A stretch of 64,000 bases of DNA from Acidobacteria bacterium Mor1. GTDB lineage: Bacteria > Acidobacteriota > Polarisedimenticolia > Polarisedimenticolales > Polarisedimenticolaceae. The stretch lies in contig CP011806.1 of the NCBI GenBank assembly GCA_001664505.1, positions 1,984,486 through 2,048,485 on the forward strand, given 5' to 3'. The first letter of the stretch is position 1. The number at the start of each line of letters is the position of its first letter. Of this stretch, positions 1 through 64,000 are shown in pieces. A model generated the notes under the pieces. The model had not been told where the DNA came from. It saw only the letters and a list, made by a program, of their open reading frames with translations, and made no database searches. Both the position numbers and the translations under genes were made by a program.

Positions 1-6
1 AGCGGA

Positions 7-555
7 TCAGCCCTCGGGGGGAGCGTCCTGCTCACGCCGGGGCGCCTGCACCGTAACCGGGGCCGCCGCCGGGGCGGGGTCGACGCGGAAGAGCGCGCCG
101 CCGATCACGCCTCCGAGGGTACCAAACACGGCGCCGACGATCAGAGAGAAGAACAGGGCGAAGATCAGCTGGACCAGGCCGGACAAACCGGCCAGGGCGG
201 TGCTGCCGAACCACTCGGCAACGCTCAACCCGTCGATGTCCTCGCCGAAGGCCTCGAGGAAAGGCACCGAAACCGTCCACATGCCCAGAATCAGGAAGCC
301 GAACAGCGCGCCGAAGACCGTCGAGGTCATGGCGTTGATCAACCCGGTCCAGAGTCCCAGCATCGCCCCGGGGCCGGCGTCGAAGGGATACCCGACTCGG
401 CGGCACTCCTGGGAGTAGAACAGCGCCGCGACCAGCGAGGAGCCCCAGACCGTGCCGAAGCAGGTCAGGCAATCCACGCAGCCGCAGCAGCCGAGGGAGG
501 TCCCCGCGGAGATCAGGCCGAAGATCACGCCCGGGATCAGCGCCCACTTGAACAT
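7..555 (-). CDS. Cys-rich multi-pass membrane protein, unknown function
   Basis: The protein has 182 residues and about four hydrophobic segments, starting directly with a membrane-like segment (MFKWALIPGV). A cysteine cluster, GCCGCVDCLTC, lies near residue 25; a Pro/Ala-rich soluble tail ends the chain. The cysteines could bind a metal or form disulfides, but no family is recognised. I chose the ATG at 555 because the longer in-frame extension to 663 is Arg/Pro-rich, unlike a real N-terminus, and would overlap the neighbouring gene. It lies 25 bases downstream of the DUF2085 gene on the same strand, so co-transcription is likely. Confidence 0.7.
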   Translation of the reverse strand: MFKWALIPGVIFGLISAGTSLGCCGCVDCLTCFGTVWGSSLVAALFYSQECRRVGYPFDAGPGAMLGLWTGLINAMTSTVFGALFGFLILGMWTVSVPFLEAFGEDIDGLSVAEWFGSTALAGLSGLVQLIFALFFSLIVGAVFGTLGGVIGGALFRVDPAPAAAPVTVQAPRREQDAPPEG

Positions 556-580
556 GCTCGGTTGCTGCAAATCGTTCCTC

Positions 581-1093
581 TCAGACCGCCGATTCGGAGT
601 CGGCCGAAGGCGCCGGGGCGGTTCCACCCCGGCCTCGCGCCCATTGCAACGCAATGGCGGCAACTCCGGTTCCCAGGAACAGGCCGATCACCGCTCCGGT
701 ACCGACCCCGAGGAGTGCCCGGGGCACATTGGGCAGATTGGGCAATCCCAGGATCCCGAGCCCCACGTCCAGCACGTTGAGCCCCAGGGCGGCCAGGAAC
801 CAGGAGGTCGGGGGCCGGTAGCCGGGCCTGGCCAAGAAACCGTAGGCCCACAGCCCCAGGGTCCCGCCGGCATAGAGCCCGATGCATCGGGCGCAAACCG
901 CCATGGGCTCACCGTCGATCATCAGGCTGCGCCAGGGCATCTGGTGGCAGCTCGGCGATGCCAGCAGGCGGATCACCGCCGCCGGCCCCTCGGCGAGAAA
1001 GGGGGGCAAGGCGAGGGTCACGGTGAAGGCGGTGGCCAATGCGGCCACGGCCCATACCAGCCCGCGGCTCCACCAGCGCTCCTTTCGGGTCAT
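581..1093 (-). CDS. DUF2085 family membrane protein
   Basis: This 170-residue protein has an N-terminal membrane segment, then the DUF2085 signature: a CHQ motif (about residues 49-51, in PSCHQMP) and a CARC-x-G-x-Y motif (about residues 67-73). Two or three further membrane helices follow. The invariant Cys/His residues suggest metal binding, but the family has no established function. The start at 1093 faces the divergent topoisomerase gene, with about 86 bases between them for two promoters. Confidence 0.85.
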
Positions 1094-1179
1094 CGGTCCT
1101 CCGGTCGCTCCTGTCGGATTCTATCGAAACCCAGGAGGGTGGATATAGAATCCCGGCGTCTCGATCGATGGAGGGGCCG

Positions 1180-2787
1180 ATGGCCGCGACCCGCAAGACC
1201 GCGAAGAAGACCGGCACGAAGAAGAAGGCGCGCTCCCGCGAAGACGCCACCTCGATGGCCGCCCGGCAGCGGGACATCTCCGTCTCCGAATTCTTCACCA
1301 AGAACCGCCACCTGCTCGGCTTCGACAACCCGCAGAAGGCGCTGTTGACCACGATCAAGGAAGCGGTGGACAACTCCCTGGATGCCTGCGAAGAGGCGGG
1401 CATCCTGCCGGAGCTGATGATCGAGATCATGGAGATGGGCCCCGAACGCTACCGGGTCGCGATCCAGGACAACGGCCCCGGCATCGTCAAGGCCCAGGTG
1501 CCCAAGATCTTCGGCAAGCTGCTCTACGGCTCGAAGTTCCACCGCCTCAAACAGCAGCGGGGCCAGCAAGGCATCGGTATCTCGGCGGCGGGCATGTACG
1601 GCATGCTGACCACCGGCAAGCCGGTACGGATCTTCTCGCGCACCGGAAAGCGCAAGCAGGCCCATCAGTTCGAGGTCGCCGTCGACACCAAGAAGAACGC
1701 CCCGGTGGTGAGCAAGGACGACGTGGTCGAGTGGCCGGTCGACCATGGCACCCGGGTCGAGATCGAACTGGAAGCGACCTACAAGAAGGGACGCCGCTCG
1801 GTGGACGACTACATCGAGCAGACCGCCCTGGCCAACCCCCACGCCACGATCTTCTACTACCCGCCCAAGGGAGAAGCGGTTCAGTACCCCCGGGTCTCGC
1901 CGGAACTGCCCAAGGAAGCCCTGGAGATCAAACCGCACCCTTACGGCGTCGAACTCGGCATCCTGATGCGGATGATGAAGGAGACCCAGGGCAAACACCT
2001 GCGGAGCGCGCTCCAGCAGGATTTCAGCCGGGTCAGCGGCGCCGTGGCCGACAGGATCATCGAGGAGGCCAAGCTGTCGCCCAAGGCGCGGCCCAAGAGC
2101 CTCAACGCCAACCAGCTCGAAGCGCTGTTCAAGGCGATTCCCAAGGTCAAGGTCCTGGCGCCGCCGACGGCGTGCCTTTCCCCCATCGGCGAAGAGCTGC
2201 TGGCCCGCGGACTGGACACCCGGATCCCGTCGGATTTCTTCACCGCGGTGACCCGCCCTCCGGCGGTCTACCGGGGCAACCCGTTCCAGATCGAGGTCGG
2301 CCTGGTCTACGGCGGAGAACAGCCTGCCGACGAGCTGGTGACCCTGTATCGCTTTGCCAACCGGGTGCCGCTGCAGTACCAGCAATCCGCCTGCGCCATC
2401 AGCAAGTCGGTGCTGGGTACCGATTGGAAGAAGTACGGCCTACAACAGTCCCGGGGTGCCCTGCCGACCGCGCCGATGTCGGTGGTGGTGCACATCGCGT
2501 CGGTCTGGGTGCCGTTCACGTCGGAGTCCAAGGAGGCGGTCGCCTCCTACCCCGAGATCATCAAGGAGATCCGGCTGGCGCTGCAGGAAGCCGGCCGGCG
2601 GTTGGCCACCTTCGTGCGCAAGCGGCGCCGGGAGGCCGACGAACTGAAGAAACGGGCCTACATCGAGCGCTACATCCCCCACATCGGCGACGCCCTGGGA
2701 GATATCCTCGGCTTCTCCGAACGCAAGAAGGCCAACACGGTTTCCAACCTCAAGACGATCCTCGAACGCAGCCGCAAGATGGGCTGA
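1180..2787 (+). CDS. top6B: DNA topoisomerase VI subunit B (Top6B)
   Basis: The protein (535 residues) is close to the length of archaeal Top6B. Subunit B is the GHKL ATPase half of the type IIB topoisomerase that passes one duplex through another; subunit A makes the break. The Bergerat fold is intact: E61 and N65 in [15 protein letters not shown] at about 97-102, GQQGIG at about 128-133 and a later HGT motif. The H2TH and transducer regions follow, and the end is a basic helix. The N-terminal 25 residues are Lys/Arg-rich. I chose the ATG at 1180 because GGAGG lies at 1171-1175; an in-frame ATG at 1168 is the alternative. No top6A gene is in the window, although the two are normally adjacent in archaea. 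Confidence 0.93.
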
Positions 2788-2841
2788 ACGGCGGAGCGCC
2801 GTTTGGGCGGCGGCGAAGATCGCCGGACCCGGGAGACGACC

Positions 2842-3183
2842 ATGATCGAACTGATCTGCACCAAGACCTGAAGCACCTGTCGCAAGGCGGTCGCCTTGCT
2901 CGACGAACACGGGATCGAGTACCGCTACCGGGAGTACCGCAAGGAGCCGCTCTCGGCGACGGAGATCCGCTCGGTGCTGAAGAAGCTGGGCCTGAAGGTC
3001 CACGACGTGCTGCGCAAGAACGACAAGGCGTTCAAGGAGCTGAGACTGCGCGGCGATGAACCGGCGTCCAAGCTGATTCCGCTGATGGCCGAGCACCCGA
3101 CTCTGCTGCAGCGCCCGATCGGTGTCGCCGGCAACAAGGCGGTGGTCGGCCGCCCCCCGGACAACCTGCTCGAGTTGAAGTAG
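2842..3183 (+). CDS. ArsC/Spx-family thioredoxin-fold selenoprotein (UGA read as Sec at residue 10)
   Basis: Translation from the ATG at 2842 (GGGAGA at 2831-2836) meets TGA at 2869-2871, then continues open for 103 codons. The result is a complete 113-residue ArsC-family protein. The UGA sits exactly where the first cysteine of the family's CxxC motif belongs (T-U-S-T-C-R-K). Downstream family motifs are intact: YREYRKEPL, LRKNDKAFKEL, RPIGVAGNKAVVGRPP. A hairpin matching bacterial SECIS geometry begins ten bases after the UGA. ArsC-like UxxC selenoproteins are known from marine metagenomes. Expected role: thiol/selenol redox enzyme, either arsenate reductase-like or Spx-like. Alternatives are a nonsense mutation or a sequencing error. 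The gene lies 54 bases after top6B. Confidence 0.82.
2882..2899 (+). promoter_or_regulatory. bacterial SECIS-like stem-loop
   Basis: Arms GCAAGGC (2882-2888) and GCCTTGC (2893-2899) pair perfectly over seven base pairs around a GGTC loop (2889-2892). GTC (2879-2881) can add pairs with GAC (2902-2904) past a two-base bulge. The loop begins 17 bases after the UGA and starts with GG. This fits the usual bacterial SECIS limits: a short stem, a guanine in the first two loop positions, and a loop about 16-37 bases past the UGA. It would recruit SelB with Sec-tRNA. Confidence 0.75.
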
Positions 3184-3189
3184 CCGGCG

Positions 3190-3206
3190 CCGGGGCTAGC
3201 CCCCGG
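3190..3206. terminator. possible bidirectional hairpin between convergent genes
   Basis: CCGGGG (3190-3195) pairs with CCCCGG (3201-3206) across a five-base loop. It lies between the convergent stop codons of the selenoprotein and the beta-lactamase-like gene and overlaps the latter's stop. There is no U-tract on either side, so intrinsic termination is uncertain. Confidence 0.3.
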
Positions 3207-4707
3207 CCAGCCTCTTCAACACCTCCCGAGCGTGGTCGTTGTCCGGGTCCATCTCCAGCGCCCTTGCGTAGTTCACGCCGGCCAGCTCGTCGTTGCCCTG
3301 CTCGAGATAGGCCTCGCCCAGGCTGTCGTAGCCGTTGGCCACGTCGGGGTAGAGTTCGACGTTGAGCGCCAGCACCTCGACCGCCCGGTCGTACTCCTCC
3401 CGGCCCATCAGGTAGTAGCCGAAGTCGTTGAGCGGGTCGGGAGAGTAGGCGTAGGTCGCATCCTGCTCGTCGATCACCCGCCGGTAGAACGCACCCGCCT
3501 GTTCGATACCCTGGTCTCGATAGAGCGGCGCGAACTCGCTCAGGATCGGACGCTTGACCTCAGGAAGCTCCTGCCCCAGCAGAACCGCCGTCAATCCGTC
3601 CCGTAGCAGCCCTGTGGGGCAGCGGCTGTAGTTGGAGACCACGGCGAAGCCGCTGTTGCTCTCGGGCAGGAGCATCAGGTAGCTGCGGAATCCATCGTCT
3701 CCACCGCTGTGGGCCACGGTTCGTTGTCCGTCGACCTCGCCGATGAACCAGCTCAGGCCGACGTGGCGCCGCCCCCACGCGGGGCCGGGTTTCCACAACT
3801 CGTCGAACGCCGCTTCGGACAGGATCCGCCGGCCGTCCAGTTCGCCCCGGTTGAGGTTGGCCTGGATCCAGCGGGCGATCTCCGGCGGGTTGGAGTTGAG
3901 GGTCGAACTCGGGGCGTGGCGGCGGTTGTAGGGGTAATGCCCCAGGGCCACCGGTTCGTAGTCCCAGCCGTGACCGGTCGTTCGCCGCTCCTGCGGGATC
4001 TCCGGATAGAAGAACGTGCTGTGGGTCATGCCCAGCGGCTCCAGGATCCGGGCCTCCATGAAGTCCTCGAAGCTCTGCCCGCTGACCTTGGCGATCAGGT
4101 CACCGAGGGTGTCGAAGGCCCGGTTGCTGTAGCGCGCCTGCTCCCCCGGCGGGGCGATGAGGCTCTCGTCCGCGAGCTCCCTTACGTACTTTTCCGCCTC
4201 ACCCTCGCCGCTCTGCGGGTTGCGCCAGTCGTAGTCCGAGACGTCGGGCATGCCCGAGGTGTGGTTGAGCATCTGGCGAATGGTGATCTCGGCCGCAGCC
4301 GCATCCTGCAGCTTGAAGTAGGGCAAGTGGGAAACCACGGTATCGTCGAGCCCCAGCTTGCCGTCCTCGACGAGTTGCATGATCGCCGTGGCGACGAAGG
4401 GCTTGGATACCGAGGCGAAGTGCAGCAGGTGCCCGGCCTGTAGCGGCGCCCGGCTCTCGGTGTCGGCGACACCCCGGGTGGCGCTGTAGACGACCTCCCC
4501 CTCATGAACCACCGCGACGCTGAGACCGGGGACGCCGTGGGCCTCGACTACGGCGTCGATGAAACCGTCGAGGGTCTCGGCCATCGGCGAGGCTGCCGGG
4601 TCTTCCGGCGGTGCAGCAGCGGGATCCTCATCGGAACTCGAGCCGCAACCCAGCGGGAGCAGCGAGACCAGGACCACGATCAGCCAGGCAATGGTTCGAC
4701 GACGCAT
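3196..4707 (-). CDS. serine beta-lactamase-family lipoprotein with C-terminal TPR
   Basis: The 503-residue product starts with a lipoprotein signal (LPLGC, Cys21). The class C beta-lactamase/DD-peptidase fold follows, with SVSK (S99 nucleophile, K102), YSN (193-195) and HSGG (333-336) in place of KTG. These are the marks of the broad Beta-lactamase (PF00144) family of esterases and peptidases. From about residue 395 there are two or three TPR-like repeats, a common arrangement in secreted members of this family. The substrate cannot be told from sequence; drug resistance should not be assumed. It follows TerC on the same strand after 111 bases. Confidence 0.88.
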   Translation of the reverse strand: MRRRTIAWLIVVLVSLLPLGCGSSSDEDPAAAPPEDPAASPMAETLDGFIDAVVEAHGVPGLSVAVVHEGEVVYSATRGVADTESRAPLQAGHLLHFASVSKPFVATAIMQLVEDGKLGLDDTVVSHLPYFKLQDAAAAEITIRQMLNHTSGMPDVSDYDWRNPQSGEGEAEKYVRELADESLIAPPGEQARYSNRAFDTLGDLIAKVSGQSFEDFMEARILEPLGMTHSTFFYPEIPQERRTTGHGWDYEPVALGHYPYNRRHAPSSTLNSNPPEIARWIQANLNRGELDGRRILSEAAFDELWKPGPAWGRRHVGLSWFIGEVDGQRTVAHSGGDDGFRSYLMLLPESNSGFAVVSNYSRCPTGLLRDGLTAVLLGQELPEVKRPILSEFAPLYRDQGIEQAGAFYRRVIDEQDATYAYSPDPLNDFGYYLMGREEYDRAVEVLALNVELYPDVANGYDSLGEAYLEQGNDELAGVNYARALEMDPDNDHAREVLKRLAGG

Positions 4708-4818
4708 CGGGCCACCTCCGAACGGGAGTTCTCCCGGGACGGAAGTCGCCCCTGCCCCCTTGCCCGAACAACGCCGCCGGGGCGGGTGCGGTTACAGGGC
4801 TGCGTTCGGTTTCGACCG

Positions 4819-5616
4819 CTACTTCTTGCGGTGGTGCAACTCCACCGGGTGCTGTTCCCGTTTGCGCTCGTACCAGTTCTGGTAGAGATCGACGCAGAAC
4901 ATCAGGATCAGCACGAAGATCACGATCCACTGGGGCACGTAGGGGAAGGAATCGTCGCCGACCTTCAGATGAGCGACATGACCGCCCTCGAGGAACAGCA
5001 CGAAGCCGATCAGCAGCATCACGAACAGGCCGAGGATCTCGAAGTCCGGGTTCCTGCTCAGGTAGTCGGCGATCTTCGCGGCGAAGGCCAGCATCAACGC
5101 CACCGAGATGACCACCGAACCGACCATCACCGGGAAGCGGTCGGTCATGCCGACGACGGTCAGGATCGAATCCACCGAGAAGAGCAGGTTCATCGCCACG
5201 ATCACCGTGACGACCTCGGCGAACTTCCCCGCCTTGCCCAGTTCCTTCTCGCCGACCCCCTTGGCCTTGACCCGCAGTTCCTTGATGCCCTTCCAGATCA
5301 ACACCAACCCGCCGAGGATCAGCACGATGGACTTGACGTTCCACTCGGCTTCGAAGTGAATGCCGAACAGATAGGTGTCCATCGAATTGAAGACCGAGAT
5401 GGCGTAGGTCAGGATGTAGCTGACCAGGGACAGCAGCACGATGCGGAACAGCATCGCCAGGATCAACCCCCAGCGCACCGCCTTGTCCCGCTCGCTGGGC
5501 GGAAGCTTGTTGGCGATGATGGTGATGATGATCAGGTTGTCCGCGCCCAGGGCGATCTGCACCAGGGTCACCGAAAACAACGCCACCCAGAATCCGGGAT
5601 CCATCAAGAAATCCAT
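4819..5616 (-). CDS. TerC family integral membrane protein
   Basis: This protein has 265 residues and about seven membrane segments. The typical TerC features are present: an acidic residue in membrane context near the start (ALGADNLIII), a second one in MNLLFSVDSILT, and a C-terminal FLEGGHVAHL stretch. The family is linked to tellurite resistance and to metal (Mn) export loading of secreted proteins; its role here is not shown by context. It starts 36 bases after the ABC-F gene, so the two are probably co-transcribed. Confidence 0.92.
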   Translation of the reverse strand: MDFLMDPGFWVALFSVTLVQIALGADNLIIITIIANKLPPSERDKAVRWGLILAMLFRIVLLSLVSYILTYAISVFNSMDTYLFGIHFEAEWNVKSIVLILGGLVLIWKGIKELRVKAKGVGEKELGKAGKFAEVVTVIVAMNLLFSVDSILTVVGMTDRFPVMVGSVVISVALMLAFAAKIADYLSRNPDFEILGLFVMLLIGFVLFLEGGHVAHLKVGDDSFPYVPQWIVIFVLILMFCVDLYQNWYERKREQHPVELHHRKK

Positions 5617-5652
5617 GTCTCAGCAAATCCTCATTGAACGGGGACGCGCATT

Positions 5653-7626
5653 CTATTCCGGAAAGGCCTCGGCCAGGGCCTCCCAACGCTCGTAGAGCTC
5701 GGCCAGCTTCGATTCCGCGTCGGCCAGTTCCTTGCCGATCTCCGCAGCAGCCTCGGGATTGGAGTAGACCTCGGGATCCGCCTGGCGAGCCGTCAGCGTC
5801 TCGATCCGGCTCTCCAGCAGCTGGATCTCCTGCTCCACCGGCCCCAGCTGCTCCTCCCGGGCCTTGCGTTCCCGGTAGCGCCGGTTGCGCTCCTCGGCCT
5901 CGAGCCGCCGGGATTCCTTGTCTTTCTGGCGGGCGGCCTGTTTTTCCGCCGGCGTGGACGAGGCCACCGGTTGGTCCGGACGCTCGGTGTCGTCCAGGGT
6001 CACCGGCTGCCCCTGGCTCGCCCGCCAGCGCTTCCACTCGACGTAGCTGTCGTAGTCGCCGGGATGCACCTCGGCCCGTCCGCCACCCACGATGGCGATC
6101 GAGGTCGCCACCCGGTTGATGAAATAACGATCGTGTGAGATCAACACGAGGGTGCCCTCGTACTGGTTCAGCGCCTCCTCCAGCACCTCGCGGCTGGGCA
6201 GGTCGAGGTGGTTGGTCGGCTCGTCCAGCAGCAGCAGGTTCATCGGCCGCACCAGCAACTTGCAGAGCGCCAGCCGCGCCTTCTCCCCTCCGGAGAGCAC
6301 ACCGACCCGCTTCTCCACCGCTTCACCCTTGAACAGGAAGCTGCCGAGCATCGAACGAAGCCGCGGCCGGAGGTCCAACGGGGCCACCGACTCCATCTCT
6401 TCGAGCACCGTGGCCTCGGCGTCCAGTTCGTCGAGTTGGTGCTGGGCGTAGTAGCGGCGCACCACGTTGTGGCCCAGCTCCAGCTCACCGTCGTCGTAGT
6501 CGACCTTGCCCGCCAGCATCTTGAGCAGCGTCGATTTGCCGGCGCCGTTGGGGCCCATCAGCGCAATGCGCTCCCCTCGGCGCAGCATCAGGTTCAGCGA
6601 GCGGTAGACCTCGTTGTCGCCGTAGCTCTTGGCCAGGTCTTCGATGCGCACGGCGATATCGCCGCTGCGGGGCGCCGGCGGGAATCCGAAGCGCACGCTG
6701 CCCCCACGGGACTCGACGTGGATCGTCTCCTGCTTCTCCAGCGCCTTGATCCGCGACTGCACCTGTTTGGCCTTGGTGTTCTTGTAGCGGAAGCGTTCGA
6801 TGAAACGTTCGACCTTGGCCCGCTCCTTGGCCTGCTGCTTCGCCGCGGCCTCCAGGCGCTCTTCCCGTTCCGCCCGCTCGGTCAGGTAGTTGTCGTAGGA
6901 GCCGGGGAAACGGGTGATCACCCCGCGGTCCAACTCCACTACCTCCCGCACCATGCGGTTGAGGAAGTAGCGATCGTGGGACACCACGACGAAGGCGCCC
7001 TCGTAGGCGTCGAGAAACTGCTCGAGCCAGTCGATCGCCTCGAGGTCCAGATGGTTGGTCGGCTCATCGAGCAGCAACACGCCGGGCTCGCCCAGCAGCA
7101 GCCCGGCGAGGACCACCCGCATGCGCCAACCGCCCGAGAGTTTCTCGACGTCGGCGTGATGCAGGTCCTCGGTCACACCCAGGCCCGAGAGAATCGCCCG
7201 GGCGCGGGCTTCGACCTCATCGCCGCCCAGCGCCTCGAACTGCTGGCGCAGTTCGCCGTAGCGCTCGGTCATGCCTGCGAGTTGCTCGTCCCCTTCGGTG
7301 AGCCGGGACATTTCTCGCTCGAGCTCGGCCAACCGGTCCTCCAGGGTGCGCACCTCCGGGAAGCCGGCCAGCACCACGTTGAGCACCGAGCCCCCTTCGA
7401 TGGTCTCGACCTCCTGGGACAGATATCCGATACGCAAGGCGTTGGGCTTCTGCACACTCCCGCCGTCGGGGCGGTCCTGGCCGGTGATCATGCGCAACAG
7501 GGTGGTCTTGCCCGCCCCGTTGGGGCCGACCAGCCCCACCCGGGACTGGGGCTGGATCGTCCAGCTCAGCCCGTCGAACAGGACCTGCGGCCCGAATTGC
7601 CGCTCGATGCCTTCCAATCGAATCAC
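5653..7626 (-). CDS. ABC-F family ATPase (ribosome-associated, Uup/EttA-like)
   Basis: The product has 657 residues and two ABC domains but no membrane segments, as in the ABC-F translation factors. Each domain has a Walker A (GPNGAGKTT near residue 36; GPNGAGKST near 365), a signature (LSGGWRM; LSGGEKA) and a Walker B (LLLDEPTNHLDL). Between them lies the charged P-site tRNA interaction motif linker. A C-terminal coiled coil of about 100 residues (E/R/Q-rich) is as in Uup and YheS. It probably acts on ribosomes or in DNA repair rather than transport. It is the first gene of a leftward set with TerC. Confidence 0.93.
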   Translation of the reverse strand: MIRLEGIERQFGPQVLFDGLSWTIQPQSRVGLVGPNGAGKTTLLRMITGQDRPDGGSVQKPNALRIGYLSQEVETIEGGSVLNVVLAGFPEVRTLEDRLAELEREMSRLTEGDEQLAGMTERYGELRQQFEALGGDEVEARARAILSGLGVTEDLHHADVEKLSGGWRMRVVLAGLLLGEPGVLLLDEPTNHLDLEAIDWLEQFLDAYEGAFVVVSHDRYFLNRMVREVVELDRGVITRFPGSYDNYLTERAEREERLEAAAKQQAKERAKVERFIERFRYKNTKAKQVQSRIKALEKQETIHVESRGGSVRFGFPPAPRSGDIAVRIEDLAKSYGDNEVYRSLNLMLRRGERIALMGPNGAGKSTLLKMLAGKVDYDDGELELGHNVVRRYYAQHQLDELDAEATVLEEMESVAPLDLRPRLRSMLGSFLFKGEAVEKRVGVLSGGEKARLALCKLLVRPMNLLLLDEPTNHLDLPSREVLEEALNQYEGTLVLISHDRYFINRVATSIAIVGGGRAEVHPGDYDSYVEWKRWRASQGQPVTLDDTERPDQPVASSTPAEKQAARQKDKESRRLEAEERNRRYRERKAREEQLGPVEQEIQLLESRIETLTARQADPEVYSNPEAAAEIGKELADAESKLAELYERWEALAEAFPE

Positions 7627-7743
7627 GCCGTGCTCACCCTGAAACCGTCCGCAGCAACCGGGGCCGCGGGATTGACCCGCTGCCGGGTTTTCGGGAGAAT
7701 CCCGCGAACGTACCGACTCAAGCTACAACGAAAGGGCCCCCAG

Positions 7744-8199
7744 ATGGAATCCGGAGAAAGCCTCGAACAACTAGGCGCAGGCGTCGGCATGCTGATGGCG
7801 CTGCTGATCGGGTTCGGGATCGCGCTGATCCCCCAGATCATCATCAACCTGCTGCTCACGTCGCTCCTGAACGGGATTCCCGAGCAGTACCGCAGGACCT
7901 CGCCGCTGATGATCTGGCTGCTGCTGGTTCCCTGCGTCAACCTGATCCTGGGATTCTTCGTCTACCCCAAGCTTCCCGAGTCCTTCCGCGCCTACTTCGA
8001 CGCTCAGGGGGACCAGAGCCACGGCGACTGCGGACAGACCCTCGGCTGGGCCATCCCGATCCTGTTCCTCACGGCGATGATCCCGTACCTCGGCTGCGTC
8101 ACCGCCATCGTCGGACTGGTCATCTTGATCGTCTACATGATCAAGCTGTTCGAGCTCAAGAAGCTGGTCCAGAGCGGGTCCTCGACCTCGGCCATCTGA
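7744..8199 (+). CDS. small multi-pass membrane protein, unknown function
   Basis: This 151-residue protein has three or four hydrophobic helices (around residues 12-37, 55-72, 98-120 and 118-135) and a short acidic start. No named family is recognised. ATG 7744 has an AAGGG box at 7732-7736. It runs divergently from the ABC-F gene across 117 bases and is followed after three bases by the DUF2752 gene, so these two form a likely operon. Confidence 0.75.
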   Translation: MESGESLEQLGAGVGMLMALLIGFGIALIPQIIINLLLTSLLNGIPEQYRRTSPLMIWLLLVPCVNLILGFFVYPKLPESFRAYFDAQGDQSHGDCGQTLGWAIPILFLTAMIPYLGCVTAIVGLVILIVYMIKLFELKKLVQSGSSTSAI

Positions 8200-8202
8200 T
8201 CG

Positions 8203-8598
8203 ATGACGGGCAGGCGTATCTCCGGGACGCTCGGCGCCGGCGGCCTGGCGGCCGCGACCGCCCTGGCGGTGTCCTTCGTCTACACCCCGGCAACGCTGCC
8301 GCAGATTCCGTTGTGCTGGTTCTCCCGGATCAGCGGAATGTCCTGCGGCGGCTGCGGGCTGACCCGGGCGGTCTGTGCCATCTCCCACGGAGACTGGCGC
8401 GCCGCCTGGGAGTTCAACCCCTTCGGTTTCGTCTGCTACGGGGTGCTGTGGCTGATCGCCGCGCTACCCCTGATCGAGTACGCCTCGCCGGGGAGCGCCG
8501 GGCGGATCCTGCGCAGCCGCCTGGCCGGAATCGCCGGCGCCGCGCTTGTGATCGGCATCAGCCTACTCGGCATCTCGAGGATCCACGGCGCCGGATAG
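8203..8598 (+). CDS. DUF2752 family membrane protein
   Basis: This 131-residue protein carries the DUF2752 hallmark CGGCGLTRA (about residues 47-55), which follows an exported or membrane segment. It then has AWEFNPFG and two more membrane helices. The family is widespread in membrane contexts and has no proven function. The start three bases after the upstream stop suggests coupled translation. Confidence 0.85.
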   Translation: MTGRRISGTLGAGGLAAATALAVSFVYTPATLPQIPLCWFSRISGMSCGGCGLTRAVCAISHGDWRAAWEFNPFGFVCYGVLWLIAALPLIEYASPGSAGRILRSRLAGIAGAALVIGISLLGISRIHGAG

Positions 8599-8679
8599 CC
8601 ACCGAGGCCCTCGTGTGGTTTCCGCGGTTTCGCGGAATTATATTTTGCCGCGAACGCCCTTCGGCGAACGCGAGGCCAC

Positions 8680-9795
8680 GTGCGCATCCAATTTGATTTC
8701 AACAAGTTAGCAGCGAAGACACTCTGCATCCTGACGGTCGCCCTGGCCCTCGGTTCGGCGGCTCCCGCCTCGGCGGAGACCTGGCCCTACCGGTTGGAGA
8801 TCCCCGAGGGGCGAAGGGCGGGCTTCGAGCTCTCCTTCGACGTCGAACACAAGGGCGTGCTGGCCATCGAGGCCGAATGGACCGGCCTCCCGGTGCTGAC
8901 CTTCAAGATCGAACCGCCCAACGGCCTCGGCATCGTGCGCCGGTCGGGTCCGTCGCCCCAGCGGATCGAGGTGCTGGTCGACGAGCGCGGCCTGAGCTCC
9001 AGCGGCCAGTGGAAGCTCTCCATCCAGTCGCTGGCCAACGGCAAGGGTGGGGACGGCATGCTCTGGTTGATGCTGCCCGACGATGCCCCTCCGCCGCCCC
9101 CGCCGGCGTCGGACCCGCCGCTGATCGCCGCGGCCGACGCTCCGGAAACCGCAGCAGCGGAGCCCTGGTTGATGGCCCGGCGCGCTCCCCGCGGCGCCAG
9201 CGAACAGCAGATCCGGATGTTCGACTCGGTGGAACAGCTGCGACAGGAGCTGGTCAGTCCCGAGAACACCCTCGGGCTGGACAACTGCCGCTGGCAGGGA
9301 GACATGCTGCGCTACGTCAGTTACTGGCGTGACCGGATGCACGAGACCGGCGAGATTCCGCCGGTCGCGACCCGCCGCTACCTCAAGCGGGTGGTCGAGG
9401 CGTACCGGGACGTGGAGAAGCTGCGCAACGGCGACGACCCGATCCTCGCAGGCCCGATGCCCGAGCAACGCTCCCGCCAACGTGCCTGGCTGCGCGTGCG
9501 CGGTAAGCGAATCGAGAAGATCGAGCGGGCGCTGGACATGCTGTCCGACGACGTCCGCGACGGCCATGCTCCGGAACTCCGCGAGCAGGACTGGCCGGTG
9601 CGCCTGCTGGCCTGCCTCGCCGCCTGCGAGCGGCATTTCGACCAGCGTCTGCTGATCGGCGAGGAGAAGGCGGACAACCTGGAGCTGACCCTGGCCCAGT
9701 GGGACGCCATCGCCGCGGCGGCCCGCACCCTCGAGACCATGGTCTACCTGGTCGACGAGGGACAGCCCGCCCGGGACGCCGTCGCCGGTCGCTGA
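8680..9795 (+). CDS. exported protein of unknown function
   Basis: The protein has 371 residues and starts with GTG at 8680 behind GAGG (8672-8675). It has a clear Sec signal peptide (about residues 1-32, ending PASA-ET). A beta-rich domain follows (about 35-125), then a Pro/Ala linker with PPPPPPA, and an alpha-helical region from about 170 to the end with regularly spaced Arg/Leu/Asp residues. No family is recognised. It may be a periplasmic binding or scaffold protein, but that is a guess. A weak terminator follows. Confidence 0.7.
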   Translation: MRIQFDFNKLAAKTLCILTVALALGSAAPASAETWPYRLEIPEGRRAGFELSFDVEHKGVLAIEAEWTGLPVLTFKIEPPNGLGIVRRSGPSPQRIEVLVDERGLSSSGQWKLSIQSLANGKGGDGMLWLMLPDDAPPPPPPASDPPLIAAADAPETAAAEPWLMARRAPRGASEQQIRMFDSVEQLRQELVSPENTLGLDNCRWQGDMLRYVSYWRDRMHETGEIPPVATRRYLKRVVEAYRDVEKLRNGDDPILAGPMPEQRSRQRAWLRVRGKRIEKIERALDMLSDDVRDGHAPELREQDWPVRLLACLAACERHFDQRLLIGEEKADNLELTLAQWDAIAAAARTLETMVYLVDEGQPARDAVAGR

Positions 9796-9841
9796 GCCCG
9801 GACGGTAGCCGCCCCCGCCCCACGACAGTTTGGCCGGGAGC

Positions 9842-9870
9842 TTGGCGCTCCCCGGAAGTCGTCGTATGCT
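9842..9870 (+). promoter_or_regulatory. candidate sigma-70-like promoter for the 9944 gene
   Basis: TTGGCG (9842-9847), a 17-base spacer and TATGCT (9865-9870) lie 73 bases before the start of the small membrane protein gene. The -35 element sits in the loop of an imperfect GC hairpin (9834-9855). Confidence 0.35.
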
Positions 9871-9881
9871 CCCGCCAGGTG

Positions 9882-9904
9882 CCGCTCCACCTCGGAGCGG
9901 TTTT
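9882..9904 (+). terminator. weak intrinsic terminator-like hairpin
   Basis: CCGCTCC (9882-9888) pairs with GGAGCGG (9894-9900) around a five-base loop, followed by TTTT. It lies between the 8680 and 9944 genes and downstream of the candidate promoter, so it could also act in the leader of the small gene. Confidence 0.4.
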
Positions 9905-9943
9905 GCGACTCAACCGTCCGAACAAACCAGTCAGGGGGTACCG

Positions 9944-10159
9944 ATGAAGGGACTCGGGGGCTTCATGGTGCTGATGGGCGCCGGATCGTTCGTCTTGAAC
10001 ATGATGGAGCGTGAGTTCACGCTGCTGATGTGGATCGATAACTGGGGCACCACGGTGGGGATGGTCATCCGCATCGCGTTGATCGTCGTCGGCGCCGGCC
10101 TCTGGTTCGCCGGGAAGAAGCAGGAAGACGCCGCTGCCCAGGCCGGAGACGCCGGCTAG
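9944..10159 (+). CDS. small two-helix membrane protein
   Basis: This 71-residue protein has two hydrophobic segments (about residues 4-20 and 36-56) and an Ala/Glu-rich tail. ATG 9944 is preceded by AGGGGG at 9933-9938, a strong ribosome site. No family is recognised. It ends six bases before the start of the next gene. Confidence 0.7.
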   Translation: MKGLGGFMVLMGAGSFVLNMMEREFTLLMWIDNWGTTVGMVIRIALIVVGAGLWFAGKKQEDAAAQAGDAG

Positions 10160-10164
10160 GTCCG

Positions 10165-10992
10165 ATGGCCGTCTGCGAGCGAACAACCGGACGGCGAGCG
10201 CAACGCTGCTCCCCCTCCCGTCGACGCCGGTTCTTGATTCTCGGACTCGCGTTCGCGGTACAGGCTGCCTACCCGTGCGACACCGGGCGGGTCATCGAAC
10301 CGGGCGCCTACACCCTGAAGCGAGCCGTACTGGTGTACGAGGCGACCGCCACGGATGCGGATTTCACCTTCGACGTGTATCGCGCGTGGAAGGGGCCCGA
10401 TCGTGGCCGGGTACGGCTGGATTGGCCGAGGGAAAGGCTGAACGGCTGCGACGGACACTATCCGGTCGTGGCCGGAAAACGCTACCTGCTGACGATCAAC
10501 TGTGGAGAACCGGTCGCAGGAGACCGTTTCGTCTGCAAATCCCGGGCAGAGCTCGTGACCGAAGTTCCGCGCGAGCTCGACCTCTTGACCCACGGTGAGC
10601 CCTTCTACGCGGCGGAGGTGCGGACGGCCATCGGGGAATGGGCAGCCGGTCGAAGAACCCTGGAGGAACTCGCAGCCTGGTCGCGCCAGCGGTTCCGCTT
10701 CGGAGAACCGCAGGACTGGGTTGAGTTCGAAGGCGAGTTCTGGTCTCCGTCTCTCGCCCTGGTTCACCTGGTCGACGATACGGTCAGCTCTGTGCTCGGT
10801 TTCCAGGGTCCGTACGGCTCCCCGAACGACGCGTTTTCGGAAGCCGAACGGCGCTGTTTCGAGCAGGAGTTCCGCGAGTGCGCCCTGCCGTTTATCTACG
10901 ACGGGCTGGTACCCGACCCTGAGATCGATCCCTGGCCGGTGCTCGACGACATCGTCGAAGAGGCCCGCAGCGCCTGCCTCGACCACGAGTGA
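10165..10992 (+). CDS. exported Cys-containing protein, possible TIMP/netrin-like fold
   Basis: This 275-residue protein has an Arg-rich N-terminus and a hydrophobic segment (FLILGLAFAVQA), suggesting export. The region of about 38-135 reads like a netrin/TIMP-type OB domain: a Cys just after the signal, FEATATDADFTFDVYRAWKG-like spacing, then paired cysteines and KRYLLTINCG. The rest, with WEFEGEFWSP-like acidic stretches and three cysteines near the end, is unrecognised. The netrin-like call is inference from pattern. Codon bias is weaker than in its neighbours. Confidence 0.55.
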   Translation: MAVCERTTGRRAQRCSPSRRRRFLILGLAFAVQAAYPCDTGRVIEPGAYTLKRAVLVYEATATDADFTFDVYRAWKGPDRGRVRLDWPRERLNGCDGHYPVVAGKRYLLTINCGEPVAGDRFVCKSRAELVTEVPRELDLLTHGEPFYAAEVRTAIGEWAAGRRTLEELAAWSRQRFRFGEPQDWVEFEGEFWSPSLALVHLVDDTVSSVLGFQGPYGSPNDAFSEAERRCFEQEFRECALPFIYDGLVPDPEIDPWPVLDDIVEEARSACLDHE

Positions 10993-11004
10993 TTCGATCC
11001 CCCG

Positions 11005-11664
11005 CTACTCCACCCGCAGGAAACGGTAGCCGCCGACCTCGCTGCCCCAGACCTGGGTGTCCTCGGCATCGAAGCCCTGGTCCCAGCTGACCATGCCCGT
11101 GGCGCCGATGTCGACCCGGGTCGTGGCGTAGGACGCGCCGCGCAGGGCGCTCTTGCAGAGGTTGCCCAGGGTGCCCCCGACGACACGGTCGCCGGCGAAC
11201 TTGAGCAAGACCTCACACCCGGTGCGGTAGGTCAACGAGTCCGGCGTCGCGTCCTGGAACCGCTGGGGGTCCTGCCAGGCGCCGACGTAGGCCTCGGGGC
11301 CGTCCAGTTCGAAGATGCGGCTCTCCATCACCTCGTCGGACAGCCGGGTCAACCGGTAGATCCTCTGGCGGTAGGGACTCTCGGGAGCCGATGCGGCAGC
11401 CTGCTCGACGTAGAGCCAGAACGCATCCTCACGCTCGGGCCAGACCCGGGCGACGTGGAGCTGGATGTGGAAGAAGCGGTCGTCGTCGATCGACTGCTGC
11501 TCGCTGCTGAAGGAACCGCTCATCCACTCGACGAGCTGCGCCAGACCCGCGTCTTCGGTCTGGGCGGGTTCCGGCGCGGGCTCCGGAGCGGTCGTGCCGC
11601 CTCCCCCGCCGCCGCAGGCAGCCAGAATCAACAGCAACCCAGCAAGCCATGCCACACGCTTCAT
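11005..11664 (-). CDS. CpcT/CpeT-family lipoprotein
   Basis: This 219-residue protein begins with a lipoprotein signal (ILAAC, Cys17) and a Gly/Pro linker. The rest follows the CpeT/CpcT pattern: WMSGSFSSEQQ, a FHIQLHVARVWP strand, LYVEQAAAS, PYRQRIYRL, and the later GCEVLL and YATTRV stretches. In cyanobacteria these proteins attach bilins to phycobiliproteins. Homologues in non-phototrophs are known only by sequence, so bilin chemistry here is unproven. It lies 33 bases after the RidA gene on the same strand. Confidence 0.8.
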   Translation of the reverse strand: MKRVAWLAGLLLILAACGGGGGGTTAPEPAPEPAQTEDAGLAQLVEWMSGSFSSEQQSIDDDRFFHIQLHVARVWPEREDAFWLYVEQAAASAPESPYRQRIYRLTRLSDEVMESRIFELDGPEAYVGAWQDPQRFQDATPDSLTYRTGCEVLLKFAGDRVVGGTLGNLCKSALRGASYATTRVDIGATGMVSWDQGFDAEDTQVWGSEVGGYRFLRVE

Positions 11665-11697
11665 CGCATCCTCCTCGCCGCAACGGGCGCGAGCAGT

Positions 11698-12102
11698 CTA
11701 ACCCTCGGCGCCGTCTCGGAGGAGGGCTTCCGCCTCGAACTCGACCCGCCAGTCCGGATCGATCAGTTTGCCGATACCGATCATCGTCGCCACCGGCTTG
11801 ATCTCGGCGAAGAACTCGCCGTGAACCCGGCCGACCGCTTCCCAGTCCTCGATGTGGGTCAGGAACATCCGTGTCCGCACCACGTCCCGAGCGCTGCCGC
11901 CCAGCTGCTCGATCGCCTCGATCATGATCTCGAAGCAGCGGCGGGCCTGGGCCGCGGGGTCTCCGACACCGACGGTCTTGCCGTCGGGACCGATCGGCGC
12001 CGTCCCGGCAACCTCGATGCGGTCGCCGATGCGTAGAGCCCGGCAGAATCCGAACTGCTCTTCATAGGGACTGGCACTGGTGATCCGGCGCGTCTCGGAC
12101 AT
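11698..12102 (-). CDS. RidA (YjgF/YER057c/UK114) family protein
   Basis: The protein has 134 residues, the usual size. Family features include the N-terminal PYEEQFGFCRALRIGDRIEVAGTAP-type region, the aggregation of GD/A residues around QARRCFEIM, VVRTRMFLTHIEDW, and a final FEAEALL. True RidA needs an Arg in this VVRTRMFLTHIEDW stretch, and one is present. RidA enzymes hydrolyse reactive 2-aminoacrylate and related imines. The variant here lacks the exact C-terminal motif of archetypal RidA, so it may belong to an Rid1-7 subgroup. Confidence 0.88.
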   Translation of the reverse strand: MSETRRITSASPYEEQFGFCRALRIGDRIEVAGTAPIGPDGKTVGVGDPAAQARRCFEIMIEAIEQLGGSARDVVRTRMFLTHIEDWEAVGRVHGEFFAEIKPVATMIGIGKLIDPDWRVEFEAEALLRDGAEG

Positions 12103-12135
12103 GAGCAGCGAACCTCGTTCGAATGGCCGGCGAAA

Positions 12136-15100
12136 CTACCGGCTGCGATCGTAGCAGACCGCATTCGACGGCAGTTCGGCGCACAGGCCGGCAATCGTCT
12201 CGGTCAAGGACACCTCCTCGAGGCCGGAGAGTCCTGCAGCGTCGGTCGCTCGCCCCGTGAAGACCAGGTCCGCGCCACTCCCTGACGCGCTGGCGCCCCG
12301 CAGTTGGAGCTCGTCGCCGAGTTCGTAGCGTGTGACCAGCGGTCCCGGGCGTGAGACCAGAGCCAGCGTTACCGACGGCTCCGGAGACAACCGGAGCGCA
12401 CCCCGATGCGCGACCTGCTCCCAATAGCCTCGAATGGTCATCTCGTCAGGACCGCTCAGATGCACCTGGGGCGGGGCTGAGGACCATTGAACGCCGATCG
12501 CGTATTCGTCGCCCGGCTGGTAACCAACCACCGCATTCAGAGCACCGGCCGGAAGGCGCAGTTCTCGCTGGGCGGGCAACGCTCCGTCGCAAAGATCCGA
12601 CGCCCCGGCCAGAACATCCCAGCGCCGGGTGACTACCCGCGACTCGGGAACCGGCTGGAGCGCCAGCGAAATCTCAGGCGGAGTCCGGTCGACCACCTCC
12701 AGAGGCTCCGTGGTTCGAGAGATCGCTCCCAGGCGATCCTCTACCTCCAGGGTCACCGAGTGCAGCCCCTTGTCCAGTTCCAGCTCGAGCTCCGGCCCGC
12801 GACCGAGGGCAACCTCATCGAGGCTCCAGGACCAGGCCGCAAGGTCATCGCGGGTCCCCGATGAAGAGTCCGGATCCGTGGACCGGCGACCATCCAACCT
12901 GACCGGCGTCCCCTCCGCAGAGGCGCACTCGATGAGCCCTGTCGGTGCAAAGTCCGCCTGGGGCGGCCGGTTCATCGACGGGTCCCGGGCGATCAGCACC
13001 TCACGGCGACGGTAGGAATCCGCCAGCCGAGAACCGGCGACGAAGCCGTGCCGCAGGGTTTCGGCCTCGCCCAGAGGTATCGCTCCGGCGGCCTGGTAGC
13101 CACCGTCAGGAAAGCCCAGCATCAGAACGCCATCGCGAAACTCGTAAAACGCCTTGTCGTCGCTACGAGGCGTGTAGCCGGGGCGGGCGAAGTATTCCTC
13201 GGACTCCCAGACACGTTTCGGCGTGTCCGAGGTGAGGTCGTACATCACGGTCTTCCAACCGCCCCAGGTCCAGCGCCAGAAGACGGCCTGCTCTCCCCTC
13301 CCGGATCCGTAGACGAGCCCGGGTGACCAGTAGAAGAACACCGGAGACGGCTCGCCGGGATCTCCCAGCGGCTCGCCGCTGACTGCGTCGAGCATCACCG
13401 GAACGAACCCCGCCACCGAACCTCGAACCCCCATCACGGCGTTCCCTCGCCGGGCCAGTCGGGCAAACGCATAGCCCTCGGCTCTCCATCGAACTCCGGG
13501 AGGGGCGCCTGCGGGCAGGTCGACCACGGCGAGCACGCCGTCGAACCAGATCGATCCCCATGAGACCAGCGCCGAGCGCTCGTCCGGCGCGAGCTCCAAC
13601 TCGAATGCGTCTCCACCGAGGGCTAGCTTGCGGCGGCTCCCATCCAGGTCCGTGGTGATCACATTGAACGGATACCTGGTCAGGGCGATCACCCTCCCGT
13701 CCCGGGTCAAGGCCAGATCGGAGATCGATCCGTCGCCTGGATCGAGATAGCTCCGGCGCCGCAGTTCGACCCGTCCGTCGCGAATCTCGAACAGTTCGAA
13801 ACCGCTACGGGCTTGAACCACGAAGAAATCCCCGGCCGCCATGACCCGCGGTTTGGTGTAGCGGCCGGTACTACGTTCCAGCCCGGTCTCGGCGATGACG
13901 CTCCCATCGGACCCGTCGAGCACCACCAGGGCGTTGACGTTCGGATCGACCAACACCACGTAGCGCCCGGCGACCGTCGCCATCCCGACGATCTCGAAGG
14001 GACTGACATGGTCGAGAGAACCGAGATACTCTGCCGGAGCCGGGGCATTCCAGGAGAGCAGGTCGATGAACGCCTGGCCGCCGATCCGGAAATCCTCGAA
14101 GAACCTCTTCAGACGCAGAGCGGCAACCCGAAGTCCGTCTCCTTGATCGAGAAGCGCAATCGCCGAGGCGGGTTCGGGCCCCTGGCTCCATCGGGCGATA
14201 GTCTCCCCATCGTCGAGATCGACGAGCAGCAACTCCGGAACATCGGGATCGGCCAACGCGATCCATGGACGGCCGGGTACGGTTCGGATGGTCGACAGCG
14301 CCCGCGGGACGGACGGGATGTTGACGTGAATGTCCGTATCGATCTCCCAGCGGAGCCGAGGCACGGCGGCATCTGCGAGATCGAGTAGCCGGGTCCCTCC
14401 AGGCTCGGAAATCAGCAGATGGGTCCGTTCTTCGAATTCGATGAACCGGTATTGCGCGAAACGCGACAACCCATTGATCGCATGAAGCGGTTCTCCGTCG
14501 CGGATCCGGATGAGCTGCAACTCCTCTTGACCCTTGGCCAGGGCCAGCTCGCCGCGAGAGTCGATGGCGACGACCTGATCCGACGATCCTGGGAGCAAGG
14601 GCGAGGACAACTCGACCGGATTCGCCGGATCTTCGAGGCTCCAGAACCTGAGTCGCGCGGGCGAAGGGGAGCGCGGCCGCTCGGTCCAACCGAGAACCTC
14701 GGATGCTCCGCTCCCTCCGATAGCCGCGCTCCAGATGTCGTCCTCCGGAACGAACTCTCGCCGCACATGCCCGTTGGTCACGTCCACAAGCCGCGCGCAG
14801 TCCCTACCGAAGACGAAACCGACGCTACCGCGGGGAGCAAGGACGGTCGGCCGCTCGCAGATTTCGAAGGTGGAGATTCGCTCGGGCCGATCAGGATCCG
14901 AGAGATCGTAGACGTGGCTCGGGGCGGGGTCCTGATAGGAGGCTTGCTGGTAGTCGACCACCAGCAGATTTCGATCGGGCCCGGTGATCCCGGCGTCCCA
15001 GAACCGCTGCAGAGAGCCGTCAGGATTGCCCAGGGAGTCCGAAAACCGGAGCTCACCCGTGGTATCGAAGATCAGGAGGGAAGCATCGCGGGTCGCGAGC

Positions 15101-15336
15101 ACGAAACGGCCGGCGACCTGTTCGAACACGAGGGCATCGGTCGCGATCGGCGGCGGGAGGCGCACACGCAAGGCCTCAACCAGGACTTCGCTGGCCGCGA
15201 CCTCGGACGGGACGGCAGATTCCATCGCCCTTCGGGCGTGGGCCGAGACCTCGTCGGAGAGAGACTCCGGTGGCGCGGCTCCAAGCGCCGGCAAGGCCGG
15301 CAAGCACAGGAAGAGAAACGCTTGGCGCAAGTTCAT
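12136..15336 (-). CDS. large exported beta-propeller protein with PKD domain
   Basis: The protein has 1066 residues, with a Sec signal peptide (about 1-20, ending LGAAPPE). Residues of about 50-770 form repeated short strand motifs such as LLVVDYQQ, SVIAETGLERS and DGRVIALTRYP, typical of one or two WD40/PQQ-like propellers. At about residue 800 a PKD domain begins (PPQADFAPTG, LDGRRSTDPDSSSGTRDD, WSWSLDE), followed by Ig-like strands to the end. It is probably a secreted or cell-surface protein. Codon bias is softer than in flanking genes. It heads a leftward run with RidA and CpeT-like genes (33-base gaps). Confidence 0.75.
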   Translation of the reverse strand: MNLRQAFLFLCLPALPALGAAPPESLSDEVSAHARRAMESAVPSEVAASEVLVEALRVRLPPPIATDALVFEQVAGRFVLATRDASLLIFDTTGELRFSDSLGNPDGSLQRFWDAGITGPDRNLLVVDYQQASYQDPAPSHVYDLSDPDRPERISTFEICERPTVLAPRGSVGFVFGRDCARLVDVTNGHVRREFVPEDDIWSAAIGGSGASEVLGWTERPRSPSPARLRFWSLEDPANPVELSSPLLPGSSDQVVAIDSRGELALAKGQEELQLIRIRDGEPLHAINGLSRFAQYRFIEFEERTHLLISEPGGTRLLDLADAAVPRLRWEIDTDIHVNIPSVPRALSTIRTVPGRPWIALADPDVPELLLVDLDDGETIARWSQGPEPASAIALLDQGDGLRVAALRLKRFFEDFRIGGQAFIDLLSWNAPAPAEYLGSLDHVSPFEIVGMATVAGRYVVLVDPNVNALVVLDGSDGSVIAETGLERSTGRYTKPRVMAAGDFFVVQARSGFELFEIRDGRVELRRRSYLDPGDGSISDLALTRDGRVIALTRYPFNVITTDLDGSRRKLALGGDAFELELAPDERSALVSWGSIWFDGVLAVVDLPAGAPPGVRWRAEGYAFARLARRGNAVMGVRGSVAGFVPVMLDAVSGEPLGDPGEPSPVFFYWSPGLVYGSGRGEQAVFWRWTWGGWKTVMYDLTSDTPKRVWESEEYFARPGYTPRSDDKAFYEFRDGVLMLGFPDGGYQAAGAIPLGEAETLRHGFVAGSRLADSYRRREVLIARDPSMNRPPQADFAPTGLIECASAEGTPVRLDGRRSTDPDSSSGTRDDLAAWSWSLDEVALGRGPELELELDKGLHSVTLEVEDRLGAISRTTEPLEVVDRTPPEISLALQPVPESRVVTRRWDVLAGASDLCDGALPAQRELRLPAGALNAVVGYQPGDEYAIGVQWSSAPPQVHLSGPDEMTIRGYWEQVAHRGALRLSPEPSVTLALVSRPGPLVTRYELGDELQLRGASASGSGADLVFTGRATDAAGLSGLEEVSLTETIAGLCAELPSNAVCYDRSR

Positions 15337-15434
15337 CGACTTCCCCCCTTGGAAGTGAACGTTGCGCCCAGTCTAGTCGTCCCTGCTCTCAGACCGAAAC
15401 ATCCGAGCCGACAGTTTCCCCGGGGAACCGTGGA

Positions 15435-16052
15435 TCAATCCCGCTCGGCCAGTTTTCGCTCGAGCTCCTCGATCCGCCGATGAAGCGGCGCCACGGCAGC
15501 CTGCACCTCGGCCTCGGTGAACCGCGGCTGGATATGCTGGGGACAGTTGGCGTCCCAGGCCTCGACGTCGAACAGCATCACCTGCTCGGGCCGGCCCGGA
15601 TAGTCCTCGTCGACGACCCGGGCCAGAAGCTTCGCGTCGTTCTCCACCACCCGCACCCGGCCCCAGATCTTGATCCGCCTGCGGTTCGGGTAGTCCATCA
15701 GGAACAGGAACGCCTTGGGGTTTTCGGCGAAGTTCCCCTGGGAGATGTACTGACGGTTCCCGACGAAGTCGGCGAAGGCCAGGGTCTTGTCGTCGAGCAC
15801 CTTGAGAAATCCGGGGATGCCTCCCCGATGCTGGATGTAGGGCTGGCCGTCGGCGGAGGCGGAGCCCAGGTAGAACGAATCCCGCTGGGCCAGGAACCCG
15901 GCCAGGTCCGGCGTCACCCGGTCTGACCAACCTCGCGTCTGCTCCATCCGGCCGTAGCTTTGCCGGGAGCCCTTGCGCTCCTGAATCTCCTTGACCTTGG
16001 CGCTGAAGGCGATGTCGCTGGTGTACTTCCGCGTGCCGCTTCGCTCGCTCAT
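15435..16052 (-). CDS. pyridoxamine 5'-phosphate oxidase-fold flavoprotein
   Basis: The product has 205 residues. PPOX-fold features are DSFYLGSASADGQPYIQHRGG, LAFADFVGNRQYISQGN and KAFLFLMDYPNRRRIKIWGR, which supply FMN-binding strands, and a C-terminal coiled tail (RRIEELERKL). The family includes FMN- and F420-dependent reductases and general stress proteins. The ATG at 16052 has GGAGGA five bases upstream; the longer in-frame extension runs into the divergent TPR gene and is rejected. Confidence 0.88.
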   Translation of the reverse strand: MSERSGTRKYTSDIAFSAKVKEIQERKGSRQSYGRMEQTRGWSDRVTPDLAGFLAQRDSFYLGSASADGQPYIQHRGGIPGFLKVLDDKTLAFADFVGNRQYISQGNFAENPKAFLFLMDYPNRRRIKIWGRVRVVENDAKLLARVVDEDYPGRPEQVMLFDVEAWDANCPQHIQPRFTEAEVQAAVAPLHRRIEELERKLAERD

Positions 16053-16127
16053 GCTCTCCTCCGGGGTCGTCGTCGGAGTGGCTGGAACAGCCGGGAGGCG
16101 TTTCCTATTCCGGCTATCATCGCCGGC

Positions 16128-17036
16128 ATGTCCGAGCACCTGGAGCATGCCCGCATCGCCTTCGACCGGGGCAACCTCGAGAGTGCCGTCGAGGCGGTAC
16201 GCCGGGCCCTGGCCGAGGACCCGGATATCTCCGAGGGGCATGCCCTGATGGCCCTGTGCCTGCTGGCGAAAAGCGAACTGGGGCCGGCCACCTGTTCGGC
16301 GGTCACGGCACTGACCCTCGACCCGGACTCCCCCGCCGCCCACTTCGTGATGAGCTGGATCTGGCTCTCCCGGGGCCGGCTGCGGGACGCGGCGACCCAG
16401 ATCGAACAGCTCTTCGCCCTCGACCCGGGAGTCGCCGACAACTACAGCCTGCGAGCGGAGCTTCACCGCCTGCGGGACGACGAAGAGGCCTGCCTCGCCG
16501 ACCTGACCCGGGCGCTGGAGCTCGAACCGGAGAACGCCCTGCGTCTGGCCGAACTCGGAGAGTGTCACCTGCGCCGGGGAGAACTCGCCGTGGCCCGGCG
16601 CCATGCCGACGACGCCCTGGGCCGCGATCCCGAGAACACCCATGCCATGGTGTTGCTCGGCAACCTGGAACTACGGGCCGGCCGCACCTTTGAAGCCCAG
16701 GAACTCGCCCTCGACGCGTTGCGTATCGGCGTTGCCGGCGGAGGCGCGCTCGAGCTGCTGATCTCCGCCAAGATGCGCCGCAACAAGTTGACCGGCGTCT
16801 GGTGGCGCAGCGCCGCCTGGTTCGACGGGCTCGGCCTGAAGCGGCAGGTGCTCTACGGCAGCCTGGCGGGAATCGCCTACGTGATCGCGGCGCTGATCGC
16901 CAAGAGCTTCGGGCTCGACAAGCTGGTGCACGGAGTCTTCTGGGGGCTCGTGATCTACGGCGTGGCCTCGAGTTCACTCTTCGACACCCTGCTGGAACGT
17001 GAACTCAAGGACGTGAAGCTCGACCCGAAGTTCTGA
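16128..17036 (+). CDS. TPR protein with C-terminal membrane anchor
   Basis: This protein has 302 residues with six or so tetratricopeptide repeats in residues 1-225 (for example FDRGNLESAVEAVRRAL, RRGELAVARRHADDAL). Two hydrophobic helices near the C-terminus (about 245-265 and 268-290) would leave the repeats in the cytoplasm or the periplasm. It has no signal peptide. Repeats of this kind hold protein partners; no enzyme domain is present. It runs divergently from the PPOX gene (75 bases between). Confidence 0.8.
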   Translation: MSEHLEHARIAFDRGNLESAVEAVRRALAEDPDISEGHALMALCLLAKSELGPATCSAVTALTLDPDSPAAHFVMSWIWLSRGRLRDAATQIEQLFALDPGVADNYSLRAELHRLRDDEEACLADLTRALELEPENALRLAELGECHLRRGELAVARRHADDALGRDPENTHAMVLLGNLELRAGRTFEAQELALDALRIGVAGGGALELLISAKMRRNKLTGVWWRSAAWFDGLGLKRQVLYGSLAGIAYVIAALIAKSFGLDKLVHGVFWGLVIYGVASSSLFDTLLERELKDVKLDPKF

Positions 17037-17156
17037 CCGGAATCCCGACAGCTTCGAATTGCTAAAGCACATCCGGGCAGAAAGCCTGCAAACCCCTTCG
17101 ACAGCTTGCCCCGGCCTGAAGCGGCGCCACATGTTGGCCCCTGTCTGCGAAGTCAT

Positions 17157-17173
17157 GTCCTTGAACGAAGGAC
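17157..17173 (+). other. small inverted repeat before the 17211 gene
   Basis: GTCCTT (17157-17162) and AAGGAC (17168-17173) form a six-base-pair hairpin around GAACG, 38 bases before the P-domain gene. It could be an operator or a leader hairpin; there is no T-tract. Confidence 0.3.
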
Positions 17174-17210
17174 ACGGTCAACGCACGAGGCAAGGACCGG
17201 CTAATCGACG

Positions 17211-18716
17211 ATGTTCCCGACGGGTTCGCACAGGACGACCCTGCCCGGAAACGCGAGCGACGGCGGCGTCACGAAGGCGCGCCGGTTCGTGCAGGCGGCG
17301 CTCTGCCTGCTCGCCGCGCTGATCCCGTTCCCGGCGACGGCGCTCAACGTCTGCGAAGACAACGGCGGAGCCGGTTGGTTCATGCCGGCGACCGCAGACC
17401 CGGGCGCCGGACAACCCGGCGAGTTCGTCGTCATCGACATCCCCTTCGCCCTGGGCCCCAACGCCATCGTCCTCGACATGAACGTCGAGATGGACATCAC
17501 CTATCCCTGGGTCGGTGACATCCGGGCGAACCTGATCAGCCCCGCCGGCACAAACGTCGCCCTGTTCGACCGGCCGCGGACCACGGCGGTCAATCACCGG
17601 GCGCCCTGGGGCTGTTCCCGGGATCACTACCGGGACGTGGTCATCGACGACGAGTCGAACGAGGGAACCATCGAAGCGGCTCGCTGCGCCGGCTTCCCCG
17701 TCTACAGCGGAGACTACGAGCCCCATGTGCCCGGCACCCTGGCCAACTTCGACGAGGAGGCGCTCGACGGCACCTGGACGATCCTGATCGAGGACGCGGT
17801 GTTCTACGACCAGGGGCGCACCAACTACGGCTGCCTCGATCTGGTCTACGCCAACCTGCGCTTCGATCAGTGGGTCAGCACCGACCCGGCATGCGGCGAC
17901 CAGCTGGAAAACCTGGCCGTACCCAGCGGCACCGACGTCTACTACTGCTACGAGGTCGAGAACACCGGCGAGCGGCAGTTCGAGATTGCGGCTGGCGGCA
18001 CCGGCGACGACCTGGGCCACGATCTGACCGGCCTGGAAACGACCTATGCGCCGGGCGCGGTGGAGACGGTGATCGTGGGACCCTTGACCGCCGGCGTCGA
18101 CCTGCCCCAGGGCACCACGACCCAGAACGCGACGGTCACCGCCGAGGGAGACGACGCCGACTTCCCTTCGACGATCACCATCAGCGACACACAGACCACC
18201 GTGCTCGATGTCACCGTGTCGCCGGAAACCACCATCGTCCTCGCCGTGAGCGTGGTCTCGGATCCGATCAACGGCACGTTGAACCCGGTCTCGATGCCCG
18301 GCGCGATCCTGCGCTACACCATCACCGTCGAGAACATCGGGCTCGGGGCGTCGAACCCGGACACGGTGGTGATCTCCGACTTCCTGCCGCCGGAGACCCG
18401 GCTGGTGCTGCAAAACCCGCTGGCCCCGGTCACCATGAGCCCCGGGGCGGAGCCCAGCGGCCTGAGCCTGGTCGCCACCGACGTGGGCAACGATCTGTCT
18501 CCTCTCTCTTCGGGGGGCAACCAGGTCAATCTATCCAACGACGGCGGCTCGACCTTCCTCGCGCCGGGAGGCATCTCCACCGACGGCAGCGACGTCGACG
18601 CCACGGTGCCGGCGATCGACTTCATCCAGGTGCGGCTGAGCGGCACGATGAGCGCCGACGACGGCGCGGCGCCCTACCCCGGATTCGTGCTGACCTTCGA
18701 CGTTCGGGTGGAGTAG
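17211..18716 (+). CDS. secreted protein with P-domain and DUF11-like C-terminus
   Basis: The protein has 501 residues with a Sec signal peptide (about 18-45, LLAALIPFPATALN). Residues of about 60-220 match a proprotein-convertase P domain: an amphipathic IDIPFAL strand, WVGDIRANLISPAGT, GTWTILIEDA and NYGCLDLVYANL. These are beta-jelly-roll modules that usually sit after subtilisin-like proteases or on their own in surface proteins. The rest contains two Ig-like/DUF11-like segments (ATTTQNATV, LRYTITVENIGLGASNPDTVVISDFLP). No protease domain is present. An adhesion or surface role is likely. Confidence 0.8.
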   Translation: MFPTGSHRTTLPGNASDGGVTKARRFVQAALCLLAALIPFPATALNVCEDNGGAGWFMPATADPGAGQPGEFVVIDIPFALGPNAIVLDMNVEMDITYPWVGDIRANLISPAGTNVALFDRPRTTAVNHRAPWGCSRDHYRDVVIDDESNEGTIEAARCAGFPVYSGDYEPHVPGTLANFDEEALDGTWTILIEDAVFYDQGRTNYGCLDLVYANLRFDQWVSTDPACGDQLENLAVPSGTDVYYCYEVENTGERQFEIAAGGTGDDLGHDLTGLETTYAPGAVETVIVGPLTAGVDLPQGTTTQNATVTAEGDDADFPSTITISDTQTTVLDVTVSPETTIVLAVSVVSDPINGTLNPVSMPGAILRYTITVENIGLGASNPDTVVISDFLPPETRLVLQNPLAPVTMSPGAEPSGLSLVATDVGNDLSPLSSGGNQVNLSNDGGSTFLAPGGISTDGSDVDATVPAIDFIQVRLSGTMSADDGAAPYPGFVLTFDVRVE

Positions 18717-18739
18717 CCGGCACTCCACGTTCCGCGGGT

Positions 18740-20008
18740 TCAGTCGATCGCGCGCCCCGCGTAAAGTTCTCCCAGTCCGCAGTGTTCGATGATCTGGTCG
18801 CGGTAGACCTTGACCCATGTAGCGACCTTGGGCTTGGGGATATCGAAGAACCAGATATCGAGGGTCTGGCCCAGATCGAGCAAGAACACGTCGTCATGGC
18901 TGCGCCGCAGGCGGCGAATGAACCAGCAGGCCAGCGATCCGCCGCACTGGAACAGCACCACCGGCTTGCGGCTCGAGGACGCCCGGGCCCGGTCCAGGGC
19001 GATGCGGGCCGCGGCCAGCACCTCTCCACGCATCAGCTGGGTGTTCGCCGGAGGGATCGACAGATGTCGGAAGTGCGGAAGCTGCCAACGCCGGCCGAGC
19101 AGGCCGAGGCGTTCGGGACCGATCAGCACCACCGGATGTTCACGGCACAGTTCGGGCAACCGGCCGAGCGCTCCGCTGATGGCCCAGCGTTTCCAGAGGG
19201 TCGCGTCGTAGAGCGTGCGCTCCGCGGTGAAGTAGCGGGTGAAGCGGGCGAAGCGTTCGAGGTTGGCCTCCCCCGGCGGGTCGCAGGGAAAGACCGACCC
19301 GTCGGCGGTAGGGAACCCCTTGAACGCCACCGCCTCCAGCAGGCCGGGATCGTCGTTGCCCGATTCGAGGTCCGCCTGGAGTTCCCGCAGGAAGCCGTCG
19401 ACGAAGGAGCCGGACCAGTTCCAGCGTTCGAAGCAGAGCCGGGTGGCCAGCGCCCGGAGCTGCTCGCCGCCGGCGAAGGTCAGGCGCGGGTCGGCGCTCA
19501 TGCGTTCGGCGGTTGCCGTAATCGCCTCGATCGAATCCCATACACCGTGGACCACCCGGGCGAAGGCGAAGGGTTCATCGGCCTCGATGCGGTCGAGCAG
19601 GAAGCCGGGCTCGGGGTGGCGGAAACGGTAGACCTCGCCTCGATGCTCGTAGCGCAACTCGCCGGCAGAGGAGAACCCCCGCGCCACCTCGTCGCTGACG
19701 GCGAGCTCCTCAACCCGATGGGCATGCCGCGCCCGGAACGGAACGTCGATCTCCGGGAACAAAGCCGTCAGTCGCACCCCCTCGGTCGGCTCGCCCCGGT
19801 GGGCGACGAAGTGCTCCCAGGGCTTGTCGCCCGCCTCGGGACGGGCCATCCGGTAGAGCAGCGGATCGAATCGGGGGTTGGGCATGTTCCCCATCCCCTC
19901 GCCGGTTTCCCGGTAGTGAGCGCGGGGATCCACCGACTCGGGAGCGTCGGCCAGGTAACGGCTGCGATAGAACGCCTCGTCGAAGACGTAGGGGTCGGAC
20001 GCACTCAT
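18740..20008 (-). CDS. probable GT-D-type glycosyltransferase
   Basis: This 422-residue protein starts with FDEAFYRSRYL, DPRAHY and FDPLLYRMA, the spaced FD/HY-G-P motif often seen beside polysaccharide transferases. The C-terminal 150 residues resemble the GT-D fold (DUF1792 group): HPVVLIGPERLG, LSIPPANTQLM, KPVVLFQCGGSLACWF and FLLDLGQTLDIW, where the last Asp would bind the metal and sugar nucleotide. The call is by pattern only. No other polysaccharide genes are near it. The ATG at 20008 is preferred; in-frame extensions further upstream are Gly/Ala-rich and overlap the divergent gene. Confidence 0.55.
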   Translation of the reverse strand: MSASDPYVFDEAFYRSRYLADAPESVDPRAHYRETGEGMGNMPNPRFDPLLYRMARPEAGDKPWEHFVAHRGEPTEGVRLTALFPEIDVPFRARHAHRVEELAVSDEVARGFSSAGELRYEHRGEVYRFRHPEPGFLLDRIEADEPFAFARVVHGVWDSIEAITATAERMSADPRLTFAGGEQLRALATRLCFERWNWSGSFVDGFLRELQADLESGNDDPGLLEAVAFKGFPTADGSVFPCDPPGEANLERFARFTRYFTAERTLYDATLWKRWAISGALGRLPELCREHPVVLIGPERLGLLGRRWQLPHFRHLSIPPANTQLMRGEVLAAARIALDRARASSSRKPVVLFQCGGSLACWFIRRLRRSHDDVFLLDLGQTLDIWFFDIPKPKVATWVKVYRDQIIEHCGLGELYAGRAID

Positions 20009-20131
20009 CGGCGGCACTATATCCGATCGCCGGAGCGGCGCGGTCCGCAGCAACAGGTGACAGGCACCCGGTTTTCGCGGTAGCTTTGAAGCGCCTGCCG
20101 CCGTCGGCGGCCTCCGTGAATGGGGTATGAC

Positions 20132-20869
20132 ATGCGTAAGACGACCCTCGCCCTGAGCCTGATCGGCCTGGCCCTGACCGCCCTCGCCTCGCTGCCCTGC
20201 CTGGCCGCCGAGGGTTTCATGACCGACCGCAAGGCGGCATTCAAACAGGCGACCCAGGACGACCGGCCGCTGCTGATCGACTTCCAGACCACCTGGTGCG
20301 TGGCTTGCCGCACGATGGAAAAGACAACCTGGGTCGACACCGATGTCGTCGCGGCGATGGGCGCCTACGTGCCGCTGATGGTCGACGGCGAACGGGATCA
20401 CAACCTGGTCGCGCGCTACCGGGTCGAGGCCTACCCCACCATCGTGATCGCAACCCCCGACGGCGCGCCGATCCTGACCCTGGTCGGACTGCAAACCGCC
20501 GAACAGATGAAAGCCCATCTCGCCGCCGTCACCGCGCGCCTCGACGATCTGGCCGCATGGGCCAGCGCCGCCAGCTCGCGCAAGCCTGAACCGGTGGCGC
20601 TGCTCGGCCTGGCGGATTTCGCGCTCTCCCGTGACTCCGGCGGCGAGGCGGAGCGGATGTTCCGCGACGTGCTCCGGCGCAAGAAGGGGCTCGACCCCGG
20701 GATGCGCCGGGACGCCCAGCTCGGCCTCGCCCGGGCGTTGATCGAACTTGACGAGTGCAAGGACGCCGGCAAGTTGCTCGATGAGATCGACTCCCGGGAT
20801 TCCGGCGACGACTCCTTCGCCGGCCGGCTGGAGCAGGCCCGGGTGTCCCTCGGCAGCTGCGAGTCCTGA
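20132..20869 (+). CDS. exported thioredoxin-fold protein with TPR-like C-terminus
   Basis: The protein has 245 residues, with a Sec signal peptide (about 1-26). A thioredoxin-like domain follows, with the active site WCVAC (C56, C59), a cis-Pro in the AYPTIVI segment, and the expected spacing from the DsbD-gamma/thioredoxin family. The C-terminal 100 residues are helical, TPR-like. It is likely a periplasmic disulfide or reductant-handling protein. An alternative ATG at 20120 would add four residues; the 20132 start gives the better signal peptide. Confidence 0.85.
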   Translation: MRKTTLALSLIGLALTALASLPCLAAEGFMTDRKAAFKQATQDDRPLLIDFQTTWCVACRTMEKTTWVDTDVVAAMGAYVPLMVDGERDHNLVARYRVEAYPTIVIATPDGAPILTLVGLQTAEQMKAHLAAVTARLDDLAAWASAASSRKPEPVALLGLADFALSRDSGGEAERMFRDVLRRKKGLDPGMRRDAQLGLARALIELDECKDAGKLLDEIDSRDSGDDSFAGRLEQARVSLGSCES

Positions 20870-20900
20870 CCCCGGCCGTCCCGGGCGGGCAACCCCTGCC

Positions 20901-20963
20901 GATACAGCCCCGATACAAACCGCTTCGACAAACGGGGTACAAAACCCCGACAATCCCGACACA
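20901..20963 (+). repeat. phased GAYACA-like motif array
   Basis: Six related hexamers, GATACA, GATACA, GACAAA, GTACAA, GACAAT and GACACA, start at 20901, 20912, 20927, 20937, 20949 and 20958. Spacing is 9-15 bases, roughly one helical turn, with runs of C between. They lie in the 256-base gap upstream of the propeller-thioredoxin gene and just before a candidate promoter, so they could be regulator sites. Confidence 0.4.
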
Positions 20964-20986
20964 GCCCCGCCACTCCGTTTTCGCTA

Positions 20987-21016
20987 TGGACTCGCTTCGT
21001 CCAATCGCCGTATAAG
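20987..21016 (+). promoter_or_regulatory. candidate promoter for the 21126 operon
   Basis: TGGACT (20987-20992), an 18-base spacer and TATAAG (21011-21016) precede the start codon by about 110 bases. The leader can fold: CGCGGG near 21073 pairs with CCCGCG near 21101, leaving the ribosome site GAGGGGG (21112-21118) exposed. I found no match to a named riboswitch. Confidence 0.35.
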
Positions 21017-21125
21017 TGCGGGCATGAACGGCGTTAGCCGCCGCCCGGCGGCCCGGCGCTGGTCGTAGCAACCGCGGGAGGAGCCAGGGGTAAGGCGATC
21101 CCCGCGCTGACAGAGGGGGATAGCG

Positions 21126-23195
21126 ATGGAAAGCCACCTGGCGAGGCGGAGCCTCGTCTTCTTCGTGTTGGTCTGCGCGCTCGTGACATCGGTATCGGCG
21201 CAGGTCCTGCCCTGGTCGGTCAAGATCGAAAAAGTCCTGGACAATACAGCGGAGGCCGGCGACATCGCGCTGTCGCCGACCGGTGAGATCTGGCTGCTCG
21301 AACGCGCGGGTACCCTGCGCGTATTCCGCGACGGTGCGCAGGTCGCCACGCTGGCCGTGCCGGTCAGCACCACCTGCGAGAGCGGTCTGCTCGACGTCGC
21401 CTTCGATCCGAACCACGCGAGCAACGGTCGCGCGGCGATCTCCTACGTCACCGGCGCCGGACAGGTGCGGGTCGACGAGGTGACTCGCGTGCCCGGCGGC
21501 GTGAACCTCGGCGGGATGCTGATCGACCTCGGCACCACCGCCAGCGGATGCCGGCCCGGCGGCGGTCTCGAGACCAGCGCCGACGGCAAGCTGCTGGTCG
21601 CCGTAGGTGATCTCGGTGTCGGCGCCGACGCGCAGGATGACGCCAAGTTCGCCGGCAAGCTGCTGCGCGCCGAGTTCGACGGCGCGGTGCCGGCAGACAA
21701 CCCGTCGGGCACCCTGGTCTGGGCCAAGGGCTTCCGCCACGGCGCGGACCTGGCGCAGAACCCGAACACCGCCCGGGCCAACGGCACGGTCTACATGACC
21801 GACCGTGGTTCGAGCACCGTGGCGGCCGATGAGGTAAACGCCCCGGGTGAAGGGGGCAACTTCGGTTGGGATTCGGTGAGTGGCAGCGGCGGCGGATTCG
21901 ACGATCCGATCGTCTCCTACAACCCGGTGGTCGGCACCGAGGGTCTCGCCACCATCACCAGCGACAAGTTCGGCGACGCCTCTGAAGGTTCGTTGACCTT
22001 CGCCTGCCTGGATGTCGACGAGATCCGCCAGGCCACGGTCAGCGGAGCCGAGGGAGACGCCCTCAACGACAGCGGCGTGTTCTACAACCCGGCCGGCGAC
22101 CGTGACGGCACGCCGGATGCCGGCTGCCCCGGTTCGATCCACGCGCTGGACGAAGGTGGCGACGGCTGGCTGTACGGCGTCAACGACGGGGCGAACCCGG
22201 GCGTCTGGCGCATGTACAAGGACACCATGGGTCCCCGCGAAGTGTCCGCCCCCGGTTCTCCCTTCCGCTTCACCGTCGGCAAGTCCGGCGGCGATCTGGA
22301 GTTCGGCTGGGAAGACCTGGGCACGCTGGATGCAGGCTTCCCGGTCCGTAACGGCGGCCAGCACTCCCAGACCTACACCGTCTGGGAAGGCACGCTGCCC
22401 ATCGCCAGCTACGACCACACCGCCCTGCTGCGCACCGACGGCAACAGCGCCGGCCTGCGCCGGCTGACCGCGACCACCACCCCCGGCAGCGGCGACCGCT
22501 ACTACCTGGTCACCGCCCAGGGTGAGAACGTCGAGGGCTCCGCCGGACGCGCGACCGACGGCACCGAGCGCAACCCGATGACCGACTACTGCCAGAACCT
22601 CGGCGCCGGTCAGTTCATCGGCGACTGCGCCGACGAGTTCCGCCACGTGGACACGGGTGAGATCCTCAAGCTCACCGACTACAATCCGCGCTCGCCGACC
22701 TACCTGCAAGAGGTCGGCCTCTCGGACTACCGCGGCCGCGTGATCCACATCGACCTCAGCGCCGACGACTGCTTCTGGTGCAACGTCCAGGCGGACTTCT
22801 TCCACGACGTGGATGTCGAGTTCCGCGATCGCGACTTCGTACTGCTGGTGATCTTCACCCAGAACATCGGCGGCTTCGCCCATGCCGACATCAACGACTG
22901 CATCGCCGATGCCGCGTCCTGGGCCGATGCTCACAACGAAGACTCGCCGATCCTCTGCGACATTCCGCGGGTGCCCAACCCGCAGAACAACGACGAGCGC
23001 CGGGGCGCGGTGACCTACAACTACTGGCACGGTTCCAGCGGGACGCCTCCCGGCGAAGACTGCGGCGGTACGCCCCAGAACATCTTCGTCGACCAGGCGG
23101 GGGTCGTTTACGACTTCCAGTGCGGCGCGTTCCTCAGCTCCACTGCGGTGGACAACATCGTGGGTCCCGAGACCAACCCGGAGACCTGCGAGTGA
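21126..23195 (+). CDS. secreted sugar-dehydrogenase-like propeller fused to a thioredoxin-like domain
   Basis: The protein has 689 residues, with a Sec signal (about 1-24). Residues of about 30-370 resemble the glucose/sorbosone dehydrogenase propeller: GDIALSPTGEIWLLERAGTL, CESGLLDVAFDPN, LLVAVGDLG, WAKGFRHG, NFGWDSVSG. A beta-sandwich module (about 375-495) with RYYLVTAQGENVEGS is shared with two other proteins here. The rest (about 510-689) is thioredoxin-like, with CFWC (C549, C552) and VIHIDLSADDCFWC, FVLLVIFT spacing. It probably acts as an exported redox protein; substrate unknown. PQQ-binding residues were not checked. Its TGA overlaps the GTG of the next gene by four bases. Confidence 0.8.
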   Translation: MESHLARRSLVFFVLVCALVTSVSAQVLPWSVKIEKVLDNTAEAGDIALSPTGEIWLLERAGTLRVFRDGAQVATLAVPVSTTCESGLLDVAFDPNHASNGRAAISYVTGAGQVRVDEVTRVPGGVNLGGMLIDLGTTASGCRPGGGLETSADGKLLVAVGDLGVGADAQDDAKFAGKLLRAEFDGAVPADNPSGTLVWAKGFRHGADLAQNPNTARANGTVYMTDRGSSTVAADEVNAPGEGGNFGWDSVSGSGGGFDDPIVSYNPVVGTEGLATITSDKFGDASEGSLTFACLDVDEIRQATVSGAEGDALNDSGVFYNPAGDRDGTPDAGCPGSIHALDEGGDGWLYGVNDGANPGVWRMYKDTMGPREVSAPGSPFRFTVGKSGGDLEFGWEDLGTLDAGFPVRNGGQHSQTYTVWEGTLPIASYDHTALLRTDGNSAGLRRLTATTTPGSGDRYYLVTAQGENVEGSAGRATDGTERNPMTDYCQNLGAGQFIGDCADEFRHVDTGEILKLTDYNPRSPTYLQEVGLSDYRGRVIHIDLSADDCFWCNVQADFFHDVDVEFRDRDFVLLVIFTQNIGGFAHADINDCIADAASWADAHNEDSPILCDIPRVPNPQNNDERRGAVTYNYWHGSSGTPPGEDCGGTPQNIFVDQAGVVYDFQCGAFLSSTAVDNIVGPETNPETCE
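22236..22610 (+). other. recurring secreted module (copy 1)
   Basis: This part of the propeller-thioredoxin protein has an LxFxW strand, TYTVWEGTL, a GDRYYLVxAQGxNVEGSxG run and two later cysteines. Related stretches close two other secreted proteins in this window (48660-48995 and 57400-57670). Confidence 0.5.
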
Positions 23196-25318
23196 CCTGT
23201 AAGCAGACCCTGCGGCGGCGGCCTTCGGCCGTCGCCGTTTTTCTGTTCCTGGCGGCCTGTTTGACGCTTCCCGGCTACGCCGGCGAAGAGGCCGACCCGG
23301 AAGAGCCGACCTCCTCGGCCCCCGAGGACGCGGTCATCGTCGGCGACGCCTCGCCCACGGTGACCAGCGCCCTCCAGGGCAAGGAAGGCGTTCGCATTCA
23401 GACCCTTTGCACCCACTGCAACTCGGCCAACATCCAGGTGGGTGGACTCTCCCAGGACCTGGTTCCCATGTCCCAGGACGGTTTCCCGGTGATCGGAGGC
23501 CTGGCCACGTCGCTGGTGCTGACGGTGCTGCCCGCCGACACCATCGCCGAGGCCGAAGTGCTCAAGGGCCCGGGCGAGGCCGCGGAGCCCTCTCAGGCCG
23601 CCGGGGGCGTGATCGCCCTGACCGGCGCCGACCCGGGCGATCTTCCCTGGCTCGACGTCAACAGCGGCTCCGGTTCCTTCGACCGCCAGTTCGCCAACCT
23701 GCGGTTGGCCGGCGAGCTGACCGAACAGGTCACCGCCTCAGTGACCTTCGGCATGGACAAGGCGGACCCGATCGACGACGACAACAACGGCTTCAACGAC
23801 GTGGGCCGGGTCGACCGGGAGTACTACGACGCGCGTACCACCATCGCGCTGGGCCTGAACCACACGCTGAACCTGGCGACCGACTACATCGGTGAAGACA
23901 ACTTCAATGCCCGGGGTGCCTTCGACATCTTCGGCTTCCTGCGAGATGGCGAGGACCAGTGGACTCGCGAGGACACGCTGCTCGAGCGGCGCTCCCACCG
24001 GGCCGGATGGACCTGGAACCAGCGCAACGGCGGGACCCTCGCCGTGCGCGGCCTGACCGCCGACCGGGACCAGCGGGTGCTTTCCCAGCTCACCGCGATC
24101 CCCGACCTGTTCGGACCGGGCAGCGACCAGCTGTTCGACCGCTTCCAGATCGAGGAAGAGAACCACTGGGTCGGCGCCAGCTACGACCGCCCGATCGGCT
24201 TCGCCTGGCGCATCAGCACCGGGATCGAATCGAGCTATCAGCGGGTCGCGGCCAACTCGGTCAACATCTTCACGCTGATCGGCGGGGGCACCCCCGATGA
24301 AGCGGAGGAGGCCGAGGACAAGGTCGAGCTGCAGTCGGCCTATTTCGACGCCGGCTGGGCTCCGAGTACCAAGTTCGACATGCTGTTCGGCGTACGCTAC
24401 GACGATGTCGAACTGAGCCACGACGAGATCAACCTGGGCCGGGTGATTCAGAACAGCCAGGAAGACTCCCAGGTCTCGCCGCGAGTCACCGTGCGCTGGT
24501 TCCCCTCCACCGGCTGGACCCTGCGTTTCCTGGCGGGCCGCACCTTCCGGCCGCCCAAGCCGATCCTCGCCGAGGTCTGTTGCGGCCAGTCCTACCAGGA
24601 CAGCAGTTCCGCCCGGCCCGAGACCGCCACGACGGTGGGGCTGGAGACGATCTTCCAGCCGGATCCGGAATGGCGGGTCAGCGCCTACGTGGCGCGCACC
24701 GAGTTCGACGATCACCTGCTGCGCCTGGTGGCCTGGAGCCAGTTGTTCATCCAGACCTACGCCCTGGCCAACGTCAGCGAGGCTCAGGCGGACACTGCCG
24801 AGATCGCCATGCGGTACACCCCGGGCGGGGCCGGCGGCCGGCTGCAGGTCGACACCAGCATCGGCTGGCTCGACTTCAGCAACACCGGAGCCCGGGACGT
24901 GCCCGTCGAGGTCGCGCCTCCGTCGTTCGCCACGACCCAGACGGTCCTGGTGCCGATGGACGAGATCCCGTACCGCCCGGAGCGGACCGGCTCGATCGCC
25001 GCGACCTACCGCTTCGCCGACAAGTACCTGGTCTCCATCGGCGGCAACTACACCGGCGAGATGTGGATTCAGCAGTTCAACGCCGACGGCATCAGTCCCA
25101 ACGGGCTGGAGCCCGAGTTCCGCCGCACCGACGACTTCTGGATCGGCACCCTCTCGGCGATCATCCCGCTCAACGAGACCGTCGAGTTCCAGATCAACCT
25201 GGACAACTTCACCGACGAGCTCCAGGACGACCTGGGCGATCCGACCACCGACTACAACTGGGGCCCGCTGGCGGGCCGCACCTGGTCGGCAGGGCTACGC
25301 ATCCACCTGAACCGCTAG
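23192..25318 (+). CDS. TonB-dependent receptor with CTHCN plug motif
   Basis: The protein has 708 residues and a GTG start overlapping the previous stop (GTGA). A signal peptide ends near PGYAGEE. The plug domain (about 55-145) has IRIQTLCTHCNSANIQVGGLS-type spacing with C73 and C76, then IAEAEVLKGPG and GGVIAL. The barrel fills the rest, with aromatic-rich strands to a near-terminal LAGRTWSAGLRIHL. A CxxCN plug motif occurs in a subset of TonB receptors of unknown ligand. Tight coupling to the propeller-thioredoxin gene suggests one transport or processing unit. It could bind a thiol ligand or metal; that is inference. A strong terminator follows. Confidence 0.88.
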   Translation: MTCKQTLRRRPSAVAVFLFLAACLTLPGYAGEEADPEEPTSSAPEDAVIVGDASPTVTSALQGKEGVRIQTLCTHCNSANIQVGGLSQDLVPMSQDGFPVIGGLATSLVLTVLPADTIAEAEVLKGPGEAAEPSQAAGGVIALTGADPGDLPWLDVNSGSGSFDRQFANLRLAGELTEQVTASVTFGMDKADPIDDDNNGFNDVGRVDREYYDARTTIALGLNHTLNLATDYIGEDNFNARGAFDIFGFLRDGEDQWTREDTLLERRSHRAGWTWNQRNGGTLAVRGLTADRDQRVLSQLTAIPDLFGPGSDQLFDRFQIEEENHWVGASYDRPIGFAWRISTGIESSYQRVAANSVNIFTLIGGGTPDEAEEAEDKVELQSAYFDAGWAPSTKFDMLFGVRYDDVELSHDEINLGRVIQNSQEDSQVSPRVTVRWFPSTGWTLRFLAGRTFRPPKPILAEVCCGQSYQDSSSARPETATTVGLETIFQPDPEWRVSAYVARTEFDDHLLRLVAWSQLFIQTYALANVSEAQADTAEIAMRYTPGGAGGRLQVDTSIGWLDFSNTGARDVPVEVAPPSFATTQTVLVPMDEIPYRPERTGSIAATYRFADKYLVSIGGNYTGEMWIQQFNADGISPNGLEPEFRRTDDFWIGTLSAIIPLNETVEFQINLDNFTDELQDDLGDPTTDYNWGPLAGRTWSAGLRIHLNR

Positions 25319-25635
25319 CCCCCGACCCCACGACCGACACTGCCGAAGCGCCACTCCCCCGGAGTGGCGCTTTTCTTTTTGAGCGTGAAGTTTTTTCTCT
25401 TTTTTTTGGCAAATGCCCCAATGAGGTTTTTGAGCACTGTCGGCTCAAGAATTGAAACAAGTCGCGGGGGTGTCCGCCGGAAGCTCTGAAACTATTCCGC
25501 CACGCGCCCTTCGACTCTTCCGTTTCGCAGACTCGGAAAACGCGCAGAAACCGTTCACAAGCAAGGTTTTACGCCTGTTTCGCGCTCCCTATCTTTCGAT
25601 TTGGGTGGCTACCAAATCGCTAGGGGAGATACGAA
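25319..25635 (+). promoter_or_regulatory. 317-base leader region of the DUF11 gene cluster
   Basis: Apart from the terminator at 25346-25380 I find no gene here. The stretch at 25385-25455 is unusually A/T-rich for this genome (T-runs around 25391-25407). An inverted repeat TTGAGC (25430-25435)/GCTCAA (25443-25448) with a seven-base loop could be an operator or a short hairpin. A GGGGAG ribosome site lies just before ATG 25636. The promoter for the next gene is probably inside this region. Confidence 0.45.
25346..25380 (+). terminator. strong intrinsic terminator after the TonB receptor
   Basis: A 12-base-pair stem (25346-25357 with 25361-25372) closes a CCC loop and is followed by a T-rich run to 25380. 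Confidence 0.9.
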
Positions 25636-26145
25636 ATGAAGGCACGAAGCCTGTCCCGGCCCATCATGATCGCGGGCCTCGTCTGCGCGATCTCGGCGAC
25701 CACGATGGTCGCCGCCAATCCGAAGGTCGTGCTCGACGTCGGCGTCGAACGCGAAGAGGTGCTGGTCGATGACAGCGGCACCTCGGTCGTCGAACGGCGG
25801 CCGGTGACCCGGGCCAATCCCGGCGACCTTCTCGTCTACACCGTGACCGCCTCCAACTTCGGCGTCTCTCCCGCGGCCAACGCCACGGTCGAGGACCCGA
25901 TCCCGAACGGCACGGTGCTCGTCCTCGACGGCTTCGGCCAGGGACCGCTTCCGACCGAGGCCAGCCTCGACGGCGGCGAAACCTGGCAGACCTTCCCGGC
26001 GGAGGTCGAGGTCGTGCGCAACGACGGCGTGCGGCAGGTCCTGCCGGCCCCCGCTCCTTCCTACACGCATCTGCGCTGGGTGCTCGATGGCCAGTTGGCT
26101 CCCGGTGATTCCAAAGACGTTTCGTTCAAGGTCCGCGTCAACTGA
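25636..26145 (+). CDS. small exported DUF11-like protein
   Basis: The protein has 169 residues, with a Sec signal peptide (about 1-27). The body is one DUF11-type Ig-like domain: PGDLLVYTVTASNFGVSPAANATVEDPIPNGT, then HLRWVLDGQLAPGDSKDVSFKVRV. DUF11 domains are beta-sandwich repeats of bacterial surface proteins. With 38 bases to the next gene, it is probably co-expressed with the second DUF11 protein. Confidence 0.82.
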   Translation: MKARSLSRPIMIAGLVCAISATTMVAANPKVVLDVGVEREEVLVDDSGTSVVERRPVTRANPGDLLVYTVTASNFGVSPAANATVEDPIPNGTVLVLDGFGQGPLPTEASLDGGETWQTFPAEVEVVRNDGVRQVLPAPAPSYTHLRWVLDGQLAPGDSKDVSFKVRVN

Positions 26146-26183
26146 CGCACTTTCCCTTTCAAGGTCAATCGAGGGGTTTGCTG

Positions 26184-27065
26184 ATGAAGCAGACATTGCG
26201 CACCAGGTTCGGGCTGGGCGCGGCTATCGCCGCTCTGGTCCTCCTCGCGACCCCGGCGCTCGCGTTGGGTACTCCCGAGGGCACTCCTATCTCCAACACC
26301 GCGACGGTGAACTACGAGGACGACAACGGCAACCCGCTGTCGGCGACCTCGAACACCGTCACGACGATCGTGGCCCAGGTGGCTGCTGTCGATGTCGATC
26401 CGGATAACGCGTCCAGCGCCGATCCGGGCGATACCGTCACCTACCTGCACACCGTGACCAACAACGGTAACGGCGACGACACCATCGACCTGGCGGCCGT
26501 CAGCAGCCAGGGCTGGACCGTCACCATCTACCTCGACGACGGCGACGGCGTGTTCGAGGGCGGCGCCGACGATACGGTCGCCTCCGACACCGGCCTGCTG
26601 AGCGCCGACGGTAGCGTCGACATCTGGATCGAGGTCGTCGTGCCGGCAGGTACGGCCGACGGCACCGTCGACACCACCACCGTGACCGGTACGTCGCAGT
26701 TCGACAGCGGCGTCTCCGAGTCGGCCACCGACACCACCACCGTCGACTCCCCCGACATCAGCGTGGTCAAGTCGGTGTCGCCCACCGGCGATCAACCTCC
26801 GGGCACCACGCTGACCTACACCATGGTCGTGACCAACAACGGTAACGCCGCGGCCAGCGCCGTGGTGCTGACCGACGCGGTTCCGGCCAACACCACCTAC
26901 GTGGCCGGTTCGATCACCCAGGACGCCGGTTCGCTGACCGACGGCGGCGGCGACGACAACGGTGACTTCGGTGCGACCACGGCGGGTACGGTCACGGTCA
27001 CCATCGGAACCCTCGCGGCTTCCGGCGGCTCGACCACGATCACCTTCCAGGTGACGATCGACTAA
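26184..27065 (+). CDS. exported DUF11 repeat protein
   Basis: This 293-residue protein has a Sec signal peptide (about 1-27) and two DUF11-like domains. The second (about 195-293) is canonical: PPGTTLTYTMVVTNNGNAAASAVVLTDAVPANTTYVAGS, ending STTITFQVTI. It is acidic and Thr/Asp-rich with no anchor. GAGGGG at 26171-26176 fits the ATG at 26184 better than the TTG at 26178. A surface or pilus-associated role is inferred from neighbours. Confidence 0.82.
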   Translation: MKQTLRTRFGLGAAIAALVLLATPALALGTPEGTPISNTATVNYEDDNGNPLSATSNTVTTIVAQVAAVDVDPDNASSADPGDTVTYLHTVTNNGNGDDTIDLAAVSSQGWTVTIYLDDGDGVFEGGADDTVASDTGLLSADGSVDIWIEVVVPAGTADGTVDTTTVTGTSQFDSGVSESATDTTTVDSPDISVVKSVSPTGDQPPGTTLTYTMVVTNNGNAAASAVVLTDAVPANTTYVAGSITQDAGSLTDGGGDDNGDFGATTAGTVTVTIGTLAASGGSTTITFQVTID

Positions 27066-27093
27066 GACCCGGGACTCATCTGAGTCGGATACG

Positions 27094-27130
27094 AAAAAGG
27101 GGCGGGATGCCGTTTACGGCGTCCCGCCCC
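27094..27130 (-). terminator. intrinsic terminator oriented on the minus strand
   Basis: A 14-base-pair hairpin (27099-27112 with 27117-27130, one G-T pair, TTTA loop) is preceded on the plus strand by AAAAA at 27094-27098. On the minus strand that is a GC hairpin followed by TTTTT. On the plus strand there is no T-run, so it may act as an attenuating or mRNA-protecting stem between the two genes. A smaller hairpin, GACTCA/TGAGTC (27073-27086), precedes it. Confidence 0.7.
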
Positions 27131-27157
27131 ACGCATCTAACCCTCAAGCCGGGATCG

Positions 27158-30100
27158 ATGTACGCCATGGCCGGTGGAAAGCCAAAGCCTCGCGTAAGCG
27201 GCCTCCTCCCGGGAGGTCCGGCCCCCGCACGCCTCGCGGGCCCGATCCTGCTCCTGTTGCTCCTCGCGCTCTGCACTCCGGCCGCGCTGGCCCAGACCTC
27301 GCCGGGCACCGAGATCACCAACGTCGCAAGCGCCAGCTTCCCGCCGGGGCCGCCCGGCAACCAGAACGCGCCGATCCAGATTCAATCGAACATGGTGCGC
27401 ACCGTCGTGGCCGAGCTGGGCTGCGTCGACACCGCGCCACAGCTCAGCGTGAGCCCCTCGGGTACCGTCGCTCCCGGCGACGCGCTGACCTATCGCCTGC
27501 GCGCGGTCTTCGCCGGAACTTCGTCGGACAACGTGACCTTCACCATGCCCTTCGACCCGGGGCTCGAAGATCCGACCTCGTTCACCGACGGCACCGCGAC
27601 CCTCGAGGGGGGCGGAACCGTCCCGGTGACCGCGAACTGGGATCCTCTCGGCCGGGTGCTGACCTGGTCGCTCACCTCGGTTCCGGCGAGCGCGGTGTTG
27701 ATCCTCGAGGTCACCGCCGCGGTGCGCGGCGATCTCCCCGCCGACAGTTCGGTCACCGTCGGCGTCCAGGCCGACGCCGACGGCTGTCCGGCCCCTGTCG
27801 ACGGCAACCAGGTCACCACCGCCGTCGTGCCCCCGGTGCTCCAGGTGCGCAAGCGCGTCGATCGGGCCACCGCCGCTCCTGGCGACGCGGTGGTCTACGA
27901 CGTCGAGATCACCCATCTGGGCACCGAACCCGCCCTGACCTCCCTGGAGCTGCGGGACATCCTTCCGGTAGGCACCCGCTACGTGCCGGGCACCGCCCGG
28001 CTCGACGGGGTTCCGCTGGCGGATCCGCAGATTTCTTCCGACGCCGCGTCGATCCGCTTCCCGCTTGGCGCCTTCGCTCCGGGGCAGGTCGCCGTGTTGC
28101 GTTACGCGGTGATCGTCAGCGCCGGCGCCGAACGAGGCGAGGCGATCAACCGGGCCAAGGCCTTCGCCCTGACCGCCGGTGGCGCGGCGATCGAATCTCC
28201 GGTGGCCTCGGCGATCTTCACCGTGGTTCCCGGTCCCTTCCGCAGCGAAGCCTATTTGATGGGCCGGGTCTTCGTCGACGACGATCTCGACGGACTTCCA
28301 GACGCCGACGAACCGGGCATCCCCGGCGTCCTGGTGATGATGGAAGACGGCCGGGGTGCGGTCACCGACATCACCGGCCGCTGGCACCTGGCCGGAGTCC
28401 GCCCGGGCATGCACGTGTTGCGTATCGACCCGTCGACCCTGGGCCCCGAGCTGTTGCTCAAGGACGCCGGTTTCGAATGGGCCGGCAGCCGCAAGACCCG
28501 CTTCGTCCAGGCACGGGCGTCCAACCTGGTGCTGGCGGATTTCCCCCTGGCGCCGGCCCGCCTCGATCGCTGCCGCATCGGCGCGGGAACGGCGGAGATC
28601 GAGCTGCCGAAGCCCTTGCTCGTACGGAACGACAAGCTCAACGCCGCCGCAGCGACCCACCTCGAGGCCGCCGCCGCCTGGCTCAGCGCCCGGGGCGGCG
28701 ATGCCGACGGCAACGTCCGGGTCGAATGCGGCGACCCCGCCTCCCGCTTCCTGCCGCACCGGGAGCTCCAGGAACTGCTGCGCACGCTGCTGGCCCGTCA
28801 CGACAGCCAGGGCAGCTGGGAGACCGCCGGCCTGCGGCCCGCGACGGGAGCCGCTAGCGCCGCCGCACCCGGCGGATCCTCCCTCGATCGTGCCCTCGGA
28901 GGTGCCCGCGGAAGCACCGGGGTGCACACCGCTTCCAACGGATCCACGGGAGCCGGCCCCGCCGGCGGCCCGAAGGCCGGAGCGGCCGCAAGCCCAGCCG
29001 GCGCGAAGGCCGGCCCGGCTAGTGCACCGGCGAAGCGGGAGTCCCCCTTCGACCACATCCTGCGTACGGCGCCGAAGAAGACCACCATCCTCGAACCCGC
29101 CGACGGCATGCGCACCGCGCGGGCCTCGGTCAACGTGGACGTGCTCTACCGGTTGGGCACGACGCCGGAGCTGCGGGTCAACGGCAACATCATCCCCAAC
29201 TCCCAGATCGGTATGACCTCGTCGCTGCCCTCCCGGGGCCTGGCGGCCGCCCGCTACGTCGGCGTCAAGCTGCGCCACGGGATCAACGATCTCGAGATCC
29301 GTTCGACCGGGTTGGACGAGCGGGGCGAGGCCCAGGTGATCCTGCCGGGAACCACCGTCGGGCTGCGACTGTCGACTCCCGAGCAGGGATGGGTCGCCGA
29401 CGGCGTGACGCCGGCGGAGCTGATCATCGAGGCGGTCGACGCCGCAGGGGTCCGGTCGATCGAACGGCCGGTCATCACCCTCGACATCAAGGGCGCGGGC
29501 CGGCCGCTCAGTGCCGACCTCGACCCGCAGACGCCGGGGCATCAGGTGCGGTTGAGTGACGGGTCCGCCCTGGTGCGTTTCGCGCCGCCCAGCGTGCCCG
29601 GCCGGGTTCACATCACCGCCGAGGGTGTCCGTTCGGAGAACGAGATCTTCATCGACGTTCGCCCCGCGACCCGCTCCTGGATGGTCTTCGGTCTGGCCGA
29701 GGGCCGGGTGACCGACGGCGCCGGGATCGAGGGGGACGGCGGCGGGCCGCCGGCCCTCGACGACGGAATCAGCGATGACGGCGGACGAGTGGCGCTGTTT
29801 GCCCGTGGGCCGATCGGCGAACGTTCGCGACTGACCGTGTCGATCGACAGCGAACGGGATCCCGATGACGACCGGCTGTTCCGCGGAGACCTGGAGCCGG
29901 ACCTGTTCTTCCCGGTCAGCGGCGACGACAGCCGGGAGACCGACGAAGCGCCGACCCAGTCCGAGGTGTACGCCCGGATCGACGGACCGGCGGGCTTCGC
30001 CCAGTACGGGGACTTCGCCACCAGCCTGGAACGCACCGAGCTGGCTCGCTACGACCGGCGGATGACCGGAGCCTCGGGCCGGGTGCAGAACGGCGCGTTC

Positions 30101-32161
30101 ACCATGCAGGCCTTCGCCGCGTCCTCGGACCAGTCGGCGGCCCGGGACGTGTTCGAGCCCGACGGCAGCTCGGGACCGTTCCTCCTGAGCGGCAGCCCGA
30201 TCGTGGCCAACTCGGAGACGGTGCTGATCGAGGTCCGCGACCGCTTCCGCACCGACCAGGTGCTGACCCGCTATCCCAAGATCCGGGACGTGGACTACGA
30301 CCTCGACCCGATTGCGGGCACGATCCTGTTCCGCTCGCCGGTGGCGCCCTTCGACGGCGAACTGAACCCGATGCGCATCGTGGTGCTCTACGAGGTGCGT
30401 TCCGCGGTGGACGACAAGGTCACCGGCGGCGCCCGCTTCGCCTTCCAGGCAGCCGAGAACTTCGAGATCGGCGCCAGCTCGATCTACGAGGAGCGGCCGG
30501 GAGACGACCTGGAGCTCCACGCCGTCGACCTCACCTGGCGCCCCAATCCGGGCACGATGGTGCGAGGCGAGTACGCCGAGAGCGAGTTCGACACCGATTC
30601 CGACGCGGTGCGCCTCTCCGCCGCCGGCCGCAGCGGCCTGGATTTCGCGTGGGAGGTCAGCTACCAGGACCTGCCCGAGAACTTCGCCAACCCGTCGCTC
30701 CTGGGCAGCCCCGAGCTGGGCAGCAAGCGCGCCGGGGCCAAGGTGCAGTGGGAGCCCGGCGACGACTGGCGGGTCAAGGGCGAAGCGTTCACCCAGGAGG
30801 ACCAGCGGGTCCAGGTCGAGCGGGACGTGCTTTCAGTCGACGCCGAGAAACAGTTCGAGAAGGTCGCGGTACTGGCCGGCGTGCGCCGGGTGGAGTCGGA
30901 CAGCGTCGCCCAGGGTTCCGCCGAGTCGACCATGGGCCGGGTCGGCATCCGCGGTTACCTGACCTCACGCCTGACCGCCGAGGTCACCCGGGACGAACTG
31001 CTCGACGGCGAGAACGCCATCGGCTTCCCCACCCGTACCGCCGCCGGCCTGTCCTACGAGTTCTTCGACGGGCAGCGGCTGTTCGCTCGCCAGGAGATCG
31101 AGTCCGGCGACGGGCCCGAGCGGGACCGTACGGTGCTCGGGATCGAGAGCCGGCTGGGAAACCATACCCGCGCGCTCAATCAGTACAGCCTCGAGGACTC
31201 GGTGGACGGCTACGCGCTGCGTTCGACCACCGGGGTCGAAACCCTGTTGCCGGTCTCTTCCCGCAGCGCCCTGCGTTTCTCGCTGGCGCGGCTGGATACC
31301 GTCGACGGCGCCGATCTCGAGGACTACACCACCGTCGCCGGCGGATACGAATACCGCGCGGGCAGCTCGCTGTTCTCGACGCGGTACGAGCTGCGCCACG
31401 GCACCCGGGACGACCGGCACCTGCTGACCGGCGCCGGCGCGATTCGGCCCGGCGAGGCCTGGACCCTGTTCCTCCGGGAGCGTGTTTTCCTCACCGACCC
31501 GGAAGCTGGGGAACGGGCCTATCGGGCCGAGGGCCTGTTCGGGGTGGCGTTCCGCCCCGAGCAGGATCGCTTCCGTTGCCTGATGCGTCTGGAACACTCG
31601 ACCGGCAGCGGCTCCGCGGCGGGCAGCGGCGGCGTCTCAGCCGGCGGCGCTCCCTCGGATCCGGGCGGCAGTGCCTTCGATACTCCGGCCAACGGCGGCG
31701 TGCCCGGACTCGGGACCGACCCCGGCCGCGGCGCCGGCATCGTCGACCGGGACAGCTACACCCTCTCCTTCGCCGGGGGAGCGCGGTTGAACAACCGGCA
31801 GCGAATGGCGGTCACGCTGATCGGCCGGCAGGTCGAGGGGGACCGGGAGATCGGACTTCCCTCGACCTGGACCCATCTGCTCTCGCTGCACCACACCGCC
31901 CAGCTCCACGATCGCTGGGCCGCCGGCTGGAGCCTGCGGCGCTTCACCCAGGAGGAGACCGACGTGGTCTCCCACGGCGCCGGGCTCGAACTGAGCTATC
32001 TGGCCCTGCGCAACCTGTGGATCACCGGCGGCTACAACTTCGCCGGCCTGGATGATCCGGACTTCCCCGGCCTGGATCAGAGCCGGGAGGGGGCGTTCCT
32101 CTCGATCCGGCTCAAGTTCGACGAGGATTCCTCCCTCCGCGACCTGCGACTGGACCGCTAG
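27158..32161 (+). CDS. giant DUF11/SdrD-like outer-membrane barrel protein
   Basis: The product has about 1667 residues. A signal peptide (about 25-50, LLLLLLALCTPAALAQ) is followed by DUF11-type domains (about 55-360), then a Cna-B/SdrD-like turn with a DDDLDGLPDADEPG calcium-type loop (about 370-430). After it come an OmpA-like short stretch, an Ala/Gly/Pro linker (about 560-640), and Ig-like domains (about 650-850) ending in SWMVFGLAEGRV. From about 870 the chain looks like an outer-membrane beta-barrel, with alternating strands to the last residues (FLSIRLKFD). Such proteins anchor or assemble surface structures. ATG 27158 has a weak GGGA box; 27167 is an alternative. Confidence 0.8.
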   Translation: MYAMAGGKPKPRVSGLLPGGPAPARLAGPILLLLLLALCTPAALAQTSPGTEITNVASASFPPGPPGNQNAPIQIQSNMVRTVVAELGCVDTAPQLSVSPSGTVAPGDALTYRLRAVFAGTSSDNVTFTMPFDPGLEDPTSFTDGTATLEGGGTVPVTANWDPLGRVLTWSLTSVPASAVLILEVTAAVRGDLPADSSVTVGVQADADGCPAPVDGNQVTTAVVPPVLQVRKRVDRATAAPGDAVVYDVEITHLGTEPALTSLELRDILPVGTRYVPGTARLDGVPLADPQISSDAASIRFPLGAFAPGQVAVLRYAVIVSAGAERGEAINRAKAFALTAGGAAIESPVASAIFTVVPGPFRSEAYLMGRVFVDDDLDGLPDADEPGIPGVLVMMEDGRGAVTDITGRWHLAGVRPGMHVLRIDPSTLGPELLLKDAGFEWAGSRKTRFVQARASNLVLADFPLAPARLDRCRIGAGTAEIELPKPLLVRNDKLNAAAATHLEAAAAWLSARGGDADGNVRVECGDPASRFLPHRELQELLRTLLARHDSQGSWETAGLRPATGAASAAAPGGSSLDRALGGARGSTGVHTASNGSTGAGPAGGPKAGAAASPAGAKAGPASAPAKRESPFDHILRTAPKKTTILEPADGMRTARASVNVDVLYRLGTTPELRVNGNIIPNSQIGMTSSLPSRGLAAARYVGVKLRHGINDLEIRSTGLDERGEAQVILPGTTVGLRLSTPEQGWVADGVTPAELIIEAVDAAGVRSIERPVITLDIKGAGRPLSADLDPQTPGHQVRLSDGSALVRFAPPSVPGRVHITAEGVRSENEIFIDVRPATRSWMVFGLAEGRVTDGAGIEGDGGGPPALDDGISDDGGRVALFARGPIGERSRLTVSIDSERDPDDDRLFRGDLEPDLFFPVSGDDSRETDEAPTQSEVYARIDGPAGFAQYGDFATSLERTELARYDRRMTGASGRVQNGAFTMQAFAASSDQSAARDVFEPDGSSGPFLLSGSPIVANSETVLIEVRDRFRTDQVLTRYPKIRDVDYDLDPIAGTILFRSPVAPFDGELNPMRIVVLYEVRSAVDDKVTGGARFAFQAAENFEIGASSIYEERPGDDLELHAVDLTWRPNPGTMVRGEYAESEFDTDSDAVRLSAAGRSGLDFAWEVSYQDLPENFANPSLLGSPELGSKRAGAKVQWEPGDDWRVKGEAFTQEDQRVQVERDVLSVDAEKQFEKVAVLAGVRRVESDSVAQGSAESTMGRVGIRGYLTSRLTAEVTRDELLDGENAIGFPTRTAAGLSYEFFDGQRLFARQEIESGDGPERDRTVLGIESRLGNHTRALNQYSLEDSVDGYALRSTTGVETLLPVSSRSALRFSLARLDTVDGADLEDYTTVAGGYEYRAGSSLFSTRYELRHGTRDDRHLLTGAGAIRPGEAWTLFLRERVFLTDPEAGERAYRAEGLFGVAFRPEQDRFRCLMRLEHSTGSGSAAGSGGVSAGGAPSDPGGSAFDTPANGGVPGLGTDPGRGAGIVDRDSYTLSFAGGARLNNRQRMAVTLIGRQVEGDREIGLPSTWTHLLSLHHTAQLHDRWAAGWSLRRFTQEETDVVSHGAGLELSYLALRNLWITGGYNFAGLDDPDFPGLDQSREGAFLSIRLKFDEDSSLRDLRLDR

Positions 32162-32173
32162 CCGGTCCTCAGG

Positions 32174-32263
32174 CCCGGCTCCGCTTCGCGCCGGAGCCTC
32201 GGGATCGGTCCGGATCCCCACTTCTCCGCCTGGCCTTCGGCCCAGCCAGAAGTTTAATTTTTT
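32174..32263 (+). terminator. terminator region after the giant barrel gene
   Basis: Two hairpins lie here. GGCTCCG (32177-32183)/CGGAGCC (32192-32198) can extend through CCC/GGG, and CTGGC (32230-32234)/GCCAG (32245-32249) is followed by a T-rich run, AGTTTAATTTTTT, to 32263. Confidence 0.5.
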
Positions 32264-32365
32264 AATTAATTCCAGTCCAATAGCGAGCCGCCGATAACCC
32301 ATGGGCAGAACACGGGCGCCGGCGGTGGACCCCGGCCCATACACCGATAATATTAAGAATCACAT
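32264..32365 (+). promoter_or_regulatory. leader of the minor-pilin operon
   Basis: The A/T-rich stretch at 32251-32275 and TAATAT near 32348-32353 contrast with the surrounding GC. The palindrome TATGTG-G-CACATA (32365-32377) contains the proposed start codon, so it could be a repressor site or a hairpin that hides the start. Confidence 0.4.
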
Positions 32366-33562
32366 ATGTGGCACATACGTAACAACTACCCGGAAGTCAC
32401 AAAAGGCACACGCGAGCACCTCCGCGAGTCGAGCCGTGGCGAGCGAGGAGCCGGCATGCTGCTGGCCATCCTGGTCATGGCCACCATGTTCGGGCTGATC
32501 GCGGTGAGCTTCGTCTTCCTGCAGTCGGCGAAGCAGTCGATCAGCCAGCAGTTGGCCTACGAAGGCCAGACCACCAACGCCGCCCAGGCCGGACTGGTGG
32601 ACACGCTGTCCTGGTTCCGGCGCCAGACGGTGCAGCCGGTCTCGAGCTTCGCACCGGTGCTCGATGCCACCGCCAGCCCGCCGGTCAATGAAACCGACGA
32701 TGCGTCGGTCGGGCTGGTGCGCCAGTACGAGATCAGCGACCTGGGCAACGTCTGGGGCCGCTACGAGGTACGCATCTCGGAGGTCGCCGACGTCAGCCAG
32801 CAACGGGGCAAGGACAACGCCGGTTCGGTCTGGGAGTTGACCTCCCACGGTTACGTCTACATCCAACACGACGACACCAAGTCCTACGACGAGTCGCCGA
32901 ACCGGATCCTGACCCAGGTCGAAGCACGCACCGAGATTCAACGCCTGACCCTGGTGCCCCCGGCCAACGCGGCGATCAACGCGGACCGGGGTGACGCCGT
33001 CAGTACCGCCAGCAGCACGCGAATCTTCTCCGACGGCAACATCGGCATCGCCTACCCCAACAGCACCGGCAGCCCCTCGCGCAGCGGGGAGGTCAAGGCC
33101 GCGATTCTGCAGAGCACGGTCGCCGACTACAACTCGGAGATATCCGCGGTGTTCGGGGTGTCCCAGCAGGAGCTGATCGCCATGGCGGACATTCGCGCCG
33201 CCTCGGCGGCCGATCTGCCGGACAGCCTGCCCGGCATGTCGCTGGTGGTCATCACCGGCAACGCCACCTTCACGTCGGCCCAACCGCTCTCGGGCGTCGG
33301 CGTGCTGGTCGTGTTCGGCGATCTGACCCTCAGCGCGGGCTCGGCCAGCAGCTACAACGGCTTGATCTACGTCACCGGCGACTACACCCAGGGCGCTCCG
33401 TCTTCGATCAGCGGAGTCGTGATCGCCAAGGGAGATGTCGCCATCCAGGGATCCAGCGACTTCTCCGAAGTCAACTACGACCAGAGCATTCTGTCGCAGA
33501 TCCAGCGCAGTCTGGGCCAGTACCGGTTCACCCGGAACCAGACCTTCACCCGGATCCAATAG
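32366..33562 (+). CDS. PilX-like type IV minor pilin assembly protein
   Basis: The protein has 398 residues. Its N-terminal pattern, RGERGAG-MLLAILVMATMFGLIAVSFVFLQSAKQS, fits the PilX N-terminal helix, with a short leader ending in Gly and no conserved Glu5. The rest is beta-rich with a DUF7305-like ending (GLIYVTGDYTQG, SGVVIAKGDVAIQG). It likely primes pilus or pseudopilus assembly. ATG 32366 keeps the leader; ATG 32456 has a better ribosome site (GAGGAG at 32445-32450) but would delete it. It overlaps or abuts the next gene at 33562. Confidence 0.7.
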   Translation: MWHIRNNYPEVTKGTREHLRESSRGERGAGMLLAILVMATMFGLIAVSFVFLQSAKQSISQQLAYEGQTTNAAQAGLVDTLSWFRRQTVQPVSSFAPVLDATASPPVNETDDASVGLVRQYEISDLGNVWGRYEVRISEVADVSQQRGKDNAGSVWELTSHGYVYIQHDDTKSYDESPNRILTQVEARTEIQRLTLVPPANAAINADRGDAVSTASSTRIFSDGNIGIAYPNSTGSPSRSGEVKAAILQSTVADYNSEISAVFGVSQQELIAMADIRAASAADLPDSLPGMSLVVITGNATFTSAQPLSGVGVLVVFGDLTLSAGSASSYNGLIYVTGDYTQGAPSSISGVVIAKGDVAIQGSSDFSEVNYDQSILSQIQRSLGQYRFTRNQTFTRIQ

Positions 33563-33564
33563 TG

Positions 33565-36500
33565 ATGCGAAACGTGAGAATCGACTCCCGCAACCCCCAG
33601 AGCGGCCTGACCCTGGCGGAGGTCCTGGTCTCCCTGGGCATTCTGGCCATGGCCATGCTCGCCGTGTCGGTCTTCATTTCCGCCTCGTTCCACCAGACGC
33701 GGCACAACGCCGACAAGGACTTCGCGGTCCAGAAGTCGATCGCGATTCTCGAAGAGCTCAAGTCGATCGTCGAGATCAACGACGGGCAGGATGTCACCCT
33801 GCTCGACGACTACGACGACGGGATCTCGTACAACAATGTTCTGACCGTGCAGGACGGCGTGACCCATCCGGCGCACGCCGCCAGCGGAAACCTGGCCAAC
33901 GGGACCGGTTGGCAGTACGAGCGCCAGGTCTCGGTGCAGAAGTTCGCCAGCCTGCAGGCCAACGACGTGCGCCTGGTCAACGTCAAGGTCTTCGGTTGGG
34001 TCGAAGGGGAGCGGGTGCTGCTGGCCGAGACCGCCGGCGTGATCCGCACCATCGCCGACAACTACCCGCCGACCCAGGTCTACGACGTCTACCTGCTGGC
34101 CATGGAGAACGTGCCCGGATGGTGGGTCTACATGGCGAACCTGGTGCCCTTCGTCGGCACGGCGATTCAGGACCTGCAGGCCCGCAACCCGGGCCTCGAG
34201 TTTCGCACCCACTGGATCCGCACCCTGGCCTACGGCCGCGATGAGGAGTACTTGCCCTACTTCAACGTGGGGAGCGACTCCAACGCCGACATCGATCTGG
34301 CCTACTTCTATCCGTCGACCATGCCCAGCGGAAGCGCCGTCGACACCTACTACGTGCCGGACTCCCTGCGGGGCCGGGCCAACGTCGACGGTTCGATCAT
34401 CAACGGCTACGACGCCACCGACAACCCCGCCCCATACGCCCTGGCCGACCACTTCAACCACGCCATGCGGCTGCCCCAGGAGCGGGACCTGTTCGACGCC
34501 CGGGTCCTCTCGGGAGTCGAGGACTCGGGAGCGCCGACCTTCCGGCTGCTGCTGGAAGACATGTTCACCAACCCCCACGACTACACCAACGCGATCATCA
34601 TCAACGTCCACGGCGAGCTGTTTCCCTTCCCGCCGCTACGCAACTACAGCGATCCGGCCAAGGACCCGACAACCCACCCGGAAGTGCGGGTAGTGACCCA
34701 TCCGGAGCGCTTGCGCTACGACAACGACGAAGACATCCAGCTGCGGGTCTACAGCTATCTGACCGACCCGGCCGCATCGACCGACCGGCTCAGCGTGCCG
34801 ATCTCGGTGCTGCTTGAAGGGGTCAACGCCAGCGACGTCTCGGTCGCCTCGATCGAAGGGGGCTTCGACGGCTCGGCCTACTACCGGGAAACCGACTCGA
34901 CCGACGACGGCGGCAACGACATGTACCACGAGCTCACCACCGTCTCCGGTGGGACCCTCGTGCGGTTGCACAACAGCCCGCTCAAGACCCCCTGCCCCGG
35001 CGGCAACTGCAACCTGGGCGGCCTCGACCCGAGCAAGCGGCTCTACAACCTCGACTACATCCCGACACCCCTGGACTCCGGCACCGGTTCGTTCTCCCGG
35101 GACCTGCGCCATAGCGGCGACAGCACCAAGAACACCGCGCGCTGGATCATCAACATCGACCGCGACGGGCTCGGCGACGACCGGCGCTGGGATTTCCAGA
35201 CCCGCATCGACGACGATCTGACCACGGGAACCATGTACCCGAGCCCGGACAAGCCGGCCAACCTGTCGGAGACCTACGTCTGGCGGGGCGACGACACCTG
35301 GTCCTTCGGCGACGGGACCAAGGACGAACCCGGCCATGTGCCGCTGACCGAGCGCTTCCAGATCATGGGCGATCCGCGCCACAACCCCTACGCCGACCTC
35401 TACGAAGCCTACGACCTGACCAACAACCCGTTGGGCACCGGCTACAACCGCTACTTCGACGACTTCCACGACGGCTCGGGGAACTTCGCCAACGACAGCG
35501 ACTACTGGCCGGGCTTCGCCGTCAAGAACGACGGCGACAGCCGCAACGACCTCTGGCAGAGCCGCATCGAAATCGACATGAACCGGGCGTTCCAGACGTT
35601 GCGCCAGGCGGTCACCCGCTCCAACTCGCTGTGGACGACGATGACCGGCTTCTCCTACTACTACGTGGGCATCGGCAACGAGATCGGCTACGACTCGGCC
35701 AACGGATTCGCCAACTCGATCCCGGTCTCGCGCAAGCCCTTCGACGGCGGCTCCGGCTCCCGCAACGAGATGTCGATCACCACCGCCCAGAGCGGCGGCG
35801 TCAAGTACATCAAGGAGAACACCACCAACGGCTGGTGGGGCCTGAACTGGCTGGGCGAACTCTACCCGGACACTGCGTACACCGGCTGGTCGACCAAGGG
35901 CAACCTCGCGACCGGCACCGGCAGTCAGCGCTACATTCGCGTGCGCCGCGACGCGATCACCGACAACCTGCCGGCGGGCACCACATTCGAAAACGCCCAG
36001 CGGCGGACCCAGCAGGAAGGCTGCACAACCTTCTTCAGCGTCGGCGCCAGCAACTCGAAGTTCCACCACACCTTCAGCGGCGGGGACGGCGACCTGCAGT
36101 CCGACGGGCAGGAGATCGCCGACCGCTTCAACTTCGGCATCCCGGATACCGTCAGCGCCAACCGGCCGTTCTACTTCAACCTCAACGGCTCCGGCGGAGT
36201 GCCCGACAACTACCTCGACTCGATGTACGTCGGCAGCTCGTCGCTCACCGCTTCGGAACTGGCCGAGTTCTATGACCACCCGTCCAGCGGGGTGACCACC
36301 AGCGCCCTCCTGGGCGTGGACGGCCCCGGCGAAGACATGGGCTTCATCGTCGTCAACGGCATCGCCCAGACGGTGCAGACCGGTAGTGCGTTCATGAGCC
36401 GCTGGTCGGTGCTGACCATGCTCCAGAGCTTCATGGTCGGCGGACTCTACAGCGGCTCCGAGCGAATCGTACAGGTGCCGCAGACCGAACTGTTGACGCC

Positions 36501-36873
36501 CAACGAACTGACCGACCTGGACGACCCCAGCAGCATCTCCCTCACCTGGCAGAGCGAATGGAACCGCTGGGACGGCCTGGACTACACCGAGAACTACGCA
36601 TCGAACTTCAGCGAGAGCGTCACCCTGGACTACGTGGTGCTCTACAGCGAAGACAACGGCGCCACCTGGGCCTACGTCCAGAACGGAGCCGCGGCGGTGC
36701 CGGGAGAGCGGCCGACCGGCTCGATGCCGACCACCACCGCGACCGCCCTGTCCTGGTCGGTGCCGGCCTCGAAGTTCCCCCAGGGAAGCTACGTGATCCG
36801 TATCGAGGCCTATCGCCGCGGCCTCGACCTGCACTACGCCTATCACCAGCGTAAGGTCTACATCAAACGATGA
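33565..36873 (+). CDS. PilV-like prepilin with ~1080-residue extracellular passenger
   Basis: The 1102-residue product has a class III signal: NPQSG-LTLAEVLVSLGILAM, with cleavage after Gly14 and Glu at mature position 5. The hydrophobic assembly helix follows. Normal minor pilins are 120-250 residues; here the rest (about 40-1102) is a secreted, Asp/Asn/Thr-rich region including SVPISVLLEGVNASD, DRDGLGDDRRWDF and many aromatic-rich beta stretches. Such a long C-terminal part suggests a tip adhesin or enzyme role like PilY1, which is absent here. GTG 33562 is an alternative start overlapping the PilX stop. Confidence 0.75.
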   Translation: MRNVRIDSRNPQSGLTLAEVLVSLGILAMAMLAVSVFISASFHQTRHNADKDFAVQKSIAILEELKSIVEINDGQDVTLLDDYDDGISYNNVLTVQDGVTHPAHAASGNLANGTGWQYERQVSVQKFASLQANDVRLVNVKVFGWVEGERVLLAETAGVIRTIADNYPPTQVYDVYLLAMENVPGWWVYMANLVPFVGTAIQDLQARNPGLEFRTHWIRTLAYGRDEEYLPYFNVGSDSNADIDLAYFYPSTMPSGSAVDTYYVPDSLRGRANVDGSIINGYDATDNPAPYALADHFNHAMRLPQERDLFDARVLSGVEDSGAPTFRLLLEDMFTNPHDYTNAIIINVHGELFPFPPLRNYSDPAKDPTTHPEVRVVTHPERLRYDNDEDIQLRVYSYLTDPAASTDRLSVPISVLLEGVNASDVSVASIEGGFDGSAYYRETDSTDDGGNDMYHELTTVSGGTLVRLHNSPLKTPCPGGNCNLGGLDPSKRLYNLDYIPTPLDSGTGSFSRDLRHSGDSTKNTARWIINIDRDGLGDDRRWDFQTRIDDDLTTGTMYPSPDKPANLSETYVWRGDDTWSFGDGTKDEPGHVPLTERFQIMGDPRHNPYADLYEAYDLTNNPLGTGYNRYFDDFHDGSGNFANDSDYWPGFAVKNDGDSRNDLWQSRIEIDMNRAFQTLRQAVTRSNSLWTTMTGFSYYYVGIGNEIGYDSANGFANSIPVSRKPFDGGSGSRNEMSITTAQSGGVKYIKENTTNGWWGLNWLGELYPDTAYTGWSTKGNLATGTGSQRYIRVRRDAITDNLPAGTTFENAQRRTQQEGCTTFFSVGASNSKFHHTFSGGDGDLQSDGQEIADRFNFGIPDTVSANRPFYFNLNGSGGVPDNYLDSMYVGSSSLTASELAEFYDHPSSGVTTSALLGVDGPGEDMGFIVVNGIAQTVQTGSAFMSRWSVLTMLQSFMVGGLYSGSERIVQVPQTELLTPNELTDLDDPSSISLTWQSEWNRWDGLDYTENYASNFSESVTLDYVVLYSEDNGATWAYVQNGAAAVPGERPTGSMPTTTATALSWSVPASKFPQGSYVIRIEAYRRGLDLHYAYHQRKVYIKR

Positions 36874-37898
36874 CGAAGTCTGCCCACCGTTCCGCATCGC
36901 GCGACCAACGAGGCATCACCCTGCCGGAAATGCTGGTGGTGACCGCGCTCCTGAGCGTGATCGGCATCCTCTTCTTCCAGCTGTTCACCGGCACGGCCAA
37001 GACCTCGATGATGCTGGAGTCCCGCGCCGACCTGAACACCCTGGGACAGCGCTCGGTCAACGAGCTGCGCAGCCAGCTGATGCAGTCCCGGCTCGTGCTC
37101 GAGGGAGACGCCGTCGGCCAGAGCTACCTGACCGCGGCGACCCTCGACAGCAGCACCCCGGTGCTGACCGGCACCAAGCTGCCGAGTATCGACTCCACGG
37201 GAACGATCGAGCCGGAGACCAGCGGCAGCGATCTGGTGGGTAACTCGATCCTGTTGGTTCGCCAGCACGATCCGGTGGAGATCTCGATCGACCACGACGC
37301 CGACTCGAGCACGGCGAACATCGACTTTCTCGCCGACACCTACACGTTCCAGTACTTCTACCTGACCCAGCGCAGCGGCCGGGACTTCGGCAGCACCGGG
37401 AGCTACCTGGATCTGGTGCGGACCGAGAGTGCGACCTACGCCGACTACTTCCAGCTCAGCGGACTGACCGCGGCGGTCCGGGCGCAACTGCACACCGCCC
37501 TGATCGCCCAGGACATCGATTGGGCCTGGGACCCGGGCGAGTCGGCGAGCAGCGCCTTCTACGCGTTGACCACCGCCGGCGGCCTGACCGGCCCCAACAG
37601 CGGCCACAAGATCGATCTCAGCTCGCCGGAGTCCATGCTTCCGGAGTTTGCCGGCGGCCGGATCACCGGCAACATGACCTACTCGGTGGCCCGCAACAAC
37701 GTGATGGTCAGCAGCGGCTACCTACCGAGCCACAAGCTGGCTTATCCCAACGGCGAATTCCCCAGCGGCTTCGAGGTGCTGATCGTCGGGCCGTCGGGCT
37801 CCCGGCGGGTATTCATCCGGCTGGCGCTGATGTCCGACCAGGCGAATCAGATCCTGGGACACGCCAACGAGATCGTGATCGCCAGCTCCGACTTCTGA
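36870..37898 (+). CDS. PilW/GspJ-like minor pilin
   Basis: This 342-residue protein has a prepilin leader, DQRG-ITLPEMLVVTALLSVIGILFF, with Gly15 before the cut and Glu20 at mature position 5. The globular part follows the PilW pattern (SILLVRQHDPVEISIDHD, FLADTYTFQYFY). ATG 36870 overlaps the PilV-like stop by four bases (ATGA), so the two are translationally coupled. It closes the minor pilin cassette. No major pilin, prepilin peptidase or ATPase gene is in the window. Confidence 0.82.
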   Translation: MTKSAHRSASRDQRGITLPEMLVVTALLSVIGILFFQLFTGTAKTSMMLESRADLNTLGQRSVNELRSQLMQSRLVLEGDAVGQSYLTAATLDSSTPVLTGTKLPSIDSTGTIEPETSGSDLVGNSILLVRQHDPVEISIDHDADSSTANIDFLADTYTFQYFYLTQRSGRDFGSTGSYLDLVRTESATYADYFQLSGLTAAVRAQLHTALIAQDIDWAWDPGESASSAFYALTTAGGLTGPNSGHKIDLSSPESMLPEFAGGRITGNMTYSVARNNVMVSSGYLPSHKLAYPNGEFPSGFEVLIVGPSGSRRVFIRLALMSDQANQILGHANEIVIASSDF

Positions 37899-37911
37899 CC
37901 GGTCGCGCCGC

Positions 37912-39483
37912 TCAGTACCAGGCGCGCTGGTTGGTCTCGGCGTGATAGAGCGCCAGATCCGCCCAACGCCTCGCTTGCTCTTCGGGCACGTGGGGCACCG
38001 TCATCGATCCCGACGCCAACCGGATGTTGAGGTGGGTCAGCCCCGCCCGCCGCTGCCCCGGGGTCTGCCGGAACCCGACTTGCTGCACCTTGAACAGCGG
38101 AAACACCCGGACCCGCCGTCCGATGAACCCGACCCGCACGTAGCCGAACTCTCCATCCACACCGTAGCCCCAGCGGGACCAGCGCAACCGGGTCAGCCCG
38201 TAGGCCAGCCCGTAGAGCAACGGGACGGCCGCCGCGAACAGCCAGTGGGCAAAGATGGTCGGAGGCAACGTCAACAGCAGGATCGGCGGCGTCCAGCCGA
38301 AGAGCAGCACCCTGGAGATGAAGCGGCGGCGATCGGGCCGGGAGTATGCCGCCGGGCCCGCGCCGGCATCGACGAACTCCCGGGTCATCGCATCGGCCTC
38401 GGCGGGCTCGAGGGCGGGAACGATGAAGGAGGTCTGCGGCACCGGCATACCCGATGAGTCCACCTGCTGGCTGCCGGACCCGGTAACCTCGAGCTTCAGG
38501 TTGGCGATGCCCAGGAGGCGCGCCACGGCATTCTCGCGCCGGACCAGCGCCTGGATCTTGTGGCGTTTGAGAGCCACTTCGTGCCGGTTGAGCAGCCCGG
38601 CGCTGCGCCGATAGGTTTCGCCGCTTCGCTCGAGGCGATATCCGTAGTAGCGGAACAGCGCTCCGGCCATCGACAGCAGCGGCAGCACCAGCAGCCCGCC
38701 GGACACGCCGGCCAGGAGGGCCAGCCGCCCGAACAGGCCCCCGTCCCGGACGCCACGGACGATGCGCTGGATCAGATCCTCGAACAGCGGAAACCAGATA
38801 TCGTCGCCGACGCTGAAGATCGCCCCGAGGATCAGCGCGACCCAGACCAGACCGCTGGAGGTCAACCCGTAGCGGGCGATCTGCCCCGGAGTGCGCTGGA
38901 TCAGGAGTTCCGGCGACGGGGGGGAAACCGCTTTGACCGCAGAGTCGCCGGGGCCTCCGTCGGCGGCGGACCCCTCAGCGGGAACGTCGGACGGGACCGC
39001 CGGCGAGGCCGCGGCGGCCTCGGCCAGCATCGCCGTGCGCAACGCGTCGGCTCGCTCCCTGCGGATCCCCCCGAGCTTGACCTCCTTGCTGGCGCTCCCC
39101 GCGGTGTCGACCCCCAGAACCGCGAGCCCCAGCGGCCGCATGTAAAACGGTTCCTGGATCGAGATGTTCTGCACGCGCTTGAAGTCGATGGTCAGGCGTT
39201 CGTGCTGAATCACCCCCTGCCGGACAAGGAGCTGCCCCCGGGACACCTTGTACTGGAAGCGCAGGTAGCCGAGGAACGCCCAGACCAGCAAGATCAGGCC
39301 CAGCGGAATCAGGGCCAGGAGCAGCCAGGTCCAACGCAGCTTTTCGACCGTGGCGAACACGGCGACCAGGGGCAGCAATGCCTGGAGCCCCTGGGTCAGG
39401 ATCCCTTTCAGGAACCTTCCGATGTTGAGCAGGATCGCCGTCGGCGATGTGCGCTGCCAATCCTGCTCGGGCAGGTCGATCAA
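37912..39483 (-). CDS. YdbT-like PH-domain (bPH2) membrane protein
   Basis: This 523-residue product has several bacterial PH (bPH2) domains alternating with paired membrane helices, as in Bacillus YdbT. Domain cores show FKRVQNISIQEPF, KRHKIQALVRRE and FKVQQVGFRQTP. A polar Pro/Ala/Ser insert of about 35 residues lies near 180. The start is a TTG at 39483 overlapping the YdbS stop as TTGA; no better start exists upstream. The pair is often found together and is linked in other bacteria to resistance to membrane-active antimicrobials. Mechanism here unknown. Confidence 0.82.
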   Translation of the reverse strand: MIDLPEQDWQRTSPTAILLNIGRFLKGILTQGLQALLPLVAVFATVEKLRWTWLLLALIPLGLILLVWAFLGYLRFQYKVSRGQLLVRQGVIQHERLTIDFKRVQNISIQEPFYMRPLGLAVLGVDTAGSASKEVKLGGIRRERADALRTAMLAEAAAASPAVPSDVPAEGSAADGGPGDSAVKAVSPPSPELLIQRTPGQIARYGLTSSGLVWVALILGAIFSVGDDIWFPLFEDLIQRIVRGVRDGGLFGRLALLAGVSGGLLVLPLLSMAGALFRYYGYRLERSGETYRRSAGLLNRHEVALKRHKIQALVRRENAVARLLGIANLKLEVTGSGSQQVDSSGMPVPQTSFIVPALEPAEADAMTREFVDAGAGPAAYSRPDRRRFISRVLLFGWTPPILLLTLPPTIFAHWLFAAAVPLLYGLAYGLTRLRWSRWGYGVDGEFGYVRVGFIGRRVRVFPLFKVQQVGFRQTPGQRRAGLTHLNIRLASGSMTVPHVPEEQARRWADLALYHAETNQRAWY

Positions 39484-40028
39484 CTGCGTTCCTCGAGCCG
39501 GCCGGTGACGTAGTCCCGCAACTCGGTGGCACGCTCGGCGGTCAGGCCGTCGATCTGGAGATCGACGCCGGACGCGCCGGCGGTGTAGAGCTTGAGCGAA
39601 GCCAGCCCGTAGCGCCGCTGAAGCGGACCCGACGAGACCTCGGCATGTTGCAGTCGGTTGAGGGGGAGCAACACCGTCTTGCGAAAGATCACCCCGTTGC
39701 GATACGCGATGTCGTGCTCCCGCAGGGCGTAGCCGGCGAGCCGCGCACGCCGCACCGAGAAATAGAGCGGGGCCGAGGCGATCAGGCAGCCCAGCAGCAA
39801 AATACCGCCCAGGATCAGCGGGATGGCGCCGACCAGGATCTTGCCCTTGATGTAGAGCGCTCCCGAGATGATGCTGCCGCCGATCAACGGGACCGCCAGA
39901 ACGGCAAGGGTGATCAGAAGCCCCTGGACCATCACCTCCCGGGGGAAGTTCGGCGCCATCGGCTCGAACTCGATATCCACCGCCCTGGGTAACTCCTCGG
40001 CGGGGATCTGTACGTTGCTGAAGCTCAT
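39480..40028 (-). CDS. YdbS-like PH-domain membrane protein
   Basis: This 182-residue protein has two membrane helices (about 35-75) and one bPH2 domain with HDIAYRNGVIFRKTVLLPLNRLQHAEVSSGPLQ-like spacing, the YdbS hallmark. It precedes and is coupled to the YdbT-like gene through a four-base overlap. Its start faces the long leader of the DEAD-box helicase. Confidence 0.82.
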   Translation of the reverse strand: MSFSNVQIPAEELPRAVDIEFEPMAPNFPREVMVQGLLITLAVLAVPLIGGSIISGALYIKGKILVGAIPLILGGILLLGCLIASAPLYFSVRRARLAGYALREHDIAYRNGVIFRKTVLLPLNRLQHAEVSSGPLQRRYGLASLKLYTAGASGVDLQIDGLTAERATELRDYVTGRLEERS

Positions 40029-40277
40029 ATTTCGGCCAACCCCTTGAGACTACGCGAGAAGCATACTTGAGGTTCCCTGGCGCGGCGCGGCTCCGGGTGC
40101 TACGTTCGATGTGTCTAGTGAAGCCGGATTCACCGGCCCGCGGCGTACAACAGGGTCCCTCGAGGATCACGCCGCCAAGAAACTCCCCTCCCTGACTCTG
40201 TTGTTTAGGTAGGCGACGCCGTACGCTCCCGCTCCGTACACGGTCGAGCGCGTGCCGCCGAAGAAAGCACTCTCTGT
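40029..40277 (+). promoter_or_regulatory. leader of the DEAD-box helicase gene
   Basis: The 249-base divergent gap holds no gene. CAACAG near 40147 can pair with CTGTTG near 40198, including GGTC/GAC extensions, in a long hairpin. Structured leaders are common for DEAD-box RNA helicase genes and may permit self- or cold-regulation; that is inference. Confidence 0.4.
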
Positions 40278-41666
40278 ATGTCCGAAACCCGCACCGAACC
40301 CCAGAACGGGTTCGCCTCATTCGAGTTCGATCCGCGCCTCGAGCGCGCCATTGCCGACGCCGGTTTTGCCGAGCCCCGGCCGATTCAGAAACAGACCATC
40401 CCCGCCGCCCTCGACGGACAGGACGTCCTGGGCCTGGCCCAGACCGGCACCGGCAAGACCGCGGCCTTCGCCCTGCCCCTGCTGGACTACGTCCTCGAGA
40501 GCCGGGAGCGCCAGCCGAGCGCCCTGATCGTTGCGCCGACCCGCGAACTCGCGACCCAGATCGCCGAGGAGATTCGCAGGCTGGCCAAGTACACCCGCAT
40601 CCAGGTGGCGACCCTCTTCGGTGGAGTCTCCCTGGGCTCGCAGCGCACCGCGTTGCGCCGCAACCCCGAGATCCTCGTGGCCTGCCCCGGCCGGTTGCTG
40701 GACCTCTACCGCCAGGGTGACGTGCGCCTCGACCGCATCGAGACCCTGGTGCTCGACGAAGCGGACCACATGTTCGACATGGGCTTCCTGCCGGACATCC
40801 GCAAGATCCTGGAGGCACTGCCCGAGGACCGCCAGAACCTGCTGTTCTCGGCGACGATGCCTCCCGAGATCCGCAAGCTGGCCAAGGGGCTGCTCTACAA
40901 GCCTCATGTGGTGGAGCTCGAGTCGACCCGGCCTGTCTCGACCATCGACCACGCGCTCTACCCGGTGGACCCCGGGCGCAAGATGCAGCTGCTCGAGAAG
41001 GTGCTCGGCGACGGGGACTGCACGTCCGCAATCGTCTTCACCCGCACCAAGCATCGGGCCAAACGTCTGGCGCAACAGCTGAGTCGTTCCGGCCATCGGG
41101 CGGTGGCACTCCAGGGCAACATGTCCCAGAACGCCCGTACCCGGGCCATGGACGGATTTCGCAAGAAAGAGTTCGACGTGCTGGTCGCCACCGACATCGC
41201 GGCCCGCGGCATCGACATCGAGCAGGTTTCCCACGTCGTCAACTTCGACATGCCGACCACTCCCGAGGGCTACACCCACCGCATCGGGCGCACCGGCCGT
41301 GCCGAACGCCAGGGCCGGGCCTACACCTTCGTGTCCGGCGAAGACCGGGAGATGATTCGTGCGGTGGAGCGTCGCATCGGCGCGATGATCCCGCGGCTCA
41401 GCGTCGAGGGGATCACCGGCGAGCTGCCGGCGGATCGGGAGCAACCCAGGCGGCGGCCTTCCGACCGTCCCGCATCCTCGCGGCCGCGGCGGCGGCGTCG
41501 GCGCCCCGCCGGCTCGAGGCCGAGGAGCCAGTCGGGAAACGCGTCCAAGCCGGGCCGCAGCGCAGGGGGATCCCGGTCGAAAGCGAGCGGAACCGCTGCC
41601 GGTGGCTCGCGAAAGTCGGGGAACGCCAAGAACAACGGCCGGAGGCGGCGGCGCGCCGCCAGCTGA
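40278..41666 (+). CDS. DEAD-box RNA helicase (RhlE-like)
   Basis: The protein has 462 residues. All core motifs are present: a Q-motif, AQTGTGKT (about 55-62), PTRELA, the DEAD at 160-163, SAT, and the C-terminal HRIGRTGR. It is an RhlE-type core with a basic tail (about 385-462) rich in Arg/Ser/Gly that probably binds RNA. It may assist ribosome assembly or RNA decay. It ends 11 bases from the convergent YtkA-like gene. Confidence 0.93.
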   Translation: MSETRTEPQNGFASFEFDPRLERAIADAGFAEPRPIQKQTIPAALDGQDVLGLAQTGTGKTAAFALPLLDYVLESRERQPSALIVAPTRELATQIAEEIRRLAKYTRIQVATLFGGVSLGSQRTALRRNPEILVACPGRLLDLYRQGDVRLDRIETLVLDEADHMFDMGFLPDIRKILEALPEDRQNLLFSATMPPEIRKLAKGLLYKPHVVELESTRPVSTIDHALYPVDPGRKMQLLEKVLGDGDCTSAIVFTRTKHRAKRLAQQLSRSGHRAVALQGNMSQNARTRAMDGFRKKEFDVLVATDIAARGIDIEQVSHVVNFDMPTTPEGYTHRIGRTGRAERQGRAYTFVSGEDREMIRAVERRIGAMIPRLSVEGITGELPADREQPRRRPSDRPASSRPRRRRRRPAGSRPRSQSGNASKPGRSAGGSRSKASGTAAGGSRKSGNAKNNGRRRRRAAS

Positions 41667-41677
41667 CCCGGCGGGCG

Positions 41678-43120
41678 CTACATCACCGGAACGTCGAAGA
41701 CCGCCACGCGGCCCTGCCCCTCGTGGTTGAGCTGCACCCACAGACGGTACAGGCCGGCCTCGGGGAATCCGTAGGGGAACTGCACCTGCTCCCGGGCCGT
41801 GCCCTCGCTGCCGCGAGGGTCCCGGCTGTCGACCTGGGTGGTTCCACCCGGGTAGATCTCGGCGAACACGTCGGCGTCGGCCCGCATGACCGTCAGCCGT
41901 CCCGGTTCCCCTTCGACCGGAGCGGCCGCGACGACCGCCCCCTCCGGATCCAGTAGCTCGAAGGTCAACGGGTAGAACTCACCGGCGATCAGCGAGCGCG
42001 ACTGCGGCAGGACCCACCGCACCCGGTAACCCTCGCCGGCGTCGGCGGTCAACTCGTCGAGCCGGGTCGAGCCGAAGGGAGCACTCTGGACCCCGGTTGC
42101 TTCCCTCGACCGCACCCGCCCGTCGGCAACCTCGAAGGACTCGGTCACCGTCAAAACTTCCCCGCTTTCCCGGGTCACCTGACCGAATACCCGGTACTCC
42201 CCCCTGACCGGAGGTTCGAACCGGAAGCGGAAGGCGCTCGGCCCGGACTTCTCGGGGTTGATGTGCCAGAAGTGGTCGGCGTCGGGATAGCGCACGATCG
42301 TCATGTGCATCATGTGCCCGCGTGCCGGGACGATTCCCAGTTCGCGCTGCCCGCCGTCCCCGCCGAGGGTCAGTACGGCCTCGACCGGCCGGCCGGCGGC
42401 TACCGGCCCCAGCGTTCTCAGGCTGCCGACGATCCTTCGACTGTCGGCGACTTCGTACAGGGCGTGGACCTGCGACCAGTAGTTGCCGATGAAGGCCAGG
42501 ATGACGGTGAACGCGGCGCCTCCCAGGGCGCCCCAGATGCGTCCGCGGCGGATGTCGACCGGCGACGGCACTCCCGCGGACTCGAGACGGTGGGCGTTGC
42601 GCCCCATGCTGCCCAGGATCAGGAACCCGCTGAAAAACAGGAACGTGAGCATGCCGATCAACGTGCCCGCCAGCCCGGGCTCGATGGTCTTCGGCGCCGG
42701 GATCTGGGCCGGCGCGGCCACACTCAACGTGCCCACTCCTCGAACACCCTCGAGGCGCGCCTGGAGCCGCCAGACCCCGGTGACCATCAAGGGCACCGGA
42801 GCGGTGAAGAACGCGGGATCGACCTCCGAGGGGACGCCGTCGACCCAGGGTGCCGCGTGCTGCTCTCCCTGGGGCGGCACCGCCCGAATCTGAACCGAGA
42901 TCTGTTCGTCGGCGGCGCGATCCTGGATGCGGACCTGCACCTCCGCCTCTCCGGGGATCGCCTCGGGCATGTGAGCGATCAGCAGAATGTCGTAGGGACC
43001 GGCGAGATCCTGAACGAAGACGTGCGGGCTGTTGAGATGCGCTCCGGCAGGCAGTGCCGACAAGAGAAGCAGCGCCATCAGGGCGGCTGCCGACCATGCC
43101 CTGCGCGTCCACCCGGTCAT
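41678..43120 (-). CDS. membrane-anchored protein with two YtkA-like domains
   Basis: The 480-residue product has an N-terminal signal (about 8-27), a short domain, two membrane helices (about 150-175 and 195-215) and two periplasmic beta-sandwiches. Each ends like the YtkA/FixH group: GHMMHMTIVRYPDADHF, FEPPVRGEYRVFGQV in the first, FPYGFPEAGLYRLWVQ and FDVPV in the second. His/Met residues in the first could bind copper. It is the last gene of a four-gene operon; ATG 43120 overlaps the upstream stop by four bases. Confidence 0.7.
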   Translation of the reverse strand: MTGWTRRAWSAAALMALLLLSALPAGAHLNSPHVFVQDLAGPYDILLIAHMPEAIPGEAEVQVRIQDRAADEQISVQIRAVPPQGEQHAAPWVDGVPSEVDPAFFTAPVPLMVTGVWRLQARLEGVRGVGTLSVAAPAQIPAPKTIEPGLAGTLIGMLTFLFFSGFLILGSMGRNAHRLESAGVPSPVDIRRGRIWGALGGAAFTVILAFIGNYWSQVHALYEVADSRRIVGSLRTLGPVAAGRPVEAVLTLGGDGGQRELGIVPARGHMMHMTIVRYPDADHFWHINPEKSGPSAFRFRFEPPVRGEYRVFGQVTRESGEVLTVTESFEVADGRVRSREATGVQSAPFGSTRLDELTADAGEGYRVRWVLPQSRSLIAGEFYPLTFELLDPEGAVVAAAPVEGEPGRLTVMRADADVFAEIYPGGTTQVDSRDPRGSEGTAREQVQFPYGFPEAGLYRLWVQLNHEGQGRVAVFDVPVM

Positions 43121-44235
43121 CGAGCCACCCGTCGCATCCAGTCCCCGGCGTAGGTCGCGAGCCAGGCCAGGAGGGACGCCGCGAAGATCGCGATGATGAA
43201 AGACAGAATCGAACCCAGATCGAAGTCGACCAAAGGCACCGCCCGTGGCTCGCGGTCGAAGGCGCTGGCCGGTACATGGCCGGCGAGCAGCCGGTTGGCG
43301 CCCAGGGGGGAAACGACGATCCCGGAAGAGATCCAGTTGGCCACGTTGAACGTGATCACGAAGGCCAGCCCGGCGCGCAGCGAGCTCCGCACCCGCTGCT
43401 TCAGCGAAGCGGTGGCCATCCAGGCCAGAGCGAGGCCGGGAATGAACAGCAGCATCGGAAACAGCGGCGGGAAGAAGTGTTCGACCTCGTGGTAGACCGG
43501 CCCGAACTGCGGGGTGGCGGGGAACAGCTGAAAGACCTGCATCAGCGTCAGCATCAGCATCACGTAGAGCGCGCCGCTGACCGCGGCGGCCCAGCGCCAG
43601 CGCAGGTAGCGTTGGATCAACACCATGGCGAAGGGGAAGGTCGTCGCCGAAGAGATGACGAACGCCTTGGCCCGCACCGCCAGCGGCCCGTAGTACGGGT
43701 CGACCGCGATGGTCAGATGGGCCAGGAACAGGCCCCAGATCAGCAGCACCGGCAGCCGGTAGCGGTTGGTGCCCAACTCGCGCTGTTCGTTGTGGTAGCG
43801 AGCCACGACCATGAACTGGCCGAAGTAGAAAATCGTGATGCCCCAGGCCAGGAGCGCGTGGGGCGGCGAGAACACCGAGACGTCGAGGCCGTAGACCCGG
43901 TGCCACCAGTCGTCGAAGACGATGGCGGTCAGCTGCAGGAACATGCCCCAGAGGGTGACGAACGCCCCCGATGGGCCGCGGAACCCGAGGACCTTCAGCG
44001 CCGGAGAGTTCTTGTTCTTGCCGAATGTGAAGCTCAAGACCAGGCCGCTGGCGTAGATGAACGCGATGATCAACGAGATGTAGATCACCACGTGGGGCAG
44101 GGTCCAGGTCGAGTCCCGGCCGATGCAGCGATGCCACTGGATATCCCACTGCCAGCCGAGCAGCATGGCCAGGCAGGAGGCGACGGCACAGGCCACCGGC
44201 ACCGGGACTCCCCACGAACTCCGCGGTGTCGTCAC
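43117..44235 (-). CDS. multi-pass membrane protein with conserved His/Trp motifs
   Basis: This 372-residue protein has about nine membrane helices. WQWDIQWHRCIGRDSTW-type spacing near residue 28 and DDWWHRVYGLDVSVFSPPH near residue 105 place pairs of His and Trp in loops at helix ends, as in metal- or haem-binding membrane subunits. No named family is recognised. It sits between a cytochrome c peroxidase gene and a YtkA-like gene, overlapping both by four bases, so all act together. Confidence 0.7.
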   Translation of the reverse strand: MTTPRSSWGVPVPVACAVASCLAMLLGWQWDIQWHRCIGRDSTWTLPHVVIYISLIIAFIYASGLVLSFTFGKNKNSPALKVLGFRGPSGAFVTLWGMFLQLTAIVFDDWWHRVYGLDVSVFSPPHALLAWGITIFYFGQFMVVARYHNEQRELGTNRYRLPVLLIWGLFLAHLTIAVDPYYGPLAVRAKAFVISSATTFPFAMVLIQRYLRWRWAAAVSGALYVMLMLTLMQVFQLFPATPQFGPVYHEVEHFFPPLFPMLLFIPGLALAWMATASLKQRVRSSLRAGLAFVITFNVANWISSGIVVSPLGANRLLAGHVPASAFDREPRAVPLVDFDLGSILSFIIAIFAASLLAWLATYAGDWMRRVAR

Positions 44236-45551
44236 CGGGTCACTCTGTCGGTTGAAGCCGCGGAGTGCGCTGCGATCTCGAGACCCTGAGGTTGGGCGTC
44301 GAGTACGCCGAGGAAAGCCGCCAGCGCCGCGGCCTCGCGGCCGGACAGCTCCAACGGGAGCAGGTCGGTGTGCCCGATGATCGCCTCGGGCGGGTCGTCG
44401 TAGTGCGCGACCACGTCGTCCAGGGTGGCCAACTGCCCGCGATGCATGTAGGGCGCGGTGCGGGCCACGTTACGCAGGCTCGGAACCTTGAACGCTCCGA
44501 CCAGTTCGAAGCCGGAGGTCTTGAGGAAGCGGATGTCCTCGCAGCGGGAGGGCTCGACGTCTCCGTGCTCACTGGAGCAACCGAACTCGGCGGCGGCGAC
44601 TTCCGGCGCGCCGTCGATCCGTCCTACGTCGAACCGCTCGCCCGGGATCGGCGGCAGACCGATCGAATGGAAATCACCGTTGGTCAGCAGCGGCCCGCTG
44701 TGGCAATCGGTGCACGCGCCCTGGCCGATGAAGATCCGCAGTCCCTCCGCCTCCAACTCGGTCAGGATGCCCGGCGGGCCGACCCCTTCGGCGGAACTGC
44801 CCAGGGCATCCGCGTACTGATCCAGACGCGTGGTGCCGGGGACGATCTGCGCCTCGAAAGCGGCGATCGCCTTGGCCGCGTTCACCGCCACCTCGGTCAC
44901 GGCATCCCGATCGGTGGGCGCCATGCTCTCCCAGGCCGAGATCGCCTCGGCGTCTCCGCGCGGCCCCGCATCGGGAGGAAAGCGGCCGGTGTCGCTGAGG
45001 TCGGGAAGCTCGCCGAAAAGCGGTTCGTAGTGCGATCGGTACGACGACGCCATCAGCTGGGCGATCCGGGTTCGCGTCGTGCCCTGCTCATCGGGATCCT
45101 CCAACGGATCCAGCGCCTGGGCCCAGAGGGTGTCCCTGCGACCGTCCCAGAAGAGCCAGCGGGAAAACCCGGCGCCGACCAGAGTAGGCGTGTTGCGGTG
45201 CCCCTCGGCCAGCCCCTTGCCGACGGTTCGGCCGTCGGTGAAACCACGTTCGGGGTCGTGGCAGGTCGCGCAGGAGATCTCACCGTTGGCGCTGAGACGT
45301 TCGTCGAAGAACAGTTTGCGCCCCAGTTCGACGGCGCGCAGGTCTTCGGCCACCCGGTTCGAGGGGTCGGGCTCGGGCGCCGCCATCCCCGTCAGGGACA
45401 GGGACTTGATCAGCGCGACCTCCTCGGGGTTCCAGCTGTGGGGATGCCTCGGGTGGAAGCTCGAGATCACCACCGTCGCCACGCCGCCGAGTAAGGCCAC
45501 GGCGCCCAGGGCGACGAAGCGATGCAGCCATCTGCGGCGGCCGTTCTTCAC
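44232..45551 (-). CDS. dihaem cytochrome c peroxidase (MauG/CcpA family)
   Basis: This 439-residue protein has an N-terminal membrane anchor or signal (about 11-32). The first haem site is CATCH (C94, C97, H98) and the second CTDCH (C280, C283, H284). The spacing is typical for bacterial cytochrome c peroxidases; other regions match, for example GRKLFFDERLSANGEISC and APYMHRGQLATLDDVV. It reduces peroxide with electrons from c-type cytochromes, or oxidises a partner as MauG does. Its start overlaps the stop of the lipoprotein gene by four bases. Confidence 0.9.
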   Translation of the reverse strand: MKNGRRRWLHRFVALGAVALLGGVATVVISSFHPRHPHSWNPEEVALIKSLSLTGMAAPEPDPSNRVAEDLRAVELGRKLFFDERLSANGEISCATCHDPERGFTDGRTVGKGLAEGHRNTPTLVGAGFSRWLFWDGRRDTLWAQALDPLEDPDEQGTTRTRIAQLMASSYRSHYEPLFGELPDLSDTGRFPPDAGPRGDAEAISAWESMAPTDRDAVTEVAVNAAKAIAAFEAQIVPGTTRLDQYADALGSSAEGVGPPGILTELEAEGLRIFIGQGACTDCHSGPLLTNGDFHSIGLPPIPGERFDVGRIDGAPEVAAAEFGCSSEHGDVEPSRCEDIRFLKTSGFELVGAFKVPSLRNVARTAPYMHRGQLATLDDVVAHYDDPPEAIIGHTDLLPLELSGREAAALAAFLGVLDAQPQGLEIAAHSAASTDRVTR

Positions 45552-45994
45552 GGGAGCTCCACCTGCCAGACCACCTCATCGCTGAGAGCACCGGCCCAGA
45601 CCTGCAGGCGGAAGACCCAGAGCCCCTTCATGCTGAACTTGATGCCGTCGACCCGGTATCTCCCGGGCTCGACCTCCCCGGCGACCTCGGGAACCGTCGG
45701 GAGACCGTGTTGGTGGGCCGGCATCCCGCCCTGGATCGCGATCCGTGCGTCCCGCACGGGCGCGCCGTCGCCGTCCCGGAGTTCCAGGGTCCAGGAGTGG
45801 ATCTGCTGGAGTTCGATCGGCGTGGAATCGGGCGAGAAACGCCCTTCGAAGTGCCCCTGTTCAGAGGAGACGAAGCCCGCCTGTCCGTCGGCTCCTCCGG
45901 CCCCGCCGCAGCCGGCGGCGACCAGGATCAGGGCGGCCAGCGACCACGCCAGCGGGCGTGGCCAAAATTGGCTATTTAGCATCAAAAAAGGCAT
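45548..45994 (-). CDS. FixH/YtkA-like lipoprotein
   Basis: This 148-residue protein has a lipobox-like site (LVAAGC, Cys29). The soluble domain contains IHSWTLELRDGDGAPVRDARI, GGMPAHQHGLPTVPEV and GIKFSMKGLWVFRLQV, the YtkA/FixH pattern with His and Met ligands for copper. ATG 45982 (MLNSQF) is an alternative to 45994; neither has a clear ribosome site. It heads the operon with the cytochrome c peroxidase. Confidence 0.78.
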   Translation of the reverse strand: MPFLMLNSQFWPRPLAWSLAALILVAAGCGGAGGADGQAGFVSSEQGHFEGRFSPDSTPIELQQIHSWTLELRDGDGAPVRDARIAIQGGMPAHQHGLPTVPEVAGEVEPGRYRVDGIKFSMKGLWVFRLQVWAGALSDEVVWQVELP

Positions 45995-46325
45995 AAAAGG
46001 GGGAGTAGCCTTTAGTCAGAGATCAATTCTTGAAGTTCCCACGTAGCTAATATGCGCCTGAACCCTTTTTTTACCCCGTGATTCTGCCAAAGGCCAGAAA
46101 TACGTCGGCTTCTCCAGATTGTTTCCACATCGGTCAAGCCGGGCGTCTCGAACTCGGGCGCCTCCCCGGCCGATCGGAGCGGATGGACGAACCGCAAGAA
46201 GTCGGGTAAACCACCTCTATCTGTCGCATCTCCGACTCAACCGGTGGCGAATCCGGACCACCGGGGTATGTTACTGCGACATCGCAAGTGTCCGCCTGTC
46301 AGGACACCTGCTGGAGGGGCTAACA
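45995..46325. promoter_or_regulatory. 331-base divergent promoter/leader region
   Basis: No gene is seen. The first 100 bases are A/T-rich (e.g. TTTTTTT at 46065-46072) and probably hold promoters for both directions. Nearer ATG 46326 are three hairpins: CCGGTGG (46241-46247)/CCACCGG (46258-46264), TGCGA/TCGCA around 46275-46285, and GTGTCC (46288-46293)/GGACAC (46302-46307). GGAGGGG at 46313-46319 is the ribosome site. I could not match a known riboswitch. Confidence 0.5.
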
Positions 46326-48998
46326 ATGCGTTTCGTGGCGTGCCTCACGGCCATGCTGCTGCTGGCGTCGCTGCCGGCATTGACCGAGGAGCCGGACGGT
46401 TCGTCCGGCGAAGGACCGGCCCAGGTCCGGGATATCGCCCCCGGCGACAAGGTCGTCGGCGAGAAGGTCCAACTTCAGAAACGACGGGAATGGTTCTGGT
46501 CCAGCCGCACCGCCGGGGTGGAATCCCGCCGCCAGGCAGCCCGGATGCGGCTGCTCGGCGTTCAACAAACCCGCGAGATGCTCGAGCGCCAGGTCCTGCG
46601 CCGCAGCTTCGGCACCGACGGGCTCGACAACTGGGAGCCGATGGGTCCCGAGCCCTCCCGTTTCGGCGGCTGGGCCTTCGGCGACATCTCCGGCCGGGTT
46701 ACCGCCCTGGCCGCCGATACGGCCGGGGGCACGCTCTATCTCGGCGCCGCCGCCGGCGGATTGTGGAAATCCACCGATGACGGCGTGAGCTGGCAGGCGA
46801 TCTTCGATCAGGCGGGCACCCAGACCATCGGCGCCGTCACCGTCGACCCCAACGATCCCCAGACCCTCTGGGCCGGCACCGGCGACTACATCGAATCCTG
46901 CGAGGGCTACTTCGGCATCGGCCTGATGCGCAGCACCGACGGCGGCGTCAGCTGGGAGCCGCGCAACGGATCCGGCAGCTCGACCCTCGAGGACCTCTCG
47001 AACTTCTCGAGTGTCGTCGTCGATCCCCGGAACTCGGACCATCTGCTCGTGGGTGGACGTATCCGCGGCTGCACCGGCGACGGTTCCAGCACCACCGGCG
47101 GCCTGTTCACCAGTGACGACGGCGGCGCCACCTGGACCGAGCGGCTGACCGCCTCGATCTACGAGATCCAGCAGGATCCCAGCGTGTTCGACACCTACTG
47201 GGCTTCAACCAACCAGGGCATCTACAAGTCCACCGACAACGGTCAGAGCTGGATCCAGCAGACCGCGTCGGGGCTGCCCACCGGGAGCACCGGGCGCACC
47301 GAGCTCGCCATCGCACCCAGCGACGGCAACACCGTCTACGCGCTGTTCGACAGCGGCAACAGCGGCGACGAGTTCTGGCGCACCACCGACGGCGGCGCCA
47401 GCTGGAGCCTGATGTCTTCTGGCGGCGACGCCTGCGACGGCCAGTGCTGGTACAACGCCGTCGTCCGGGTCCACATCAGCGATCCCGACACCGTCTACCG
47501 CGGCTCGATCCGGATCTACAAGTCCGAGGACGGCGGCGCCACCTGGGCCGACCTGTCCAACCCCTGGGGCTCCTCACAGAAGGTGCACCAGGACATGCAC
47601 GTGCTGCTGATGGACCCGTCGGACCCGAACAAGGTCTGGGCCGGCGGCGACGGCGGCCTGTGGCTCACCGACGACGGCGGCGCCAACTTCAGCAACCGCA
47701 ACGGCAACCTGGGCATCACCCAGTTCTACGCCATCGACGTGCATCCGACGAACACCGACATCATCTGCGGCGGCGCCCAGGACAACAGCTCCCTGGCCCG
47801 CGGCGGCGCCGACAACGTCTGGGACCTGCAGGTCGCCACCGGCGACGGTTTCGTCTGCCAGTTCAACACCCAGGACACCGACATCGTATTTGCCACCTCG
47901 TACCCCGGTTTCCTGCCCAACATCTACCGCTCGACCAGCGGACTGTTCGGCGGCTATTCGATCGTCACCGGGTTCGGGAGCGGCATTCAGCTGTTCGACC
48001 GGATCAACTGGGTCACCCCCTACCTGCTTGACCCGACCAACCCGAGCACCCTGTACCTCGGAACCCACCGGGTCTACCGCTCGGAGAACAACGGCAGCAG
48101 CTGGACCCAGGTCGGCCCCGCCGATCTGACCGGCGGCTCGGGCAACTTGCGGGCGCTTGCGATCAACCGGGGGCACCCCGACGTGCTTTACTCCGGGTCC
48201 CAGAGCGGCCGCATCTGGCGCACCGACAACCGTGGGGACAACTGGCTGGACATCACCGCCGGGTTGCCCGGCGGCCGTCAGATCACCGACGTCGCCGGCG
48301 ACCCCGACGACGCCGACCGCGCGCTCGCCACCGTCGGCGGGTTCAACACCGATCATCTGTGGGAGTGGACCGCCGCCAGCGGCGTCTGGAGTCCGGTAGG
48401 CAACGGCCTGCCCAACGTTCCGGCCAACACCGTGGTCTTCCGGGACGGCGGCGACGTGTTCGTCGGCACCGATACCGGGGTGTTCCGCAGCACCGACGGC
48501 GGCGCCAACTTCAGCCCCTACATGAACGACCTGCCCCAGGGCATGGTGGTCACCGACCTCAAGTACAACGTGGCGGCGGAAGTGCTGACCCTCGGCAGCT
48601 ACAGCCGGGGCGCCTGGCAGACCACCGTGGGCAACGCCGGCGGCGGCGGGAATCCGGGCGAAGTGGAGAACACCCTGCTGCTGCACCGGGCCGGGCCCGA
48701 TATCCAGGCCAGCTGGGATGTCTCCTGCAACGACGCCTCGACGCCGGGACAGACCTACTCGATCCAGTCGGGAAGCCTGGCGTCGCTGCGTAGCGGTGCC
48801 TACGACCACAGCCCGGTGGATGACGCCTGCAGCCTGACTTCACCGGCGACCTTCACCCCGTTTGCCGGAGACCGCTACTACCTGGTGGTGCCCAACAGCG
48901 GCGGCAGCGAAGGGGGCGCCGGGGTCGACTCCGGCGGCGTCTCCCGTCCGCAGCCGGACGCAACCTGCGGCGTCCGCCAGGTGGCCGCCTGTCCCTAG
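46326..48998 (+). CDS. exported BNR/sortilin-type propeller protein
   Basis: The protein has 890 residues, with a Sec signal (about 1-19). From about residue 105 there are repeated BNR/Asp-box strands such as GGLWKSTDDGVSW, GLMRSTDGGVSW, GIYKSTDNGQSW, GVFRSTDGGANF, typical of VPS10/sortilin and Ycf48-like propellers. The C-terminal 110 residues form the recurring module with GDRYYLVVPNSGGSEGG and paired cysteines. It is probably secreted; similar proteins occur beside peptidases or adhesins. The ribosome site is strong and a terminator follows, so it is a single-gene unit. Confidence 0.82.
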   Translation: MRFVACLTAMLLLASLPALTEEPDGSSGEGPAQVRDIAPGDKVVGEKVQLQKRREWFWSSRTAGVESRRQAARMRLLGVQQTREMLERQVLRRSFGTDGLDNWEPMGPEPSRFGGWAFGDISGRVTALAADTAGGTLYLGAAAGGLWKSTDDGVSWQAIFDQAGTQTIGAVTVDPNDPQTLWAGTGDYIESCEGYFGIGLMRSTDGGVSWEPRNGSGSSTLEDLSNFSSVVVDPRNSDHLLVGGRIRGCTGDGSSTTGGLFTSDDGGATWTERLTASIYEIQQDPSVFDTYWASTNQGIYKSTDNGQSWIQQTASGLPTGSTGRTELAIAPSDGNTVYALFDSGNSGDEFWRTTDGGASWSLMSSGGDACDGQCWYNAVVRVHISDPDTVYRGSIRIYKSEDGGATWADLSNPWGSSQKVHQDMHVLLMDPSDPNKVWAGGDGGLWLTDDGGANFSNRNGNLGITQFYAIDVHPTNTDIICGGAQDNSSLARGGADNVWDLQVATGDGFVCQFNTQDTDIVFATSYPGFLPNIYRSTSGLFGGYSIVTGFGSGIQLFDRINWVTPYLLDPTNPSTLYLGTHRVYRSENNGSSWTQVGPADLTGGSGNLRALAINRGHPDVLYSGSQSGRIWRTDNRGDNWLDITAGLPGGRQITDVAGDPDDADRALATVGGFNTDHLWEWTAASGVWSPVGNGLPNVPANTVVFRDGGDVFVGTDTGVFRSTDGGANFSPYMNDLPQGMVVTDLKYNVAAEVLTLGSYSRGAWQTTVGNAGGGGNPGEVENTLLLHRAGPDIQASWDVSCNDASTPGQTYSIQSGSLASLRSGAYDHSPVDDACSLTSPATFTPFAGDRYYLVVPNSGGSEGGAGVDSGGVSRPQPDATCGVRQVAACP
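48660..48995 (+). other. recurring secreted module (copy 2)
   Basis: These residues end the BNR protein: NTLLLHRAGPDIQASWD, TYSIQSGSLASL, DRYYLVVPNSGGSEGG and a final Cys pair. They match the modules at 22236-22610 and 57400-57670. Confidence 0.5.
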
Positions 48999-49030
48999 GG
49001 GACTTCACCGAACCCGTCCGTATGAGCGAG

Positions 49031-49062
49031 GGCCCCCCGGTTTTCTCCGGGGGGCCTTTCTT
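49031..49062 (+). terminator. strong intrinsic terminator
   Basis: Ten base pairs, 49031-49040 with 49047-49056, close a six-base loop, followed by TTTCTTC. It ends the BNR protein gene. Confidence 0.85.
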
Positions 49063-49134
49063 CGTCGGACGCCAATCAGCGGCGCGTTCCCGAACCCCCG
49101 GTTGCCCGCCGATGGCCTGCTAGACTCGACGGCC

Positions 49135-51798
49135 ATGCTGAAGGCAGGACACAGCTTGTCCCACTACCGGCTCACCGAGGCCATCGGCGAGGGCGGCATG
49201 GGCCAGGTTTGGCGCGCTACCGACGAGCGGCTCGACCGGGACGTCGCCGTCAAGGTCCTACCGAGCGCGGTCACCGGGAATGCCGAACGATTGGACCGGT
49301 TCACCCGCGAGGCACGCGTCCTCGCTTCGCTCAACCACCCCGGCATCGCCACGATCCACGATGTCGACGATCATGATGGCGTTCGGTTCCTTGTGATGGA
49401 ACTGGTCGAGGGCGAGGATCTGGCCCAACTCCTGGCGCGAACCGGTGCCCTGCCGGTCCCCGAGGTACTCCGCATCGGACTCCAGGTTGCCGAAGCCATG
49501 GAGGCCGCCCATAGCCAGGGAGTGATTCACCGCGATCTCAAGCCGGCCAACATCAAGCGCGCCCCCGACGGCAAGATCAAGGTGCTGGACTTCGGTCTGG
49601 CCAAGGCGATGGACCCGGAGGCTTCGTCCGATGCCCAACCGGTCGAGATGTCGCCGACGGTGACCTCCGCCGGCACCCTCGCCGGCGTGATTCTCGGCAC
49701 CGCCGCCTACATGAGCCCGGAACAGGCCCGCGGGCGTCCGCTGGACAAGCGCACCGACATCTGGTCCTTCGGTGTCCTGCTCTACGAGCTGCTGACCGGC
49801 ACCAACCCGTTCCGCGGCGACACCATCGCCGACTCGGTCGGAGCGATCATGCATCGTTCGCCGGATCTGAATGCCCTGCCCGACGACACACCGGCCGCGG
49901 TACGGCGCCTGCTACGTCGCTGCCTGAGTCGTGAGCGCGGCAAGCGGCTGCACGACATCGCCGACGCCCGCCTCGAGTTGGAGGAGGCGATCGAGGACCC
50001 GCGACGGGATCAGCCGGCGACCACAGCGGCGCCCGAGGCTCGCTCGACGACGCGGCCCTGGCTCCGGTTTGCGGCGGTGCTCCTCCTACCACTGTCCGCC
50101 GCGGCAGGCTGGTGGCTGGCCTCGCGTGAACCGGCCGCAACGGCAGAGCCGGAGCGACGGTTCGAACTGGCGCCGGAGACCGAAGTCCAGAGCGTCAAGA
50201 TCTCCCGTGACGGAAAGACCCTCGCATACGTTGCCGACAACGCGCTCTATGTCCGGCCACTGGATGAGCTGGCGGCTCAACGGGTCGCCGACCTCGACCC
50301 TTCGAGCGTGCCGCGGATCTTCTGGTCGCCGGACGGCCGCTCGATCGGCTTCGCAACCATGCGGGAGATCCGGCGCTACGACCTCGAGGATCGGGCGCTT
50401 CGCCGGGTGGCCACCCTGCCTGTCGCCCCCGAATACGTTACCTGGGGCGACGACGGCTACATCTATTTCACCGAGTTTCAATCGGGATGCAGACGCGTCA
50501 ACGAAGCGGGTGGGGTGGTCGAGGAATACCTCTCCCGCCCCGAGGGCATGTTCGACTACCACGGCTTCGACCTGCTCCCCGGCGGGGGGGCTATCTACGT
50601 ACCCCACTTCGACGAAGGAGCCGTTCGGATCATGGTGGAACGTCCGGGGAGTGCTCCGGTGAGCGTTTACACCTCGGACAGCCCCATCTCGCAGCCGCAG
50701 TACCTGGCCAGTGGCCACGTTGCTTTTCACCGCGAAGATCCTCCCGCCGGTATCTGGACGGTTCCCTTCTCCCTCGACACCCTCGAGGTCACCGGGCAAC
50801 CGGTGTTGATCGCGCCCGAACTGGTCGACGCGTCCTTCTCCGAGCATGGAGACATGGTGTTCACCAAGGGGGATATCGGAGAACGCAAACGCCGGCAAGA
50901 GATCGTCTGGGTCGATCGCACCGGCGAAGTGACCCGCAGGCTGCCCACTCCGGTCTTCGAAGCATCCCACATGGCCCTGTCGCCGGACGGATCCCTCCTC
51001 GCCCTGATCGCCAACGGCGTGGGCCGCAGCGTGCAGACCGAGCTCAACCTGTGGCTCTACGATCTGCGGCGCGATTCGGCGGTGCGGCTGACCGAGAGCG
51101 GCCGGGTCCGGCCGGTCAAACCCGTCTGGAACGCCGCGGGAACTCACATCGCCTTCTCCCAGACCCTCGGCGGAAACCAGGGTGCGGTCCTCTCGATCGA
51201 AGCCACCGGAGGTGGTCCGGCGGAGCGGTTGATCGAAGGCGCGACGGCTTTCTTCTTCGACGTGAGCCCCGACTGGTCTCAGGTCGTGGTCGTCGAGGGG
51301 TCGATGGACCAGGGCACGAAGTTCGACCTGGCTCTGGAGCAAGTCGACGACGCATCTTCACGTGAGGTCCTCGCAAACGGGCCGGAGATTGAAGGTGGGC
51401 CGGCGATCCATCCCGACGGTGAGTGGCTCGCGTACTTCAACGGAGCCGTCGGCGAGGTGGACATCTACGTGAAGAAGCTCGAACCCCAGGGCAGCAGATG
51501 GAAGGCCTCGGTGAACGAGTCCGGTTTGCCGTTCTGGTCCGCCGATGGCAAGCGCCTCTACTTCCAGCAGATGCGGCCGAGCCAGGATCAGAAGATCTTC
51601 GAGGTAACGTTCGACGGTTCATCGACGCCCCCGCGGCTCGGCCGCGAACGCTTGCTCTTCAGCGTGGAGCCCGGATCCAGCCTGGTTTCCGTCGACCATC
51701 AGGGGAACTTCATCCTAGCCACTCCCATGGCTGAGGAGGGGGAACAACCGGATCGCTCCGGCATCGTGCTGGTCCAGAACCGGCGCAGCCCGTCCTAG
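49135..51798 (+). CDS. Ser/Thr protein kinase with periplasmic PD40/TolB-like repeats
   Basis: The 887-residue product starts with a full Hanks-type kinase: GEGGMG (18-23), K40, HRDLKPAN (132-139), DFG (152-154), SPEQARGRP and the R in RKLHD-like tail. A single membrane helix (about 311-330) follows. The outer part has PD40/TolB-like propeller blades (SWSPDGRSIGFAT, MALSPDGSLLALI), an arrangement common in Acidobacteria. It probably senses an extracellular signal and phosphorylates cytoplasmic targets. A -10-like TAGACT (49121-49126) is only 8 bases before ATG 49135. Confidence 0.9.
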   Translation: MLKAGHSLSHYRLTEAIGEGGMGQVWRATDERLDRDVAVKVLPSAVTGNAERLDRFTREARVLASLNHPGIATIHDVDDHDGVRFLVMELVEGEDLAQLLARTGALPVPEVLRIGLQVAEAMEAAHSQGVIHRDLKPANIKRAPDGKIKVLDFGLAKAMDPEASSDAQPVEMSPTVTSAGTLAGVILGTAAYMSPEQARGRPLDKRTDIWSFGVLLYELLTGTNPFRGDTIADSVGAIMHRSPDLNALPDDTPAAVRRLLRRCLSRERGKRLHDIADARLELEEAIEDPRRDQPATTAAPEARSTTRPWLRFAAVLLLPLSAAAGWWLASREPAATAEPERRFELAPETEVQSVKISRDGKTLAYVADNALYVRPLDELAAQRVADLDPSSVPRIFWSPDGRSIGFATMREIRRYDLEDRALRRVATLPVAPEYVTWGDDGYIYFTEFQSGCRRVNEAGGVVEEYLSRPEGMFDYHGFDLLPGGGAIYVPHFDEGAVRIMVERPGSAPVSVYTSDSPISQPQYLASGHVAFHREDPPAGIWTVPFSLDTLEVTGQPVLIAPELVDASFSEHGDMVFTKGDIGERKRRQEIVWVDRTGEVTRRLPTPVFEASHMALSPDGSLLALIANGVGRSVQTELNLWLYDLRRDSAVRLTESGRVRPVKPVWNAAGTHIAFSQTLGGNQGAVLSIEATGGGPAERLIEGATAFFFDVSPDWSQVVVVEGSMDQGTKFDLALEQVDDASSREVLANGPEIEGGPAIHPDGEWLAYFNGAVGEVDIYVKKLEPQGSRWKASVNESGLPFWSADGKRLYFQQMRPSQDQKIFEVTFDGSSTPPRLGRERLLFSVEPGSSLVSVDHQGNFILATPMAEEGEQPDRSGIVLVQNRRSPS

Positions 51799-51813
51799 TC
51801 CCTCTCACGAACC

Positions 51814-51840
51814 GGCCGACCGGCCTTTTTAGACTTTTTT
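51814..51840 (+). terminator. weak terminator-like hairpin after the kinase gene
   Basis: GGCC (51814-51817)/GGCC (51822-51825) with a four-base loop is followed by TTTTT and later TTTTTT. The stem is short. Confidence 0.4.
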
Positions 51841-51930
51841 GCGCAGGGGTGAAACCTCCTCCCCCGATCTCTTCTGTACATCCCGAGACGACAACCGCCC
51901 CACCCCTCCGGGGCGCAAGGAGAGACTGCA

Positions 51931-53010
51931 ATGTGTGCGCAATGTGAAATGCTGAACGCCGACGCCACCGACGCCTTCGCGGGCAAGATGCTGGGCGCCC
52001 TCAACGGAGCCGCTCTGGCGATGATGACCTCGATCGGCCACAGGACCGGCCTGTTCGACGCCATGGCCGCCTCCGACACCCCGGTAACCAGTCAGGAACT
52101 GGCCTTCAAGTCCGGCCTGCAGGAGCGCTACGTCCGCGAGTGGCTCGGCGCCATGACCACCGGCGAGATCGTCGACTACGACGCCGAGACCAGCCGCTAC
52201 GACCTGCCGGAGGCCCACGCCGCGGTCCTGACCCGGGAAGCGGGCGCCGGCAACATGGGGATCGCCGCTCAGTTCATTTCGGTCCTGGGAGGCGTCGAGG
52301 ACAAGATCGTCAATTGCTTCCATCAGGGCGGCGGCGTGCCCTACGAGGAGTTCGGCCGCTTCCACGAGGTGATGGCCGAGGAGTCCAACGGAACGGTCGT
52401 CGGCGGCCTGCGCCCCCACATCCTGCCCCTCTGTGATGGGCTGGAAGCCCGGCTGGAGAAAGGCATCTCGGTCCTGGACGTCGGCTGCGGCCGCGGCCGG
52501 GCGATGCTGGCCCTGGCCGACGCCTACCCGGCCAGTCACTTCACCGGCTACGACCTCTGCGCCGAGACCGTGGCCTACGCCCAGGAACAGGCTCGCGCCC
52601 GGGGCCTGGCCAACGTGCGCTTCGAACAGATGGATGTGACCCGGTTCGACGCCGTCGAGAGCTTCGATCTGATCACCGCCTTCGACTCGATCCATGACCA
52701 GGCCGCTCCGGCGACGGTGCTGTCCAACATCTCCCGGGCGCTCAAGAAGGACGGCGTGTTCCTGATGCAGGACATCTCGGCTTCGAGTGAGGTCCAGAAC
52801 AACATCGGCCACCCCCTGGCGCCCTTCCTCTACACCATCTCGACGATGCACTGCATGACCGTCTCCCTGGCTCAAGACGGCGCCGGCCTCGGCACTTGCT
52901 GGGGCCGCGAACTGGCCGAGAAGATGCTGCGCGAGGCGGGCTTCACCTCGGTGACGATCAACAGCCTCGAGCACGACATCATGAACGAGTTCTACGTGGC
53001 AACGAAGTAA
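51931..53010 (+). CDS. class I SAM-dependent methyltransferase with winged-helix N-terminus
   Basis: The product has 359 residues. Residues of about 20-95 form a winged-helix region (SGLQERYVREWLGAMTTGEIVDYD) as in dimerising O-methyltransferase-like proteins. The SAM site is SVLDVGCGRG (about 182-191), then FTGYDLCAETV, FEQMDVTRFD and FDLITAFDSIHDQ. The cysteine-containing N-terminus (MCAQCEML) is unusual. It may act on a small molecule; no biosynthetic genes are adjacent. AAGGAGA at 51917-51923 is a strong ribosome site. Confidence 0.9.
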   Translation: MCAQCEMLNADATDAFAGKMLGALNGAALAMMTSIGHRTGLFDAMAASDTPVTSQELAFKSGLQERYVREWLGAMTTGEIVDYDAETSRYDLPEAHAAVLTREAGAGNMGIAAQFISVLGGVEDKIVNCFHQGGGVPYEEFGRFHEVMAEESNGTVVGGLRPHILPLCDGLEARLEKGISVLDVGCGRGRAMLALADAYPASHFTGYDLCAETVAYAQEQARARGLANVRFEQMDVTRFDAVESFDLITAFDSIHDQAAPATVLSNISRALKKDGVFLMQDISASSEVQNNIGHPLAPFLYTISTMHCMTVSLAQDGAGLGTCWGRELAEKMLREAGFTSVTINSLEHDIMNEFYVATK

Positions 53011-53045
53011 GCGGAGTCGAAGAAAACACGCTCTCCGTTTTTGAG

Positions 53046-53095
53046 ACGGGGCGGTTCCGTAGGCACCCCCATCGGAACCGTCCCGTTTCTTTTTT
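53046..53095 (+). terminator. strong intrinsic terminator after the methyltransferase gene
   Basis: A 14-base-pair stem (53046-53059 with 53073-53086; one G-T pair) closes a 13-base loop and is followed by TTTCTTTTTT. Confidence 0.9.
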
Positions 53096-53335
53096 GTATC
53101 GAAGAGCCCGGGCGCACCACGGCGGAGGATGCAGGAGGTGCGAGACCGCCCGGGCGCTGCCTGCGGGAACCGGTCGGCACGATGACCTGCCGGCGGTGAT
53201 CGGCAAGGCGATCGGAGCGCTGGAGAGCGGCGCCGGCGAGATCCGCGTATTGCTCGGATTGCGCTGAACGGACTTGGTCCCCGGCGCGGGTGGACGTAGA
53301 CTCCTGCCAACGGCATTCGGACCTTGGGGGGGGAC
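53096..53335 (+). other. unassigned gap with structured repeat and possible short coding remnant
   Basis: The 325-base gap between genes contains, after its terminator, GCCCGGGCGC twice (53106-53115, 53148-53157), which can pair, and GCACC/GGTGC inside (53114-53118, 53137-53141). From about 53150 to 53267 one frame reads like protein (codons rich in G/C at third positions), but I find no good start and no homologue, so I do not call a gene. Confidence 0.35.
53274..53302 (+). promoter_or_regulatory. candidate promoter for the Kelch/TSP3 gene
   Basis: TTGGTC (53274-53279), 17 bases and TAGACT (53297-53302) precede ATG 53336. The resemblance is to a sigma-70-like promoter. Confidence 0.35.
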
Positions 53336-56300
53336 ATGAGCCACTTTGCCCGTTGCTGCGTCGACCGGCTTGCGCTGACCATCGTGCTCGCTCTTTGCGC
53401 CACGTTGCCTGCCGCCGCCGAAACCCCGTGCGCCGACGTGTCGGCCTGGATCGACGGGGCGGTAAGTGCCGGCAGGGTCCCCGTCCGGGATGCCACGATC
53501 CACTGGACCGGCAGCGAGGCGATCGTCTGGAGCGGAGAGGTGGGCTACCGCTTCGATCCGCTGCTGCAGCAATGGCAGAGCATGTCGCTGGACGGTGCGC
53601 CCCGGGGCAACGGGCCGCTTGCGGCCTGGACCGGCTCGGAGCTGCTGGTCTTCGGCGGCGCCCGGTCGGCCTTCACCGACCAGACCGCCGACCGGGCGGC
53701 GCGTTATGATCCGCTGACCGACAGCTGGCAGGAACTCCCGCTGAACAACACACCCGAGGGCCGGCGTCAGGCCGCCGCCGCCTGGACCGGCCAGGTGTGG
53801 ATCATCTGGGGCGGGCTCGACGCCGACGACGCCGTGCTGGGGAACGGCGCCTGGTACAACCGGCTGGCCGACTTCTGGTTCCCCACCACCACCACCGATG
53901 CCCCCGCCGCGCGCTACGGCCATTCGATGACCTGGACCGGGTCCGAGGTGCTGCTCTTCGGCGGGAGCGCCAACGACGGCGGTAACTTTGCCGATCTGCA
54001 CGCCTTCGATCCGTCCAGCAACAGCTGGGATCCTTTGACCGGACCGCCCGGCGAGCCCGGACGGCGGGAGCATGCCGCGGTATGGAGCGGCAGTGAGCTG
54101 ATCGTCTTCGGCGGCATGCAGGGCAGCACCCGGGTCAACAGCGGCTGGCGCTACGACCCGGTCACAACCATCTGGAGCGCGATGTCGACCACGGGCGCGC
54201 CGGCAGCCGGCGCGACCACCCGCGCCGTGTGGAGCGGCAGCGAGCTGATCGTATGGAACGGCACAGCCGCGTCGTCAGGACGCTACGACCCGGTCACGGA
54301 CTCCTGGTCTCCGATGAGCTCGTCGAATGCGCCGGCCGCGCGTATCCGGCATGCCCTCGGCTGGCTGGACACGACCGCCATGGTCTGGGGCGGAGGCGTC
54401 GCCGATGGCGGGCTCTACGATCCGGCAACCGACAGTTGGTCGGCGACCGACCCCGGCCTGCCCACGCGCCCGATGCGCGCCCACCTGGCGGCATGGACCG
54501 GAAGCGAAGTGCTGTTCTGGGGCGGCCAGGCCCCGGCGGACAACGCCCTGGCCAGCGGCTATCGCTACTCCCCCGGCGCCGACAGCTGGACATCGATGAA
54601 CCCGGTCGGGGCACCCTCGGCTCGCGGCTTCGCCGCCGGCGCCTGGACCGGAAGTGAACTGATCGTCTGGGGCGGCCAACTCTCGGACAACGGCTCCGTA
54701 CGGCTCAACGACGGCGGCCGCTACGACCCGGCCACCGACTCCTGGACACCGATCTCGACGGTGAACGCCCCGTCGCCCCGCTCTCATCACCGCGCGGTCT
54801 GGACCGGAAGCGAGTTGATCGTCTGGGGCGGTTGGACCGGCACCGGCCGGGACGTGACCGATACCGGCGGCCGCTACGATCCGGCCACCGATACCTGGCA
54901 GACCATGTCCACCGTCGGCGCGCCCCCGGCGAGCCGGGATCAACCGATGGTCTGGACCGGCTCCCGGGTGATCGTGTGGAGCGGCGGAATCGATCTGCCC
55001 GGCGCACAGATCACCTTCGACACCGCGGGAGCGGCCTACGACCCGGCCACCGACACCTGGAGTCCGATCGCCGACTCCGCCGCCGCAGGGGTCGAGGGGC
55101 GCACCCTTGCAGGCACTGTCTGGACCGGCAGCGAGATGCTGGTATGGGGCGGCCTGGGTGACGGCGGCACCCTGGGGGCCGGAGGCCGCTACGATCCGCT
55201 GACCGACAGTTGGACCGCCCTCTCGCTCAACGGCGCTCCCGGAGATCGTCGCAACCCGCTGGCGGTCTGGACCGGCCAGGAGATGCTGATCTACGGCGGC
55301 CAGAGCGGCACCTTCGCCGAGACCGTGAGCTACCTCTCCGACGCCGGGCGCTACAACCCGGCGGCGAACGTCTGGTCCTACCTGCCCCTCGGCGAAGATT
55401 TCGGCCCCCGCTCGGTGCACGCCGGCGTCTGGGCCGGCGACCGGCTGGTGACCTTCGGCGGTTTGAGCGACGGCGGCTGGCACAACACCGGCGCCGTACT
55501 CGAGTTCGGTCCCGACGTCGACGCCGATCTGGCCTGCGACCTGTCGGACAACTGCCCCGGCCTGGCCAATCCGGACCAGGTGGACTTCGATGGGGATCTT
55601 TTCGGCGACGCCTGCGACGTCTGCCCCTCGACGCCCGACCCGGCGCAGCAGGACTCCGACGGCGACGGCCTGGGGGATGCCTGCGTGCGCTGCTCCGACC
55701 CCGACGGCGACGGCGCCTGCGACGCCCCCTCGGGAACCATCGGCGATCGCTGCCCCGCCGCCTACAACCCGGACCAGAGCGGCCGCAAGATCGTACTCAG
55801 CGGCTCTCCCTTCGACGGCCTCGAGGTGACCCGGAGCTTCCTGCGCAACTGGGTGAGCAGGCCTCTGCTGGTGCTGGACGGCGACCTGGAGAACGACGGG
55901 GTGTCCGACCTGTTCAGCCAGCTTCCGCTGAAGGAGCTGGACCGAAGCTCGTTGGGCGCGGCGGAAGCAGCCGGCCAGGCCGGGTACACGATCGCGGGGG
56001 TCTTCGACGATCGGGCGTCCTTCGAGGTCGCCGGAGATCCGATCGTGGTCTACACCTCGCCATACGACGGCGGCACAGCTCCCGTAGCCGTGACCGCCCG
56101 GCCCGGCTACCGGTTGTCCCGCCTCGGCCGCAAGGTCATCTCCGACCATGTCGACGGCGAGCCTTGCGACAGCTATTCGCCGCTTGGCTTTCAAGGTGCA
56201 GACTTCTATTTCGCGGACACCCTCACCGGAGAGAACGAATGTTTCGGTAACGACACGACCACCCGCTGGATCAGCGACGACGGCAGCTGGCTGACCTGGA

Positions 56301-57673
56301 ACGAGTGGTGGTCCGACGGCTTCGAGGGCCATTCGGAAAACTACATTCGAAGCATCGACTTCACCAACACACGCTCGCTCGGGCCTGGCAGTTCCATTAG
56401 CCGGCCACCGCCGACAGTGAAAGTTCGCGAGGACGGCATGGCCGCGATGTACGGCTCCTATGCTCCGCAGGTTTTTCTGGCGGAGGGGGGCCCGCCGGGG
56501 ACGGGACCGAGCGATTGCCCCAGGGACACGGCCGTCTTCAGCGACGAGGGATCGCGAATTCTCTACTTCAGGGACGACCCCGATCTTCTCGAGGAGGACC
56601 ATGACCTTCTCATCGGATACGTCGACAGTTCCAACCATGATCTGCTCGACACAGGAACCGTCGAGCAACTGTACGACGCTGTGTTCTCTCCTAGAGAAAC
56701 CTACGTAGCGATCATCGGCGGGCTCCTCGCCGGGCTTGATCGCTCGCTCTATCTCTCACCGACCACCGGTGGGCCGCTCTCGCTCATACCTAGCCAGGGG
56801 AACGATGTTCAAGCCGTCGACTTCGCCCCGGACGGCCTGCACCTCTACTACACGGTGCGCCGCCCCAGCGATCTGAGCGACGAGCTCTGGCGGATACCCA
56901 TCAGCGGCGGCGCCCCCCGCAAGATCGGACCGACTCCTGCGATGGGCGCGCCGGGCGTCGGTGAGTGGGTCCACAAAGAGGGCCGGGTGATCATCCGCGG
57001 CAACTTCGATGGAGCGACCTCTCAGCTGTATTCCGCCGCGCCTGACGGGCGCGAACTGCGCTGGATCGAGCTTCCCAGCGGCTCCGACTCCATCGACGCC
57101 TTCTGGACCGGGTTCGACGGCGGCATCGTGCTGCGGCTGCAGGGCTCCGACGATCTCTATGTCGCGCCGCTTGGCGGAGGGCGGGCGCTCCGGCTCAACG
57201 AGCCCGGGGTCGAGGACTTCCCCTCGGATCCCCAGATCGCCGAGGACGGCAGCTTCCTGATCTACGAGGCACAGATCGGCGGCGGCGACCGGGAGTCAGT
57301 GATCTACTTCGATCAGATCCCTGACCGGGACGGCGACGGGATCCTCGACACCTGCGACTGCGCACCCGACGACGACACCAGCGGCCAGTCGCCGGGGATC
57401 GCCACCCTGTCCTTCGCCGATGCCGGTACGCTCCAGTGGACCACCGACGGCGTTGCGACTTCGTGGACGGTCTACCGCGGAGATCTGTCCGGTCTTCCCG
57501 CAGACGCAGGAACCTGCGTCGCCCAGGACCTGGCCACGCCGGGTTACAGCGAGCCGGACACGCCGGTCGCCGGAGAGGTGTGGATCTATCTGGTCGCCGG
57601 GCAGTCGATCTGCGGACCGGGGCAGGTCGGCCCGGACTCCGTCGGGGAAGCGCGGTCGGTCGACTGCCCCTGA
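53336..57673 (+). CDS. giant secreted Kelch/thrombospondin type 3/TolB-like mosaic
   Basis: The protein has 1445 residues, with a Sec signal (about 1-29, ending PAAAE). Residues of about 55-715 hold at least a dozen Kelch blades in the form WTGSEVLxFGG / RYDPxTDSW. Residues of about 720-815 are Ca-binding thrombospondin type 3 repeats (DSDGDGLGDAC). A TolB-like region follows (about 870-1340) and the chain ends in a second short TSP3 stretch and the recurring 90-residue module. Codon bias is weaker between about 56150 and 56800, suggesting a join. Start at ATG 53336; a TTG four codons earlier is possible. Confidence 0.85.
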   Translation: MSHFARCCVDRLALTIVLALCATLPAAAETPCADVSAWIDGAVSAGRVPVRDATIHWTGSEAIVWSGEVGYRFDPLLQQWQSMSLDGAPRGNGPLAAWTGSELLVFGGARSAFTDQTADRAARYDPLTDSWQELPLNNTPEGRRQAAAAWTGQVWIIWGGLDADDAVLGNGAWYNRLADFWFPTTTTDAPAARYGHSMTWTGSEVLLFGGSANDGGNFADLHAFDPSSNSWDPLTGPPGEPGRREHAAVWSGSELIVFGGMQGSTRVNSGWRYDPVTTIWSAMSTTGAPAAGATTRAVWSGSELIVWNGTAASSGRYDPVTDSWSPMSSSNAPAARIRHALGWLDTTAMVWGGGVADGGLYDPATDSWSATDPGLPTRPMRAHLAAWTGSEVLFWGGQAPADNALASGYRYSPGADSWTSMNPVGAPSARGFAAGAWTGSELIVWGGQLSDNGSVRLNDGGRYDPATDSWTPISTVNAPSPRSHHRAVWTGSELIVWGGWTGTGRDVTDTGGRYDPATDTWQTMSTVGAPPASRDQPMVWTGSRVIVWSGGIDLPGAQITFDTAGAAYDPATDTWSPIADSAAAGVEGRTLAGTVWTGSEMLVWGGLGDGGTLGAGGRYDPLTDSWTALSLNGAPGDRRNPLAVWTGQEMLIYGGQSGTFAETVSYLSDAGRYNPAANVWSYLPLGEDFGPRSVHAGVWAGDRLVTFGGLSDGGWHNTGAVLEFGPDVDADLACDLSDNCPGLANPDQVDFDGDLFGDACDVCPSTPDPAQQDSDGDGLGDACVRCSDPDGDGACDAPSGTIGDRCPAAYNPDQSGRKIVLSGSPFDGLEVTRSFLRNWVSRPLLVLDGDLENDGVSDLFSQLPLKELDRSSLGAAEAAGQAGYTIAGVFDDRASFEVAGDPIVVYTSPYDGGTAPVAVTARPGYRLSRLGRKVISDHVDGEPCDSYSPLGFQGADFYFADTLTGENECFGNDTTTRWISDDGSWLTWNEWWSDGFEGHSENYIRSIDFTNTRSLGPGSSISRPPPTVKVREDGMAAMYGSYAPQVFLAEGGPPGTGPSDCPRDTAVFSDEGSRILYFRDDPDLLEEDHDLLIGYVDSSNHDLLDTGTVEQLYDAVFSPRETYVAIIGGLLAGLDRSLYLSPTTGGPLSLIPSQGNDVQAVDFAPDGLHLYYTVRRPSDLSDELWRIPISGGAPRKIGPTPAMGAPGVGEWVHKEGRVIIRGNFDGATSQLYSAAPDGRELRWIELPSGSDSIDAFWTGFDGGIVLRLQGSDDLYVAPLGGGRALRLNEPGVEDFPSDPQIAEDGSFLIYEAQIGGGDRESVIYFDQIPDRDGDGILDTCDCAPDDDTSGQSPGIATLSFADAGTLQWTTDGVATSWTVYRGDLSGLPADAGTCVAQDLATPGYSEPDTPVAGEVWIYLVAGQSICGPGQVGPDSVGEARSVDCP
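57400..57670 (+). other. recurring secreted module (copy 3)
   Basis: The last 90 residues of the Kelch protein: IATLSFADAGTLQWT, WTVYRGDLSGL, a Cys, EVWIYLVAGQSICGPGQ, VGPDSVGEAR and a final Cys. It is related to the copies at 22236-22610 and 48660-48995. Confidence 0.5.
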
Positions 57674-57718
57674 GCGGTCGCCCGGACTTCGTGAGCGCCG
57701 TGCAACGGCGGCGGGTCC

Positions 57719-57747
57719 TTGACTCGTTTTGGGGGATTGTCTAGCCT
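57719..57747 (+). promoter_or_regulatory. candidate promoter for the SGNH-TPR gene
   Basis: TTGACT (57719-57724), exactly 17 bases, and TAGCCT (57742-57747) lie about 45 bases before ATG 57792. Confidence 0.45.
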
Positions 57748-57791
57748 CGGCGGTCCAACGCGCCGCATCGCGCGCGTACGGCTACAGGACC

Positions 57792-59879
57792 ATGGGCGAG
57801 ACCAAGAGCGGCACCTCAGCGCAGGACGGCGTCCGCCGGATCGGTCGCCTCAAGAGCATCCTGTTCGGCATCGTGGCGATCGTGCTGTTCTTCGGCCTGA
57901 TCGAGGCGGGGCTGTACGTCGCCGGCGTGCCGACCCTGCTCTCCGAGCGGGATCCCTTCGCCGGTTTCTCCTCCCAGGTTCAGGTCTACGAGCGGGACGA
58001 GGAAAGCGGCCGCTACCGCACTCGCTCCCGGGCGGCGCGACACTCCTTCAACATCCAGGACTTCGCCGCGGAGAAGCCGGAGAACGGGCTGCGGGTCTTC
58101 GTCATCGGCGGTTCCAGCGCCTACGGTTTCCCCTGGGGCGCATCGGTGGCCTTCCCCCGGCTTCTCGAGGCGGGGCTACAGGCCTCGCGGCCGGAGCGGC
58201 AGGTCGAGGTGGTCAACGCCGCGGCGATGTCCTACGGCTCCCACCGCCTGAGGATCCTGACCCGGGAGTTGCTGCAGTATGAGCCGGACCTGCTGATCGT
58301 CTACGGCGGGCACAACGAGTTCGTCGAACGCCGTTTCTATCGCGACCTGCTCGAACGGCCCGAAGAGTTGGACCGGCTGCGCGGGATGCTCTACGGCTGG
58401 CGGCTGTATTCCCTGTTGAGCAGACTGCGGGAGCGCGGCGCGGAAGAGCCGACGGGTGAGGATGCGGATGCGGCGGAAGGCGGCGGCCTGCTCGGCGTCG
58501 ACGTGGACCGGGAATACTCGGTCAACGTCTCCGACGAGGAGATTGTCGAAGTGGACGCGCTGTTCCGGCAGAACCTGGAGGCGATCGTCGCGGCGGCGCG
58601 GCAGGCGGGGGTTCCCGTGCTGCTCAGCACCGTCCCCTCCAACCTGCGCGACTGGCGCCCCAACCAGTCCCGCTTCGATCCGGAACTCTCCTTCGAGCAG
58701 CAGCAACAGGCCGGCGAACTCCTGGCCGCGGGCAGCGCCGCCCTCGAGCAGGGGGACCCGGCGACGGCTCTGGAGCGGCTGAAGCAAGCGACCCGGCTGG
58801 CCCCCGGGCACGCCGAAGCCTGGTTCCAGTTGGGCCGGACCTACGAAGCGCTGGGCCGGATCGAGGAAGCCCGAACCAGCTACCGGCGCGCCCGGGACCG
58901 GGACGCTCAGCCGGCCCGGGCGGTCAGTGCCCTGAACGAAACGATCCGCGACGTGGCCGGCCGGGAAGAGGTGCTGTTCGTCGACGCGGAACAGCGATTC
59001 GTCGACGCCTCCGCCGACGGGCTGATCGGCTTCAACCTGATCGAGGACTACGTCCACCCCAACCCTGAAGGCCATCGGCTGCTCGCCCGTGAACTGTGGA
59101 CCCGGCTCGAGCAGAGCGGCGCCCTGGGCAGTCGCGGCACCGCGGACCCGGCGACGTTCGAAGCCGCCATCGCGGAGGTGGCGGTCGATCCCACCGAGGG
59201 CGAGACCACCCCGAGCCTGCTGTTCAACCTGGCCGTGGTGCTGGAGAACCAGGGCGCCACCGCCGAGGCGATGGCCAAGTACCGGGAGTGCATCGCCCTC
59301 AACCCGAATCACATCGTCGGGCGCAGCAACCTCGGCCGCCTGCTCAATCTGGAAGGCCGCCACGCCGAGGCCGCCGAGCAGTTCTCCCAGGCGCTGCGCA
59401 CCAAGCAGGACCACATGGCCGCCATGATCGGCCTCGGTGAGTCGCTGCGCGGGCAAGGCCGAATCGACCAGGCGCTGCAATGGTTCAACCGGGCGACCGC
59501 GACCGATGCCGGATCCGCCGCCGCGTGGAACCGGCTCGGGGCGACCCTGGCTCAGCTCAACCGCTTCGCCGAGGCGGAGCCGGCGCTGGCCAGGGCGGTG
59601 GAACTGGCGCCGCGCAACGCCCAGCACCAGGTCGACCTGGGCTACACCCTGCTGTTCCTGGGCAAGATCGAACCGGCCGAGGCCGCCTTCCGCGCCGGCG
59701 CGGAGTTGCGCCCCGACGACAGCCGGGCACGCAACGGGCTGGCGGCGATCTTGATGGAGCGGGGGGAACTCGACCGGGCGGAACAGCTTTTCCGGCAGAA
59801 CCTCGCCGCCGATCCCCGGGACGCCATGGCCGGTCAGGGCCTCGGCGAGGTCGAGCGCCGCCGCGGCGCGGGACGCTAG
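57792..59879 (+). CDS. SGNH/GDSL-like hydrolase with TPR insert and TPR tail
   Basis: This protein has 695 residues with one membrane helix near the start (about 22-45). The SGNH core is in pieces: GGSS (S108), GHNEF (173-177), and DYVH (D419, H422). Between the last two pieces lies a TPR pair (about 305-370). TPRs continue from about 450 to the end (FNLAVVLENQGATAEAMAKYRECI and five more). It is probably a periplasm-facing acyl-ester or acetyl hydrolase, as in polysaccharide modification, held to partners by TPRs. Interruption of the SGNH domain is unusual. Confidence 0.82.
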   Translation: MGETKSGTSAQDGVRRIGRLKSILFGIVAIVLFFGLIEAGLYVAGVPTLLSERDPFAGFSSQVQVYERDEESGRYRTRSRAARHSFNIQDFAAEKPENGLRVFVIGGSSAYGFPWGASVAFPRLLEAGLQASRPERQVEVVNAAAMSYGSHRLRILTRELLQYEPDLLIVYGGHNEFVERRFYRDLLERPEELDRLRGMLYGWRLYSLLSRLRERGAEEPTGEDADAAEGGGLLGVDVDREYSVNVSDEEIVEVDALFRQNLEAIVAAARQAGVPVLLSTVPSNLRDWRPNQSRFDPELSFEQQQQAGELLAAGSAALEQGDPATALERLKQATRLAPGHAEAWFQLGRTYEALGRIEEARTSYRRARDRDAQPARAVSALNETIRDVAGREEVLFVDAEQRFVDASADGLIGFNLIEDYVHPNPEGHRLLARELWTRLEQSGALGSRGTADPATFEAAIAEVAVDPTEGETTPSLLFNLAVVLENQGATAEAMAKYRECIALNPNHIVGRSNLGRLLNLEGRHAEAAEQFSQALRTKQDHMAAMIGLGESLRGQGRIDQALQWFNRATATDAGSAAAWNRLGATLAQLNRFAEAEPALARAVELAPRNAQHQVDLGYTLLFLGKIEPAEAAFRAGAELRPDDSRARNGLAAILMERGELDRAEQLFRQNLAADPRDAMAGQGLGEVERRRGAGR

Positions 59880-59951
59880 AGCCCTCGCCGGAAACATCCA
59901 CGAGTGCCCATCGGGGTATGCTCCCGGCGGAACCAGGGAGGTAGCTCCGCC

Positions 59952-61199
59952 ATGGGCAAGACGCTTGACCGAGATCGCGCCGGCCGCCGCACCCTGCTGA
60001 AAGGGATCGGCGCCCTCGGCGTGACCGCGACACTTTCATCCCGGACATCGGCCACAGCCGTCAAGAAGGCCGACGTGGCGATCGTCGGGGCCGGGGTGTT
60101 CGGCACCTGGTGCGCCGACAAACTTCAACGGGCCGGAAAACGGGTCACGTTGATCGACGCCCTGAGCCCGGCCCACAGCCGCGCCTCGTCGGGTGGTGAA
60201 AGCCGGGTGACCCGCTGCGGCTACGGCAGCAAGCAGGTCTACTCCGAGTGGTCCTGGAGTTCACTCGCCGACTGGCAGGCTCTCTCCGCGCGCAGCGGTC
60301 TGCCGATCTTCCACCCACTGGGCGTCCTATGGATTCACCGCGCTCCCGACGAACTGGTGCAGGCCAGCACCACCGTTTTGAAGAAGCTCGACATTCCACA
60401 CCGGCTGTTATCGGCCAGGGAGCTGCGTGAGCGCTACCCGGTGATGAAGACCGTCGACGGAGAGGCGGGCTTTCTCGAACCCCGGGCCGGCGGGTTGATG
60501 GCTCGGCGCTCGGTGCAGCGGCTCGCCGCCGAGCTGGAGTCCCGCGGCGTGACGCTGGCCCGCGGAAGGGTCCAGCCGATTCGCCGGAGCCAGGGTAAGG
60601 AGGGTGCGCTCTCCGCGCTGACCACCTCCGACGGCAGGCGCATCGATGCGGAGCAGTTCGTGATCGCCTGCGGGCCCTGGTTGGACCGGATCTGCCCCGA
60701 GGCCATGGCCGGCCGGCTGTTCCCCACTCGCCAGGAGGTGCTCTACTTCGGAGCGGGTGCCGCCGCGACCGGCGCGCTTCCGGTCTGGGCGGACCTGCCC
60801 TTCTACGGGCTGCCCAGCATCGAGGGACGCGGCTTCAAGGTCGCCGACGATACCCACGGCGCAGCGATCGACCCGGACAGCGCCCACCGGCGACCGAGCG
60901 CTGCGGCGGAAGAGAAGGCCCGGGGCTTCCTGGCCCGCCGGTTCCCGTCACTTGCCGACGCGCCGCTGGTCGAGTCCCGGGTGTGCCAGTACGAGAACAG
61001 CTCCGACGGCCACCTGGTGATCGACCGTCACCCCGGCCTGGACAACGTCTGGCTCGTCGGTTGCGGCTCCGGCCATGGGTTCAAGCTCGGCCCCGCGGTC
61101 GGCAGCCACGTCGCCGAGCTCGTCACCGGCAAAGCCAAACCACGGGAGCCCTTCCTGCTGGCTCAGAAGGAGCGCAAACAGGATCGGGCCGTCCAGTAG
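59952..61199 (+). CDS. Tat-exported sarcosine-oxidase-like FAD oxidoreductase
   Basis: The 415-residue product begins with a twin-arginine signal (GRRTLLKGIGALGV, about 11-24). The FAD-binding GAGVFG (46-51) follows. The rest aligns with the monomeric sarcosine oxidase/solA group, including HSRASSGGESRVTR and a Cys345 (VCQYE) where the family carries its covalent FAD link. It likely oxidises an N-methyl or secondary amine, releasing peroxide. Export with prefolded FAD agrees with Tat use. TATGCT at 59917-59922 and GGGAGG near 59936 precede the start. Confidence 0.85.
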   Translation: MGKTLDRDRAGRRTLLKGIGALGVTATLSSRTSATAVKKADVAIVGAGVFGTWCADKLQRAGKRVTLIDALSPAHSRASSGGESRVTRCGYGSKQVYSEWSWSSLADWQALSARSGLPIFHPLGVLWIHRAPDELVQASTTVLKKLDIPHRLLSARELRERYPVMKTVDGEAGFLEPRAGGLMARRSVQRLAAELESRGVTLARGRVQPIRRSQGKEGALSALTTSDGRRIDAEQFVIACGPWLDRICPEAMAGRLFPTRQEVLYFGAGAAATGALPVWADLPFYGLPSIEGRGFKVADDTHGAAIDPDSAHRRPSAAAEEKARGFLARRFPSLADAPLVESRVCQYENSSDGHLVIDRHPGLDNVWLVGCGSGHGFKLGPAVGSHVAELVTGKAKPREPFLLAQKERKQDRAVQ

Positions 61200-61205
61200 C
61201 CCCGT

Positions 61206-62192
61206 CTACTTGCGGCGCACGAGCTCGACCCGGCGATTGAGCGCCCGCCCGTCCTCGCTCTCATTGCCCGCCACCGGCGCCGCCGGACCGACACCCAGCG
61301 GATGCAGCCGGCCGCCGTCGACACCCCGGGAGACCAGCGCCTGAACCACGCTGCGGGCTCGGCGCAGAGAGAGATCCTGGTTGTAGTCCAGCGCGCCGAC
61401 GTCGTCGGTGTGCCCGACCACGTAGAGCCGCATCGAGCGGTCGGCGTTCAGCACCTTGACGATCTCCGCCAGGGTCGCATCAGATTCGGCGCGGAGGTCC
61501 GCCTTGTCGGTATCGAACTGAATCCCGTAGAGCGCGACATGTCCCTTCTCGCCGATCGCATCACGCATCTGTCCGGCGTCGATGAACTCCAGGGTCGCCT
61601 TGAAGTCCTTGATCTCGACGATCTCGATCAGGGACACGGTGCGGCCGGCAAGCTCCTTGTTGGAGTTGTTGTCGGCGATGACGCTCGAGAAGACGCCGAC
61701 GTGGTAGCGGGCGCTGTCGGTCGTCACCCGGGCGTAGCGATAGCTCGGAGTCTTGAAGGTGTGGGCGAAGCCGAGCAGGTAGAACGGGTGCTTCAAACCG
61801 TCGGTGGGAAGCATCGTTTCCCGGGTCCAGAAGGTGGTGGACAGGATATGGCCCGAGCAATCGTTGCGACAGACGTAGACCTCTTCGACATCGCCGAGAT
61901 CGGCCAGGGCGGTCTCGTAGTTCTTCTGAACCATCAGCGGGGTGTCGCCCGATTTGTTCAGGTAGAGAATGCGGGTGCGCGCCCCTTCGGCGTGGACCGC
62001 CGCCGGCTTCTTGTCGTCCCCGGCGCTGAGGAAGGCCCCGGCGTCGTAGGGCACCTGGTCGAAGCCGATGATCTCCGACCCGGACACCCGGGGAATCCGC
62101 GCATGATCCCCGGAGTCCGCCATGTCGGCGGCGGCACAGGGAAGGCTCAGCAGCAGGATGGTCAGGCTGGTCGCAAGCACTCGGTGGATCAT
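61206..62192 (-). CDS. OmpA-family outer-membrane protein
   Basis: The protein has 328 residues, with a Sec signal (about 1-21). Residues of about 45-210 form a beta-rich domain with two cysteines (YVCRNDCSG), similar to DUF4892. The C-terminal 110 residues are the peptidoglycan-binding OmpA domain: IQFDTDKADLR, VVGHTDDVG, LSLRRARSVVQAL, RALNRRVELV. It anchors the outer membrane to the wall. It is convergent with the FAD oxidoreductase gene. Confidence 0.9.
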   Translation of the reverse strand: MIHRVLATSLTILLLSLPCAAADMADSGDHARIPRVSGSEIIGFDQVPYDAGAFLSAGDDKKPAAVHAEGARTRILYLNKSGDTPLMVQKNYETALADLGDVEEVYVCRNDCSGHILSTTFWTRETMLPTDGLKHPFYLLGFAHTFKTPSYRYARVTTDSARYHVGVFSSVIADNNSNKELAGRTVSLIEIVEIKDFKATLEFIDAGQMRDAIGEKGHVALYGIQFDTDKADLRAESDATLAEIVKVLNADRSMRLYVVGHTDDVGALDYNQDLSLRRARSVVQALVSRGVDGGRLHPLGVGPAAPVAGNESEDGRALNRRVELVRRK

Positions 62193-62358
62193 CTCGGCTC
62201 TCCTCGGGTTCGGTTCTCTGCGTCCCCGCGCAACTCGGCGGACATCGGGTATGTCGGCCCTACGGCCGGGGCGTAACACCAGCCGGTCGAGATCGACCAA
62301 ACAGATCGATGCGACGGACGACGATAGAATAGGCATGAACCCCATCCGGAGAACCTCG

Positions 62359-62889
62359 ATGAAACACAAGCTGGCCCCGGCGCTCCCCTGCATCCTGTTG
62401 CTCGCCGCAAGCGGCCTCCTGGCGGCGGATCCGCCGGCCTGCGACGTGAGCGGCCTGGAGCCGGGCCGCGGCGGCTATTTCGAGGCTGCAGTGATCGAAT
62501 CCCCCTCGCGTACCGCCGAAATGAGCGGCTTTGCCGGCGGCTCCAGCGAGGAGCGGGGCTACGCGATGCACATGACCGTGCCCGGGGGCAAGGGCGCTGT
62601 CCTGTTCTACACACCAGGCAAGGAACGCCCGGAGCCGGGCCGCTACCCGATCGTCGACTACATCGGAACCGACGCGACCCCCGCCCCGGGACAGTTCGTG
62701 GTCAACATCGTGCCCCGCGAGGGCATCGTCGGACTCAGCGGGTACTTCTCGATCAAGGGCACGCTGACCGTGGTGTCCTCCACGCCGGACCACGTCAGCG
62801 GCTGCCTGCATTTCTCCGCCCAGGACATGCAGGGCAAGAACTACGTCGATACCGTCGTGCGCTTCGTCGGCCTGAACCAGGACCACTAG
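62359..62889 (+). CDS. small exported protein, unknown function
   Basis: This 176-residue protein has a Sec signal (about 1-23), then one beta-rich domain: YAMHMTVPGGKGAVLFYTPGKERPEPGRYPIVDY, LSGYFSIKGTLTVVSSTPDHVSGCLHFSA. The two cysteines may form a disulfide. No family is recognised. GGAGAA near 62347-62352 suits ATG 62359; ATG 62335 is an alternative. Confidence 0.7.
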   Translation: MKHKLAPALPCILLLAASGLLAADPPACDVSGLEPGRGGYFEAAVIESPSRTAEMSGFAGGSSEERGYAMHMTVPGGKGAVLFYTPGKERPEPGRYPIVDYIGTDATPAPGQFVVNIVPREGIVGLSGYFSIKGTLTVVSSTPDHVSGCLHFSAQDMQGKNYVDTVVRFVGLNQDH

Positions 62890-62982
62890 CGGCCATTAGC
62901 GAGAGGATGGGCTAGCCCGTTTCGCCCCCGGTTCCGGTATGCTTCGGGACGCGGTGTCCACCGCCGCGAGAGAGGGGGCCGG

Positions 62983-64000
62983 TTGAGCAGCGACGATCCC
63001 ACCATTGACGGATCCTCGGGAGAGGTGTTTCCAAATGACGACGGGGACTCGGGGCACGGCCTCGACTCCGCCGAAGCGCCGACCATCGACGGCTCCGCGG
63101 CCGACTACGACGGGCAGAAGGCAACCGCCCTGCCCGACTCCATCGGGCCTTTCCGCATCCTGTCCCGCCTGGGCGAGGGGGGCATGGGCGTCGTCTACGA
63201 GGCCGAGCAGGCGGAGCCTCGACGCCGGGTCGCGCTGAAGGTCGTCCGCGCCGGTGCCTTCGCCAATGAAGCCCAACTGCGCATGTTCCAGCGGGAGGCG
63301 GACATGCTGGCGCGGCTCAAGCACCCGGGCATCGCCGCGATCCACCAGGTCGGCCACACCGGCCAGGGCCAGCCCTATCTGGTGATGGAGCTGGTGCGGG
63401 GCCTGCCGCTGGACGACTACCTGAAAACCCGGCCGCCGGTGGACAACGAGAACGAGTTGGGCTTCCGCCTGAAGCTGTTCCGGCGGATCTGCGAGGCGGT
63501 CCAGCACGCCCATCAGCGGGGCATCATCCACCGCGATCTCAAACCCGCCAACGTGCTGGTCAGTGAAGCCCAGGAGAGCGCGAGCCAGAGCGGCGCCTCG
63601 GCCAGCGATCTGGGGCTGCCGCGAATCAAGGTCCTCGACTTCGGTCTCGCCCGGGCGATGGACGCCGAGGCAACCCAGGTGACCGAGGTCGGAATGATCA
63701 AGGGCACGCTGCAGTACATGAGCCCCGAGCAAACCCGGGGGCAGCCCGAGGATGTCGACACCCGGGCCGACGTCTACTCCCTGGGCATGCTGCTGTATCA
63801 GATGCTGACCGGCGCCCTGCCCTACGACCTGCAAAAGGCGGCGCTGAGCGCGGCGATGAAGGTCATCTGCGAGCAGGACCCGCTGCCGATGACCCAGAGC
63901 TGGTCCGGCTTCAAGCCGGATCCCGACATCCACACCATCGTGGGCAAGGCCCTGGAGAAGGAACCCGAGCGGCGCTATACCAGCCCCGCCGCGCTCTCCG
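62983..64000 (+). CDS. Ser/Thr protein kinase, N-terminal part (cut by window end)
   Basis: The first 339 codons are inside the window, starting with TTG behind GAGGGGG (62970-62976). An acidic Asp/Ser/Thr tail of about 50 residues precedes the kinase: GEGGMG (64-69), K in VALKVV, HRDLKPAN (from 183) and DFGLARAM. A 20-residue polar insert lies between HRDLKPAN and DFG, as in many kinases with WD40 or TPR tails. What follows the kinase domain is outside the window. Confidence 0.88.
   Translation, partial: MSSDDPTIDGSSGEVFPNDDGDSGHGLDSAEAPTIDGSAADYDGQKATALPDSIGPFRILSRLGEGGMGVVYEAEQAEPRRRVALKVVRAGAFANEAQLRMFQREADMLARLKHPGIAAIHQVGHTGQGQPYLVMELVRGLPLDDYLKTRPPVDNENELGFRLKLFRRICEAVQHAHQRGIIHRDLKPANVLVSEAQESASQSGASASDLGLPRIKVLDFGLARAMDAEATQVTEVGMIKGTLQYMSPEQTRGQPEDVDTRADVYSLGMLLYQMLTGALPYDLQKAALSAAMKVICEQDPLPMTQSWSGFKPDPDIHTIVGKALEKEPERRYTSPAALS

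Follow-up and report, generated by a model that had tools for sequence, protein, structure and literature searches.

The locus described here raises a question of decoding, namely whether a TGA triplet near the start of an open reading frame ends translation or is read as selenocysteine (Sec) within an ArsC-like protein. The frame occupies positions 2842-3183 on the forward strand of the window, the whole 64,000-nucleotide stretch of Acidobacteria bacterium Mor1 DNA that was analysed, and an earlier note made from the DNA letters alone had proposed that it encodes Sec in an ArsC/Spx-like protein. ArsC-like selenoproteins of the UxxC and UxxS types are already published and have been predicted since the mid-2000s. 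A UxxS protein was listed in 2005 as 'Arsenate reductase' (TIGR00014/COG1393) in a Sargasso Sea survey (PMC1088965), and ArsC-like selenoproteins were listed again in 2006 (PMC1794560). Both UxxS and UxxC forms were listed in 2008 in the GOS survey, the UxxC form as 'Arsenate reductase 2' (cd03032) (PMC2398784). An 'Arsenate reductase-like protein' (COG1393, UxxC) stands among the predicted families in a table of 2022 (PMC9312934), and in 2026 an entry of the same name, COG number and motif was assigned to the model NF041106 (PMC13188914). The gene in the window is a well-supported further example of these proteins. Modestly new, it seems, is the clade to which it belongs, with the motif CxxxUxxC and a window member that falls outside existing NCBIfam cut-offs.

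Here, we describe a computational analysis of this gene, its orthologues and its genome. We present evidence that it very probably encodes a Sec-containing protein of the ArsC fold.

Results and Discussion

An in-frame UGA near the start of an ArsC-like gene

With TGA translated as Sec, the gene runs from ATG 2842 to the stop codon TAG at 3181-3183 and specifies 113 residues (MIELICTKTUSTCRKAVALL...LLELK) containing the motif C6-x3-U10-x2-C13. The TGA (2869-2871, +) is codon 10, and codon 13 (TGT, 2878-2880, +) encodes Cys13, which would act as the resolving residue of the UxxC pair. Read directly from the sequence, the stretch at 2830-2841 (+), with a GGGAG purine run in it, is a putative ribosome binding site. 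The translation passes the Pfam ArsC model (PF03960) at E=2.7e-16, with 60.1 bits against a gathering cut-off of 24, in keeping with the earlier description of the frame beyond the UGA as an ArsC-family protein.

UGA terminates the gene directly upstream, which encodes topoisomerase VI subunit B (1039-2787, +), as well as 14 of the 30 long ORFs of the window. Topoisomerase VI subunit B is present only in some bacteria. Because UGA is an ordinary stop in this genome, its recoding at codon 10 would be context-dependent, the code itself being unchanged.

The earlier note had also anticipated that the UGA splits the gene and that automatic tools would call only its 3' part, and mechanical ORF calling indeed yields nothing but a 95-amino-acid ORF that starts at TTG 2896. 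Taken at face value, this result of ORF calling would make the short 3' ORF the real gene and the TGA a true stop. Such a product would begin past the active-site residues and have no first strand, and the nine codons upstream of the TGA are conserved, along with the TGA itself, in the orthologues; we give this reading next to no credence.

A hairpin with the properties of a bacterial SECIS element

A candidate bacterial SECIS element lies at 2882-2899 (+), just downstream of the UGA. Its arms, GCAAGGC (2882-2888) and GCCUUGC (2893-2899), form seven perfect pairs, and its GGUC loop (2889-2892) begins 17 nt after the UGA; the perfect 7-bp stem, GG-led loop and suitable spacing are as the earlier note had given them. 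Published rules for bacterial SECIS elements specify a loop of 3-9 nt, a stem of 4-16 bp, a G in the first two loop positions, a UGA-to-loop distance of 16-37 nt and an MFE of <= -7.5 (PMC13188914). The window hairpin satisfies each of these, with a loop of 4, a stem of 7, GG, a distance of 17 nt and an isolated stem-loop energy of -12.5 kcal/mol.

When the peptide was recoded synonymously 20,000 times, 163 versions had a GG-led loop within range on a stem of at least 7 bp; among 1896 ordinary codon positions of neighbouring genes, 4 had such a stem and loop. These chance tests on the window hairpin alone are suggestive. Folding of the whole region is no evidence for the hairpin: the MFE fold of 62 nt is without it (z -0.62), and next to a competing structure its pair probability is about 0.39. 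Evidence comes instead from conservation and from shorter folds, since the hairpin is dominant, with a probability of about 1.0, when folding is limited to the first 33-50 nt counted from the UGA. Over the gene, Rfam returned a single chance match at E=10 and nothing meaningful.

The UGA and the hairpin are conserved among orthologues

A search of 120 relatives returned four orthologues, 59-76% identical and with exactly one TGA each. When 396 genomes of the phylum were searched with a profile, the total rose to 12 full-length genes, including that of the window, at 163 bits or more, and one fragment, all with the TGA. The orthologue set therefore comprises 13 genes, the window gene and 12 others from the same phylum, one of them the fragment, and the UGA is kept in 13/13. 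More distant relatives (L025-L027) carry Cys in the Sec-aligned column, which agrees with the earlier placement of the UGA at the first Cys of a CxxC motif and with the Cys that had been expected there in homologues.

These comparisons bear on the reading that the TGA is a sequencing error for TGC or TGT, or that the gene is a broken pseudogene. The same TGA and the same hairpin downstream of it recur across the 13 orthologues, and the protein is strongly conserved past the TGA. With TGA present in the orthologues of 12 other genomes, a read error is implausible, and the probability that we attach to either form of this reading is minute.

Pairing in the hairpin was preserved as well, standard pairs occupying 89 of the 91 pair cells in the 13 genes. 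Synonymous codon shuffles within each gene reached at most 75/91 in 3000 trials, column shuffles matched 89/91 in 9 of 500 cases, and sliding the pairing partners by 1-3 columns left 28-57%. An A-A mismatch is present in the stem of L082, and the outermost stem pair is lost in L094. In L023 the second pair is U-A instead of C-G, each base having been altered by its own synonymous change (Arg CGC->CGT and Leu TTG->TTA). Covariation within the clade is confined to this one pair because the hairpin sequence hardly varies. Among the five closest genes, synonymous differences were found in 8 of 70 comparisons at hairpin codons versus 260 of 570 past codon 21, and all eight belong to the compensated pair of L023. 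Codon 19 is a Leu codon of the form TTG or TTA in all 13 genes. The loops (GGUC, CGUG, GCUC and AGUU) have in every sequence a G among the first two bases and U as the third. The earlier note had named conservation and covariation of the hairpin as a check on its proposal, and with one double compensatory change the outcome favours it; we consider this comparative evidence, drawn from aligned sequences, decisive for the hairpin. The locus is a further SECIS/ORF pair that is well conserved and clearly under synonymous constraint.

The genome encodes a selenocysteine system

The genome that contains the window is a single contig of 5.985 Mb, 99.98% complete, and carries the full Sec system predicted for it: SelA (442.6 bits), SelB (330 bits, above cut-off, at a full length of 621 aa), SelD, and a tRNA-Sec (72.7 bits) with anticodon TCA (UCA). 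SelB is above cut-off in every genome carrying the TGA gene, and is also found in most of the compared genomes that are without the gene or have a Cys version, such that its presence is necessary but non-discriminating. The in-frame UGA, the SECIS element and the machinery together point strongly to Sec insertion, in which the ribosome, with SelB and tRNA-Sec, would read codon 10 as Sec under the guidance of the hairpin just downstream. Along with the orthologues, they bear out the proposal of Sec in an ArsC/Spx-like protein.

The SelD gene of this genome (L011 1405-2580) has an in-frame TGA of its own, and SelD is thus probably itself a selenoprotein, as is known for other bacteria.

Fold and active-site residues place the protein with ArsC

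When Sec was read as Cys, the top NCBIfam model was TIGR00014 (arsenate reductase), at 90.1 bits and below its cut-off of 106.05. The Spx/MgsR models were likewise below cut-off (TIGR01617, 62.8 vs 75.05 bits; NF002459, 57.6 vs 123 bits), and the selenoprotein model NF041106 was not reached, at 24 bits against a cut-off of 85. An AlphaFold2 model, with Sec modelled as Cys, has a mean pLDDT of 94.7. Its best PDB matches are the arsenate reductases 3rdw and 3f0i (TM 0.92-0.93), and the TM is 0.92 against E. coli ArsC (1i9d) but about 0.8 against Spx.

Six residues, C6, U10, C13, Arg58, Arg91 and Arg104, are invariant in the 12 aligned orthologues. From the sequence and fold matches, we take U10 to correspond to the catalytic C12 of E. 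coli ArsC, and Arg58, Arg91 and Arg104 to its oxyanion-binding residues R60, R94 and R107. Cys6 stands at the place of the active-site His8 of E. coli ArsC and sets the clade apart. The protein thus resembles the glutaredoxin-dependent E. coli enzyme in fold, catalytic position and the three arginines; it differs in having Sec for Cys12, an added Cys13 and Cys for His8, and in scoring under the TIGR00014 cut-off. The fold and catalytic residues of an ArsC-type reductase are supported.

Spx of Bacillus subtilis (1z3e, 3gfk) shares the ArsC fold and has a CxxC-type motif at the same position, and it is among the next-best matches by both sequence and structure. The selenoprotein could on these grounds be a redox-sensing regulator that binds RNA polymerase through a U10-C13 switch, rather than a reductase. 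Arsenate reductases are closer to it in structure and in NCBIfam score, however, and the three ArsC arginines are present and invariant. At 113 residues it also is without about 20 C-terminal residues of Spx, whose chains have 131-132, and a regulatory role of this kind seems unlikely. The label 'ArsC/Spx-like' given by the earlier note is correct, with the structure and catalytic arginines favouring ArsC over Spx.

Proposed reaction and substrate

In an ArsC-type reductase of this design, Sec10 would be the nucleophile, in place of Cys12 of the E. coli enzyme, and would attack arsenate, a related oxyanion or a disulfide; Arg58, Arg91 and Arg104 would keep the anion in place. Cys13, and possibly Cys6, may then resolve the intermediate as a selenenylsulfide, which thioredoxin, glutaredoxin or a small thiol would reduce.

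The genes downstream encode a beta-lactamase-family protein, TerC and a double ABC ATPase, and none of the neighbours examined was recognised as an arsenic gene. By visual inspection, the genes flanking four orthologues are unlike those in the window and unlike one another. With neighbours that vary and no arsenic genes among those examined, arsenate as the substrate is unproven, and we regard the chances that it is the physiological one as evenly balanced. The protein might instead be a general glutaredoxin-like oxidoreductase acting through a selenenylsulfide/disulfide, for which arsenate is not the physiological substrate. The UxxC redox motif, a glutaredoxin Pfam match (E=2.1e-7) and the neighbourhood just described are consistent with this function; the retention of the anion-binding arginines of ArsC argues against it, and we hold it as a tentative alternative, with a probability of roughly one in three.

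Relation to published selenoproteins and evolution within the phylum

As an ArsC-family protein with Sec as the first residue of UxxC, the window protein is like the published UxxC selenoproteins (PMC2398784, PMC9312934, PMC13188914), whose representatives include MAM02162.1 and MDE3003982.1; it appears to be set apart from them by its motif, with the extra invariant Cys6, and by its score with NF041106. It shares the ArsC family and a Sec redox residue with the UxxS 'Arsenate reductase' (PMC1088965) but has UxxC, not UxxS. Because ORF calling truncates the gene and NF041106 misses its product, genomes with members of the clade probably have them wrongly annotated.

In a tree built from 50 ArsC homologues of the phylum, the 12 full-length CxxxUxxC members, all with Sec, formed one group (100/99), and about 400 genomes from the phylum yielded no Cys version of this clade. 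The clade may, somewhat speculatively, constitute a distinct Sec-only subfamily of the ArsC fold with a three-residue site, Cys6/Sec10/Cys13, whose chemistry is not yet described. Across the tree, well-supported branches force at least six Sec/Cys changes and parsimony gives nine, the Sec label of one homologue (L044) being uncertain; the tree does not give the direction, gain or loss. In the ArsC family, then, Sec and Cys have been swapped several times inside one phylum, and the general picture of bacterial selenoproteins is unchanged.

L044, at about 1501, is an ArsC homologue on a long branch. It has a putative UNSS (UxxS) motif instead of CxxS and in this resembles the UxxS arsenate reductase already published as a selenoprotein.

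A second ArsC-like Sec clade, from the same class as the genome of the window, comprises L042, L047, L048 and L049, with the motif TUTSCRKA or TUTTCRKA. In its members a hairpin of 7-8 bp again carries a GGUC loop, 21 nt past the UGA, and in L048 an A-U pair of the other three is replaced by G-C, a compensatory change.

Other UGA and hairpin combinations in the window

A scan of the window for ORFs with a UGA plus hairpin gave 17 further matches, such as are expected by chance because the window is 67% GC, and four of these were looked at. At 24298, 44253 and 54655 a longer ORF, in a different frame or strand, overlaps the match, and the fourth, at 25770 in a gap, does not share the frame of a 169-aa ORF (25636-26145); all four were rejected. 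In this part of the window a TonB-dependent receptor-like ORF (22778-25318, +) is followed by a DUF11-domain ORF (26178-27065, +), which perhaps encodes a surface protein.
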